From Panicum virgatum (Eukaryota > Streptophyta > Magnoliopsida > Poales > Poaceae), in NCBI RefSeq assembly GCF_016808335.1, contig NC_053137.1:10094506-10158505 (forward strand): 64,000 nt of DNA. Direction: 5' to 3'. Below the pieces are notes generated by a model. The model was given only the letters and a program-made list of their open reading frames with translations, searched no databases and was not told the DNA's origin. Positions 1-64,000 of the stretch are shown one piece after another. Both the position numbers and the translations under genes were made by a program. Each line of letters opens with the position of its first letter. The first letter of the stretch is position 1.

Positions 1-3000
1 TATTCAGGTCAAATCTCTGGGACACATTGACCCATACTTTAGAATAATAATCAAACTTTGAATCATCGTAAATTAGTCTTGCAAAAGTTGTCTTACCAAT
101 TCCTCCCATACCATATATAGGAAGGATTGTTATCTTCCTTGACACGCCCTCAACTAAAGAAGCCATAATTTTCACTTTCTCTTCTGTCCTCCCTACAATG
201 CGCTTTTCTGGTGCATGAACAAATTCCACTTTCTCTTCTGTCCTCCCTACAATGTTCTTTTCTGGTGCATGAACAAATTCCAATTTCTCTTCTGTCCTCC
301 CTACAATGTGCTTTTCTGGTGCATGAACAAATTCCAGTAGTTCACTGCAACTAGGTCCTGTCATCAAATTAACATTCTTGTGTTCACCTGTGATATCCTC
401 TGATTCCTTTCGCATATTTTTGGTATGCGAGATCGCTGCAGAAACTGTTATGTGACATCTTTTACGGCGAAGCTGCAAGATTTCAATTGGTTTGTGAACA
501 AACTAGACATTTGATTAATGATTTTAGTTGATTAAGTCACAGAAACAATTTTCAAGGTGAGTATTATGATTAACAATTTCTTTGTGATGTGATACACTAT
601 AATAGAATTAAGCTCTATTCCTATCCATCTATATGTTTCACATAATCAAATCATATTAGAGGATCCAAATCTGATTTACGTACTTCGGCTCTTGAATAAT
701 CATGGAGGGATCAGTATTCTTGAGAAACAATTCCTAATATACTAGGAAGGCATAACTAAGTGAAAACCGATCATATGATAGTGCATGTAGTATGATCATT
801 TGCAATCCTAGCTATCCACTGAATGCCTTCACAAATGAAATTAATTACCTGGCCAACATCAATTTCAATCTCATTCAGCATTTCAGTGATCTTCAATATA
901 TCTGGCCTTTTCTGCTTATCTTTCTCCACACAGTTCACCGCTATCTGAGTGCATGCCTCTACTTGGTGGCAATATGCTTCAATCGAAAAATCATCTCTAT
1001 AAGTTGCCTGCAACCTATTCCTCCAATCTTTTCGGACCTAACAGATGCAAATTAAATGCCATGCTTAGCTGATACCATTGCATTGTAAATATCAGACAAT
1101 ATTAGTTTCGAAAAATGGTCCTGTGTTAACAAGAAGTGTGATTTCTCACTTGATTAATAAACTCATCCTTATTAAACTCATCCGTAGACATGCCGTCCAG
1201 ATATATGGCGTAGCCCTCAGGTCCTGACACTATCATTATAATTACTATACCCAAGCTGAATATGTCAAACTTTCTGGAGATTTCACCTGTCTCTATGTGT
1301 TCCGGTGGCTGGTAACCACTGCATTGCATCACATTCAACGAATTGTAATACATACGCTTTGTTGGATAAGGAAAAAGATATGTTTTGAGTTCAGGCATTC
1401 AACTTACGGTGTTCCATATCGATCTTTTGCCTTACATATTTGTTCTTTACCAATGATCCTTGACCAACCAAAATCAGCAATCTTTGGCACCATGTCCTTA
1501 TCGAGCAATATGTTGGCAGGTTTTATGTCCAGGTGGTAAATAGGTTCTTCCAGCTTGTCATGAATATACTTTAGACCCTCACAAGTCCCCTTAATTATTT
1601 TGAACCTTGTGTGCCAGTCAAGTTCACAAAACTTGTCTGCGGTAGTAAATGAAAATATTATATTTATGAAATGCACGTAAATATACACGGTATTCCTCTA
1701 AGACATACTAAAAATGAAGCTGCAGCGTACCAGAAAGATGCTTTTGAAGGCTCCCATTGTCCAAATACTCCAAGCAGAGTGCTGCATATATCTCCTCAGT
1801 GGTCACCCTAGTTCGGTCATCCATGATAAAAGGTTTTTTCTGTGTTTCGTAGCAATAGCCAAGAATTTGTACAATGTTCGGATGCCTAAGTTTCTTGAGG
1901 TGGTCAAACTCATTTTTGAACTGCATATATTCCGGATCGACATCAGGATACTTCAGTTTCTTCACAGCAACAACACCACCGTTTTTAGTCACTCCCTACA
2001 AAATATATATGCTGTCAGCACTCAGTATAATTTGGCGACTTTTCTGTGTACTAGTTATTCTATTATATTTGGTAGATACGAAATAAATGTATGTTTTGGA
2101 TTTATTTTTGTTTGTTGACTGATGGTATTACCAGATCCGGGTCTGAATCTGTTTTATATACTCCCTCCATACTAAAAAATAAGTCATTGTAGAAATTTTA
2201 TGTCCGATTAATAACCAGGTAAAATTGTTAGAGTATAGTATACAGCCCGGCCTGCATGCCATGCGCTTCTCTCATTGAGGAATGTTGAGTACCTTCTCCT
2301 GGCTGTGATGAGTGGATTGTCAACCGTGCGGTGTGATTGTGTGCTTGGTCCTTGGTTGCAGGTACACGGGCGTCGAGTGTCGACGGAGAGCTGCCGTGGA
2401 GGTGCTGTTGCCGATGGACCGTGCGGTGGACGGCGGTGAAGGGCAGCCGGGACCGGAGCTCGGGCCGGGCGACAGCTGTGGTGTCTACTCCTGGATTGAG
2501 GGCGCAAGCAGCGACGGAAGGAGGGTTTCTTGGTTTCCGCCACAAAACCAAGGAGGCGGACGGCGGTTGAAGACGCCAAGTCGTGGAGGCACGGGCGTCG
2601 GTCTCGAGATTGACGGAGGCGACGGGCGTCGACGGCGTCCAGGGCCTCGCTGCGGGCGAGGAGGTGACGGGCGTCGGGCAGTTTCTAGGGCTGTCAGAAG
2701 GCCGAGGCAGGAACGGCGTCTAGGGTCACGGCGTGGAGACGGGAATCTCCCCGCGCGTCAAGTTTTGGCGGTTTTCTCAAAACCGGCCACCTACCCGAGT
2801 TTCGCGGACCTTCCAAAACCGCGAACCGGATCTTCATCGACATGGCGGCTAGCATGGTCACCCTGTCTTGGCTACTAGCATGTTAGGGCGTGTTGATATG
2901 CTTTGCTATCTTATTCATGCTAGTGTAGCTGCTTGATACTTGAGCTGTTGCAATTCATTTTGGTTCAACAATTCATACTTGTCATGATCTAATACTTGAT

Positions 3001-6000
3001 AAAATTGCTTCAACTGTGCTTGAAATGGAATGAAAAGATCCAGGTGGGATTGCTTGTCGCACTGATCGAGCTTTCGGGACGGCTCACTTTGCACTTGTGA
3101 GAACTCGGGCAAGGCTGTGCAGGACTGAAACGAGTGTCTTAAGCTTCTGATTGCCTTTGGCATAGGCTTGGCCTCATTGCTAAGTAAAGCATGACAAGTT
3201 TTCCACCCCTGGCATTAAAAATTGCTTGATATAATTTGATTGCAAAATGAATGTTTATAACATGCTTTGGATGTTTTTGGCTCACCTGTATGAGTTTGAT
3301 TAGCACTGTTTATCATTTCCTACTTGCTAGTGCTAGATCAAGGGTGATGTTTTTATTTCTCCTAAACTGAACTTGCCTAGCTCTAGACTGATTTGATATA
3401 CCCTGTTGAGATAGATGCAGGTCTTGTTTATGGATGCACACGTGCTTGTGACTAGTTGTTTCTCATATCCTTGTATCCCTAAATGCTTTCACTTACACCT
3501 CCTGCATATGTTCAGGGGGAGTCTCAGTTACAGGGGGAGCTTTAGGTCTAAGCCTTGATGTGTGCATGTGCCAACAAGGGGGAGAAGTTTTGTGATTGAA
3601 CAATGGGGAGAATTGTTTGATTTTTGAGAGAACCAAAAACTTGTTGTGCACAGGGCTTTGAGAGTGCATCCATGTGGTGAGAGTTGCACGTGTGAGAGGG
3701 AAATGCATTTCAGGGGGGTTTCTGTTTTGTTTGGCTCCTTGTTTCCTCGTTTCCTCGTCACTTCTGCATGACTGTGTCGAGCTCTGCCTCTGTCTTTGAG
3801 GAGTCATGCTTGTGTTTGATCGATTGCGTCGAGCCGTTGCCCTTGTCTTAGGGAATCGATCTCTGCTTGGACAAGTGATTTGTTCTTACTTCTTTGGAGC
3901 TTTTGTCACTTGTTCATGTTCTTCAGCTTCTTTGTTCTTCTCTGTTTTTGTTTCTCTCTTGGTTCGTTTGGGGTGTGTTGATAATGCACTCATCAAGGGG
4001 GAGATTGAGGAATGTTGAGTACCTTCTCCTGGCTGTGATGAATGGATTGTTAACCGTGCGGTGTAATCGTGTGCTTAGTCCTTGGTTGCAGGTACACGGG
4101 CGTCGAGTGTCGACGGAGAGCTGCCGGGGAGGTGTTGTTGCCGATGGACCGTGCGATGGACGGCGGTGAAGGGCAGCCGGGACCGGAGCTCGGGCCGAGA
4201 GACAGCTGTGGCGTCCACTCCTGGATCGAGGGCGCAAGCGGCGACGGAAGGTGGGTTTCTTGGTTTGCGCCACAAAACCAAGGAGGCGGACGGCGGTTGA
4301 AGACGCCAAGTCGTGGAGGCACGGGCGTCGGTCTCGGGACTGACGGAGGCGACGGGTGTCGACGGCGTCCAGGGCCTCGCTGCGGGCGAGGAGGTGATGG
4401 GCGTCGGGCGGCGTCTAAGGCCGTCAGAAGGCCGAGGCAGGAACGATGTCTAGGGTCACAGCGTGGAGGCGGGAATCATCCCGCGCGTGAAGTTTTGGCG
4501 GCTTTCTCAAAACCGGCCACCTACCCGGGTTTCGCGGACCTTCCAAAACCGCGAACTAGATCTTCATCGACATGGCGGCATCGCGGAGAAGACTTGGTTT
4601 TGAAGAAAGAACCTCGCCCGTCGGATGAGATCATGTAAATATTTCCGGTTTAGCCCCTACGGGCGTTTTAGTCTCTAGTTTGAGCCTAGGGGTATTTTGG
4701 ACCCCTGCGTGGGCACCTTAAATACCCCTCTCCCCTCTCCTCTCTCCCTGCGCGCCAGACAAACCAGCACCACGCGACCACCCTCTCCTGGTGCCGCCCC
4801 CTTCTTCCTGTCTCTCTTTTTCTTCCTCCCTCTCTTCTCTAGGGATTAGAGGTATGGATTCTTGAGGTTTTTGTACTGAGATTGTTCGGGAAAGGAGGCT
4901 CTTCCCTCCTTGTGCCCTCCGGGGTTTTGAATTCATCTCGTTCTTGTTCATCTTGTGTCTCGTTTGACTGAATTTCGATTTTCTTTTGTCGATTCATGAG
5001 CACGAGTTAATGGCTTGATTCTTGATGATTTCGTGACTCTTTGTAGTGATTCAAAACCATCTAGACTAGTGCTATACCCTCCGGAATCACGAGTCCCCCC
5101 GAATCGAAGTTGTTGCGTTCTTGAGAAAACCCCAATCTTGCTCGGAATTTCTTCGATTCCTCCCAAACCATGGAGTGATTCGTCGATTCCTTCCTTGGTC
5201 ATGTTCACAAGTCCTTTGTGATCGTGCCTACGAATTTTGGTGAGATTTGGACTTGATTTGATCCTTCGATCATCGAGTTTTTGGGCGAAGCGCGGACTGG
5301 AAAATCGTTTCTGGACTCGAACAGAGTTTTTACCTTTCACCGGTTAAACCGACGCTTGTGGTCATGTTGCGTCGGTTCAACCGGTGAGTAGCTGTTTTGT
5401 GTTAGGGTTTTGGCGTTTGACTCGTTACACCGACGCTTAGAAGTTGTTTAGCGTCGGTTCAACCGGAGCTTAGTGCGACTTGGTTTGCTGGTTCTCTGGA
5501 CAATTGGACCGATGCAAGGGCTTTGATTTCGTCAGTTTAATCGGTGCGTTGAATTTCAATTTTGTGATCCCTCTGGACAACTGAACCGGTGATTGGTTTT
5601 GATTTTGCCGGATCATCTGGTGTGCTAACACCGGTTGAACCGACGCAGTTCAAACACATACGTCGGATCAACCGGTGCTCTATACCTTGCTGTTTCTCGC
5701 GCTGCTTTTCAGTGTTTGCTTCCGCGTTGGATCTTGTTTGTTCCTAGGGCTTTCTTGTGTTGGTGTAACTCATCCATAGCTACTCCACACTGTGCCTAGG
5801 ATTCTGGGGTTGGGTGTGTACTTCGGGACTAAGCCGATCTTTTCGATTGCAAGAAATTTTTAATCGGCTCCCATTCACCCCCCTCTGGTCGCATTTTTCG
5901 GTCCCTCACTCATTGTTGGGCTCCCTCTCTTAATCTCTCGGCCTTGTTTCCATAACCGGTAATGAGATAAGGATGAGCTATGCCTATATATGTAATTAGG

Positions 6001-7137
6001 GCTCGGCTCGGCTCGGTCTGGCTCGTACATTCAGCTAGCCGAGCCTAGCTCGGCTCGGCCAGTGAGCGAGCTCACAAAATCGGTTCAGCTCAGATCATAA
6101 TCGGCTCGCGAGCCGGCTCGTGAGCCACAGCCACGTGCATGACTGCTCGCGAGCGGCGGGCGGCGGTCTATGGACGAGACGAGTCGAGGCAGGAGTTGGA
6201 GGCGGCTATGGACGGGCGGTGGCTCATTTCCAGCCCTCTGGAGTAGTAGTAAATTGGTTGTTTGCGGTTGGGCCGTTGGAGGTTGGGGTTTGGGCTCGGC
6301 TTGCGAGCCGTAGTGAGCCAGCTCGGCTTGGCTTGGGAATTTGGTGAGCCGAAAAAATGAGCTCGGCTCAGTTCGCTCCAAGCTCGCGAGCCTCTCCAAG
6401 CCGAGCCGAGCCCCAATGAGCCCGAGCCGAGTTTCGAGCCAAGAGCTAATTTTCCAACCCTACATGTAACCGTATAATTATTGAGTTGATCATTGCGTGA
6501 TTTATTCCACTTTCAAAAATAACCTTACTTACCCCTATTTAGTAGATACATTGGCACTAATTAATTGTTGCATGTGCGTGCTCCTACTAAATGGGGTCAA
6601 TGACTTGTTTCTTGGAATAAATTTTGAATCTTGTCATGCCTTGATTTTTTGGGACGAAGGGAGTGCGCTTGTTAGCCACCTTGCTGTATCGAAGCACTAT
6701 GTGGTGAAAGTCAAGCATGCAGTTACCTTGTAAACAACTCCAAATGCTCCTTCACCAAGTCTCCGCTCCTCAGAAAAACCATCCGTAATTTCTTCTAAGA
6801 ATTGAAATGATACTTCCTCTAGCTCCATAGCTGGAGGGGCATCCTGAAGCAGCGACGGCCCAATTTCAAACTGTTTGCCATAAGAATCCTCCTGCTCCTC
6901 TTCCTCCTCCTCCTCGTCCTCATCCTCCTCGGAATCTTGCACATGTGGGCCTTTGGCTGTGGAGATAGCTCGTGCAGCAGCCGCGGAAGATGTTGCCCCC
7001 AAAGAGGAACTACGGGACCTAGTCCCATAGTGCACGGGAGTGCACTGTGTGGAGAAGCCATGGCGTACCGACGAAGGCTCGCCTGGAGGTGTGAAGCAGC
7101 TCATCTTCATTGCCAAGCGGCGGCATCTCCTCCACAT
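1..7137 (-). CDS. Kinase-NB-ARC (NLR) fusion gene, 3'-truncated by window edge
   Basis: Predicted immune receptor: an N-terminal protein kinase spliced to an NB-ARC domain. Exons (minus strand): 7137-6727, 1995-1731, 1636-1408, 1318-1150, 1037-849 and 502-<1. All introns are GT-AG and phases match at every junction (0,1,2,0,0), giving about 588 residues in the window. Exon 1 has a Ser-rich and then strongly acidic stretch and the Gly-rich loop LGEGAFGVVYK. Exon 2 has VAVKK (ATP-binding Lys). Exon 3 has HLDIKPAN and DFG, so it is a non-RD kinase, a class linked to innate immunity. In exon 4 the APE motif is replaced by PPE. Exon 5 ends the kinase with CAG|GTAATT instead of a stop and joins TAG|TTTGTTCAC in phase 0. 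Exon 6 has the P-loop GMGGIGKTT (about 86-112) and an RNBS-A-like FDYYSKVWVNVS. No coiled-coil/Rx N domain is seen; the kinase occupies its place. The ATG at 7137 has an in-frame TAG just upstream, which is also a possible acceptor, so an earlier exon cannot be excluded. Confidence 0.75.
173..334 (-). repeat. In-frame triplication of an 18-aa unit before the NB-ARC P-loop
   Basis: Three tandem 54-bp units (281-334, 227-280, 173-226 in coding order) each encode EFVHAPEKxIVGRTEEK(L/V), with x = H, N, R. The unit contains the IVGR motif that normally occurs once just before NB-ARC. The copies are nearly identical and keep the frame, so the duplication is recent or conserved. Confidence 0.93.
2276..2852 (+). 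repeat. 5' LTR fragment of SIRE-type element
   Basis: Begins TGAGGAATGTTGAGTACC and aligns base for base with 4006-4580 of the 3' LTR, with scattered substitutions. Similarity stops abruptly after TCGACATGGCGGC, marking the internal deletion point. Confidence 0.8.
2853..4005 (+). other. Remnant 3' internal region of SIRE-type element, non-coding
   Basis: AT-rich sequence without a credible protein, ending in the polypurine tract at about 3994-4005 directly against the 3' LTR. It corresponds to the non-coding tail after pol in SIRE-type elements. Short ORFs here have no recognisable domain. Confidence 0.6.
4006..5908 (+). repeat. 3' LTR of SIRE-type element (1903 bp)
   Basis: Starts TGAGGAATG right after the polypurine tract and ends GGTCCCTCA before the target duplication. 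A GC-rich first third is followed by a C/T-rich leader. Positions 5338-5690 hold a dense array of inverted ACCGGTTGAACCGACGC-like motifs, listed separately. Confidence 0.8.
5338..5690. repeat. Array of inverted CCGGTT-AACCGACGC motifs inside the LTR
   Basis: About ten degenerate copies of CACCGGTTGAACCGACGC and its reverse complement GCGTCGGTTCAACCGGTG alternate in 350 bp, separated by unrelated spacers. Adjacent inverted copies could form hairpins in DNA or in the LTR transcript. A related ACCGGTCTGACCGGT pair occurs near 62.70 kb in the other SIRE-type remnant. Confidence 0.75.
5997..6462. mobile_element. hAT-like MITE rich in GGCTCG/CGAGCC
   Basis: Begins TAGGGCTCGGCTCGG and ends with inverted CCGAGCCGAGCC runs and AACCCTA. 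Flanking octamers TATGTAAT (5989-5996) and CATGTAAC (6463-6470) match at 6 of 8 positions, as expected for an aged hAT 8-bp duplication. No transposase is encoded. Confidence 0.6.
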
Positions 7138-8207
7138 CCTCTACAAGAACCAACATGGAAGGATTAGCAACTATAAGAATCGACAATTGTATGAGTTAAA
7201 TGGGGAATTGTTAGGTACCTCCGCAAAGGCCCGAAGTGCTCCAACCTCTTGCCCGAAGTGCTTGCTCCAACCACTTGCCCGAGGTGCTCCAACCTCTTGC
7301 GCGGACCAAGCTCCAACCTCTTGTATAGAAATGATGCTTTCTTTATTCTTCTCCACTTAGCCTAGCATTATCTTGAGGTGATTCTTCTGTCTGTCAACCT
7401 ACCCTATCGTTATCATGAGTTATAACCCCCTGCATAAGACTTGGATCTACCTGAGTACTGTCCTAACCATATCTTCCCATGGGATAAAATAAATACAATA
7501 CCATGGAATACATCGAGGTGAAATGCTACAACGTATATCCGTGCCTTTCTGGATTTATATATGTGACTATAAAGAATACCAACAAATATTTCTGGTGCTG
7601 CTATAATTGGTTTAAGAGTTTATTAAATGTTCATAATTTATATTTGTTTGTGGTTGACCATTGTCCTTTGCAAGCTAATTTTGCTTTGTCCTTTTCTTTA
7701 CGAGAAAACATGATACTATGTTAGAAATACACTCTTTCTAGGATGGAGGGAGGGAGTAGTACGAAATATGGAATGGACCCAACCCCGCATTTTTCTCAGA
7801 ACCCTCAAGTTACTGAGCGATCTAGCCCTCGACTCGGTCCAACGGCTGATATTTATCTCAGAAACAAACCAAGTCCACGCATCTCTAACTTACTATATCA
7901 AGCTAACAGAAAACACCCTTCATGCAGAAGGGTACCAAGAACGTACTCACAGCAGGCTAAAAACCTACTGGAAATCTAAAGAACCTTAGATGGGGATATA
8001 TGTGAAAATTTTTGGCAAAAAGAGTAAAAAAGCAAAAAAAAATGTACGACCCAACCCATCCCGTTCCGACCCTCCAGGCTCCAACCAAAAGCACCCTTAA
8101 ATTACCACGATGCCCGTGTCACCGTGCTATCGTCTTCGGTCTCCGGGGCCTACTGCATAGACCGCGTAGTGCGCAGCAGATTTTTGCTCCAAGATGAATG
8201 ATTAAGG
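7138..8207. other. Intergenic region upstream of kinase-NLR gene
   Basis: Probable promoter side of the minus-strand kinase-NLR gene. It holds imperfect tandem GCTCCAACCTCTTGC repeats (7240-7325) and a GGATGGAGGGAG tail of a Stowaway-type MITE near 7740-7757. No convincing gene is present. Confidence 0.4.
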
Positions 8208-8535
8208 TCTTGTTTAGTTGATCCTGTAAAGTTAATAGAATTTTTTATATTTAAAATATTAAACATATACTAATTATAAAAATTAATTACAGAACTCATA
8301 TGTAAACTACAAGACAAATTCATTAAAATTAATCCATTATTAGTACATGGTTATTGTAGCAATTACTATACTATTTAGTATCTAATTATAGTATAATTCG
8401 GTTCATTAGATTCGTCTCGTAATTTACAAATAAATAATACAATTAGTTTTTTATTTCATTTAAATTTAATACTTCATAAGACATTCGATGTGATATTTTT
8501 AAAATTTTAAATTTTACTTGTAAACAAAGGCTAAT
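8208..8535. mobile_element. Tourist-like (PIF/Harbinger) MITE
   Basis: Starts GGTCTTGTTTAGTT and ends near TTGTAAACAAAGGC, with the internal GATTCGTCTCGTAATTTACA typical of grass Tourist-like MITEs. It is AT-rich and non-coding. Boundaries were judged from terminal motifs only. Confidence 0.5.
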
Positions 8536-8544
8536 TGCCGCTGC

Positions 8545-9100
8545 AGCCTATATTCTGAAAGTCACCGGAGGCTAGTGAGCACCGGCAATCCATGGGCTGT
8601 ATTTAGATCCGTAAAAAATGGTAAAAAGAGTCACATTGGATATTGTAGTACATTGTAGTATTTTTCGTTTGTTTGTGGTAATTGTTGTCCTACCATAACT
8701 TAACTAGGCTCAAAAGATTCGTCTCGTCATGTACATTAAAACTATGCAATTAGTTTTTTTATTTATCTACATTTAATACTCCATACATGAGGCAAAAGAT
8801 TTGATGTGATAGATGAATAGTAAAGTTTGGAGAGAGAAATTTTAAAACTAAAGCAATGGTGGGTTCTAGTTGGGAATCGGAGTATAGACTACAGAGCACA
8901 TGGGTGCCCACTAGAGTTGCCAAGTAAAAGCGGTGCGAATACTTTTTCACGCGCTGCTGTCTGTGTCGCTTTCTGTCGTCATGGTCTTCCGGACGATTCC
9001 CTAGACTCCATAGTGCGCAAAAGCTTTTGCTCTAACGATTCCCGTCATCGTTGGTCCGACCACGGAGACTCCAACAACCGCACGTTAGCAAGGTAGTTGC
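8545..9100. repeat. Duplicated segment, copy A (contains a MITE)
   Basis: The flanks TGAGCACCGGCAATCCATGG (near 8576) and the stretch from the CGGAGTATAGACTACAGAGCACA motif through CTGTGTCGCTTTCTGTCGTC match copy B at 10150-10445 in the same order. Copy A additionally holds a Tourist-like MITE at about 8597-8835. Confidence 0.6.
8597..8835. mobile_element. Tourist-like MITE
   Basis: AT-rich segment with GATTCGTCTCGTCATGTACA and TTTGATGTGATAGATG motifs, starting GGCTGTATTTAGATCC. Copy B of the surrounding duplication lacks it, which independently supports it as an insertion. Confidence 0.5.
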
Positions 9101-9279
9101 CGCTTAAAAGTTTTTAAAATAGAATTTTTTTATATTTTAAATATTAAATATAGACGAATTATAGAACTCATCTAATTTTGAGATAAATTTATTAAGACTA
9201 ATTAGTCTATCATTAACATATGGTTACTGTAGCAATTACGGTAGCAATTTAGTATCTAATCATGATCTAATTAGACTAA

Positions 9280-10108
9280 CTAGTCTATCAACTTGTGCTC
9301 CCGCACGGGCTAATTAGAGATATCTAATAATTATTTATCACATGTTCTCTTTAACCAATTAAATATTCTAATCCAATACTGCCAAGATATATATTTATTA
9401 CTATGAAATTGTAATAAATACGGTAGGTTTAGTTACTAATTTTTTTTCACTTTGCATCTTACCTCCATATATATATTTATATTTGATATGTTTAATTGAA
9501 TACTTTGTTTGAGTTCTGTAAATAGCATGAAAATTGGTATTTTTATCTTTTCTCTTGTACATGAATATATGGTGACAAACACATTATGATTAGTATTTTT
9601 ACATAAATAATAACATAAATAATATATCAATAATGATAGAAATGGTAACTTAAAATTTTATATTGATGGGCTTTAAGATTTTATTATAATAATATAATTT
9701 TGATTCAGATTTGGGATTTATTTTAACTTTTTATTATGTTATCATTAGATAATATATATGGAAATTTTGAGGTTATTCGATATTATTTTATAATGATATA
9801 AGTGGGTAATTCACATGAAGATTAGGGGGTTACTTTAGATTATTTTTACAATGGCAGAGATGGGTAATTTAGATACATATTTAGGGGTTACTTTAGTCTA
9901 TTTTTATAATGACAAAGATGGGTAATTTATTAGAAAAAGATAACAGATCCAATGGGTATTATGATTAGAGTTGCTGAATTGATGGCAGGATATTTCTGAT
10001 TTTTATGAGAATTTGTAGAATTTCTCTATTTTTTTAGACTATCCATCTATAATCCTAGATGGCTCTACTAAAGACTTCAAAAGAAATCTTTAATTAGTAA
10101 TAGTAAAA
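9280..10108 (-). mobile_element. Non-autonomous Helitron, copy 1
   Basis: In minus orientation the element starts TTTTACTATTACTAATT (canonical TC changed to TT). It ends with a GC-rich hairpin (GCCCGTGCGGGAGCAC), then TTGATAGA and the 3' terminus CTAG followed by T, as Helitrons require. It shares its whole length with 41345-42171. No Rep/helicase is encoded. Confidence 0.65.
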
Positions 10109-10149
10109 TTCTTTTCTAGAAGACTGAAACCAAACATAAGAAGCAGCTT

Positions 10150-10445
10150 TTTACCTGGACCCTGCATTCTGACGAGACGGGCGAGCACCGCCAATCCATG
10201 GTGCGTTCCAGCTTGCGAATCAGAGTACAGAGCACACGGGTGAGTGGTGACCACCAGTCACCAGAGGTTGCCAAGTACTGCAGTACCAAACTGTTTGTAC
10301 TTTTTCAAAGAAGTGTGTGCACATCGCATGCCGCTGCCTGTGTCGCCTTCCGTCGTCCTCCCGATCTTCACAGAAGCTTTTTGCTTCTTCGTGGTCTCCT
10401 TCGCAGGAATAGCGCGTCATCTTTTGTGCGAACGCGGAGATAAAA
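10150..10445. repeat. Duplicated segment, copy B
   Basis: Diverged direct duplicate of 8545-9100 without the MITE: GAGCACCGCCAATCCATGG, then CAGAGTACAGAGCACACGGG, GAGGTTGCCAAGTA and CTGTGTCGCCTTCCGTCGTC. No gene is recognised in either copy. Confidence 0.6.
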
Positions 10446-10860
10446 AAAAAATATTCTGAAACTCGTCGCATTAAATATTAAAATATATGTATAGAGTATT
10501 AAATAAAATTTATATATAAATTTTTTTAAAAAATAAGTTGTAAATCGTGTGATGAGTCTAATGAGGCTACTTAGACGTGTTTAGTTTATTTGGCATAAAT
10601 TTTTTAAAAGAGAATCTTGCTATTTCGAAGTACTAAATAAAATATATTTACAAATTTTTTTTATAGATGAATTGCAAATCGAAAGATGAATCTAATGAGC
10701 CTAATTAATTTATAATTACGAATAATTATTTTAGCATCACTGTTGCAAATTATGAATTAAGTAAGTTCATGAGATTCGTCTCACGATTTACAACTTATCT
10801 ATATAAAAAGTTTTGTAAACAGATTTTTTTAATACTCTATGCATATGGTAGTTACTGTTG
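10446..10860. mobile_element. Tourist-like MITE cluster
   Basis: AT-rich sequence with inverted segments (TTTTAAAAAATAAGTTGTAAATCGTG against CACGATTTACAACTTATC-like) and GATTCGTCTCACGATTTACA. One or two overlapping MITEs; boundaries are not resolved. Confidence 0.4.
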
Positions 10861-10885
10861 GGCTCGCTAGGCTAGTTTTCTTCCC

Positions 10886-10992
10886 CTGTTCGGCTCGCTA
10901 GGCTAGTTGCTGCCAGCCACTCTTGCAGCTGGTAGTCACTGTTCCATCCGAACAACCAGTCCAGCCACACCAGACAGCCCATCCGAACAGGT
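10886..10992. mobile_element. Short MITE with CCTGTTCGG/CCGAACAGG termini
   Basis: Inverted termini CCTGTTCGG (about 10886) and CCGAACAGG (about 10992) enclose about 90 bp containing AGGCTAGTTGCTGCC and CAGCTGGTAG. This terminus is widespread in grass MITEs. No clear duplication of target bases was found. Confidence 0.4.
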
Positions 10993-11426
10993 CCCTTGTG
11001 CTTCTATTCTTTCTCGAATTATGTGCAACTATCATTTATATACTTAAAAAAGATGTAGTTAGCAAATCGAGTATCACGATTAAATTTCAATTGCACCGTT
11101 ATGTTTCTTATGATGAGATCTTCAAAACAAAATCACAATTACTATGTCTCGATGAAATTTTTAAAACCATTTTTTAGGCTGTAACAATTACCTTATGAGA
11201 CCCCGAATAATTGTTCCGCTTTGGTAAGAGGAAAATTGTTCCGCCTTAAAGAAATAACCTCCGCACACATCTTAGAAACATGTTCGCAGCTTATTACTTT
11301 CAAAACAATTTGTGGCAAACAAACAAAGGCACAATTAGAAATATTTTTTTTCTTTTCTCTTCTCTTTTTCCTTCTCCAAGCCCAGCCTCCGACCTGATGG
11401 GCGCGGCAGGCGCGCTGTCCACCTAG

Positions 11427-12541
11427 TTGTTTAAACTCTCGTTCTATACCCATCAAGAAATTGAGCTGCTAAAGCCACACCATCACGCTTCTGAGCATTC
11501 TCCCGTCCTATACCCATCAACTGGTCTGTCATCTTCATCTCGGCCGCAGGGCAAGTCAACTTGTTCGCCCTGTCCAGCATCTCTGCGGGTGTTCTCCAGG
11601 TTTGTGCTGATGCAATATTTCGACTGAGCGTTTCAGCTGCTTCTGCTGTTCTGAATCGCTTATACAAGATCTTCAACTCATCGTTTCAACCTCTTCTCAG
11701 CTTTTCTACGATTGGTTTCACAAAATCCAGAGTCTCTGCGGGTGTTCTCCAGGTTTGTGCTGATTCAATATTCTTTCGTTTGAGAATTTACCTTTTATTT
11801 GAGAAATGTTCTTTCATCGGATCTCTTTTAAGAAACTGCTGGTTACAAAACGACTTAGCAGCAACCTGTTTTGGGGGAGTAGGCAGGAGAGTCGGGTACC
11901 TTTGTTTTAGGTTTTACCAACAATCATGTTCTTCTTCCTGGAAAGAGCATTCCATGTACTGGCAATCATATTATCTGCAACTTTTTTTCCTCAAAATCCT
12001 ATATTTCATAAACCTGACTTGTTTATCAATATCGAGCCCTGTATGCCAAAGACATTATCAATTACGGAGTAGGTTTAAAGGACAGGCCATATACCTTATC
12101 TGTTTTCTATAAGCTAAAGCAAGACCTAATTGAAAATGAATCAAATTATTGATTGTATCATAAAGGCCTTTATGCTCACGTCCTAACGCGACCCCCTGGA
12201 GGAGTATGTGCTTCTAAAAAAATCTTTGATGCTGTGGCCAATTCCGAAGTTAGTTCGATACATTCATACATATGACTGGCAATGAGAAAAATAAATGCAA
12301 TAGCTAAATGATGATAAGTAATATCGGTCAGCCATAAACTTTGTGTTTGTGGATGGAATCCCCCAAGAAGGGTTAAAATGACGGTTCCCGCTCCTTAAGT
12401 GGTACCAAATAAATGGTTACTCGAATCAGGATTTTAGGCATAAAGATTCCACTGACCTGAAGGATGTGACTTCGTCATTGTCTCATGTGCAGGTGAACTC
12501 TGCTTCTGGTTTGTGAAGGGTGATTCCAGCGCACTAATAGA
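11427..12541 (+). promoter_or_regulatory. Probable promoter/5' UTR with intron of kinase K2
   Basis: The sequence CTCTGCGGGTGTTCTCCAG|GTTTGTGCTGAT looks like a 5' UTR exon end with a splice donor. It occurs twice, about 150 bp apart (near 11580 and 11732), so the donor is duplicated. A matching acceptor GTGCAG lies near 12492, followed by about 50 bp of leader to the K2 ATG at 12542. Inferred from splice motifs only. Confidence 0.35.
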
Positions 12542-12717
12542 ATGCAGAACTCACAACTTTCAAGTGCATTTCCAAGGGAACCAACACTAGAATTTCTAAA
12601 ACACATCACAGAAGACTTCTCAAGTGAACGAGAGGTCGGACGTGGTGGATTCGGTGTGGTTTACAAGGTACGGTTCTGTCTCAAATTTCATATCAACAAT
12701 GGATAGACAGGTTCAAT

Positions 12718-15083
12718 TGTCACAGCCCAAAAAAAAAATCCCCCGCCGGGCCCACCCGTCAGCCTCTCCCTCTCCCTCCTCTCTGTTCTGCTCGGCGTCG
12801 CACCGCACGCGTCGCCCGCCCCGGGTCAAGGCCGCCCGGCCTGCCTTGACTTGGCACAGGGGCGCCTGCCCGTGGGACCCACCTGTCGGCCTCTGGCTGG
12901 CGGGTGTGGCCGGATACGGGTGTACCTAGCAATTTTGCTAGGGTTTCTTTAGGTTTTATTTATTTGCAATCTTGTAAAATATGTAGAAATTCATGTATAA
13001 CTCCAAAAATAGTGAAACTTATTTTGTTGGATTCTCTAGCTTAGATCTACTCAAGAAAAATATTGTTTTGCATGTTACTTTGCTGTAGATTTATTTATAG
13101 TTTTATTTTGCAAAAGTGAGTTTAATGCTTAGTTATTTGAGTATTGCTCTAAAATTTCAAACTAAAATTTTTTAGACTCCTTGTGAGGTGTAGTTTTCAG
13201 TGGAGCAACTTGTTCACATACTTCCTTTCTGTTTATCAAAGTTTTAGCTTGTTTTCTTATGCTTTATCTGAAAATGGTTTATTATAGAACTTCTTGCTGG
13301 AAAGTGATAAAATGTCAAAACCAGTTTTGTTAGCTTTTCTTTCATTCCTAATAACTAATCTATTTTTCTTGGATTTGTTTAGTTTAGTTTGCATTCCTTT
13401 TCTGATTTACCTTTTTTAGAGTGGCTGAAAACTATTATATTTATGTTTAATTATAGAAAAATGCTTTTCCTGCAAAACCAATTTTCATAAGTTCTTTGCA
13501 ATGTTCTCAGCATGCTCAAATTATTTCATGATTTATTCTTGTTGTTTAGTCCATTTCTTAATTCTTGTATCGCATTCATGCATTATAGTGACCAAGCCGT
13601 CGGAGGTCGAACCCGTGGAGCCCACCGAGTCCGTGGAGCCTGAACCCGGGATCCCGTTCGTGGTCGAGCCTGAAGTTAACCAAGGCAAGCAGCTAAGCAT
13701 ATTCCTTGCACCTGTCTAATCTGATTTAGTTTAGCTATTCCACCTGGGTATTGTTGGGCTATATATGTATAGTAAGTATGTATTGCATTGTTGTACCTAT
13801 CTTGATGCATAGTCCTTCCTTGATTTGTTATCCTTGTTTTTGGCACTAGTTAGTTAGTTAATTACTTAACTTGACTAGATGCTTAGCCCTCCTTAGAATA
13901 GTTACATTGCTCGCTAGACAGGAACGGTTTGGAGGATCACATTTACCGTTTACCCTTGATCGCACTGGTTCGTTTGGGTAGTTAAGAGTTTGGTAGTATC
14001 GAGATTCGAGCGGAATGGTAGGGCCTAGAGAATGAAGTCACATGGGCATAGTCCGCTTGGATCGATTAAGGACCGAGTGGATGCCATCGGCCTTGAGCAC
14101 CTTTCCGTACTACCACATATCCAATATAATGGTACGGATAAGCCAATTACCTTCTTTGACTTGATCATTGATGTGTAGTCCTAGATACGTGGCTACGGGC
14201 TATGCAGAGAGGCTTAGTGTGTCCCCAGGTGGACCTATGTGTAGGAAAGTTTAGAAATGTGCCTGGTGGAACTAAGTCTCTACTCGTAAGCTAGGTGTGA
14301 GGTTCAATGATCGAGCCTTGTTGGGAACGGTTGACGTGAGTACCCCCTTACCCGGCGTGATCGGTTGGGTGAGTCGCATGGTCCTCGCGTTGTGTGGGTA
14401 AAGTAGTACACTCTTGCAAGGTTATAATCAATTCGAATTGCCGCGCTCTCGGATATGAGCAAGCTCTTGGTTCGCCGAATTCCTCTTAGAGAGTTCCGGT
14501 TTTGTTGGTGTTGGTTTCATGTCTTGTCAATAATCTATTGATTATTATGTTATTCTTTTAATCAACTAAAATTAGTTAGGGGTTTGGGCAACAATAATCA
14601 ATTCTGATAGGTGATAGTGTAGGGAGCTAATGCTTATGCAATAACTACTTAACCTTAAATCTTTTACTTGAGCCAATGCATGATCCTTGCTTATTTAATC
14701 GCGTAAGTCTCGCGGAGTACCTTTGTACTCAGGGTGCTTTCTAAACTTAGTTGCAGGTGAGCCAGAAGTGGTGTTCGGCCACTTCTACCCCGCTGATCCT
14801 AATGCGGGGGAGGAGTAGGTCGTTGTGGCTGTGGTGATGTCCTTGAGCAAGGCATCATCATCTTAAGTATGTTTTTATCGTAATCAAAATCCGTGAGAGT
14901 TTGTAATTGTAATAAACTTTACGTTTCTGTTTAATATGACTTCCGTGAGCCCAAGGCTTGTAAGTGAAGCTCGAAACCCACCTATATTGAACTTGTAATA
15001 TTAAGTTTCGAACTCTGTTTTTGTAAAATTGCTCTTTGTGGATTATTGGCGATGTATTCGATTGTAAACGGTATGTGCATATG
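12718..15083 (+). repeat. 5' LTR of outer gypsy element, part 1
   Basis: Begins TGTCACAGCCC and aligns with 33.97-36.24 kb at high identity. It is cut at 15083 by the minus-strand chromovirus, whose target duplication ATATG ends the segment. The rest of this LTR is 29405-29604. Confidence 0.85.
13589..14818 (+). other. Spliced acidic mini-ORF within outer-element 5' LTR
   Basis: Predicted exon 13589-13684 (acceptor ATTATAG, 96 bp, phase 1 in and out) encodes a Glu/Pro-rich peptide with PSEVEPVEPTESVEPEPG. It ends CAAG|GCAAGC, a GC donor. A second exon starts after TTGCAG at 14757 and runs in phase through GEPEVVFGHF to AGEE and a TAG at 14816-14818. The copy in the 3' LTR (34758-35986) is open in the same way. 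No start codon or first exon was located. The same design occurs in three other LTR families here. Confidence 0.45.
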
Positions 15084-18000
15084 TGAAGCGTCCTCTCATA
15101 AGAGAGAACTTAAATGTGATACAAAACACTAGTCCCAGGAGGCTGATGCCACATTTATTACATCAGATGGTTCATAACCGTACAAACCTCGGAGGACACT
15201 CGATATAGATAATGATGATAAGTAACCAGGCTACAACATAACACCAGACCGCAACCCACATGGGGTCTAGCTCGGGCTCAGAGTACTGCGTCAGCGAAAA
15301 CATCTCGAACAGGGCTGGTTCCACAGGCAAGGTTGGGTGTAGAACGATAACCCTACTCAGCGTCGTCTGGTACGAAGTCTGGATCTTCCTCTGTAAAAAG
15401 TAAGAATGGGGTGAGTACAAACATACCCATCAAGTCCAACCACACCCACGGAGGGGGTAATATCAGAATAATATGCATAGGTATATCAAGGATAAGGTTA
15501 CGGTTTAATTTGCGGAAAGCTAAATTTTATGCAGGGGTTTATTTAGCAGCAAACATTTCTAAAACCAGTTTTTGTTTTGAGTAACACGGAGTTTAAGTTT
15601 TAAACTGCTACCGGACTCCCCGTCCATCGTAGCACACGGCACAATTGCCGGACACAATTTCAAAACAACACACACCATCCCATCCCAAGAAACACTAGTT
15701 ATGTGACCACACCGTAACTCGCCCAATACCGTGGGCACGGCTATTCGAATAGCTTTTAACTCTGCAGAGGTGTGCAACTTTACCCACAAGTAGGATACCA
15801 CATCTCGAACACCGTTGTGTCGGTGTAGATCCCAACATAGCCATTACCCACCTTAGCTAAGCCTGACTAGCCATCACGGGATTCACCAAGGGGTCATCGA
15901 CCTAACTTTGAGGTATAACCGGGGTATAAGTCATACTGAGCATATCCCTTCTCCTTGGTCACCCGTTGCTCTCAGCCCTCCTGATGGCTATCACACAAAC
16001 TAGTGGGATTCATGCTACGCCGTTGCCCATTCAACGGTCGAGTGGTTTGCACGATAGAGGAGTTAGGTGAGATGACACATCAACTCGGTCCTTAGACATG
16101 ACAAGATGGATATCTCCCTTCTTTGTCCTGCCACATTGGCACGAGCACACCAAATGGCAAATCCGTAGAAATGCCATCCATCCCGTCTAAACTTTCTTTA
16201 CAAAAACACCACATTTATCCCATCCCACACGCACACATTTTCTTTATAAAATAAATCGTATTATGAGCAAAGTCCTAAGCGTTCTAATATCGATTAACGT
16301 CCAAGCAAAATCAGATATTAATCTAGGTGGTCAAGGAATGGTCATCACAAATCAAGACGTGGCTATCCAACCGTGTTTTCATGCAAGCAAAACATATGCA
16401 ATTTTATAAAGCAGGCTATTAGGTTGTGTTTATAAAAACTAGGACAGAAACATGCATCAAAGGATGGGATTGAACTTGCCGTCTTCGTAGCCTTCGGGGA
16501 GGTCCTGTCCTTCGGGCTCTCCCTCGTTCACACCGTGATCTACGACGCACACAAATAAACACACAATAAATACAAAGAAATAAATATTTTATCGTTGAGC
16601 TCGAATCGGAAAAGGTCAAGATATGGAGTTCGGGATAAAATTGTTGAGCGATTTCCTACTGGCATGACCAAAACTATGGCACGTGAGGCGTGGTACAGTT
16701 TCGGGTCGATCAGAGTTTGTTTGGTGCATGAAATAATAGGTTGTGTGAAGTTCTAGGGTCAAACGAGGGTCTAACGACCTATTTGTAAATATTTTGGGGA
16801 GGACAGGGGCTTGTTAACAAATTTTGGAAGTCTCTGGACTATCCTGGAAAGGTCAAGGGTTTAATTAAAATTATGTTTATAGGGGTAAGGGTTTATTTTG
16901 GATTACATCATGAAAGGGGGCTTGGTTTGCAAAATGGCCAACAAGAGGGAGGGCTCTTTCTGGAATAGAAGAAAAGGGGGGGGGTTCGGCAAAATCGTCA
17001 TCCCCTTCCTCTCCCCGCGCAGAACAGAGGAGAGGGGAGGGCGGCGCTCGGCGCCGGCGATTCGGCGGCCTCGGGGTCCGGCGGCGGCTCAGGGTAGGGG
17101 GAAAAGGGGCAGCGGGGAGTGGAGGTTCGATTCCCCCGCTCACCTTGGCCTGAGGCGCGGCGAGGAGGCGGGGCAACGGGAGTAGGCAGCGGTGGCACTA
17201 GCAGCGTGCGGCGGCGGCGCTGGAAGCCTTCAGGAGGGGCGGGCTGTGGCGGTCGGGGATGAGGAGCTTGAGGGCGGTGCCGGGGTCCTTTTATAGCTCG
17301 AGTAAGGCGGTGGAGCGGGCGGTAGGGCGGTGGCCGCGGTGTGGCCGGTCGGCGAGCCTTGCGGGTGCCATTAATGGCGTTTTGGCCACTGGCGAGCGTC
17401 GCGGAGCGGTGCATGGGCGGCGAGGTGGCCACAGGTGACAAGATTGCTCGGGCAGGCATGCGTGGGGAAGAGGACCGGCCACTATGTGCGAGCAGTGCGT
17501 CGTACCCGGCTTCGTCCTTGACAGCGGCGAGGGCGGCGAGGTGCTTAGGAGGGCGGTGGCGATCGACGGGCGGCGCGGCGGGTCTTCGGTGCGCGTGGAA
17601 TGCGTGCGGCGCGCGTTTCCAGGTGGTGGCGAGCGGCGCAGCGTGGGGCACAGCGGCGGCACGGCGCTGAGCGGGGCGGGGCGGGGCAGTCGAGCGGCGC
17701 AATGACGAGCGGTACGCGGCGCGCACGTGGGCACGGCGAGGCGCACGTTCGTGTGCACGCGTTGGGGCAGGGAGCAGCAGCGTGCGCGCGTGTGCCGCGT
17801 CGGTGTGCGCGGCGCGGGCGGCGGTGGTGGCGTGCGCGGGGTAAGGGCGGGGTGCTGGCGGCGGCCTTGGTGCGGCGTGTGCACGCGGCCGGGTGATGCC
17901 GAGCCGGTTCGCGTGCGGGCCGGCTGCGTGGGCGTGCGCGCGGGCGGGGCAGGCGGCCGGGGCGCGGCATGGGGAGGAAGGGGAGACGCGCGCACGGGCG

Positions 18001-18459
18001 GCCGGGAGCGGGAGGCGGCTCGGGGCAGGCGCGATGGGGAAGGAGGGGATGAGAGAGAGAAGGAAGGGAGAGAGAAAAGAAATAAAGAAAAGAAATGGAA
18101 AAGGGAAAAGAAATGGAGAAAAAGGAAGGGGAAAAATGGGAAGGGGAAAAAGGAAGGAGGGGGAAAAGCGGGCACACGCCGGCGGCGATCGCGCGGTGCG
18201 CGGGCCAGCGGGCGGCGTGCGCAGTCGGGTGCGCGCCAGGGAGAGGGAGGAAAAGGAGAAAGAGAGGGAGAGATTCGCGGCGGTTGGACGCGACGCGTCG
18301 TGCTGGATGGGAAACGGATGGGACGTGCGTTGAAAACGGGTGCCGGTTTGTTCAGGAAAATTCTGGGACTAGGGTTTAGGGTCTAAGGGGGAGTCGAGCT
18401 CAACGACGAAAAACGGTTTTAGCGTATGATTTAATTTAGTGAGTTTTCGGGATGTTACA
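15084..18459 (-). repeat. 3' LTR of minus-strand chromovirus (3376 bp)
   Basis: In minus sense it begins TGTAACATCC and ends GAGAGGACGCTTCA. A GC-rich promoter half carries a TATAAAA box (reverse complement at 17289-17295). The long Pro/Arg/Ala-rich ORFs here come from base composition and are not treated as genes. A predicted acidic mini-ORF lies at 15353-16539. Confidence 0.88.
15353..16539 (-). other. Spliced acidic mini-ORF within chromovirus 3' LTR
   Basis: Internal exon 16539-16480 (acceptor CGTAG, 60 bp) encodes EGEPEGQDLPEGYED and ends GACG|GCAAGT (GC donor). The terminal exon 15390-15353 follows TTTTTACAG and reads in phase 1 through EDPDFVPDDAE to TAG. The copy in the other LTR has the same donor (27539-27545) and terminal exon (26454-26417), with a rearranged 5' part. 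No start codon is identified. Confidence 0.45.
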
Positions 18460-18469
18460 AACCTACCCC

Positions 18470-21400
18470 ACTTAAAATGAATCTCGTCCTCGAGATTCGG
18501 CTGGTTCCTAAACAGGTGGGGAAATTCCTTCTTTAGAGCGTCTTCGCGTTCCCACATAGCTTCTTCCACTCCGTGTCTGCTCCACTAAACTCTGCATATC
18601 CGTACTTCGGAGTTTCTGGTTCTCCTAGTGACAGTGTCTAGAATCTTGACCGGTACTTCCTGATATCGTAGGTCTGACTGTAGATCTATCGTTTCTACTG
18701 GCACATGTTCCGCTTCGGGTACCCTCAAACATCTTCTTAGCTGCGAGACGTGGAATACTGGATGTATATCTGACATTTCTTTTGGTAGCTCCAAACGGTA
18801 TGCTACTGCTCCAACTCTCTTCAGAACTCGGTATGGTCCAATGTACCGAGGGGCCAATTTTCCTTGTACCTGAAATCTTCGGGTTCCTCGAATAGGTGAT
18901 ACCTTGAGATACACGAAATCTCCTGGGTTGAAACTTATTTCCCGTCTTTTCTTGTCGGTGTAGCTCTTCTGTCGGGACTGGGCTGCTTTCAGTTTCTCTC
19001 TAATCTCGGCTACTCTTTCTTCTGCTTCTTTTATGAGTGCGGGCCTGACTAGGGCACGTTCTCCAACTTCTGACCACATCAGCGGTGTTCTGCACTTCCT
19101 TCCATAGAGAGCTTCGAACGGTGACATGCCCAAGCTTGCTTGATACCCGTTGTTGTATGAGAACTCGGCATAGGGTTAACTCTGCTCCCAATCTTTGCCA
19201 TATGTGAGGACACATGCTCTCAACATATCTTCCATAATCTGGTTTACCGTTTCTGTCTAGCCATCTGTCTGCGGGTGATAAGCGGAGCTAAAGTCTAGCT
19301 TGGTGCCCATGGCTTTATGCAAACTCTTCCAAAATCTAGAGGTGAACTGGGTTCCTCTATCTGAGACGATTCGACTGGGCACACCATGCAACTTCACTAT
19401 GTTTTCCACATAGAGCTTGGCTAGCTTCTCTCCACCGTAGTTGGTCCGTACGGGTATGAAGTGAGCCGCTTTAGTGAGTCGGTCCACTATTACCCATATG
19501 GAATCGTGTCCTTTCTGGGTTCTGGGCAAGCCTACTACAAAATCCATTCCTATTTCATCCTATTTCCAAACCGGAATGGGTAGGGGTTGCAACAATCCTG
19601 CCGGCTTCTGGTGTTCAGCTTTGATTCTTTGGCAAGTATCACAACGGGCGACGAATCGTGTAATATCGGCCTTCATCCCATTCCACCAATATTTCTGTCT
19701 CAAGTCCATATACATTTTGGTGGATCCTGGGTGAATGGAGTAGGCTGAGTTGTGGGCTTCATCCATAATTATTTGCTTGAAATCTCCTTTCTGGGGCACA
19801 CAAATTCTATCTTTATACCATAATGTTCCCCTATTATCCACTCTAAAGTCTGGTGCCTTATTTTCTCCGGTCTGTCTCCGGATTTCCATCAGTCCCTTGT
19901 CCGATCTTTGGGCTTTCCTGATTCTTTCTTCTAGAGTAGATTGGACGTTTAGCACTTGACTGGAGCCTCGAGGGACAATGTGCACATTTAATCGTGCCAT
20001 TTCCTCTCGTAAATGGTTATTCTTGGGCCCGTAGGATTTCCGACTGAGGGCGTCGGCCACTACGTTTTCCTTTCCCGGGTGGTAATGAATTTCCAAATTA
20101 TAATCCTTGACTAATTCTAGCCATCTTCTCTGCCTCAGGTTTAAGTCTGGTTGGGTGAAGATATACTTCAGACTTTTATGATCGGTAAAGATTTCACACT
20201 TATTTCCAATCAAATAATGCCACCAAATTTTAAGAGCATGCACTACGGCTGCAAGTTCCAAATCATGGGTCGGATAGTTCTGCTCATGAGACCTGAGCTG
20301 GCGGGAAGCATATGCAACAACTTTCCCGTCTTGCATCAGCACACAACCCAATCCTTGTCGGGACGCATCACAATATATGACAAAATCCCAATGAATATCC
20401 GGTAGGGTTAGTACTGGGGCTGTCGTCAATTTTCGCTTCAACTCCTGGAAGCTCCTTTCACACGACTCCGTCCAGGTGAACTTCTTCTCTTTCTTGAGCA
20501 GCTCTGTCATGGGCCGGGCTATCTTAGAAAATCCCTCAATGAATCTCCGATAGTACCCAGCTAATCCGAGAAAACTCATGATCTCACTGACATTAGTTGG
20601 TTGCTGCCAGTTGGAGACTGCTTCGACCTTCTCGGGGTCCACTGCTACTCCTTCCGCGGTCTAAATATGACCAAGGAAAGCTACTTTCTCCAGCCAGAAC
20701 TCACACTTGCTGAATTTGGCGTATAGCCTATGCACTCTCAGCTTCTCCAGAACTACCCTCAGGTGTTGTTCGTGCTCCTGGATACTCTTTGAGTAAATAA
20801 GTATGTCGTCGATGAAGACTACGACAAACTTATCTAACTCGTCCATAAACACTTTGTTCATGAGGTTCATGAAATAGGCAGGTGCATTTGTCTGCCCGAA
20901 AGACATCACCGTGAACTCAAACTGCCCATATCGGGTGACAAAGGCTGTCTTCGGGATGTCGCTCTCCCTAATCTTGAGCTGAAAATATCCGGACCTCAGG
21001 TCAATCTTGGAAAAGTACTTGGCCCCTTTTAACTGATCAAAAAGATTATCGATCCTGGGGAGGGGGTACTTGTTTTTGATAGTGACTTCGTTCAGTGCCC
21101 GGTAATCAACGCACAACCTCATACTTCCATCCTTCTTTTTGACAAATAGAACCGGGGCTCCCCAAGGCGACGAACTTGGCATAATGAAGCCAATCCGTTG
21201 TAACTCCTCTAGTTGTTTCTTTAACTCCGCCAACTCGGAGGCTGCCATCCTATAAGATCTCTTGGCTATGGGGGCGGTTCCAGGAACAAGATCAATGACA
21301 AATTCTACGTCCCTATCTGGTGGCATACCGGGAAGTTCTTCGGGAAAGACATCAGAGTACTCATTCACTACTGGGACTTCTTCCAAGTTCTTGGTTTCCA

Positions 21401-21989
21401 TACTGAATACCATCGGGTTTGCTCCACTTTCCCGGGTGTGACAGGTCACTCGGACTCCTTCTAGGTTTGTTAGATGTACTACCTTATCCGTACAACCTAT
21501 GAGGCCATTGTGTTTGCTTAGCCAGTCCATTCCAAGGATTACATCTATCCCTTCTGACTTAAGTACTACTAGATCTGCTAGAAACTCTACCCCACTTAAA
21601 TTAATCCTTACCCGTAGACAACCCAGTTGACACCTGATGTCTCCTCCGGGCGTCCGGGTTGATAGTGGTGTTTTTAGTAGTACTGTGGGTATTTTATGTT
21701 TCTCCACAAAACTCGAGGATATGAATGAGTGTGATGCTCCAGAATCAAACAGTACTGTTGCAAGAGTTGAGCTGACTAGGTACTCACCGAGTACTACACC
21801 CTGAGCTCCTTGAGCTTCCTGCACGTCGATGTGGTTGACGCGGGCTCGTCCAAAAGACTGCTGGGATTGCCTCTGCTGGTTGTTGTTGTTGTTGATGTTG
21901 CCGCGGAGGGGCACTCGGTTGGCACCGGTCAGAACTGGCTTGGGTCCGTTCACAGTGTTGGAGAAGGCTGAAGTAGCCGGCTTGTTCTT
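18470..21989 (-). pseudogene. pol of minus-strand chromovirus (PR-RT-RH-INT-chromodomain)
   Basis: Reading from 21989 down: protease with [10 protein letters not shown], reverse transcriptase with [11 protein letters not shown], RNase H with [10 protein letters not shown], the integrase zinc finger ([11 protein letters not shown]) and core ([19 protein letters not shown] then TETV), the GPY-like tail and a chromodomain (ILDTVTRRTRNSEVRICRV, WEREDALKKEFPHLF). The frame is broken by stops at 20661-20663, 19560-19562 (WK*DEIG, expected WKWDEIG) and 19257-19259 (TDG*TE, expected Gln). A frame disturbance follows at about 19134-19250. Confidence 0.85.
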
Positions 21990-23063
21990 GGCATAGGGGC
22001 AGTCGGCGATGAAGTGACCTGTCTCACGGCAGTTGAAGCAGGCCCTTACGTTGCTGTTGTTGTTGGTGACCTGGCTCGTATTACTCTATGGGGCCCTCAT
22101 GGTGCTCTGGCTTCTGAGCTGGGTGTTAGGGGCCCGTGGTCCTGTCACTTGCGACTGAGTTCTGTACTGCATTGGGGCTTGGGACCTTGGTGCATTGTAG
22201 CTGAAGCTTCTGGCCTTCTGGGAACGATCCTGCTGGCGGGCCTTGCTCTCCAGGAACTTGCGCTTGTTATCCTTTCTTTCATCACTCTTGGCCTTCTCAG
22301 TGAGGATTGCCTTGTTCATCAAGGTGTTGAAATCAGGATAGATCTGAGGGGTGAGCAGGGTCCTGAGTTCTGGGTTTATCCCCTTTTTGAACATATCCTA
22401 TTTCTTCTCGTCGTCGTTCACTTCTTCTGGTGCATAACGAGCCAGCTCCATAAACTGGTGTGTATACTCTTCTACCGTCATACTCCCTTGCTGAAGTGCG
22501 CAGAATTCATCCGCCTTGCGCTTCATGGTAGCCGAGGGGATGTGATAACGACGGAACTCCCTCACGAATTCATTCCAGGTGATGGTGGAGGCATCTCTGG
22601 CAGCAGCGCAGTAATTTTCCCACCAGGCTAAGGCAGTCCCGGTGAGTTGATGTGCTGCCAGAAGGACTTTATCCCGATCCTGGCACCCAAACGGCTCGAC
22701 CTTCCTCTGGATTACGCGGAGCCAATCATCTGCATCCAAGGGATTGCTGGATCCGGCAAAAGTGGGTGGCTTGGCCCTAAGAAAAGCTGTCAGCTTGTCA
22801 TTAAAGGTCTGCTCTCGTGGTTGCCGGTTCACTAGAGCATTGGCCAGTGTCTCCAGTATGAGAGTCTGGTTATGGATTATTTGTGCCAGGTCCGTGAAGG
22901 GTGGTGGTGGTGGTGGTGGCAGTTGTGCATCATGATTTTCTCCTCTGCCCTGACTCACTTCTTGTTCTTCCTGAGGATGGTTTTGCCCGTTAGGACGTAC
23001 TCCTGCATCAGCGGCTGCAGGGTCCCTGACGCGGGAGGCCCTCGTAACGCTTCGGGAGACCAT
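21990..23063 (-). pseudogene. gag of minus-strand chromovirus
   Basis: The ATG at 23063 opens a gag with a Pro run, the core PPTFAGSSNPLDADDWLRVI, and a CCHC zinc knuckle [14 protein letters not shown] near 21995-22037. Stops interrupt it at 22398-22400 (KK*DMFKKG, expected Gln) and 22086-22088. Gag binds RNA and forms the particle. Confidence 0.8.
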
Positions 23064-23826
23064 CTGTAGAACAAGTGGGTTGGGGTTAAGATTAGGTGAT
23101 GTTTAAGTTTTTTAATTCGTGTAATCAAGGCAGAATCAACCTTCTGCCGATAAGCACACAACAACAAACACACAATTATGGCAAACAAGCACACGCAACT
23201 TTTTTAAAACAAGGTAGGGGTACAACGCGGGGACACGACTAGTACGCATACTACATGTCCGGATATAAATTCATACTTAGGGATACAACTTAAATCGAAA
23301 GGGCTAGAAGAGTACAACAATAGGGTAGGGTCGATCATTCTACTCGCGGGGCGAGCCTTCTTCTGGGGCAGAGTTTGTGAGCAATCCTTGCTCGCCGTCC
23401 TCTAAGTTCCCGTTCTCTTGGGGCTGCGTAGCAGCTTCTCCTTCACCGACGGCAGTAGACCCTTCGGGGTTCCCGGGTGGGGCTTGTGGGGTTATCACGA
23501 GTGGTCCCCATCCTATGACGGGTGTCCCGAGTAGAATTTGGTCTTCTCCGATGGCCGGAACTGGGGTTCCACTTCTGGTCCATTCTTGCATGCGCCGGTC
23601 TCGGGCTTGTCTGAGGCTCTCCTGGGCAACTGCTTCACTGCTGATCGCGGATGCGGCTCTTGCCTCGGCTTGGGCTGCTCGGACCTGTTGGAGTCTCACT
23701 GCGAGCTCTGCTTGCTCGGCGCGATGGGTCTGCTCCCTCAACAGGTGGGCTTGTTCATCGAAGAGCTGATCCAAAGCGGCTAGGTAGGTCGTCACTTGGT
23801 ACAAAGGGTCCACTTCATGGCGGCGC

Positions 23827-24774
23827 TGTAACGACCCGGCCCGGGATAACGGCTAAGATCTACTCTGCAAGTTGAGTAAACCACACATACTAATTAATCC
23901 TATTGCGCTTTCGTCCTCGCTTCGCGCAAAAAGGATCGATCCGGAATTAATTAGCTTCCCGCGACCGGGTATTTAAGCTGGTCTGCTCCTTCCTCCGATT
24001 CCAGTATGGGATTATCGGTCCGGCGCTACAGTGTCCCGCGATGAACAGTACCCCAACGCTACAGTACCAGGCGTGCTACAGTACTTGAGCTACAGTGCCC
24101 GACATCGGGCCCGTCCCAATTCTGCTACAGTGCTCGAGCTACAGTACCGACGCCTGCTGCAGTATCCCGTCCCAGCACTGTTCAGCTCGGCCCACTGGCC
24201 CACTTAAGGCTGGGATGTCACATACACCCACCCTTAGGACTCGACGTCCTCGTCGAGGCATCGAACCAGCTTACCCATACGGGACAGGAACAGGATCTCC
24301 TCTCTTGGCTCACGACTGTATGTCCTAGTGCCAATCAACACATGTACACGTCTGTACGTCCAGTGCTAACGGCGCATCCTCGATGCCCGCGCACTGACCC
24401 GCACACGCCCGTGTACATGCTGGGCCCGTGACCCACACCTACCCGTGAAACCGCGAGAGTCGGCTCTGATACCACTGTATCGACCCGGCCCGGGATAACG
24501 GCTAAGATCTACTCTGCAAGTTGAGTAAACCACACCTACTAATTAATCCTCTTGCGCTTTCGTCCTCGCTTGCCGCAAAAAAGATCGATCCGGAATTAAT
24601 TAGCTTCCCGCGACCGGCTATTTAAGCTGGTCTGCTCCTTCCTCCGATTCCAGTATGGGATTATCGGTCCCGCGATGAACAGTGCTCGAGCTACAGTACC
24701 GACGCCTGCTGCAGTATCCCGGCCCAGCACTGTTCAGCTCGGCCCACTGGCCCACTTAAGGCTGGGATGTCACA
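23827..24774 (-). mobile_element. TRIM-like miniature LTR retrotransposon (948 bp)
   Basis: Target duplication GGCGC (23822-23826 and 24775-24779). LTRs are 23827-24222 (396 bp) and 24476-24774 (299 bp, with an internal deletion). Both run TGTA(A/T)CGACCCGG to GGGATGTCACA. The 253-bp interior has a primer site complementary to initiator tRNA-Met (TGGTATCAGAGCC in minus sense, 24463-24475) and no coding capacity. Minus orientation. Confidence 0.88.
24020..24170. repeat. GCTACAGT motif array in the TRIM LTR
   Basis: Seven copies of (G)CTACAGT(A/G) or a close variant occur at irregular spacing within about 150 bp of the longer LTR. Most are deleted from the other LTR. Confidence 0.7.
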
Positions 24775-26147
24775 GGCGCCGCTCCAGACTTCTCATGCGT
24801 GCTTCCCAAACTGGGGTTCTGATGGCCGGCGGGAAGAACCTCATTGGTGTGGGGGCTAGGTGCTCCTCGAAAATCCGGCACAGGTATCAAAGTGCCTTTC
24901 TGATGGCCAAGGGATAGGTGTCTTGGTGCCTAAATCCCGTAGCGGTTACTCGCCACGGCTAGATGTCGGGGTAGCGATCGCTCCTGGCGATGACCAGGAT
25001 CACCCTGCAGCGGAGGGTACCATGGTGCTCGTACTCTCTGCTGTAGTACCTTGGGCGTTCCATGACGCCAAGGCCTTCCAGGGCGTTGATCAACAGGCTG
25101 GGGAAGCCAGGTGCAGCTTGAGGTGCTACCCCTATCATGGGAACTCTCCCTAGATCCTAAGAGGGCGCTTCTTCAGTGGAAGGTACTGACCCATCATGTC
25201 TTCTTCAGTCTGAGTTCCTTTATCCAAGTGGGTTTCTTCGGGTTCTTCTTCCTCGGTCTGAGTACCTACATCCCAATGGGTTTCCATGGGTTCTTCTTCT
25301 TCTTCTTCCTCTATCCATCCACCTATTCCTCTACGAGCCTCGTATTCTCGCATTCGGGCTTGGAGAGCGGCCAGGGAATTCTCGGCGCGTGTGGCTCTTG
25401 CCTGTTGCTCTTCCAGTTTTGCCTCTTTTTCTTCCATTTGGACTTGGAGGGCGGCTAGGGAATACTCGGCGTGTACGGTTCTTGTCCGTTGTTCATCCAG
25501 CTCCGGGGTTGCCTTTTCTGCTCTGTGGACTTGTTGCTTCAGTTGTGCTGCTTGCTCGCGGTAGAGCTCATCCAGGCCGGTGAGATAGATGGATCGGTGG
25601 GATACTGTGTCTTCTAGGTCTTCTTCTTCCCTTCCGAGTCCTCTCATCCGGGCGATCCAGGTGCGTCCTCTTCCTTCCGTTGGCGGGAAGAATCCCATAG
25701 GAGTCCGCTGAAGGTGATGTTTGTAGATTATTCGGAGCCATCGCAGGGCTTTATGGGCGGCTTTCCGATAGGTATCCGGGAAACGGAATCCAGTGGTGGA
25801 GATGAACCAAGGGTCCACATCAGGGTAGCGGGTGCTTCTTGCTATGAAGATCATCAGGTCACACCGAAGAGTGCCCTTGGAGTCGTACTCCCGATAGAGA
25901 AACTCTGGTGGGTCCACAACTCCGAGTCATTCCAGGCTGAGTATCAACAACTTTGGAAGGCCGGGCTCTGCATGACAGATTCCGCCAATCCATCCATTGT
26001 CAGCCATCTGGAATAGGGCAAGAACCAAAGATAAGTGTTTGTGTCAAGAAAGAGTTATAGATAGAAAAGTCCTAAGGTGAAGGGTTTGAAAACGGGTTTC
26101 GCTCCTAGGGTCACGTCCTACGACCAACCTACAGCTCTGATACCACC

Positions 26148-29100
26148 TGAAGCGTCCCCTCATAAGAGAGAACTTAAATGTGATACAAAACACCAGTCCC
26201 AGGAGGCTGATGCCACATTTATTACATCAGATGGTTCATAACCGTACAAACCTCGGAGGACACTCGATACAGATAATGATGATAAGTAACCAGGCTACAA
26301 CATAACACCAGACCGCAACCCACATAGGGTCTAGCTCGGGCTCAGAGTACTGCGTCAGCGAAAACATCTCGAACAGGGCTGGTTCCACAGGCAAGGTTGG
26401 GTGTAGAACGATAACCCTACTCAGCGTCGTCTGGTACAAAGTCTGGATCTTCCTCTGTAAAAAGTAAGAATGGGGTGAGTACAAACGTACTCAGCAAGTC
26501 CAACCACACCCACGGAGGGGGTTATATCAGAATAATATGCATAGGTATATCAAGGATAAGGTTACGGTTTAATTTACGGAAAGCTAAATTTTATGCAGGG
26601 GTTTATTTAGCAGCAAACATTTCTAAAACCAGTTTTTGTTTTGAGTAACACGGAGTCTAAGTTTTAAACTGCTACCGGACTCCCCGTCCATTGTAGCACA
26701 CAGCACAACTGCCGGACACAATTTCAAAACAACACACACCATCCCATCCCAAGAAACACTAGTTATGTGACCACACCGTAACTCGCCCAATACCGTGGGC
26801 ATGGCTATTCGAATAGCTTTTAACTCTGCAGAGGTGTGCAACTTTACCCACAAGTAGGATTACCACATCTCGAACACCGTCGTGTCGGTGTAGATCCCAA
26901 CATAGCCATTACCCACCTTAGCTAAGCCTGACTAGCCATCACGGGATTCACCAAGGGGTCATCGACCTAACTCTGAGGTATAACCGGGGTATAAGTCACA
27001 CTGAGCATATCCCTTCTCCTTGGTCACCCGTTGCTCTCAGCCCTCCTGATGGCTATGACACCAACTAGTGGGATTCATGCTACACCGTTGCCCATTCAAC
27101 GGTCGAGTGGTTTGCACGATAGAGGAGTTAGGTGAGATGACACATCAACTCGGTCCTTAGACACGACAAGATGGATATCTCCCTTCTTTGTCCTGCCACA
27201 TTGGCACAAGCACACCAAATGGCAAATCCGTAGAAATGCCATCCATCCCATCTAAACTTTCTTTACAAAAACACCACATTTATCCCATCCCACACGCACA
27301 CATTTTCTTTATAAAATAAATCGTATTATGAGCAAAGTCCTAAGCGTTCTAATATCGATTAACGTCCAAGCAAAATCAGACATTAATCTAGGTGGTCAAG
27401 GAATAGTCATCACAAATCAAGGGGTGGCTATCCAACCGTGTTTTCATGCAAGCAAAACATATGCAATTTTATAAAGCAGGCTATTGGGTTGTGTTTATAA
27501 AAACTAGGACAGAAACATGCAACAAAGGATGGGATTGAACTTGCCGTCTTTGTAGCCTTCGGGGAGGTCCTGTCCTTCGGGCTCGGGGTCGTGGATCTGC
27601 TCCTCGTTCACGGGCTCACAGTATTGCTCGACAACGGGTCGATCAGAGTTTGTTTGGTGCATGAAATAATAGGTTTGTGAAGTTCTAGGGGTCAAACGAG
27701 GGTCTAAGGACCTATTTGTAAATATTTTGGGGAGGACAGGGGCTTGTTAACAAATTTTGGAAGTCTTTGGACTATCCTGGAAAGGTCAAGGGTTTAATTA
27801 AAATTATGTTTATAGGGGTAAGGGTTTATTTTGGATTACATCATAAAAGGGGGCTTGGTTTGCAAAATGGCCAACAAGAGGGAGGGCTCTTTCTGGAATA
27901 GAAGAAAAAGGGGGGTTCGGCAAAATCGTCATCCCCTTCCTCTCCCCGCGCAGAACAGAGGAGAGGGGAGGGCGGCGCTCGGCACCGGCGATTCGGCGGC
28001 CTGGGGGTCCGGCGGCGGCTCGGGGTAGGGGGGAAAAGGGGCAGCGGGGAGTGGAGATTCGATTCCCCCGCTCACCTTGGCCTGAGGCGCGTCGAGGAGG
28101 CGGGGCAACGGGAGTAGGCGGCGGCGGCACTAGCGGCGTGCGGCGGCGGCGCTGGAAGCCTTCAGGAGGGGCGGGCTGTGGCGGTCGGGGATGAGGAGCT
28201 TGAGGGCGGTGCCGGGGTCCTTTTATAGCTCGAGTAAGGTGGTGGAGCGGGCGGTAGGGCGGTGCCCGCGGTGTGGCCGGTCGGCGAGCCTTGCGGGCGC
28301 CATTAATGGCGTTTTGGCCACTGGCGAGCGTCGCGGAGCGGTGCACGGGCGGCGAGGCGGCCACAGGTGACAAGATTGTTCGGGCAGGCGTGCGTGGGGA
28401 AGAGGACCGGCCACTGTGTGCAAGCAGTGCGTCGTACCCGGCTTCGTCCTTGACAGCGGCGAGGGCGGCGAGGTGCATAGGAGGGCGGTGGCGATCGACG
28501 GGCAGCGCGGCGGGTCTTCGGTGTGTGTGGAACGCGTGCGGCGCGCGTTTCCAGGCAGTGGCGAGCGGCGCAGCGTGGGGCACAGTGGCGGCACGACGAG
28601 CGGTGCGGCGGCGTGTGTGTGCGCGTGCACGCGAACGGCGCTGAGCGGGGCGGGGCAGTCGAGCGGCGCAGCGACGAGCGGTGCGCGGCGTGCACGTGGG
28701 CACGGCGAGGCGCACGTTCGTGTGCACGCGGTGGGGCAGGGAGCAGCAGCGTGGGCGCGTGTGCCGCGTCGGTGTGCGCGGCACAGGCGGCGTTGGTGGC
28801 GTGCGCGGGGTCGGGGCGGGGTGCTGGCGGCGGCCTTGGCGCGGCGTGTCCACGCGGCCGGGTGATGCCGAGCCGGTTCGCGTGCGGGCCGGCTGCGTGG
28901 GCGTGCGCGCGGGCGGGGCAAGCGGCCGGGGCGCGGCACGGGGAGGAAGGGGAGACGCGCGCACGAGCGGCCGGGAGCGGGAGGCGGCTCGGGGCAGGCG
29001 CGACGGGGAAGGAGGGAAGGAGCGAGAGAAGGAAGGGAGGGAGAAAAGAAATAAAGAAAAGAAATGGAAAAGGGAAAAGAAATGGAGAAAAAGGAGAGGA

Positions 29101-29399
29101 AAAAAATGGGAAGGGGAAAAAGGAAGGAGGGGGAAAAGCGGGCACGCGCCGGCGGCGATCGCGGGGTGTGCGCCAAGGAGGAGAGGGAGGAAAAGGAGAA
29201 AGAGAGGGAGAGACTCGCGGCGGTCGGACGCGACACGTCGCGCTGGATGGGAAACGGATGGGACGTGCGTTGAAAACGGGTGCCGGTTTGTTCAGGAAAA
29301 TTCTAGGACTAGGGTTTAGGGTCTAAGGGGGAGTCGAGCTCAACGACAAAAAATGGTTTTAGCGTACGATTTAATTTAGTGAGTTTTCGGGATGTTACA
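26148..29399 (-). repeat. 5' LTR of minus-strand chromovirus (3252 bp)
   Basis: Second LTR copy, adjoining the primer site (CTCTGATACCACC on the plus strand up to 26147). Relative to the other LTR it has a deletion and rearrangement near 27.59-27.66 kb and many point differences. It contains the matching acidic terminal exon (26454-26417) and an internal exon ending at 27545. Confidence 0.88.
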
Positions 29400-29404
29400 A
29401 TATG

Positions 29405-29604
29405 CTGATTCTAGGCGTATGTTGGAGCACATACCGGGACTACCGGATTTGATATTATTTTGGATGAATGACGTGTCGGTTATTTGTGTCTCTAGATGTG
29501 GGATAACACGTGGCACACTCTCCGGCAAGCACGTGTTAACTCTCATCTGGATGATAATGACCGGCGGTTCGTTTAAAATAGTATCAAATTGGGCGGTTCT
29601 CACA
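29405..29604 (+). repeat. 5' LTR of outer gypsy element, part 2
   Basis: Continues the LTR after the nested element (29400-29404 is the target duplication). It matches 36249-36448 nearly base for base and ends GGTTCTCACA directly before the primer site at 29607. Confidence 0.88.
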
Positions 29605-30278
29605 ACGGGTATCAGAGCTGAGGTTCCATGAAGTGAATCTAAAATTGGCTTAGTGGGTTGAGAGTCAATTAAAATTCGATTACTTGCACTAAGATTTACT
29701 TTGGTTAAAAATTTGAACTTAAGGTAAAATGCTAACTTTCTTCCTTTGTCTTAGAGCTAATTCTTTCTTACTGCTTCACTCATTTAATTAAGACATGCTT
29801 AACCCCTCTTGTCTTCATGAGTAATGGGAGCGTAGAAAAACCCTATCGTCCTCTAGAAACCTTTTGAGCCATCTACCAGGGTTGAGAAGGTGAGAATCAC
29901 CCATTGTCCTGAGCGCTAGTAGGAGGGTTGTAGCGCTGCTGGACAATGCGGTTGTTTCGGGTCGTGAGTGCTAGAACGTTAAGGCGTGCTCACGATGTGA
30001 GGAGACGTCATGATGCATTCATACCTCGCATGCATGCATGCATATTTTCTTTTGGTTTTCAAATCTGCATCTAACTAATCTAAGGTGCCGTTGTCTAATT
30101 TTCGCTAATCTCGTTCTTGTTAAGTTTAGTGGGCCAAATCTACCCTTTCTCTTAGATATGTTATTCTAGTGTTGGTTATGTGTTAGATTTTTATCTACAC
30201 ATTGTCTTTCCACCCTGCTTTTGAGTATCATCCTCCATCTTTCATTCCTGACCGCTAACCGTTTTGTTTATTAACAGG

Positions 30279-31100
30279 ATGGTGTTGCATTCGGGAACCG
30301 AGAGGGATGGTGCCAATGGTTCGGGTGGCAATAACAACCGCAACAACGAGGATCCCCTTCCTAATCCTCCCGTTCACCCAAACCTCGCGGACGTCCTGGC
30401 CCGGCAAACTGAACTCATGGCGCACTTAGTCAATCAGATGGGCAATGCCGGCAATAATGGTCCAAGAGCTGAGCCTCAAGTGAACAGGTTTGGGGATTTC
30501 TTTCGCACCAACCCGCCCATCTTTCGTAGCTCTAAGGATCCTCTTGATGCGGATTTCTGGCTCAATGTCATTGAATAAAAACTGGGTCTTATTGAGTGTG
30601 AGCCATATGAGAAGGTTCTTTTTGCTGCTCATCAACTTCATGGTGCCCCTGGGGTTTGGTGGCGGAACTTCAAGGCATCTCACCCTGCCAACCACCGCTT
30701 CACATGGGAGGAGTGGCCACCGATGCCAAGAAGCAAGAACGCCTGTACGATGGGCTCTCTGCAGAGTTACAAGACAAGCTCTCCACTACCAAGTTTGAAG
30801 ACTTCAATGACTTGGTGAATATCGCTATCAGAGCTGAGCACAAGATGAAGAATCTTGAGGCAAAGAACAAGCACCCTGCTCCTACCTCTGCGGGCGGTAG
30901 ATCCTCACGTCCACGTCTGGGGCCTTCTCCTTTTCCACCTCGGGCACCGGATACTCAACCTCCCCGCGCCTATGTGGATTGTGCGTCACCCTCAACCTCC
31001 TCAAGGACAAGCTCCTAGGCCGATCAATGCCTATTGGAGCAATCCAAATGTTACCGCAAAGGGTCCGTGCTACAATTGTGGTGGCACAGGTCATTTCTCC
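30279..31100 (+). pseudogene. gag of outer gypsy element
   Basis: The ATG at 30279 opens an Asn/Gly-rich N terminus and the gag core NPPIFRSSKDPLDADFWLNVIE, then a TAA at 30576. The frame then shifts (LYDGLSAELQDKL in another frame) and returns. A CCHC knuckle CYNCGGTGHFSRDC lies near 31071-31112. At least one stop and two frame changes disrupt it. Confidence 0.75.
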
Positions 31101-33917
31101 AGGGATTGCCCCTCTCCGAGGCGTGGTGGTGCCTTCAATGCATCCAGGCCTAATAATCCTCTACCTCAAGCACAGCGCCAAGAAATTAAGCCACAACAAG
31201 CTCCTAAACGTGGCCGCCTCAACTACACCACAGCCGAAGAAATTCCGGCGAATGCCGAAGTCCTCATGGGTACGCTCCTAATCAATTCTCACCCTGCTAT
31301 GGTTCTTTTTTATTCTGGAGCAACTTTTTCTTTCATCAGCAAGAAATTTATGCCGCATAGTAAGCTTGAGATGCAAAACCTACAAGTGCCATACCATATA
31401 GAATCACCGGGTGGGGAAATCATTGCCAGACACTTTGCTAGTGAGGTTCCAATTCTCATTGAGGGAGTTACTTTTCGAGCCAATTTTCTCATTCTAGACA
31501 AGCTGTAGTTAGATGTGATTCTTGGAATGAATTGGTTGGGTAAGCATGATGGAGTTATCAAGTGTGGGCCCCGCACCATCGATCTTTTGCATCCCTTAGG
31601 GAATAGAGTTCTACTCTCTTTTGCCAAGATGGAATCTTGTTTATATGCTTTGCCGAATGCTAAAGTTACTGCTTTGGAAGATATTCCCGTGGTGTGTGAG
31701 TATCCAGATGTCTTTCCAGAAGAATTACTGGGTATGCCTCCTGATCGTGAGGTGGAATTCATTATAGAGCTCATGCCCGGGACTGCTCCTATCTCTAAAC
31801 AGCCTTACCGAATGCCTCCCAATGAGTTGAAGGAATTGAAGAAACAACTCAAGATTCTATTGGATAAGGGTTTTATTCGCCCGAGCTCCTCTCCTTGGGG
31901 ATGCCCAGCTCTTTTTGTGAAGAAGAAAGATGATAGTTTACGGATGTGTGTTGATTACCATCCGTTAAACAAAGTCACTGTCAAGAACAAATATCCTCTT
32001 CCTCGGATTGATATCTTATTTGATCAACTCTCGGGAGCTCGATATTTCTCCAAGATTGATTTAAGATTAGGTTATCATCAAATCAAGATCCGGAAAGAAG
32101 ATATTCCTAAAACGGCTTTCTCTACTAGATATGGTCTTTATGAATTCACTGTCATGTCCTTCGGCCTCACCAATGCGCCGGCTTATTTCATGTATCTGAT
32201 GAATAGCATCTTCATGGAGGAACTTGATGTCTTTGTGATCATCTTCATTGATGATATTCTCATTTATTCCAAGACCCAAGAAGATCATGCTCGTTATATT
32301 CATATCGTCCTCCAAAAGCTGAGAGAACATCGTCTTTATGCCAAGTTTAGCAAATGTGAGTTTTGGCTTGAAAAGGTCTCTTTTCTCGGTCATATTCTCT
32401 CCAAGGATGGTATTGCTGTAGATCCTAGTAAGGTGCAAGATGTTCTTGATTGGAAGCAACCTCAGAATGTCCACGAGATCCGGAGTTTTCTTGGACTTGC
32501 GGGATATTACCGCCGGTTCATAGAGAACTTTTCTAAAATTGCAAAGCCTATGACCGAGTTACTGAAGAATGGGGTCAAGTTTGAGTGGTCCCCAGCCTGT
32601 GAAGCAGCCTTTCAAACCCTTAAGGATCGCCTCACTACTGCTCCAGTTCTTTCTCAGCCAGATATTTCCAAGAGTTTCGATATTTATTGCGATGCTTCTC
32701 GCATCGGTCTTGGCTGTGTTCTTATGCAAAAAGGCCGAGTAGTGGCCTATGCTTCTCGTCAACTCTAGCGACATGAAGAAAATTATCCTACCCATGATTT
32801 AGAGCTTGCGGCTGTTGTCCATGCTCTAAAAATATGGCGTCATTATCTGCTTGGTAATCACTGCAACATCTATACTGATCACAAGAGCCTCAACTACATT
32901 TTCACTCAATCTGATCTCAACATGAGGCAACGCCGATGGCTTGAACTGATCAAGGATTATGATCTTGAAGTGCATTATCATCCTGGTAAGGCAAATGTCG
33001 TCGCTGATGCACTAAGCCGGAAGGCTCAATGCAATTGTTTGGCTATAGCTCCTCCTACGCATACTCTTTGTGATGATCTTCAAAAACCTGGAATTTCCAT
33101 AGTCAAAGAAGGCTATCTTGCTGCTCTCACGATCAAATATGATCTTTATGATCAAATTAAGGAAGCCCAAAAGAAGAATAAGGGTATGGCTCGAATTCGG
33201 GAATTAATGAAGGAGGGCAAAGCCCGATGCTTCTCTACGGATAATGAAGGAGTTCTATTCTTTGGGAAGCATATTGTGGTGCCTAAGGATCATAACCTCA
33301 GGCGAATTATCCTTGATGAAGCCCATAGTTCTCAATTCTCCATTCATCCGGGCAGTACCAAAATGTATCAAGATCTCAAGCAAAGGTTTTGGTGGACTCG
33401 CATGAAGCGAGAAATCGCTCGATATGTCGTCGAGTGCGATGTTTGCCAGAAGGTTAAAGCCGAGCATCTCAAACCAGCTGGTACTCTTCAGCCCTTACCT
33501 ATTCCATCATGGAAGTGGGAAGAAATTGGAATGGATTTCATCACTGGATTACCCAAGTCTTCTCAAGGATATGATTCCATATGGGTAATCATGGATCATT
33601 TGACAAAATCGGCTCATTTCCTTCCAGTAAAGACTACGTATCATGTCAAGCAATATGCGGAGTTATATCTCACTCGCATTGTCTGTCTTCATGGTGTTCC
33701 TAAGAAAATTGTCTCTGATCGTGGTCCTCAGTTTGTTGCTCACTTTTGGAGAAGTCTTCATGAAGCCATGGGAACTGATCTCACCTGTAGCACTGCTTAT
33801 CATCCTCAAACTGACGGTCAAGCTGAGAGAGTCAATCAAATCCTAGAAGATATGTTAAGAGCTTGTGCTCTCATATATGAGAAGAAATGGGTTACATGCT
33901 TGCCGTTCGCAGAGTGA
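31101..33917 (+). pseudogene. pol of outer gypsy element (PR-RT-RH-partial INT)
   Basis: One reading frame with stops at 31506-31508 and 32766-32768. The protease site reads LFYSGATFSF, so the catalytic Asp codon is Tyr (31311-31313). RT keeps [10 protein letters not shown]. RNase H has [10 protein letters not shown]. Integrase has its zinc finger ([11 protein letters not shown]), [16 protein letters not shown] and [13 protein letters not shown], and breaks off after CLPFAE at 33917, losing the rest of integrase and any chromodomain. Confidence 0.85.
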
Positions 33918-36448
33918 GGCTCGCCGCCACCTCCTTCTCCCCGTGCGCGCCTCCCCTGACCGCTCCGGCCCTGCCTCCGCCGTGCCGCCCGGGTCAAGGC
34001 CGCCCGGCCTGCCTTGACTTGGCCCGGGGGCGCCTGCTCGTGGGACCCACCTGTCGGCCTCTGGCTGGCGGGTGTGGCCGGATCCGGGTGTACCTAGCAA
34101 TTTTGCTAGGGTTTCTTTAGGTTTTATTTGTTTGCAATCTTGTAAAATGTGTAGAAATTCATGTATAACTCCAAAAATTGTGAAACATGTTTTGCTGGAT
34201 TCCTCTAGCTTAGATCTACTCAAGAAAAATATTGTTTTGCATGTTACTTTGCTGTAGATTTATTTATAGTTTTATTTTGCAAAAGTGAGTTTAATGCTTA
34301 GTTATTCGAGTATTGCTCTAAAAATTTCAAACTAAATTTTGTTAGACTCCTTGTGAGGTGTAATTTTCAATGGTGCAACTTGTTCACATGCTTTCTTTAT
34401 GTTTATCAAAGTTTTAGCTTATTTTCTTATGCTTTATCTGAAAATGGTTTATTATAGAACTTCTTGCTGGAAAGTGAAAAAATGGCCAAACCAGTTTTAT
34501 TAGCTTTGCTTTCATGCCTAGTAACTAAGCTATTTTTCTTGGATTTGTTTAGTTTAGTTTGCATTCCTTTTCTGATTTACCTTGTTTAGAGTGGCTGAAA
34601 CTATTATATTTATGTTTAATTATAGGAAAATTCTTTTCCTGGAAAACCAATTTTCATAAGTTCTTTGCATTGTTCTCAGCATGCTCAAATTATTTCATGA
34701 TTTATTCTTATTGTTTAGTCAATTTCTTAATTCTTGCATCGCATTCATGCATTATAGTGACCGAGCCGTCGGAGGTCGAACCCGTGGAGCCCACCGAGTC
34801 TGTGGAGCCTGAACCCGGGATCTCGTTCGTGGTCGAGCCTGAAGTTAACCAAGGCAAGCAGCTAAGCATATTCCTTGCACCTGTCTAATCTGATTTAGTT
34901 TAGCTATTCCACCTGGGTATTGTTGGGCTATATATGTATAGTAAGTATGTATTGCATTGTTGTACCTATCTTGATGCATAGTCCTTCCTTGATTTGTTAT
35001 CCTTGTTTTTGGCACTATTTAGTTAGTTAATTACTTAACTTGACTAGATGCTTAGCCCTCCTTAGAATACGTACATTGCTCGCTAGACAGGAACGGTTTG
35101 GAGGATCACATTTACCGTTTACCCTTGATCGCACTGGTTCGGTTGGGTAGTTAAGAGTTTGGTAGTATCGAGATTCGAGCGGAATGGTAGGGCCTAGATA
35201 ATGAAGTCACATGGGCATAGTCCGCTTGGATCGATTAAGGACCGAGTGGATGCCATCGGCCTTGAGCACCTTTCCGTACTACCACATATACAATATAATG
35301 GTACGGATAAGCCAATTACCTTCTTTGACTTGATCATTGATGTGTAGTCCTAGATACGTGGCTACGGGCTATGCAGAGAGGCTTAGTGTGTCCCCAGGTG
35401 GACCTATGTGTAGGAAAGTTTAGAAATATCCCTGGTGGAACTAAGTCTGTACTCGTAAGCTAGGTATGAGGTTCAACGATCGAGCCTTGTTGGGAACGGT
35501 TGACGTGAGTACCCCTTTACCCGGCATGATCGGTTGGGTGAGTCGCATGGTCCTCGCATCATGTGGGTAAAGTAGTACACCCTTGCAAAGTTATAATCAA
35601 TTCGAATTGCCGCGCTCTCGGATATGAGCAAGCTCTTGGTTCGCCGAATTCCTCTTAGAGAGTTCCGGTTTTGTTGGTGTTGGTTTCATGTCTTGTCAAT
35701 AATCTATTGATTATTATGTTATTCTTTTAATCAACTAAAATTAGTTAGGGGTTTGGGCAACAATAATCAATTCTGATAGGTGATAGTGTAGGGAGTAATG
35801 CTTATGCAATAACTACTTAACCTTAAATCTTTTACTTGAGCCAATGTATGATCCTTGCTTATTTAATCGCGTAAGTCTTGCAGAGTACCTTTGTACTCAG
35901 GGTGCTTTCTAAACCTAGTTGCAGGTGAGCTGGAAGTGGTGTTCGGCCACTTCTATTCCGCTGATCCTAATGCGGGGGAGGAGTAGGTCGTTGTGGCTGT
36001 GGTGATGTCCTTGAGCAAGGCATCATCTTAAGTATGTTTTTATCGTAATCAAAATCCGTGAGAGTTTGTAATTGTAATAAACTTTACGTTTCTGTTTAAT
36101 ATGATTTCCGTGAGCCCAAGGCTTGTAAGTGAAGCTCAAAACCCACCTATATTGAACTTGTAATATTAAGTTTCGAACTCTGTTTTTGTGAAATTGCTCT
36201 CTGTGGATTATTGGCGATGTATTCGATTGTAAACGATATGTGCATATGCTGATTCTGGGCGTATGTTGGAGCACATACTGGGACTACCGGATTTGATATT
36301 ATTTTGGATGAATGACGTGTCGGTTATTTGTGTCTCTAGATGTGGGATAACACGTGGCACGTTCTCCGGCAAGCACGTGTTAACTCTCATTTGGATGATA
36401 ATGACCGACGGTTCATTTAAAATAGTATCAAATTGGGCGGTTCTCACA
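33918..36448 (+). repeat. 3' LTR of outer gypsy element, 5'-truncated
   Basis: Aligned to 12718-15083 plus 29405-29604. The first bases of the LTR are lost at the deletion junction with integrase. It ends GGTTCTCACA, followed by the target duplication TCAAT. Confidence 0.85.
34758..35986 (+). other. Spliced acidic mini-ORF within outer-element 3' LTR
   Basis: Second copy of the 13589-14818 model. Exon 34758-34853 ends CAAG|GCAAGC. The terminal exon after GTTGCAG runs from 35925 to the TAG at 35984-35986. Frame and splice motifs are kept in spite of LTR divergence. Confidence 0.42.
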
Positions 36449-37342
36449 TCAATAGCATACTAAAAGGAGAACTGTAACAGGGCATACTTCAAAGTGGACA
36501 ACAGGTTACTGTGAAGAAGCTTGTGCGAACAACAGGAATTCATGACAGACGGTTTCAGAATGAGGCTGGCAATCTCCTGATGCTGGAGCACAAAAATATC
36601 GTCAAGCTACTTGGTTCTTGCTACCACGCAGAAAAGAAATTGGTGGAGGTAAATGGCAGATTTGTTTTCTCAGATGTCCCGGAAAAGTTTCTCTGCTATG
36701 AGTATCTCTCTAATGGAAGCCTTGACAACTATATCTATGGTACTGTAACTCAGCATAATTTATTTCACTGTTTCGTTGTTGGACTGTTTAAGTATCGAAT
36801 TGCAGGAGCTGCTTATATCTTCCAAGACTAGTAATGCGGAACAAGAAATATAGCTCTGAGAGGCTCTTGTTTCTGAAGCAGTATAACCCCTTCTTCCTTT
36901 TTATAATTCTTCAGGTGAATCCTCCCGACTTGATTGGCCCATGCGCTTCAAAATAATAATAGGGATATGCAGTGGCTTACATTTTCTACATGAGGAACGA
37001 CGTGAGGCCATCGTACACTTAAACCTCAGGCCGAGCAATATATTGTTGGATGATAATATGGTGCCCAAAATTGTAGATTTTGGCTTGTCCAGATTGTTCG
37101 GCGAAGAACAAACCAGGACTCTCACCCAAAACGTGGTGGGATGGATGTAAGATAAACTTAACTTCCTAGTTTTTATTTGTTTCTATTTTCTTGAAAGTTA
37201 CATTTGTAGTTTTATCTTAATGTGATCTAGAGGATACATAGCCCCAGAATATAACTACAGAGGCGAAGTCTCAGTGAAGTCAGACATATACAGTTTGGGT
37301 GTTCTTATTCTCGAGATAGTGACAGGATTGGAGAAGGACCTC

Positions 37343-38188
37343 TAGATGCCGTTGGGTATCCAGTGTCCATACCCAAATCCATACCCATTATATTTGGGTA
37401 GAGTATGGGTTTACCCATCTAAACTTGGGTATGGGTAGGTATATGTGGATATTATCCATTTTATCCATGCCCGTAAGTTTATACGCAGTAAGCGTAGCTG
37501 CCATCGCAGCGAGTGCTGTTCTCCGCGGCATTAATGTCGCCGCCGGCTGCCATCGTCATATGACCGACGGAAGGTGGAGCACGCCATGCATCTGCCATCA
37601 CAGTACCAGTTTTCATGCACCATTCCTCGTCTGGTGGCCGCGGCGGCGCCGCCGATCGAAGTTCATGAACGGTGGCGGCGGCGGCGCTGGAGTTCACGAT
37701 TGGAAGGTCCCAGTGCTCAGCGCTCAAGTGTTCATGGATGGCGGCACAGGAGTTCGCGAATGGAGGTCCCCGTGCTCAGCTCAGGTGTTCATGGACGGCG
37801 GCGGCGCCGACATTCGTGGACGCGGCGGCGCTAGAGTTCGCGGAATGGAGGTCTCTGTGCTCAGCACTCTGGTTGGTTCTCAACGAACTCAAGACCTTTG
37901 CGCGGGGTCTAGAGCCGGACACCCTAACGACCTTGTCGCGGAAGTCGAGTCTCAGCTGCTCGCACTACTGCACAAGCCTTTGCGCTTCCAGCAACGAGTC
38001 GACGCGAGCTAGGGGAAGCAGAAAGCTAGTTGCATGATCAGCTGCATTTAGATAGCCGTACGTGCGAATGCTGCTCTGGATATGGATTATCTATGCCCAT
38101 TGGGTAATTGCCCATTCATTTGGGGATGGGTAAATTGAGGATGGATAATATGTGGGCATGGGTGCGGGTAACCCGTTGCTTCCCCAAC
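37343..38188. mobile_element. hAT-like non-autonomous insertion in K2 exon 4
   Basis: Inserted in the coding exon with a perfect 7-bp flank duplication GGACCTC (37336-37342 and 38189-38195). Removing it and one duplicate joins ..GLEKDL to NAEDISS.. in frame, colinear with K3. The terminal regions are rich in (T)GGGTA/TACCCA in opposite orientations, as in subterminal repeats. The GC-rich centre (37480-37880) has about three tandem copies of a roughly 75-bp unit containing GTGTTCATGGA and GGAGTTCGCG. No transposase was seen. Confidence 0.7.
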
Positions 38189-38631
38189 GGACCTCAATGC
38201 TGAAGACATTTCTTCGAGGTTATTTATTGATAATGTAAGTAATCGTATAAGCATTTTAGTCCCTATCAACAATTTTATGTTACGCTTTTCTTCATAGTTT
38301 CATGAGGTGTGTTTTCTAATTATCACACCGGTATTTGAAAATTGGACGAATAAGTCGCATATAGAATCAAAGTATCCAACACTGGAAGAAAAGTACCTGC
38401 AACAGGTAAAAAGATGCATTGAACTTGGATTAAACTGCGTGGAAATTGATCCAAAGAACAGACCAACTGCGGGATCAATACTTGCTAAACTGGAAGGTAG
38501 AACCATTATTTATCCAGTGCAGGATTTAACCTAGAAGTTTTGGCAACTAATAGTGATAAGTTGTATTTCTGTCATACTCTCTAAAGGAAAAACATGAATG
38601 CTCCTGATTAAGATGAAATATGTTTAAGCAG

Positions 38632-41019
38632 AAATAAATGATGAAGCTAGAATACCTGAAATCATGGAGAAGAATCTGCAACCAATAAGTGCATTCCCAA
38701 GAGAACCAAAACTGCAATTTGTAGAAGGTATCACAGGGAACTTCTCCAATGAACGAGAAATTGGAAGAGGTTCTTTTGGGGTAGTTTATAAGGTATGTTT
38801 TTGCTTTCATGCCCTTCAGTTTATAACTAGCTATCTGAATATTTTCTAATGATATTTCTAAAGCAGTGAGTGCTCCAAAGTGGAGAAGTTGCTGCAGTAA
38901 AGAGGCTTTTGGTAGTTTCACAAATTAATCAGGATAAACAATTTGAGAATGAAGTACGCAGTCTGATCGATGTCAACCATACTAACATAGTGCAGTTAAT
39001 TGGGTATTGTTATGAAATACAGCGGAAACTGAAGCAATCCAATGGAAAATATGTTTTTACAGACACACGAGAAATGATACTCTGCTATGAGTATTTGCCT
39101 AGAGGAAGCCTCGACAAGTATCTTTATGGTATCTTAGTTGCTCTCAATCAATATGATTTTAATGACATTACTGTTGTATTGTATCAACTTATGCATTACC
39201 AGTGATATGCGGATCTATTTAACTTGTGCAGATGCTGTGACAAAAAAAAACTTGTCTTATGTATAATAAAAAGAAAAAGTTCATGTTACTATCCTTAACA
39301 ATTCACTTTGTCAGTTTAACCCTCTGAATAAAATGATGACTCAATTTACTCCGTCAAGCTAATTAGATTAGTCTAATTTACTCCCAAATGAAATTTGTAT
39401 TTTCTATTTCTCCCTCTACAAGTTGATTATTAAAATAAAATTTCGTGAGGTGATAGATGACAATATAAATTATGTGAGAAAAATAATTCAGGCATTTTTC
39501 ATTATTAGTTTTCATATATATTTATATTTTCAAGGTTAAACTTGTATTACATTCTGTTGATGTATGAAAATAATCATAAAATAATTTTATATATTTTTGT
39601 AACATAGGATGCAATGTCGATAGTCACCCAGCATTATTTGAACCTAAAACTCATGCAATGGGAAACAAAGTTGAGAAGATTCGCCTGGGAGTAAATTGGA
39701 TTATTTTAAATAGTTTGAGAGAGTAAATTAAGTTAACATTATGTTCAAGGAGTTAAGTGGACTAAGTAAATTGTTTAGGGTAGCAGAATGAAGATTTTTT
39801 CTAATAAAATATAAAATGCCATTGCAGTTAGTTAAATTTTAAAGTAAGGTATCACGCTAGAAATTCTCTGGGTCTATCAACAAAGATGGTGCAAGTTGGC
39901 TTGCGATTATAATAATATCAGTTCACATTGCATCTCAAATTTTCCTAAAGATGTCCATATATCTGAAAGATGTATAGATTAAAAAACTTGCAAGTTTGTG
40001 TTCATAATGTTTGTATTTATTTATTTTTCTCGTATATTCATGAGAGAGTTGTGCATTATTTTATTAATATTTAAAAAGAGAAAAAAAATATAGTCTACAA
40101 AGACTCACTTACACAAGCCAATTTTAGGGCTAGGTCTAGAATGTAATTTTTTTGTCATACTGAGACATAACACTTTTCTTGTTTCTGGCTGACTGTTTTT
40201 GTGTATTCGTGTCGTATAGGTGAATCTGATGAACTTAATTGGAACATGAGCTTCAAAATAATACTGGGGATTTGTAGGGGTTTACGGTTCTTACATGGAC
40301 TGCAAAGGCCCATAATTCATATGGATCTCAAACCTAGCAACATATTGTTGGATGATAATTTAATGCCAAAAATTGCCGATTTTGGTTTATCTAGGCTCTT
40401 TGGTGAAGAGCAAACTCATGCAATCACTTCAAATGTTTTGGGATCAAGGTAAGCTTTGCGCAAATTAGTAAAAACATGCTCTGTGAATTTCTTCATGATC
40501 AAATGTGCGTAAGCCACCTGTGCTGTTGCAAACATTAATCACCGGTTTCATCTGACACAGAGGATACATGGCTCCGGAGTATTATTACAGAGGTGAAGTG
40601 TCAACTAAATCAGACATTTTCAGTCTGGGTATTCTAATAATCGAGATAGTAACTGGGCTAAAAATCGATTCTAACACTGAAGACATCTCATCTAACAATC
40701 TTATCGACAATGTAAGGGAAACAAATTTGATTATTTGAACCTCAAGAGCCTTGTTTTGATGAAGGCTATTAAATTGTGTAATTCAAATGGTACAATTTAT
40801 GTTCTTACTGAAACTATTATGCAGGTACGTAAAAATTGGACAAAAATGCCACAGATAGCATCCAAGTACCCAGGCTTAGAAGCAATCTGCCTCCAACAAG
40901 TTAAAAGATGCATCGATGTTGGGTTAACTTGTGTGAGCTCAAATCCAAAAGAAAGGCCCTCTGTGCAGGTCATTATTGACCGGCTTAGTGGAGGAAGCTC
41001 CTATCCATCCAACAGCTAG
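38632..41019 (+). CDS. Kinase unit K3, with TGA at start of exon 2
   Basis: Exons: 38632-38792 (ATG at 38664 if a separate gene), 38867-39128, 39129+ intron, 40220-40448, 40561-40711, 40825-41019. Phases 0,1,2,0 match K2, and exons 2-4 total 642 bp in both. Motifs: Gly-rich loop IGRGSFGVVYK, VAAVKR (ATP-binding Lys), HMDLKPSN (catalytic Asp kept, non-RD), DFGLSR, GYMAPEY, final exon VRKNWTKM to the TAG at 41017-41019. The first codon of exon 2, Gly (GGA/GGC) in the other two kinases, is TGA at 38867-38869, so splicing at the only good acceptor gives an early stop. Exon 1 can also be entered from the K2 donor at 38496 via acceptor AAGCAG (38631), in phase 1. It is either a decayed gene or the second half of a tandem kinase. 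Confidence 0.65.
39272..39801. mobile_element. MITE with long inverted termini in K3 intron 2
   Basis: The left (AGAAAAAGTTCATGTTACTA) and right termini are inverted copies over at least 50 bp. The flanking octamer TAATAAAA is present at 39264-39271 and 39802-39809. Long termini and an 8-9 bp duplication suggest a MULE- or hAT-type foldback. Non-coding. Confidence 0.6.
39810..40219 (+). other. Rest of K3 intron 2
   Basis: AT-rich intron sequence without a recognisable element, ending in a pyrimidine-rich stretch and the acceptor GTATAG at 40219. Confidence 0.4.
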
Positions 41020-41344
41020 ATGATAACACTTGCTCGAACTGCTTGGTACAACCTTCCTCGTTGCGCCAGCGTATCGTCCAGGAGGGTCACCTGTGGGTGC
41101 AGGCGGGCAATAGAGCTCTATGGTTGCTAGTGCAACTTTTGTAATGTAGTTCTCTCCCCCCACCCCCCCTATTGTTTGTAACACTCTTAAATGTCAGCTC
41201 GGTTATCTGAGGGACGTTCATGAAAAAAACTGCTTTCTTTGAACACGTCCAAACTAAACTGTGGATTTTGGGGTGTGAACATTTTTAACTAATAAATTAG
41301 TATTTTCTTTATTTTTAAAGATTTTTTTATATAAATTATGTGTA
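41020..41344. other. 3' flank of K3 and start of an LTR-like fragment
   Basis: The first about 200 bp are the presumed 3' UTR of K3, with a C-rich run at 41155-41170. From about 41262 (GGATTTTGGGGTGTGAAC) the sequence resembles the start of the LTR at 44089 and continues at 42172-42290 after Helitron copy 2. Confidence 0.4.
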
Positions 41345-42171
41345 TTAGTCTATCAATCCGTGCTCCCGCACGAGCTAATTAGAGATATCTAATAATTATC
41401 TATCACATGCTCTCTTTAACCAATTATATATTCTAATCTAGTACTGCAAAAATATATTTATCGCTATGTAATTCTAATAAATGTTGGAGGTTTAGTTACT
41501 AATAATTTTTTTCACTTTGCATCACACCTCCATATGTATATTTGATATGTGTTTAATTGAACACTTTGTTTGAGTTATGTAAACACAATGAAAATTGATA
41601 TTTTTATACCTTCTCTTATACATGAATATATGGTGACAAACACATTATGGTTAGTATTTTTATATAAATAATAACATAAATAATATATCAATAATGATAG
41701 AAATGGTAACTTTAAATTTTATATTGATGCACTTTAAGATTTTATTATAATAATATAATTTTGATTCAGATTTGGGGTTTATTTAACTTTTTATTATGTT
41801 ATCATTGTATAATATATATGAAAATTTTGAGGGTTATTCGATATTATTTTATAATAGCATAAGTGGGTAATTTACATGAAGATTAGGGGGTTACTTTAGA
41901 TTATTTTTATAATGGCAGAGGTGGGTAATTTAGATACATATTTAGGGGGTTATTTTAGTCTATTTTTATAATGACAAAGGTGGGTAATTTATTGGAAAAA
42001 AATAATAGATCCAATGGCTATTATGATTAGAGATGCTAAATTGATGGCCGGATGTTTCTGATTTTTATAAGAATTTGTAGGATTTCTCTATTTTTTTACA
42101 TTGTCCACCTAGGATCTTAGGTGGCTTCACCTGAAGACTTCAAAAGGAGTCTTCAATTAGTAATAGTAAGA
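41345..42171 (-). mobile_element. Non-autonomous Helitron, copy 2
   Basis: In minus orientation it starts TCTTACTATTACTAATTG (preceded by A) and ends with a hairpin (CGTGCGGGAGCACG), TTGATAGA, then CTAA followed by T. This fits the Helitron 5'-TC, hairpin, CTRR and A/T insertion rules. It matches copy 1 at 9280-10108 along its length and interrupts an LTR-like fragment. Confidence 0.75.
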
Positions 42172-42289
42172 TTGTTTAATTAAATATAAGAGATTTTGAA
42201 TTTTATAAAATTTGCTAGAATTTTATAGAATTAGCATAGACTTTTATTCAAATGGTTGCAAAGGAAAATATTCTTTCCGAAATACGGGA

Positions 42290-44088
42290 GGGAGCCAAGC
42301 CATTCAAGCAGAGACTAAGGAGGTCACTCCTCTGAAGAAGGAAGTGATCAAAGTAAAAATTACTAAGTTGTTAGCTGCAGGATTTATAAAAGAGGTCTAT
42401 CATCCAGAGTGGTTGGCCAATCCTATACTTGCTGAGAAAAGGAATGGAAAATGGCATATATGTGTTGATTATACTAATCTCAACCGCTCTTATCCTAAAA
42501 ATCCCTTTGGACTCCCAGAATCGATCAAATTGTAGGTTCCATTGTGGGTTATGACTTGCTTATCTTTCTTGACTGCTACTCAGGCTATCATCAGATTGGT
42601 CTGAAAGAGTCAGATGAGTTAGCAACGTCGTTTATCACGCCCTTTGTGGCCTATTGGTACATTACGATGCCTTTCATATTAAAAAAACACTGGTGCAACT
42701 TATCAGCATGCGATTAAGAAAACTATGAGTTCGCAGATCCCTAGGAACGTTTAGGCCTATGTCGATGATGTCATGGTCAAAACCCCGTAGAAAAATGACT
42801 TAGTCGCTTATCTAAAAGAGACTTTCAATAACTTGCGATAGTACAAGTGGAAGCTCAATCTAGAAAAGTGCGTTTTCAGAGTACCCTCCGAAAAACTCCT
42901 TGGTTTCCTGGTCAGCCATCGTGAAATTGAGGCTAATCCAGAGAAGATCAAGGCCATCATGAAGATGTGACAGCCTCAGAGTGTCAAGGATGTCCAGAAA
43001 CTCACTAGTTCAATAGCAGCCCTAAGTCGTTTCCTATCCAGACTCGGTAAGAAGGGGCTACTATTTTATTGACTCTTGAAAAATAAGAGAAGTTTTAGTG
43101 TACGGATGAGGCACAACAGGCGTTCAAAACCCTGAAAACATCATTGCAGACTCTACCAGGCTTGGCATATCCAACTAAGGACGAGCCATTGCTGTTGTAC
43201 ATCGCTGCAACAACGCAGGTGGTAAGCACTGCACTGGTGGTCAAAAGACAAGAAGAGGGGCATGTGCAGAAAATACAGCGACTAGTTTACTCCATCAGTG
43301 AAGTACTGGCTGACTCTAAGCTGCACTATCCCCATGTTCAAAAAATGATATATGCAGTGTCGATTACCTCCTGCAAGTTGGTGCACTACTTCCAAGGTCA
43401 TGAATGCTCGATGGTTACCGAGTTCCCTCTGGAGTCAATCCTCCACGGACCTGATATCACGGGGCACATTGCCAAGTGGGGCATCGAGCTAGAGCTCTGC
43501 ATATTAAAATCGTTCCGCGGACGGCTAATAAAGTCACAAGTGCTAGCTGATTTCATCACAGAGTGGACTGAAACACAACTCCCTCCCGTCCCAGAGCCCG
43601 TGGATACCTGAAACATGTATTTTGATGGATCCTTGCAGCTTGGGGGCACGGGGGCTGGGATTGTGCTAGTTGCTCCTATAAGCGAAAGGCTCAAGTACGT
43701 TCTGCAGATTCACTTTCAAGCCTCCAACAATACTGCAGAGTATGAAGCACTCCTACATGGGCTAAGGCTAGCAATTTCCCTTGGAATTCACAAGCTAATG
43801 GTCTGGGGAGACTTTCAGTTAGTTGTCAGTCAAGTCTCTAAGGGTTATTCATGCAATAACCGTATGATGGAAGCATACTGCCAAGAGGTGCGCAAGCTTG
43901 AGGATCAATTCATTGGGCTAGGTTACATCATGTCCTTCGAAGAGACAATGAAGAGGCGGACCAGCTCACAAAGATGGGATCCAGTAGAAGCATTGTGCCC
44001 CTGGAATCTTTGTTGACCGACCAGCCAGAACCAGGAGGCGAGAACTTTGGGACCCAAGTCCTTGTAGTAGAGCCAGAGTGGACAAAAT
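42290..44088 (+). pseudogene. Decayed Tat-lineage Ty3-gypsy pol (RT, RH, second RNase H)
   Basis: Fragments in order: RT start (LLAAGFIKEVYHPEWLANPI, GKWHICVDYTNLNRSYPKNP), degenerate RT middle with AYVDDVMV-like sequence near 42760, connection/RNase H (43144-43611), and an additional RNase H domain (MYFDGSLQLGGTGAGIVL, NNTAEYEALLHGLRLA) at 43615-43930. A second RNase H after the usual one is characteristic of the Tat/Retand lineage. Many stops and frameshifts. It continues at 49056-49590. Confidence 0.75.
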
Positions 44089-44920
44089 TGTCACACCCCC
44101 AAAATTTACAATTTTGGGATGTGAATATTTTCAAATAATAAATAAACATTTTCTTATATTTTCAAGGGTTTTATATAAATGTTTGAAATAAATAATAAGG
44201 ATTTTGAAGTTTCTAAAATTTGACAGAATTTTATAGAGCTAGTATATATTATATTCAAATTATTGAAATAGAAATATTATTTTCTAAATGTCAAAGAAAT
44301 AAAAAATTATTTTTGATTGTTGCATTTCATACTGCTTGCATTGGTTTATTGTGTTGCAAAAGTTTGTCTTAAAACAGTTTGTTTGTATCAAAAGGATTTG
44401 AATTTGATTTCAAAAGCTTTGTGAAATAAAAAAGAAAAGCTTTATTTTCTGCCACAAGGGCTAAGCCCATCTCTTTTCCTCTTCATCCCCTCTTTTCCTT
44501 AGCCCTGCCCAGCCATTTCCCCTCCCCTTCGCATGGGCCAAGCCCAGCAACAGCCGGCCCAGCCCGCCAGCCAGCCTGCCCACCGCCTCTTCTCCTCTCC
44601 TTCTCTCTTCCACAGACGCAAGAGACCCACGCGTCAGCATCTTCCCCTACCTCCCGCCGTGCACGAGCAGGACTCCTGCCGCCGCCGCCGCCTCTCCTTT
44701 CCATGGCCCGCACGCCAAGACAAGACGGAGCTCCTATAAATAGCTGTCAACCCTCTGTGTTTCTCAAATCAACCCGCTGTCCTACTATAGTTCAAAAGTA
44801 TTTACATCTAGATCATATTTTTCATAGTTTAAATCCTAACCTTCTGCAGATTGGAACCCGTCGTCTTAGACCTTGCCTTTTTGCACTCTAGGCCCTTTTT
44901 TTCCCAGTAATTACTCTAAT

Positions 44921-47900
44921 TGTCAGACCCCGTTTCCGAGATCCACTGTGCTTACCGTACCAGTCCTTGGATCAGTAGCTGGTACGCACAGACGGACAGA
45001 AATGGTACAAAAAGCCTGACATCGCATACATTATAAAACACAAAGTCTTATACAAACCTTTATAAGGTTCTTTCATAACGGCTCACAGGCCGTGAACTTT
45101 TATTACACAGCGGAAATGCTACGCAAACACTCAACACCACAGGCAAAAGTTTGGGTGCAGGCGAAACCCTATCTAAGCGTCTTCGTCTATGCCGAACTCG
45201 TCTTCTGCTGAAAAACATGACGACGGGTGGGGTGAGTACAGAATGTACTCAGCAAGTCCCATCTTTTAAACAAGGGTTTATTTAGATGCAAGGGTAAGGC
45301 AAGGGAGGGCTTGGGTTTAGTTTTTGCGGAAAAGCTAATTTTTAATGCATGTGTGAAATCCTGCTATTTTTCCTTGGGAAAGAAAAGGTACAAATGGAGT
45401 ATATATCATTATATAGGTTTGGCCCTGGGAGAGATACTTCAATCCCGCCAGTTCTCGTGCTTAAAAGCACACTGCCACACTTTGGCATTTCCACACAGCT
45501 TTGCCCGACATCTCGGCATCCGAGTTCGGGATTCTATTCCATCCAGCACACACAGACACAAAGACTTCCGAAATCCTAATCACTGTGACTTCACCATAGC
45601 ATGCCTGAGACCGCAGGCACAGCTATCCAGATAGATTTTATCTCTGCAGAGTTTATACACTTTACCCACATGATGTACTTGAGTTATGTCAAGTACAACT
45701 TGATCCCGCACACGCATAGGACATATAGCCCACAACCACCACGGAACAACCAGGGGCCCAAATTAGCATACAGCTAATCAAGGATATATCATTTAGTTCA
45801 CGACATGGTACGCCACACAGGTCCCATGCTGAGACCAGACTCTGGTACGCCACACAGGTCCTAGGTCCGCTCCTGGTGTCCGTTGCACCCTGCCTCCAGG
45901 TAAATTGTGGCTCCAAGCCTATGGGTTCGTGACCAAGTCCGTCCTAGGTCGGACATGTGGTTGCCCGAAACATATGCTAGGTGATGACCACAATGACAAT
46001 CCCTATATGCTAGGGCAGACTCTCCGTAGCATATGCACAAAGTAGGTGCATAGTCATGTCTTTCCCAGCTCAAAACAGTTTTAAAACCATTTATAAACTC
46101 ACACGAGAAAATGTTGTTTTGAATGTTTTGCGGTAGCGAAGCACCTAGCCTATGCAATTGAAATAATAATTTAGCCTAGGGTTGTCAAGAGATCAGGGTG
46201 CTCAAAGCTCAAGGATCGGCTTAAACAAACTTGGGTAACCCCTAGTGAGGAGAAAAACATTCTAAAAGACACATCATGCAAGAAATAAAAAGTTTGTTTT
46301 AAATGTTGGTCATATTTTATGTTTGCAAAAATCTGGGTTCAACATGATCAAGGAGGGGCGATAGGACTTGCCTTCAAGCTCGTCGACAGGTTCTTCCATG
46401 TAATCTGGGTCTTCGGGGTCATCATCGAACGCGGCGTCGTTCGAACCTATGCACGTACATCGAACGTTACTAACGGCTCGGACGAACGCGATCAAACAAA
46501 TTAGCACACAACATTAGGAAATAGACTTTAATTTATGTGAATTTGGTATGGTTGCATAGATCTTAATTTTAGAAAATTTTAGAGACAAGAATCATCGAAT
46601 TTGGATGAAAAATGAGAACGTTATGGCTTAGGAAAGTTTTAAATCCTAGAAATTGTGAAACCAGGGAATATTCCTAAGAATATACTCGGTCCAGAGGTCT
46701 TTTAGCAAAAACCAGGGACCTAAACATAATAAAAACTAAACTTCTAGGGGTCTGCGTGTAAGAACCAGCCCAAGGACGGCGGGTTCTATTTTTTAAAAGC
46801 TTAGGGTTAAATTCATAAAGTCAGGGGCCTATCCCTAATTATTTTTGAACTACGTTGGACTGCGGGTTGATTTCTAAAAGTTCAGGGGCTCTTTAGCAAA
46901 ATTTCCCGGCGAACCGGTATCTTCTAATCTGGGCCGTGGGATCTTGATCGTGCGGCGCTGGGCAAAGGGGTACGCGGCTTCTAATCTGGACCGCAGGCTA
47001 CGGATCGGGCGGCCCAGATCGAGCGCGCGCGAGGGGCGGCGGCGGGGCTCGCCGGAGCAGCAGCTCCCGCGGTGGAGGGTCGCCGGAGTTCACCGAAAAC
47101 GGTGCTCCGGGGGTCAAAACAGCTCGGGTTTGGGTCTGGGAGGCTCAGCGCGGCACGGGTAATCTACCTGGGCCAAGGGTGGGGCACGGCAAGGCTCTGG
47201 GCAGCGCGAGCATGAGCAGCGGCGGCTCTGCGCGGCGGAGCAAGTCGGCGTAGGCCGTTCGGGGCATTTCTGGGTCGGTTCGCGGGCGCTAAGTGGTCGG
47301 GGAGTTTCTGTGAGGTGAGTGCAAGCTAACGCGGGGCTCGCGCGGAGCTGTGGGGCTCTGTAGTGAGTTCGCCATGGCGAACTGCGGGCGGCACGGCGGC
47401 GTTACGCCGGCGTAGGCGTTCTGGCGTGGGGAAGGCCCTAGGGGGTGCGGTTTCCATCCTAGGAGCAAGGTGAGGGCAAGGCGAAGCTCACCTGAGCGTC
47501 GGTTTAGGCAATACGGGGTCGGCGTGGGTTGGATTTCGCGGTGGCGCAGAGGCGGCCGGAGTGCGGGCGGGCGGCAGCGCGCGCCATTGAGCTCGGTGAG
47601 AGGTGGTGGAGCTTCTGGGCTGGGGCGAAAAGGAGTGCAGGAGGGCTGGGGTCTCATTTATAGGCCGAGTGAAGTCGGTTCGGGCAAGGAAGGCTCGGGA
47701 AGCTCCATGGCCATCAATGGCGGTGGCGGTGTAGGGGCCGAGCGCAAGCAGAGAGAGGGAGAAGGGCACGTGGTCCGAGCAGGGTAGGTGCCGGGGTGAG
47801 GAGTGGGGGCCGGGCGTGGAGGGGCAGGGCGAGCGGGTGTAGGGGTCGGCCGGGCGAGAGGAAGAAGAATGGGAGGAAGGAGACGACGTCGAAGCCGAGG

Positions 47901-48358
47901 CGTGGGGCTCGAGCGCTGGGGCGGAGGTGGGTTTGGCGAGCGGTGGTGGCGGCTTCGCGCGCGGGCCTGCGCGCGGACGCGCGCGAGGGGTGGGCCGCGA
48001 GAGGTGCGGGGCGGCCCACTAGGGGGAGAGGGGGCGCAGATCGGGCTGGGCCGCGGGGAGAGAAAAGGAAAGGGCGGCCCGTTTAGGGTTTAGGGTTTAA
48101 ACGATTGCTAAATGGAGTTTGAATTCAAATTGGTTTGGAATTTGAAAAGTTTGGGGCTCAAACAAGCACAACAAATTTCATTAACACCTCAACAACTTAA
48201 AGAGCACTCAAAAACTTTTTGAAACCCTTTTTGAAAGATTTTTATTTCAAAAGAAGGTTTTAAATCACTAAAGGGTTTAAGAAATTTTTAAAAGCATTTG
48301 AACCTTCAAAATTTTATTTTTGTAAATTTTAAAAAGGGCACGAAAATAGGGTGTTACA
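44921..48358 (-). repeat. Solo LTR (3438 bp) of a Ty3-gypsy family
   Basis: In minus sense it begins TGTAACACCC and ends GGGGTCTGACA. Flanks CTAAT (44916-44920) and CTAAC (48359-48363) match at 4 of 5 positions. There is no internal region, primer site or second LTR, so it is a product of LTR-LTR recombination. It contains a GC-rich promoter half and the acidic mini-ORF at 45173-46446. Confidence 0.65.
45173..46446 (-). other. Spliced acidic mini-ORF within solo LTR
   Basis: Internal exon 46446-46372 (acceptor GCATAG, 75 bp, phase 1 in and out) encodes DDDPEDPDYMEEPVDELE and ends GAAG|GCAAGT, a GC donor. The terminal exon 45207-45173 after TTTTTCAG reads in phase 1 through EDEFGIDEDA to TAG. 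No start codon is found. Same arrangement as in three other LTR families in the window. Confidence 0.45.
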
Positions 48359-48884
48359 CTAACTATTTACCGAGTCTAGTGAAACTCATTTGTAAGCCTT
48401 CCGAAGCTATAGTTAATTACATTTAGGTCCCTGCTTCCTTTCAAAGGCTAACTTTCTCGTTTTAAAACCGTTTTAAACAAATTTTATGTAAAAAATGATC
48501 GTTGCAGTGAGTGCTATCCTTCCAAAGCCTTAGTTGAGCTACTTTTGTTCCCTATCCTCAAATTCTTTGCAAAATCTATTCTGTGGCTTAATTCCCATCC
48601 AAAATTTCTTTGAGTCTTATTTATCATTTTATTCACTTTGTTAACCTTTACCTTTAAACCTTTTTAGTTGAGCCTAAACTTGCTTTCCAACTATTCCTTT
48701 GTGAACTTATTCCTATAAATTAACATATAATCTGCAAATTAGTATTTATTTAATAATGAATTTATGTTATGTAATGATCCAATGTTTAACTATTGGTTCA
48801 TTAATGCCATTGCAATTCAAGCATAAATATTGTTTTGTTTGTCCAAGCCAAAGCCTTCCAAAGAGTTGTTCCCTTTCACCTGAG

Positions 48885-49055
48885 CAGCTGCGGATCTAGG
48901 GGGGCGGGTGGGGCTCCAGCCCCCTTAAAGCCATGAACTCCATTGGGGAAAGGAGGAAGAAGAGAAAGGAAGAGGAAGAAGAAGAGAGAGAAAGAGGGGG
49001 GAAGAGTAAGGAAGAGGAGCCAGCCCCTCCTAGATTCTAGGGCTGGCTCCGCACT
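48885..49055. mobile_element. Small foldback element (possible hAT MITE)
   Basis: The left end CAGCTGCGGATCTAGGGGGG and right end CCTAGATTCTAGGGCTGGCTCCGCACTG are imperfect inverted repeats around a purine-rich AGAGGAAGA core. Tat pol resumes directly at 49056. A matching target duplication was not found. Confidence 0.4.
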
Positions 49056-49630
49056 GCATGCTAGTGCAAGGGTTGAAGAGTCGAATCTTCTCCAAGTTGG
49101 AGAAATTTGCGTCGAAGTGTCTAAAAGGAGCTCCCTGCGGTACTCTGGGGGCTTCGCACCCAGGTCAACAAGTCCACGGGGCAAACTCCCTTCTTCCTGA
49201 TGTATGGCGCCGAGGCTATCCTACCGACGGACATCAAGTTTGGATCGACAAGAGTCGAGACCTTTTATGAGGAAAAGTCAGAGGAAATGCAGAAAACGGA
49301 GATCAACCTACTAGAGGAAGTCCGAGAAGAGGCACTCTTCCGCTAAGCGAAGTATCAGCAGTCCTTGAGACGCTACCAGAGTCCAGAGTAGGTCGGGCGC
49401 TCCTGCAAGGGGACTTGGTACTTAAAAAAGTCCAGTTAACCAAAGACAAGCACAAGCTCAGTCCTCCATGGGAGGGACCCTACGTTATAGCAGAATTCTG
49501 TCGGCCTGGGTCATACAGACTGATGCGTGAAGATGATGATATGGAGTCGTACACGTACAACATAGATCAGCTACGTTGTTACTTTGCTTAGCATAAATTT
49601 CTTAGTTTCTTGTTTAAGTTTTTTGTAATA
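49056..49630 (+). pseudogene. Tat-lineage gypsy pol, integrase C-terminal part
   Basis: Resumes the element of 42290-44088: LVQGLKSRIFSKLEKFASK, then after a one-base shift LPAVLWGLRT, STGQTPFFLMYGAEAILPTD, and a degenerate tail (GPYVIAEF, DDDMESYTYNIDQLR). A GAGTCGGGGGCTAG stretch near 49672-49685 resembles the Tat polypurine tract. Several stops. The segment between the extra RNase H and this part, including most of integrase, is missing. Confidence 0.7.
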
Positions 49631-49950
49631 AAGCTGTGACTTTGAGGCAGATTGTTTCTCAATACACTACAGAGTCGGGGGCTAGCATGTACATATATGT
49701 GAAGAAATAAAAGTTCAGAGTTGTTTTGTTCTGTTCATGGAAGTTCCTATAAATTTCTACTTAGCATTGTACACCTTTGGTATTTGGAGGCTGATAGATG
49801 GATTTGAGCCATTGAGCAAATGGAGTCTACGCCCAAAACTGGAGAGTATGAATCGGTGCAAGATTGAAATATAAGAGAACAAGCTAACTATTGAAGTAAA
49901 CAGAATAGATGGAAGACTTGAAGCCATCGCATATAAATACATGCTAAGTC
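49631..49950. other. Spacer between Tat and copia remnants
   Basis: AT-rich sequence with a possible polypurine tract and LTR start of the Tat element. No gene recognised. Confidence 0.35.
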
Positions 49951-50664
49951 ATCCGTCAGCCGCAGGGTTAGCTTCTGGAGGAGGAGAGCCAAGAGGAGTG
50001 CCGATGTTGGGAGTGTCAGAGTCGCCAGGGAGGTCGTAGCCCACAGTCTTGCTGACGAGGTCTGTGTTTCACCACTTGTTTGTGGGAAGTGCCCGGCGAA
50101 GCCTGATACCGCGCACAGAGGCCGACATCGAACTGAATGTCCGGTCGCGTCGCCGTCAGGTACAGAAGGGAGCCAATCATGCTCCTGTACTCTTTCTGGT
50201 CCAACGCCTCGCCGTCCAAGTCCGCATCAAACGCCGTCGATGTACTGATCGGAGTCGGCTGAGGAGACAAGTCACTCATGTCGAACTTTCTCAGCAAGTC
50301 CTTGGTGTATTTGGCTTGGTGGACGAACGTGCCCTGGGAAGTTTGCTTGATCTGCAGCCCGAGGAAGAACTGCAGCTCACCCATCATGCTCATCTCGAAC
50401 TCCCTGGACATCTGCTCAGAAAACATGGAAACAAGAGCGTGAGAAGAGCCACCAAAGATGATATCATTCACGTAAATCTGAACCAACAAAAAGTCAGAGC
50501 CAGAATGCATGAGGAACAATATTTTATCAACACATCCCATTTTAAAACCTTGAGCAAGCAAGAAATTTTTAAACCTATCGTACCAAGCTCTAGGCGCCTG
50601 TTTCAAACCATAAAGAGCTTTCTGAAGTTTGTAAACTCAGTTTGGAAACATGAGGTTTTCAAAA
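49951..50664 (-). pseudogene. SIRE-type copia RT/RNase H fragment (downstream half)
   Basis: Minus strand: QKALYGLKQAPRAWYDR, QIYVNDIIFGGSS (RT catalytic motif YVND, expected YVDD), EMSMMGELQFFLGLQIKQ, YRSMIGSLLYLTATRPDIQF. The RNase H part is cut soon after and joined to TVGYDLPGDSDTPNIG-like sequence. The upstream half is at 62394-62700. The young chromovirus inserted between the halves with the duplication CAAAA. Confidence 0.8.
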
Positions 50665-51268
50665 TGTAACACCCGTATTTTCAAATTAGGAACCAAAATA
50701 AATTTAATTGGGTTTGTTATAGGCTCGATAAGGTTTTATTTAACTTTATCTTGAATTTAGAGCATTTGCCGGAAGTTAAATAAAATACCTAGCCATAAAA
50801 TAAATGTAAGGAAAATAGGTTTGTGCATCTCATGCTGCTTTGCATTTTTATTTGCTTGTTGTTCAACTTAAGTTCAAATCTTTGAGTTTGAATTTAATTT
50901 GAAAGTGTTTGAATCATTTTGGAAAAATGGAAAGTCTTTTCTTTTTCTCCCACTCTTTCAGCCCAGCCCATCTCTGCCTTTTTCTTTTTTTCCCGCAGCC
51001 CAGCAACTTCTTTCCCGCGGCCCAGAAATTTCTTTCCCGCGGCCCAGAAATTTCCTTCCCGCCGGCCCGTTCCCCCCCCCCCCCCCCGCCTCTTGGCCCA
51101 ACCGGCCCAGCGCCCCCTTCCCCTCCCTGACTCACCGCCAGGCGGGACCCGCCTGTCGGGCGCGTCTTCCTCCCCGACCGAGCCGGACTCTGGCTCGAGT
51201 CCGACCTGGCCACGCGCGCGCCGCCGTGTTCCTCTCGGGCCCGCACGCCCAGGCGCCTCGCCCGCCCC

Positions 51269-51275
51269 TATAAAA
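51269..51275 (+). promoter_or_regulatory. TATA box of chromovirus LTR
   Basis: TATAAAA directly downstream of GC-rich sequence and about 25 bp before a CCTAGAACCCTAAACC start-like region. The same motif is in the 3' LTR at about 60246. Confidence 0.6.
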
Positions 51276-52125
51276 GCAACGCCAGGCCCCCTAGAACCCT
51301 AAACCGCAGCCGCAGCCGCCGCCTTCGCAAAAACCTAGCCCGCGCCGCCGCCATTGTTGAAGCTTCTCAGAGCTTCGCCGCGCCGCCGTTCCGTTTCGAT
51401 TCCTCGACGACATCACTGCTCCGGAGCTCCGCCGTGGTGAGAGGAACCTCGCCGATCTTTTATCTCCCTCCCTCTCGCTCTGTTTCGGCCGCAGTCGCTC
51501 GCCGGAGATTTCGCTCCGCCATGCGCCGCCGCTAGCCCGCTCCGCTGTCCTAGCGCCCTTCCAAACCCCCTAATTGAGTTCGCGTGCTCGCGCTCGCGCT
51601 TCCAGTCCCAGACCCGAGCCAAACGAGCCCCGGACGGCCGTTTACGGCCAAGTCCGGCCATCCCGCCGCCGCAGGCCGCCGCCCGCCACGCCGCCGGCTG
51701 TCCAGCGCCGCCGCAGCAGCTCCGAACCGTTCCCAGCCATCGGATCTAAATCGCACGGTCCAGATTAGATTGGATCCAAGTCAACTGAGTTAGAAACCGG
51801 TCAACCATGATCTTTTTGCACTTAAGCCCCTCTGTTTTTCCAAAATTAACCCGCCGTCCACTGCTGTTGGAAAATATTTACAAATCAGCCCCTGTTTTTA
51901 TGATCTAGCCCCTGCGTATAAGGTTTAATTACGAATTAGCCCTTAGATCTTGTTTTAGCCTTAACTTTCTCGTTTTAGATCCGTTTTCGATGGTCTTTGC
52001 GCTCACGCGATCGTTGCAATGAGTAGAATAGTTTAGTAACCTCTTTTTGTACTGTTTTTGTTGATTGGTGTACTGTTTCTTATTGTTTGTACTTGTTTGC
52101 TTGCATGTGCGTGTGTGTGCGATAG

Positions 52126-53190
52126 ACGATCCGCAGTTCGAGGAGCAGCAGCAAGATCAAGGCTTCGGAGGACCGGACCAGCAGCAGTTTGAGGAAGGCA
52201 AGTGGACCCTTGACCATATTTTTGACCCATGAAATCACCAAAACTATCACATTTACTTTTATGTTCATGCATGTGTCTATAATATGATGGGAACCGAGTT
52301 AAGGACATGCCTAGTATTGTTTACCTTATTCCTTGATCAACTTGGGTTTAAATTCATGTTGGGTAGTTATGCTAGTTGCTATACTTTGGGATATGGTTGG
52401 TTAATGATGATACAAATATTATATATGTTTTATTCCATGTTCATGATGATTAATGTTGTTAATCAAGAGTATATGATTTAATTGGAACATGGAGAACCAC
52501 CCAGGAAAACAGTACAACCACAATACTATATGGCTCTGGTCTTGGCTAAGTAACTAGATGATCTATATGTCGTGCTGGGGCGTTTGATTGGTGGTTTTAT
52601 TTTTGGGTTGTCGTGCTTTGAGGAGCGGGTGAAGGAAGCTTCGTCTTCTGAGGCACCGCAGAAAAAGGGACCAGTGCGCACATATAGTGATTCTTTGGAA
52701 AAGCCTCGTAGTGAATCCCTAGCCACTCACCAAAGGAAGTGTTTAAGGGCTTTGCAAACCCGGGCGACATGGGAAACACGAATTGTGGGTAAAGTGTACA
52801 ACCTCTGCAGAGTGTAAAACTAACCGGTTAGCCGTGCTCACGGTCAAGAGCGGCTTGGACCCTCACATGATAATTTAACTTGAAGTTGATCTAAATCGAT
52901 GATCTAATTTATGGTTAATTGTTGTTTATCTTTATATATGCTTATCTTGTGGGATTAATGGTATATACTTATATCTAGCTAGTGCTTGCTAATAAAATAT
53001 GATCAACTAAAATTGCTGGGTGCAGTTAAACCGTGTCAGCTATCCCTTGAATTAGCCATGCATATATATTATAGTTGTTTTCTTGCCACTTGTTGAGTAC
53101 CAACCATAAGTGTACTCACCCTTGCATACTTGCTGCTCAGACCGTAATAACAACTGTCCGGAGTTTCCAGAAGACTTCGAGGATTTCTAG
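52126..53190 (+). other. Spliced acidic mini-ORF within young chromovirus 5' LTR
   Basis: Internal exon 52126-52197 (acceptor GCGATAG, 72 bp, phase 1 in and out) encodes PQFEEQQQDQGFGGPDQQQF and ends GAAG|GCAAGT, a GC donor. The terminal exon begins after CTGCTCAG at 53141 and reads in phase 1 through CPEFPEDFEDF to the TAG at 53188-53190. A TATA box lies upstream and an AATAAA downstream, so promoter, exons and polyadenylation signal all sit inside the LTR. The first exon and start codon are not identified. Confidence 0.48.
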
Positions 53191-53420
53191 GCGTATGTCT
53201 CCCAGTCATCTGCCTGTGCTGAAGAAGTTTCCGCTGCTACTCTATAGTCGTTTATTTATTCGCTTTAGATCTTCGGTTTTGTAATAAAGTCTTTAATACT
53301 CTCTTTACGTTTGCACTAGTTGTGATATTCACTTTATGTTTAATCATATGTGTGTAAACTGATCCTGGCGCACATATGAGATGCATTCGGTTTGCCTTCA
53401 TAAACCGGGTGTGACAGAAG

Positions 53421-53432
53421 TGGTATCAGAGC
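53421..53432 (+). other. Primer binding site (initiator tRNA-Met)
   Basis: TGGTATCAGAGC four bases after the 5' LTR end, complementary to the 3' end of plant initiator tRNA-Met, the usual primer for this lineage. Confidence 0.9.
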
Positions 53433-53618
53433 AGTGTTGACTGTAGGACGTTAGCCTAGATAGAAATGGTCGAGAAATTAAGGTCTATCTTGCTTAGTGG
53501 CCATGCTCTTTCATGCTTATTTGCTTAATCTTTATTGCTAGCTTTTAATCTCATCCTTGATCACATACTTGTCTTTTCTTTCAAGTATGTTCTAAAACTT
53601 TTCAATCCTGTTCTTCAG

Positions 53619-54728
53619 ATGGCCAGAACTAGGCAGACTGCTCGCAAGCGCACTGGAGGTCGTGCCTTCGCCCGTCGTACCGTACCTGCACCCGCTGAGC
53701 CTGTACCACCCCCAGCCCCAGCTCCAGTTCCAGCTCAGCCGGAGGAAGAGGTTGAGGAAGTGCCCGGGAGGGATTACTTCTTCGACGAAGACCAAGAAGG
53801 CAACATCCGGGAAGTTGATGCGGACGGGAACATACAGCCATCTCCACCGTCGCCGACGCCAGCACACGATCTAGGCCCGCCACTGGCCTATTTCGACGCT
53901 CAAGTTCCAGCGACCGCCGTCGCTGAGGGAGGAGAAGAGGAGGAGCCCCAGGAGATGTCAGAAGATGAAGCCCCAGCACCGCCGCCAGCACCTCCTGCTC
54001 CAGCAGCTTCAGCGCCTGCACCAGCTGGAGGAGACCCAGAAGGCCCAGAGGACCCGGACGATGAGGATGATGATGAAGACCCGCCAGAAGAAAGGGGACT
54101 GTACTGCGTCTACACCTCAACCCACGAGGAGGGTCACTTCCCCCTGCTGCTTCGGGACACGCTGGAAGAGCTTCACAACCCCGTGGCTCCCCTGTACAAG
54201 ACAAGGCATTATGAAGACCCAGCGCTCGGCGACTACTTCGTCACTCGGGTCCACATAAGGGTGGATACTGGACCCCGAGGCATGATGACCGTCTCCGCAC
54301 ATGATTCCTCGACACCCATGGCGACCTACCGTGCCTCAGTAAGCCATGCTGCCATGAGGGCTCTCTGGTCTCTCAATCACACTAACCGCCGAGACTTGGA
54401 GAGCACAGACTATCAGCACCTTCCTCGCCGTGTCCGTGGGACCGAGCATACGGAGTTGACACTTGGAGAGGACGAGGAGAACCGCGTCAATGTCACAGTG
54501 CGAGCTCTCGCTGGAGTTGACACAGACTTAAGGAATGTCGTCAACCAGCTGGACGACACCCAAGACCGACTGAGAGAAGCTCACCACAGGATTCGCCAGC
54601 TTGAGGCCCAGCTCGCAGGAGAGGCGCCTCCACCTGTTCCAGAGGGGGAGCCTCCGCATCCCGCCTTGTCACCCCCGCGCAAGAGGCTTCGTTTCGGCGA
54701 CCGTGGCTACCAGAACCGTTTCTATTAG
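53619..54728 (+). CDS. Extra ORF of chromovirus with histone H3 tail-like N terminus
   Basis: 369-residue protein from the ATG at 53619; an upstream in-frame codon could extend it, but this ATG begins the H3-like match. Residues 2-16 read ARTRQTARKRTGGRA against ARTKQTARKSTGGKA of histone H3: 12 of 15 identical, Lys9 and Arg2/8 kept, Lys4 and Lys14 changed to Arg, Ser10 to Arg. Next come a Pro/Ala-rich region, an acidic region (about residues 30-190), a folded-looking middle (GLYCVYTSTHEEGHFPLLL to YRASVSHAAMRALWSLNHTN) that resembles the extra ORF at 23340-25980, a coiled coil (VVNQLDDTQDRLREAHHRIR) and a basic nuclear-localisation-like PPRKRLRF at the end. It lies between primer site and gag on the sense strand. 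Nuclear action is inferred; function unknown. Confidence 0.8.
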   Translation: MARTRQTARKRTGGRAFARRTVPAPAEPVPPPAPAPVPAQPEEEVEEVPGRDYFFDEDQEGNIREVDADGNIQPSPPSPTPAHDLGPPLAYFDAQVPATAVAEGGEEEEPQEMSEDEAPAPPPAPPAPAASAPAPAGGDPEGPEDPDDEDDDEDPPEERGLYCVYTSTHEEGHFPLLLRDTLEELHNPVAPLYKTRHYEDPALGDYFVTRVHIRVDTGPRGMMTVSAHDSSTPMATYRASVSHAAMRALWSLNHTNRRDLESTDYQHLPRRVRGTEHTELTLGEDEENRVNVTVRALAGVDTDLRNVVNQLDDTQDRLREAHHRIRQLEAQLAGEAPPPVPEGEPPHPALSPPRKRLRFGDRGYQNRFY

Positions 54729-55016
54729 ATGATAGGCTTAAGAGTTTAGGTTGAGTCTTGTAAAGAGTCTTTTTGTAATCGCTAGCTCGTGAACGTTTGC
54801 TTAAGTGTGTTAGTTAATCAGTGTGTTTCAATGCTTGGTTTTGTGAACAATTGTGAGTTGGCTTTTTGTAATGATTGTGGTGTAATTATGGAGTGATGAC
54901 CATAATTGCATCAAGTTTTTAATAAAGTTAGCTAGTTAGTAAAGCTTGGGGTTATCCATTTTAATTTATTTTGTCTCTATCTCGTCCTTGCACCAATATT
55001 TTACCATGATTATTTC
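54729..55016 (+). other. Spacer between extra ORF and gag-pol
   Basis: AT-rich, no coding. Contains AATAAA at 54920-54925, a possible polyadenylation signal for a subgenomic extra-ORF mRNA. Confidence 0.4.
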
Positions 55017-58000
55017 ATGAGTCTTACTTGTCTAACCGGTCAGATGGTGAACACCAGGTCCGGATCAGGAATTGATCAGCCACCAGTGCAGCGTCAGAGA
55101 AGAGGCAACAACCAGCAACCCAACAACATGAGTGGAGGCAACAACCAGAACAACGGGCCACCGCCACCACCACCAGCAGGGATGGAGCAGTTCCTTGCTG
55201 CGCAGACACAGCTGCTGACTCAAATGGCCAACGCCATGGCCAATCTACAAGCTCAAGCGAACCAAGCTCCAGTACCACAGCCGCCACAGAGGGATCGCCA
55301 CCGTGACTTCATGAGTCACAGACCTCCTACTTTCTCCCACTCACCAGATCCTCTTCACGCCGATGACTGGCTCAAGACCATTGATAAGATGCTGAACATA
55401 GTTCAGTGTACAGACAGGGAGAAGGTACTGTATGCTTCAGGTAGATTGGAAGGAACTGCAGCAGACTGGTGGGATGCTTATACCGCCGCCCATGTTGATC
55501 AAAACACTATCACCTGGGATGAGTTCAGAACTCAATTCAGGGAGCATCATATACCTGAGGGTTTGATGAAGCTGAAGAGGCAGGAATTTCTAGCTCTGAA
55601 GCAAGGTGGAATGACCGTAAGTGAGTATCGGGACAAGTTCATCCAGTTGTCCCGCTATGCCTCCGCAGACGTGGCCACAGATGGGCAGAAGCAGGACTAC
55701 TTCAGGCTAGGGTTGCTTGCACCTATCAGATATCAGTTGTTGGTACACAGGTTTGAGAGTTTCCAGAAACTGGTGGACAATGCCATCGCCGTGGAGAATG
55801 CTCGCAAGGAGATGGGCGAGCAGAAGCGGAAGTTCGAGTCACAAAGCCAGTCTAGCAACTCGCGCCCGCGCTTTGGACCCCCACAAGGAAACCAGATTCG
55901 CCCAGGAGGACAGAATGCCAACTTTGGGCAGAACCAGTATCAGTACCCGCGCCAAGTTCAGCAGAATCAACAGAATCAGCAGTCGGCGCAACGCTTCAAC
56001 CCCCAGCAGAACCGTCAGAACACTCCTGTCGGTACTCCCGTGAGGAACAACAACACAGCCCCTACTGGGTCCACCGTGTGTTTCAAGTGTGGTGGACATG
56101 GTCATTATGCGAACCGTTGTCCCAATCCTCCTCAGAACACTCCTGCTCAGAACAACGCTAGCGGACAGAGGCAGACTCCGCAGCAGCAGCCTAGGAACAA
56201 CAATCAGACCCCGCAGAGCAACAGAGGACAGCAGAACTACGTCCACGGCAGGGTCAACCATGTGACTGCAGACACCGCTCAGGAGGCTCAGGACGCTGTA
56301 TTCGGTATGTTCTTAGTCAACTCAACCCCTGCATCAGTTTTATTCGATTCTGGAGCATCGCATACTTTTATATCTACTCAATACATGGCCAAGCACTCCA
56401 TACCGCTTTGCACCATGCCTAGAGCTATGCTAGTAAACTCACCCGGGGGAACCATGAGAGCTATGTACCAGTGCCACGGAATTAAAATTCAGATTATGGG
56501 TAGAGAGTTTGATGCAAGACCTATAGTTCTGGATTCGGATGGAATTGATGTTATCCTTGGGATGGACTGGTTAACCAAGCACGATGCTGTCATTCAATGT
56601 GCCAAGAGATCAGTGCTCCTTACCAGCCCAGCAGGTGAAAGGTTTGAGTTCTTTGCAACCACTCCAACACCAGCAGATTGTACGGTGAACCAGATGAAGG
56701 CTGCTCTGATAGAGGACATCAGGATAGCATGCGAGTACTCAGATGTGTTCCCCGATGACTTGCCAGGTATGCCACCTGAACGTGACATTGAGTTCATTAT
56801 AGATCTTTTACCTGGTACTACACCTATTGCTAAGAGACCATATAGGATGTCCGCTGGTGAACTAGAAGAACTTAAGAAACAATTAAAGGAATTGTTAGAT
56901 AAGAAATTTATTCGTGCTAGTTCATCACCATGGGGAGCCCCAGTGATCTTTGTGGACAAGAAGGATGGTACACAGAGGATGTGTGTGGACTACAGGTCAT
57001 TAAATGAAGTTACCATCAAGAACAAGTATCCGTTGCCTCGTATAGAAGATTTGTTTGACCAGCTGAGAGGAGCCAAGGTATTCTCTAAGATTGATCTGAG
57101 GTCAGGGTATCACCAGTTGAGGATACGACCCTCGGATATTCCCAAGACCGCTTTCACTACCAGATATGGGTTGTATGAATATACGGTTATGTCATTCGGG
57201 TTGACCAATGCACCAGCTTACTTCATGTACCTGATGAATAAGGTGTTTATGGAGTACCTCGACAAGTTCGTAGTGGTGTTCATTGATGATATATTGGTGT
57301 ACTCCAAGAATGAGGAAGAACATGAGGAACACTTGAGGCTTGTTTTGCAGAAGCTCAGGGAGCATCAGTTGTACGCCAAGCTCAGCAAATGTGAATTTTG
57401 GTTGAACGAGGTTTCATTTCTTGGTCATGTCATCACAGATGGAGGAATTGCAGTTGATCCCAGCAAGGTCAGAGATGTGTTGAAGTGGGAACCACCTCAG
57501 ACAGTGTCAGAAATCCGGAGTTTCTTAGGACTCGCAGGCTACTACAGAAGATTTATAGAAGGCTTCTCCAAGATAGTGAAACCCCTTACCTCGCTACTGG
57601 AGAAAGGAAAAGAGTTTGTATGGTCAGAGGAGTGCCAAGCCAGTTTTGAAGAATTAAAGAAGCGGCTGACTACAGCTCCCGTGTTGGCTATGCCAGACAT
57701 TCACAAGAGTTTTGATATATATTGTGATGCATCTCGTCAGGGACTTGGTTGTGTGCTAATGCAAGAGGGACATGTGATTGCTTATGTGTCTCGTCAGTTA
57801 AGGAAGCATGAGCAGAACTACCCCACTCATGATTTAGAGTTAGCAGCCGTGGTACATGCTTTGAAGATATGGAGGCACTATTTGCTGGGACACAGGTGTC
57901 AGATCTACACAGATCACAAGAGTCTGAAATACATATTCACTCAGAATGATCTCAACCTGAGACAGAGAAGATGGTTAGAGCTCATAAAGGATTATGACCT

Positions 58001-59639
58001 GGAAATACACTACCATCCAGGGAAAGCTAATGTGGTTGCAGATGCTTTGAGCCGCAAGAGCCATGTAAATGCAATGAGAGTTAGGCAGATGCCCCAGGAA
58101 TTGTGTTGGGAGTTTGAGAAACTCAACCTTGGTTTTGTTGGTCACACCGAGGGAATCACCATAGAAGTCGAGCCGACTCTTGAGCAAGAGATACGGAAGG
58201 GTCAGCTTGAGGATGATAAGATCAAAGAGATCAAGGAGCTGATGGAAAAAGGCAAGACACCTGATTTTACTGAGGATGAACATGGAACTGTGTGGTTCAG
58301 AAAGAGGATATGTGTGCCAGAGGTGGATCATCTGCGAGAAAAGATTCTAAAAGAAGCCCATGATTCCGCCTATTCGATTCATCCAGGCAGTACCAAAATG
58401 TACCAGGACTTGAAAGAAAGATATTGGTGGTATGGTATGAAGCGTGATGTTGCAGCTCACGTGGCCATATGTGATGTGTGTCAGAGAGTCAAGGCAGAAC
58501 ATCAGAGACCAGCCGGTTTGTTGCAACCATTGAAAATACCAGAATGGAAATGGGAAGAAATTGGTATGGATTTCATTGTGGGGTTACCACGTACAAAGGA
58601 TGGCTATGATTCCATATGGGTTATTGTGGATAGGTTGACAAAGGTAGCTCACTTCATCCCAGTGAAGACTACTTACTCAGGAGCTAAACTGGCAGAGCTA
58701 TACATATCCAGGATTGTCTGCTTACATGGGGTACCTAAGAAGATTGTGTCCGATAGAGGTACTCAGTTCACGTCACGGTTTTGGCAGAAGTTGCATGAGT
58801 CAATGGATACGAAGCTAAACTTCAGCTCAGCGTACCACCCGCAGACGGATGGGCAGACAGAAAGGACCAATCAGGTGTTAGAGGACATGCTTAGGGCTTG
58901 TGCTCTAAAGCACGGAGGCAGTTGGGATAAGAGCTTGCCGTACGCAGAGTTTTCATACAACAACAGTTACCAGGCCAGCTTGAAGATGGCACCGTTTGAG
59001 GCACTATATGGAAGGAAGTGCAGAACTCCATTATATTGGAGTGAGACGGGAGAAAGCCAGTTGTTCGGTCCAGAGATCATCAAAGAGGCCGAACGACAAG
59101 TACAGATTGTTAGAGATAATCTGAAAGTGGCACAGTCGAGGCAGAAGAGCTATGCAGACAAGGGACGTAGAGAGTTGATCTTTGAAGAAGGAGATTTTGT
59201 GTATCTCAAAGTATCACCTATCAGAGGTTTGCGCAGATTCAAAGTTAAAGGGAAGTTGTCACCTCGTTACATCGGACCATTCAAGATCTTGGCCCGGAGG
59301 GGTGAAGTAGCTTATGAGCTAGAACTACCGGCCCGATTATCCGATGTGCACAATGTGTTCCATATATCTCAGTTGAGAAAGTGTTTGAGGGTGCCAGATG
59401 AGAAATTGCCCCTGGAGGAACTGAATGTGCAAGATGATCTGACTTATACCGAGTATCCAGTCAAAATTCTGGACACGTTAGAGAGGATTACTCGAAGTAA
59501 GAGGATACGGATGTGTAAGGTTCAGTGGAGTCATCATGCAGAGGATGAGGCTACTTGGGAAAGAGAAGATGAGTTACAGGCAGAATTCCCCCAGCTCTTT
59601 GCTAGCCCAGCTGAATCTCGAGGACGAGATTCCTTTTAA
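55017..59639 (+). CDS. Intact gag-pol polyprotein of Tekay-type chromovirus
   Basis: Single 1540-residue ORF without stops. ATG at 55017, but MVNTRSGSG at 55044 is the likelier gag start. Domains, numbered from 55017: gag core about 95-260; CCHC knuckle [14 protein letters not shown] (355-368); aspartic protease [10 protein letters not shown] (Asp444); reverse transcriptase with [10 protein letters not shown] (Asp757-758); RNase [11 protein letters not shown] (about 905); integrase zinc finger ending [11 protein letters not shown] (about 1110-1160); integrase core [26 protein letters not shown] (about 1184-1283); chromodomain [19 protein letters not shown] with [15 protein letters not shown] (about 1481-1530). 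Gag and pol are in one frame with no shift, as usual for plant chromoviruses. The chromodomain guides integration to marked chromatin. Confidence 0.95.
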
Positions 59640-59650
59640 GGGGGTAGGTT
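59638..59650 (+). other. Polypurine tract of young chromovirus
   Basis: AAGGGGGTAGGTT right after the pol stop and directly before the 3' LTR, priming plus-strand synthesis. Confidence 0.85.
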
Positions 59651-62393
59651 TGTAACACCCGTATTTTCAAATTAGGAACCAAAATAAATTTAATTGGGTT
59701 TGTTATAGGCTCGATAAGGTTTTATTTAACTTTATCTTGAATTTAGAGCATTTGCCGGAAGTTAAATAAAATACCTAGCCATAAAATAAATGTAAGGAAA
59801 ATAGGTTTGTGCATCTCATGCTGCTTTGCATTTTTATTTGCTTGTTGTTCAACTTAAGTTCAAATCTTTGAGTTTGAATTTAATTTGAAAGTGTTTGAAT
59901 CATTTTGGAAAAATGGAAAGTCTTTTCTTTTTCTCCCACTCTTTCAGCCCAGCCCATCTCTGCCTTTTTCTTTTTTTCCCGCAGCCCAGCAACTTCTTTC
60001 CCGCGGCCCAGAAATTTCTTTCCCGCGGCCCAGAAATTTCCTTCCCGCCGGCCCGTTCCCCCCCGCCTCTTGGCCCAACCGGCCCAGCGCCCCCTTCCCC
60101 TCCCTGACTCACCGCCAGGCGGGACCCGCCTGTCGGGCGCGTCTTCCTCCCCGACCGAGCCGGACTCTGGCTCGAGTCCGACCCGGCCACGCGCGCGCCG
60201 CCGTGTTCCTCTCGGGCCCGCACGCCCAGGCGCCTCGCCCGCCCCTATAAAAGCAACGCCAGGCCCCCTAGAACCCTAAACCGCAGCCGCAGCCGCCGCC
60301 TTCGCAAAAACCTAGCCCGCGCCGCCGCCATTGTTGAAGCTTCTCGGAGCTTCGCCGCGCCGCCGTTCCGTTTCGATTCCTCGACGACATCACTGCTCCG
60401 GAGCTCCGCCGTGGTGAGAGGAACCTCGCCGATCTTTTATCTCCCTCCCTCTCGCTCTGTTTCGGCCGCAGTCGCTCGCCGGAGATTTCGCTCCGCCATG
60501 CGCCGCCGCTAGCCCGCTCCGCTGTCCTAGCGCCCTTCCAAACCCCCTAATTGAGTTCGCGTGCTCGCGCTCGCGCTTCCAGTCCCAGACCCGAGCCAAA
60601 CGAGCCCCGGACGGCCGTTTACGGCCAAGTCCGGCCATCCCGCCGCCGCAGGCCGCCGCCCGCCACGCCGCCGGCTGTCCAGCGCCGCCGCAGCAGCTCC
60701 GAACCGTTCCCAGCCATCGGATCTAAATCGCACGGTCCAGATTAGATTGGATCCAAGTCAACTGAGTTAGAAACCGGTCAACCATGGTCTTTTTGCACTT
60801 AAGCCCCTCTGTTTTTCCAAAATTAACCCGCCGTCCACTGCTGTTGGAAAATATTTACAAATCAGCCCCTGTTTTTATGATCTAGCCCCTGCGTATAAGG
60901 TTTAATTACGAATTAGCCCTTAGATCTTGTTTTAGCCTTAACTTTCTCGTTTTAGATCCGTTTTCGATGGTCTTTGCGCTCACGCGATCGTTGCAATGAG
61001 TAGAATAGTTTAGTAACCTCTTTTTGTACTGTTTTTGTTGATTGGTGTACTGTTTCTTATTGTTTGTACTTGTTTGCTTGCATGTGCGTGTGTGTGCGAT
61101 AGACGATCCGCAGTTCGAGGAGCAGCAGCAAGATCAAGGCTTCGGAGGACCGGACCAGCAGCAGTTTGAGGAAGGCAAGTGGACCCTTGACCATATTTTT
61201 GACCCATGAAATCACCAAAACTATCACATTTACTTTTATGTTCATGCATGTGTCTATAATATGATGGGAACCGAGTTAAGGACATGCCTAGTATTGTTTA
61301 CCTTATTCCTTGATCAACTTGGGTTTAAATTCATGTTGGGTAGTTATGCTAGTTGCTATACTTTGGGATATGGTTGGTTAATGATGATACAAATATTATA
61401 TATGTTTTATTCCATGTTCATGATGATTAATGTTGTTAATCAAGAGTATATGATTTAATTGGAACATGGAGAACCACCCAGGAAAACAGTACAACCACAA
61501 TACTATATGGCTCTGGTCTTGGCTAAGTAACTAGATGATCTATATGTCGTGCTGGGGCGTTTGATTGGTGGTTTTATTTTTGGGTTGTCGTGCTTTGAGG
61601 AGCGGGTGAAGGAAGCTTCGTCTTCTGAGGCACCGCAGAAAAAGGGACCAGTGCGCACATATAGTGATTCTTTGGAAAAGCCTCGTAGTGAATCCCTAGC
61701 CACTCACCAAAGGAAGTGTTTAAGGGCTTTGCAAACCCGGGCGACATGGGAAACACGAATTGTGGGTAAAGTGTACAACCTCTGCAGAGTGTAAAACTAA
61801 CCGGTTAGCCGTGCTCACGGTCAAGAGCGGCTTGGACCCTCACATGATAATTTAACTTGAAGTTGATCTAAATCGATGATCTAATTTATGGTTAATTGTT
61901 GTTTATCTTTATATATGCTTATCTTGTGGGATTAATGGTATATACTTATATCTAGCTAGTGCTTGCTAATAAAATATGATCAACTAAAATTGCTGGGTGC
62001 AGTTAAACCGTGTCAGCTATCCCTTGAATTAGCCATGCATATATATTATAGTTGTTTTCTTGCCACTTGTTGAGTACCAACCATAAGTGTACTCACCCTT
62101 GCATACTTGCTGCTCAGACCGTAATAACAACTGTCCGGAGTTTCCAGAAGACTTCGAGGATTTCTAGGCGTATGTCTCCCAGTCATCTGCCTGTGCTGAA
62201 GAAGTTTCCGCTGCTACTCTATAGTCGTTTATTTATTCGCTTTAGATCTTCGGTTTTGTAATAAAGTCTTTAATACTCTCTTTACGTTTGCACTAGTTGT
62301 GATATTCACTTTATGTTTAATCATATGTGTGTAAACTGATCCTGGCGCACATATGAGATGCATTCGGTTTGCCTTCATAAACCGGGTGTGACA
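59651..62393 (+). repeat. 3' LTR of young chromovirus (2743 bp)
   Basis: Nearly identical to 50665-53416. Differences seen: T/C near 51207, A/G near 51370, A/G near 51809, and 7 instead of 16 C in the C run. Carries the second copy of the acidic mini-ORF (61103-61174 and 62118-62167). Confidence 0.95.
61103..62167 (+). other. Spliced acidic mini-ORF within young chromovirus 3' LTR
   Basis: Identical in design and sequence to the 5' LTR copy: exon 61103-61174 with a GC donor, terminal exon 62118-62167 ending in TAG. In this LTR the AATAAA would serve the element's own 3' end. Confidence 0.45.
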
Positions 62394-62710
62394 CAAAACC
62401 AGGAGGTTTTTCACATAAACTTCCTCTTCAATAAAACCATTTAAGAAGGCAGATTTCAAATCCATTTGGAAAACTTTAAAACCCTTGGAAGCAGCAAATG
62501 CAAGAAAAAATCGAATCGCTTCTAAGCGTGCTACCGGGGCAAAAGTTTCATCATAATATATCCCTTCCTTTTGGCAAAACCTCTGGGCTACAAGTCGAGC
62601 CTTGTTCCGCACTACCAACTCATCTTCACCCTGCTTGTTCTTGAAAACCCACTTGGTTCCAATGGGCTGGTGAGGGGGTATGTAAACCCTATGCCGTGAC
62701 CGGTCAGACC
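62394..62710 (-). pseudogene. SIRE-type copia RT fragment (upstream half)
   Basis: Minus strand: [78 protein letters not shown], then a one-base frame slip and the chromovirus insertion. It joins 50664 downward after removal of the insertion. Upstream it is fused near 62.70-62.75 kb to LTR sequence, so gag, protease and integrase are deleted. Confidence 0.8.
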
Positions 62711-62749
62711 GGTCCTGGGGGCCGGTCAGACCGGTGGGTGTCCATCACC

Positions 62750-63383
62750 CACTGTACATGATCTCATCTGACAGCCAAGGTTCTTTCTTCGAATCGAAGT
62801 CTTCTCTGCGATGCCGCCACGTCGATGAAGATCCGGTCCGCGGTTTTGGAGGGTCCGCGAAACCCGGGTAGGTAGCCGGTTTTGAGAAAAACGCCAAAAC
62901 TCCACACGCGGGAAGATTCCCGCCTCCACGCCGTGGCCCTAGACGCAGTTCCCGTCTTGGCCTTCTGACGGCCCTAGACGCCGCCCGTTGCCCGTCACCT
63001 CCTCGCCCGCAGCGAGGCCCTAGACGCTGTCGACGCCGTTCCTCCGCCAGTCCCGAGACCGACGCCCGTGCCTCCACGACTTGGCGTCTTCAACCGCCGT
63101 CCGCCAGCTTGGTTTTGTGGCGCAAACCAAGAAACCCGCCATCCACCGGCACTTCGCCCTCGATCCAGGAGTGGACGCCACAGATGCCGCCTAGCCCGAG
63201 CTCCAGTCCCGGCTGCCCTTCACCGCCGTCCACCGCACGGTCCATCGGCCACAGCACCTCCACGGCAGCTCTCCGTCGACACTCGACGCCTGTGTACCTG
63301 CAACCAAAGACCAAGCACACGATCACACTGCACGGTTGACAATTCACTCATCACAGCCAGGAGAGGATACTCAACATTCCTCA
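62750..63383 (-). repeat. 5' LTR fragment of SIRE-type copia remnant
   Basis: Minus-strand copy of the same LTR family as 4006-4640: TGAGGAATGTTGAGTA start at 63383, the GTCGACGGAGAGCTGCCGTG block, and TCGACGTGGCGGCATCGC. It is truncated and joined to RT through ACCGGTCTGACCGG repeats. The primer site is lost. Confidence 0.75.
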
Positions 63384-63509
63384 GACTGGTAACAATATAG
63401 GAGTATCTAGCATTCGTTTCAGCGGTCTATACAGAATTACAGACAGAGTGTTCATCTCCATTTTTTTGAGAGATTTCTTCCGTCATATTTTATAGTGCGC
63501 CGTTTGCAG

Positions 63510-63834
63510 GATATGTTGGGGACGACGAGGCGAACTCTACCACTTTCGACTCTGAAGGCTGGCTCAAGACTGGGGACCTTTGCTACATCGATCGGGACGG
63601 GTTTCTGTTCGAGGTCGATAGAATGAAGGAGCTCATCAAGTACAAGGGATATCAGGTTTAATTTGCAGTTGTTCCTGGTTGCAGAGTTCAAAGTAATTAA
63701 ATGTCAAGTACTAGCATTCCTGCAATTGTTTGAAGACTGATCACCAGACCTGGTCGACGCAGGTTCCACCAGCAGAGCTGGAGCTTGTCCTGCAGTCACT
63801 GCCAGATGTTGTCGACGCCGCGGTCATGCCATGA
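63510..63834 (+). pseudogene. 4-coumarate:CoA-ligase-like gene fragment (two exons)
   Basis: Exon 63510-63655 (acceptor TTGCAG, donor CAG|GTTTAA) encodes [40 protein letters not shown] and LIKYKGYQ. Exon 63763-63834 (acceptor GACGCAG) encodes VPPAELELVLQSLPDVVDAA and then VMP and TGA. These match the conserved C-terminal region of plant 4CL and 4CL-like acyl-CoA synthetases ([20 protein letters not shown]), which activate phenylpropanoid or fatty acids as CoA thioesters. The rest of the C-terminal domain does not follow, and upstream exons are absent on the left, where the copia remnant begins. A truncated relic or transposon-carried fragment. Confidence 0.7.
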
Positions 63835-64000
63835 GTCCACTGCACTAGAACTATATATGATGCTCAGACGACTCTGTCTGGCAGTTCTTAAAATGCCTCT
63901 CATATCCAGTAAAAATAAAATTGCACATCACACACCCTAATTAACGCCTGTTTTAATCTCTTCTGAGTGTAACTAGACTAACTAGAGCAAATTGAAGCTT
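63835..64000. other. 3' flank of 4CL-like fragment
   Basis: AT-rich, no feature recognised up to the window edge. Confidence 0.3.

What the first reader, a model, noticed from the sequence alone, without database searches (positions are those of the whole stretch)
53619..54728. Chromovirus extra ORF begins with a histone H3 tail copy
Directly after the Met, ARTRQTARKRTGGRA matches the H3 N terminus at 12 of 15 positions (K4R, S10R, K14R; K9 kept in an ARK context). After Met removal the protein would expose an H3-like tail, followed by acidic and coiled-coil regions and a basic NLS-like end. The element's integrase carries a chromodomain, a fold that in other proteins reads H3 lysine methylation. 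The mimic could bind the element's own chromodomain, host H3K9 readers or methyltransferases, or act as a histone-chaperone-like bait. The match is seen; the roles are inference.
Basis: partly seen in the sequence, partly recalled or inferred. Interest (0 to 1): 0.88.

Follow-up and report, generated by a model that had tools for sequence, protein, structure and literature searches.

The report
Grass retrotransposon protein wearing histone tail
A young, intact jumping gene in a grass genome encodes an extra protein whose first residues copy the tail of histone H3, keeping the lysine (K9) that marks silent DNA, joined to a domain predicted to be shaped like those of plant gene-silencing proteins, which makes it a good candidate for interfering with or exploiting the plant's silencing machinery.

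Summary
Observation confirmed. ORF 53619-54728 lies between primer-binding site and gag-pol of a complete, young Ty3/gypsy chromovirus (50665-62393; LTRs 99.56% identical). After Met, 12 of 15 residues equal histone H3; the next best match in six frames of the window is 7 of 15. It belongs to a grass ORF0 family: one relative at about 50% identity reads MARTKQTARKSTGGR, another matches H3 at 16 of 21. Of 52 readable tails from a tail-free search, 20 keep K9; 31 of the 32 losses share one degenerate form. Added here: residues 171-258 are predicted to fold as a dsRBD, nearest to plant DRB7.2, HYL1 and DCL4, but without the RNA-gripping KKxAK lysines. The protein thus joins an H3K9 tail, acidic linker, dsRBD, coiled coil and NLS-like end. 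Best reading (inference): a nuclear decoy or adaptor acting on H3K9/small-RNA silencing; the element's own chromodomain is an unlikely partner. ORF0 and a DRBM resemblance are in print; partial H3 similarity of such ORFs probably is too (recalled, not verifiable here).

The parts
50660..50664 (.). 5' target site duplication CAAAA (repeated at 62394-62398)
50665..53416 (+). 5' LTR, TGTAACACCC...GGTGTGACA, 99.56% identical to the 3' LTR (3 mismatches and one gap in 2752 columns)
53421..53432 (+). primer-binding site TGGTATCAGAGC (tRNA-Met type; assignment recalled)
53616..53618 (+). CAG directly before the ORF0 start, after a pyrimidine-rich stretch: possible 3' splice site (unproven). A Gln codon stands here in 7 of the 8 relatives that show this place (P0002, P0003, P0005, P0009, P0029, P0086, P0096; Leu in P0118). 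CAG also precedes the likely gag ATG at 55044
53619..54728 (+). ORF0 (extra ORF), 369 aa
53622..53666 (+). H3 tail copy, residues 2-16 (H3 1-15), 12 of 15 identical
53646..53648 (+). AAG codon of the H3 K9 equivalent, the only Lys in the first 193 residues
53739..54092 (+). acidic, Pro/Ala-rich linker (residues 41-158, net charge -36), mostly low pLDDT
54102..54398 (+). dsRBD-like domain (model elements within 162-260; aligned about 171-258)
   Evidence: same fold in relative P0048
54486..54617 (+). long helix, probable coiled coil (residues 290-333)
54669..54698 (+). basic NLS-like motif SPPRKRLRFG (residues 351-360), among the least changed parts of the protein in the family
55017..59639 (+). 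open gag-pol (likely start ATG 55044): gag, zinc knuckle, protease, RT, RNase H, integrase
59508..59600 (+). chromodomain match at the integrase C terminus, third cage residue Tyr replaced by His
59651..62393 (+). 3' LTR

Best explanation
ORF0 of this Tekay/Retrosat2-type chromovirus is a nuclear accessory protein built from a captured histone H3 N terminus and a dsRBD-type domain of the plant DRB/Dicer kind. Once Met is removed, each subunit shows an H3-like tail with K9 in its native R-K context. The coiled coil, and probably the dsRBD, join subunits, so several tails are displayed together. The most likely action is interference with host transcriptional silencing: the tail is methylated by and/or binds H3K9 writers or readers (SUVH4-6, CMT3, SHH1, ADCP1 are candidates, recalled) and keeps them off the element's chromatin, while the dsRBD, which lacks the RNA-gripping lysines, occupies DRB or Dicer-like partners of the small-RNA arm. 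Shown: the tail, its descent in a family, the constraint around K9 where the tail is kept, the predicted fold, the missing RNA-binding motif, the basic C-terminal motif, the young intact element. Inferred: Met removal, nuclear entry, methylation, partners, and the anti-silencing outcome.
Against: I have no binding, methylation, localisation or silencing data for it. Over all 33 tree rows the tail is not significantly more conserved than the dsRBD (p 0.19). Of 52 readable tails 32 lost K9, and that form is abundant. R8, next to K9, changed 3 times even among the 18 rows. S10R sits next to K9 in this copy and could weaken writers or readers. A host could also use such a tail to silence the element. 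Foldseek alone gave no significant match, the two models share most of their alignment rows, and the dsRBD may bind partners outside RNA silencing.
Confidence: 0.37

Rival explanations
1. Targeting adaptor: the tail, methylated at K9, links the element's RNA-protein particle or integration complex to host H3K9 readers, bringing new copies to heterochromatin in place of a chromodomain that has lost its cage.
For: The chromodomain lacks a complete aromatic cage (PMC6317226 passages); the protein has an NLS-like end, a long helix and a dsRBD without RNA-gripping lysines. The element seems to sit inside a Ty1/copia element (ORFs, judged by eye). PMC11728184 suggests that extra-ORF proteins may shape insertion preference (passage).
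Against: One nested insertion says little. PMC3485330 (passages) reports Retrosat2 and its homologs as dispersed, not concentrated in centromeres. I know of no link of ORF0 to integrase or gag.
Confidence: 0.25
2. Captured fragment without a histone-type role: the H3 start supplied a good start codon and a basic N terminus; the dsRBD is the working part, and the tail is only decaying slowly.
For: K9 is lost in 32 of 52 readable tails, in one common form and in P0012. Over all 33 rows the tail is not more conserved than the dsRBD (p 0.19).
Against: In the rows that keep the tail, K9 and most neighbours did not change while positions 4, 5 and 10 did; the tail stays at the exact protein start over 40-50% identity; the distant P0057 keeps K9.
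Confidence: 0.23
3. Self-masking or chaperone-like protein: the basic H3 tail folds back on its own acidic linker, or the acidic linker binds histones, so that the protein behaves as a histone-chaperone-like factor at the element's chromatin.
For: Linker net charge -36 behind a tail of +8; acidic stretches recur in the family.
Against: Acidic low-complexity stretches are common; the linker is the least conserved part; any basic tail would do, whereas the K9 context is specifically kept in several clades.
Confidence: 0.08
4. The mimic binds the element's own integrase chromodomain.
For: The same element encodes both.
Against: The third cage residue Tyr is His and the Pfam match is below cut-off; type II chromodomains have no identified interaction partner (PMC6317226 passages).
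Confidence: 0.05

Closest known systems
ORF0 of Retrosat2/RIRE3/RIRE8/FRetro3 and ZMsat2, Sorsat2, Brasat2 (Gao et al. 2012, PMC3485330; abstract, passages and section 14 read)
   Same: Grass elements with about 3-kb LTRs and an ORF0 upstream of one gag-pol ORF; fast-evolving ORF0.
   Different: The word histone does not occur in its held text and it suggests catabolic enzymes; here an H3 tail and a dsRBD are seen. Its sequences could not be compared directly.
5'aORF of Tekay elements of Zea mays and Sorghum bicolor (Kazancev et al. 2024, PMC11728184; section 2.5 and passages read)
   Same: Grass Tekay 5'aORF proteins with predicted nuclear localisation, a long C-terminal helix and a structural match to a DRBM protein of soybean; a role in RNA-silencing modulation is suggested.
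   Different: Foldseek E 0.04-0.25 only; the word histone does not occur in its held text; loss of RNA-gripping lysines is not in the passages I read.
Extra ORFs of Poaceae chromoviruses (Steinbauerova et al. 2011, Genetica 139:1543; not held; abstract recalled)
   Same: As recalled, part of these ORFs show partial similarity to the histone H3 gene, ascribed to transduction or recombination. The capture itself would then be already known.
   Different: As far as recalled it gave no reading as a K9-centred mimic; not verifiable here.
Plant DRB7.2 (8z49, 8igd), HYL1 (3adi, 3adg, 3adj), DCL4 dsRBD2 (9k9p)
   Different: KKxAK lysines absent, net charge -2 over residues 168-262, one dsRBD joined to an H3 tail.
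Histone mimics of viruses and enzymes (recalled, e.g. influenza NS1, G9a)
   Same: A short H3-like sequence on a non-histone protein.
   Different: Here it stands at the N terminus itself, over 13-21 residues, carried by an LTR retrotransposon.
VANC anti-silencing proteins of VANDAL transposons (PMC10398659, search listing only)
   Same: Transposon proteins that counteract silencing.
   Different: Listed there as sequence-specific; no H3 tail or dsRBD known to me (recalled).

Membership tests
Tekay/Retrosat2-type grass chromovirus with ORF0 | Long LTRs near 3 kb with TGT..ACACCC / GGGYGTGACA ends | tested here: met
   LTR 2752 bp, TGTAACACCC...GGGTGTGACA; RIRE8 and Retrosat2 ends in PMC3485330 section 14 are TGTCACACCC-GGGCGTGACA
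Tekay/Retrosat2-type grass chromovirus with ORF0 | ORF0 between LTR and a single gag-pol ORF | tested here: met
Tekay/Retrosat2-type grass chromovirus with ORF0 | Chromodomain after the integrase | tested here: met
   Pfam Chromo E 0.0025, 18.1 bits, below its cut-off of 25.1; three of the four PDB hits carry chromodomain names (Clr4, HP1 twice; E 0.62-9.8), the best (2m2l, E 0.021) is an unnamed protein aligned alike
Tekay/Retrosat2-type grass chromovirus with ORF0 | RT/integrase phylogeny within Tekay | not tested
   no reference RT set was fetched
Tekay/Retrosat2-type grass chromovirus with ORF0 | ORF0 homologous to that of RIRE3, RIRE8 or Retrosat2 | tested here: inconclusive
   organism-named relatives seen only in Urochloa humidicola and Panicum miliaceum (one search lists 120 of 283); rice sequences not available to compare
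Histone H3 | Histone fold after the tail | tested here: not met
   no histone family among the Pfam matches up to E 1; the model has a dsRBD-like domain and a long helix instead
H3 tail mimic | H3-like sequence at an exposed protein end | tested here: met
   12/15 directly after Met; model pLDDT under 50 over residues 1-54, so probably disordered
H3 tail mimic | Conserved in relatives beyond the rest of the protein | tested here: inconclusive
   18 rows that keep the tail: p 0.0017 against linker, 0.0085 against dsRBD; all 33 rows: 0.026 and 0.19; 32 of 52 readable tails lost K9
H3 tail mimic | Modified or bound by H3 enzymes or readers | not testable with these tools
   needs peptide assays
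dsRBD | alpha-beta-beta-beta-alpha fold | tested here: met
   two models; Foldseek alone gave no E below 0.001, and no dsRBD family appears in the Pfam tables shown
dsRBD | KKxAK dsRNA-binding motif at the second helix | tested here: not met
   K/R in 0 of 44 rows at the first position, 7 of 44 at the second, 0 of 45 at the fifth; the place is set by the alignment with DCL4 dsRBD2

The most novel reading that the evidence does not exclude
A plant LTR retrotransposon family has long carried a bivalent anti-silencing protein: an N-terminal H3K9 tail decoy, in several subfamilies stripped of other modifiable lysines (K14 is Arg in 17 of the 20 K9-keeping tails, else Cys twice and Pro once; K18 and K23 are also Arg in P0096; K4 is Arg in this copy), fused to an RNA-blind DRB/Dicer-type dsRBD. 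One protein would thus block both arms of the loop that silences the element, H3K9 methylation and small-RNA production.
Probability: 0.25. Interest if true: 0.88.

Novelty: new variant of a known kind. Interest (0 to 1): 0.7.

Why it matters
Extra ORFs of grass chromoviruses have had no demonstrated function in the papers I saw. If the tail works as an H3K9 mimic, it would be a transposon-encoded histone mimic and a handle on how amplified elements live with silencing. Peptide methylation and reader-binding assays on a 25-residue peptide make it directly testable, and the form that lost K9 is a natural control.

Tried and rejected
Rejected: that the match is chance, that the start lies elsewhere, that the ORF is a whole histone, and that the canonical dsRNA-binding lysines are present. 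Foldseek against PDB and viral models gave no significant hit; the best dsRBD is rank 18, Staufen1 dsRBD4, E 3.4. The dsRBD therefore rests on VIA-align of two models plus non-significant sequence hints; other hits (two each) have unrelated names. Pfam gave nothing convincing for ORF0.

DNA of relatives was sought for dN/dS: genome contigs and viral contigs gave none, so selection was judged on proteins only. The nine tail positions called 'core' were chosen after seeing the alignment; the whole-tail p values are the fairer ones, and even these leave out 15 of 33 rows, namely the losers plus P0057. The 33 rows were picked because a tail could be read. Linker columns are hard to align and may inflate its changes. 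In one search, 67 of the 120 listed proteins had no readable tail (at least 5 of 15 matches after a Met); many look cut short, but complete tail loss cannot be excluded among them. One of the 53 counted (P0133) is an internal chance match and was dropped, leaving 52. One search found 283 proteins but lists only 120; each scored only the roughly 8,000 candidates sharing most words.

Left out of alignments: A3 holds 47 of the 57 proteins then known (P0009, whose frame shifts into unrelated sequence, and nine near-duplicates or fragments left out); A2 8 of 18; A4 18 of 31 domain slices; A5 32 of 57; A6 10 of 57; the tree 33 of 57. The first run of the column count stopped on an error and was rerun.

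Print searches bearing on an H3 tail in retrotransposon ORFs. None of the listed rows reports one, but most lists are capped (one search showed 15 of 19,783 and could not isolate the peptide term), most subscription papers are not held, and I recall that one older paper mentions partial H3 similarity.

Full report
What is there. The ORF lies in a complete Ty3/gypsy element at 50665-62393 with 2.75-kb LTRs (99.56% identical over 2752 columns, 3 mismatches and one gap), a CAAAA target duplication and a tRNA-Met type primer site (primer type recalled). At a recalled rate of 1.3e-8 the LTRs date the insertion to roughly 40,000 years. Gag-pol is open over 1540 codons with gag, protease, RT, RNase H, integrase and a weak chromodomain. 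ORF0 sits between primer site and gag-pol, in the order described for Retrosat2, RIRE3 and RIRE8 (PMC3485330, passages and section 14).

The tail. After Met, 12 of 15 residues equal H3 1-15; the second best stretch anywhere in six frames has 7; chance is about 1e-13. The start is sound: in this frame there is no ATG between the stop at 53526 and 53619.

Relatives. Searches with the protein (17 hits), a family profile (52 hits) and a profile without the tail (283 hits, 120 listed) define a family; the organism names seen are Urochloa humidicola and Panicum miliaceum, and the rest lie in metagenome or environmental contigs. P0010, about 50% identical to the window protein, reads MARTKQTARKSTGGR, nearer to H3 than the window copy (13 of 15). 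In another group (P0029, P0048, P0049, P0073, P0086, P0096, P0106, P0118) the match to H3 1-21 is 13 to 16 of 21; P0096 reads ARTYQTPRKSTGGRFPRRQLASR, with Arg at K14, K18 and K23. A match of that length points to capture of a real H3 gene start rather than to convergence (inference). Of the 120 listed, 52 have a readable tail; 20 keep K9 and 32 do not. Thirty-one of these 32 share one degenerate form (MVRTLQTTRINTSY-like); the 13 of them that were put in the tree form one clade (support 91/87). The other is P0012. The most distant member, P0057, keeps MARTKLTPRKRT, so the tail is probably ancestral and the losses derived, though P0057's branch is very long (3.09) and the root is a midpoint.

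Constraint. On a tree of the domain region (33 rows), the 18 rows left after dropping the degenerate clade, P0012 and P0057 show 1.43 changes per tail column against 3.01 (linker, p 0.0017) and 2.60 (dsRBD, p 0.0085). K9, R2, T6, A7, G12 and G13 did not change; R8 and T11 changed 3 times each, T3 once, and positions 4, 5 and 10 changed 3, 4 and 3 times. With the 20 rows outside the degenerate clade the p values are 0.019 and 0.025. With all 33 rows the tail is more conserved than the linker (p 0.026) but not than the dsRBD (p 0.19). In the degenerate clade there is no sign of constraint on the tail (0.85 changes per column against 0.58 in the dsRBD). The NLS-like stretch is more conserved than the tail in the two larger sets. 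So constraint lies around K9 and only where the tail is kept; excluding the losers makes this partly circular, and nucleotide data are needed.

Lysines. In the window protein the K9 equivalent is the only Lys among the first 193 residues (Lys at protein positions 10, 194 and 355). In 20 chosen proteins of the family, the window's included, the linker has 0-3 Lys.

Mechanism. NLS-like end, long helix, dsRBD of the plant silencing kind and an H3K9 tail together suggest a protein that meets H3K9 and small-RNA silencing factors. I put interference with silencing first (0.37), adaptor for targeting second (0.25), relic tail third (0.23). Binding to the element's own chromodomain is unlikely, since the cage is incomplete.

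What is known. ORF0 is known (PMC3485330). A DRBM resemblance of maize and sorghum Tekay 5'aORFs and a role in RNA silencing were proposed in PMC11728184 (section 2.5 and passages). I recall that the abstract of Steinbauerova et al. 2011 reports partial histone H3 similarity in part of the Poaceae chromovirus extra ORFs; the paper is not held, and none of the rows listed by my ten paper searches showed the statement. If the recall is right, the H3 capture is not new. What I did not see in those listings or in the passages read is the match at the exact N terminus, the K9-centred constraint, the K-to-R pattern, its loss in one form, and its union with a dsRBD lacking RNA-binding lysines.

Noticed in passing
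52126-52197 and 53141-53190 (5' LTR): Two exon-like segments in the LTR (AG before the first, AG|GCAAGT at its end; CAG before the second) join into one open frame DPQFEEQQQDQGFGGPDQQQFEEDRNNNCPEFPEDFEDF*; possibly a captured or LTR-borne spliced gene, or chance over so short a stretch.
   Followed up: partly
53616-53618 and 55041-55043: Both ORF0 and the likely gag ATG follow CAG directly; a Gln codon stands before MART in 7 of 8 relatives that show this place. Possible alternative 3' splice sites that choose between ORF0 and gag.
   Followed up: partly
50016-50606 and about 62403-62618, minus strand: Copia-type RT pieces (judged by eye from the translations) flank the element on the minus strand: it seems inserted in a Ty1/copia reverse transcriptase gene.
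   Followed up: partly
53619-54728: ORF0 is richer in G+C (0.61) than gag-pol (0.47), and Lys-poor (3 Lys) with Arg instead, as in the 20 family proteins looked at.
   Followed up: partly
50964-51089 and 59950-60075: A 22-base tandem repeat (CTTTCCCGCGGCCCAGAAATTT type) in both LTRs, before a TATAAAA stretch at about 51270 in the 5' LTR.
   Followed up: no
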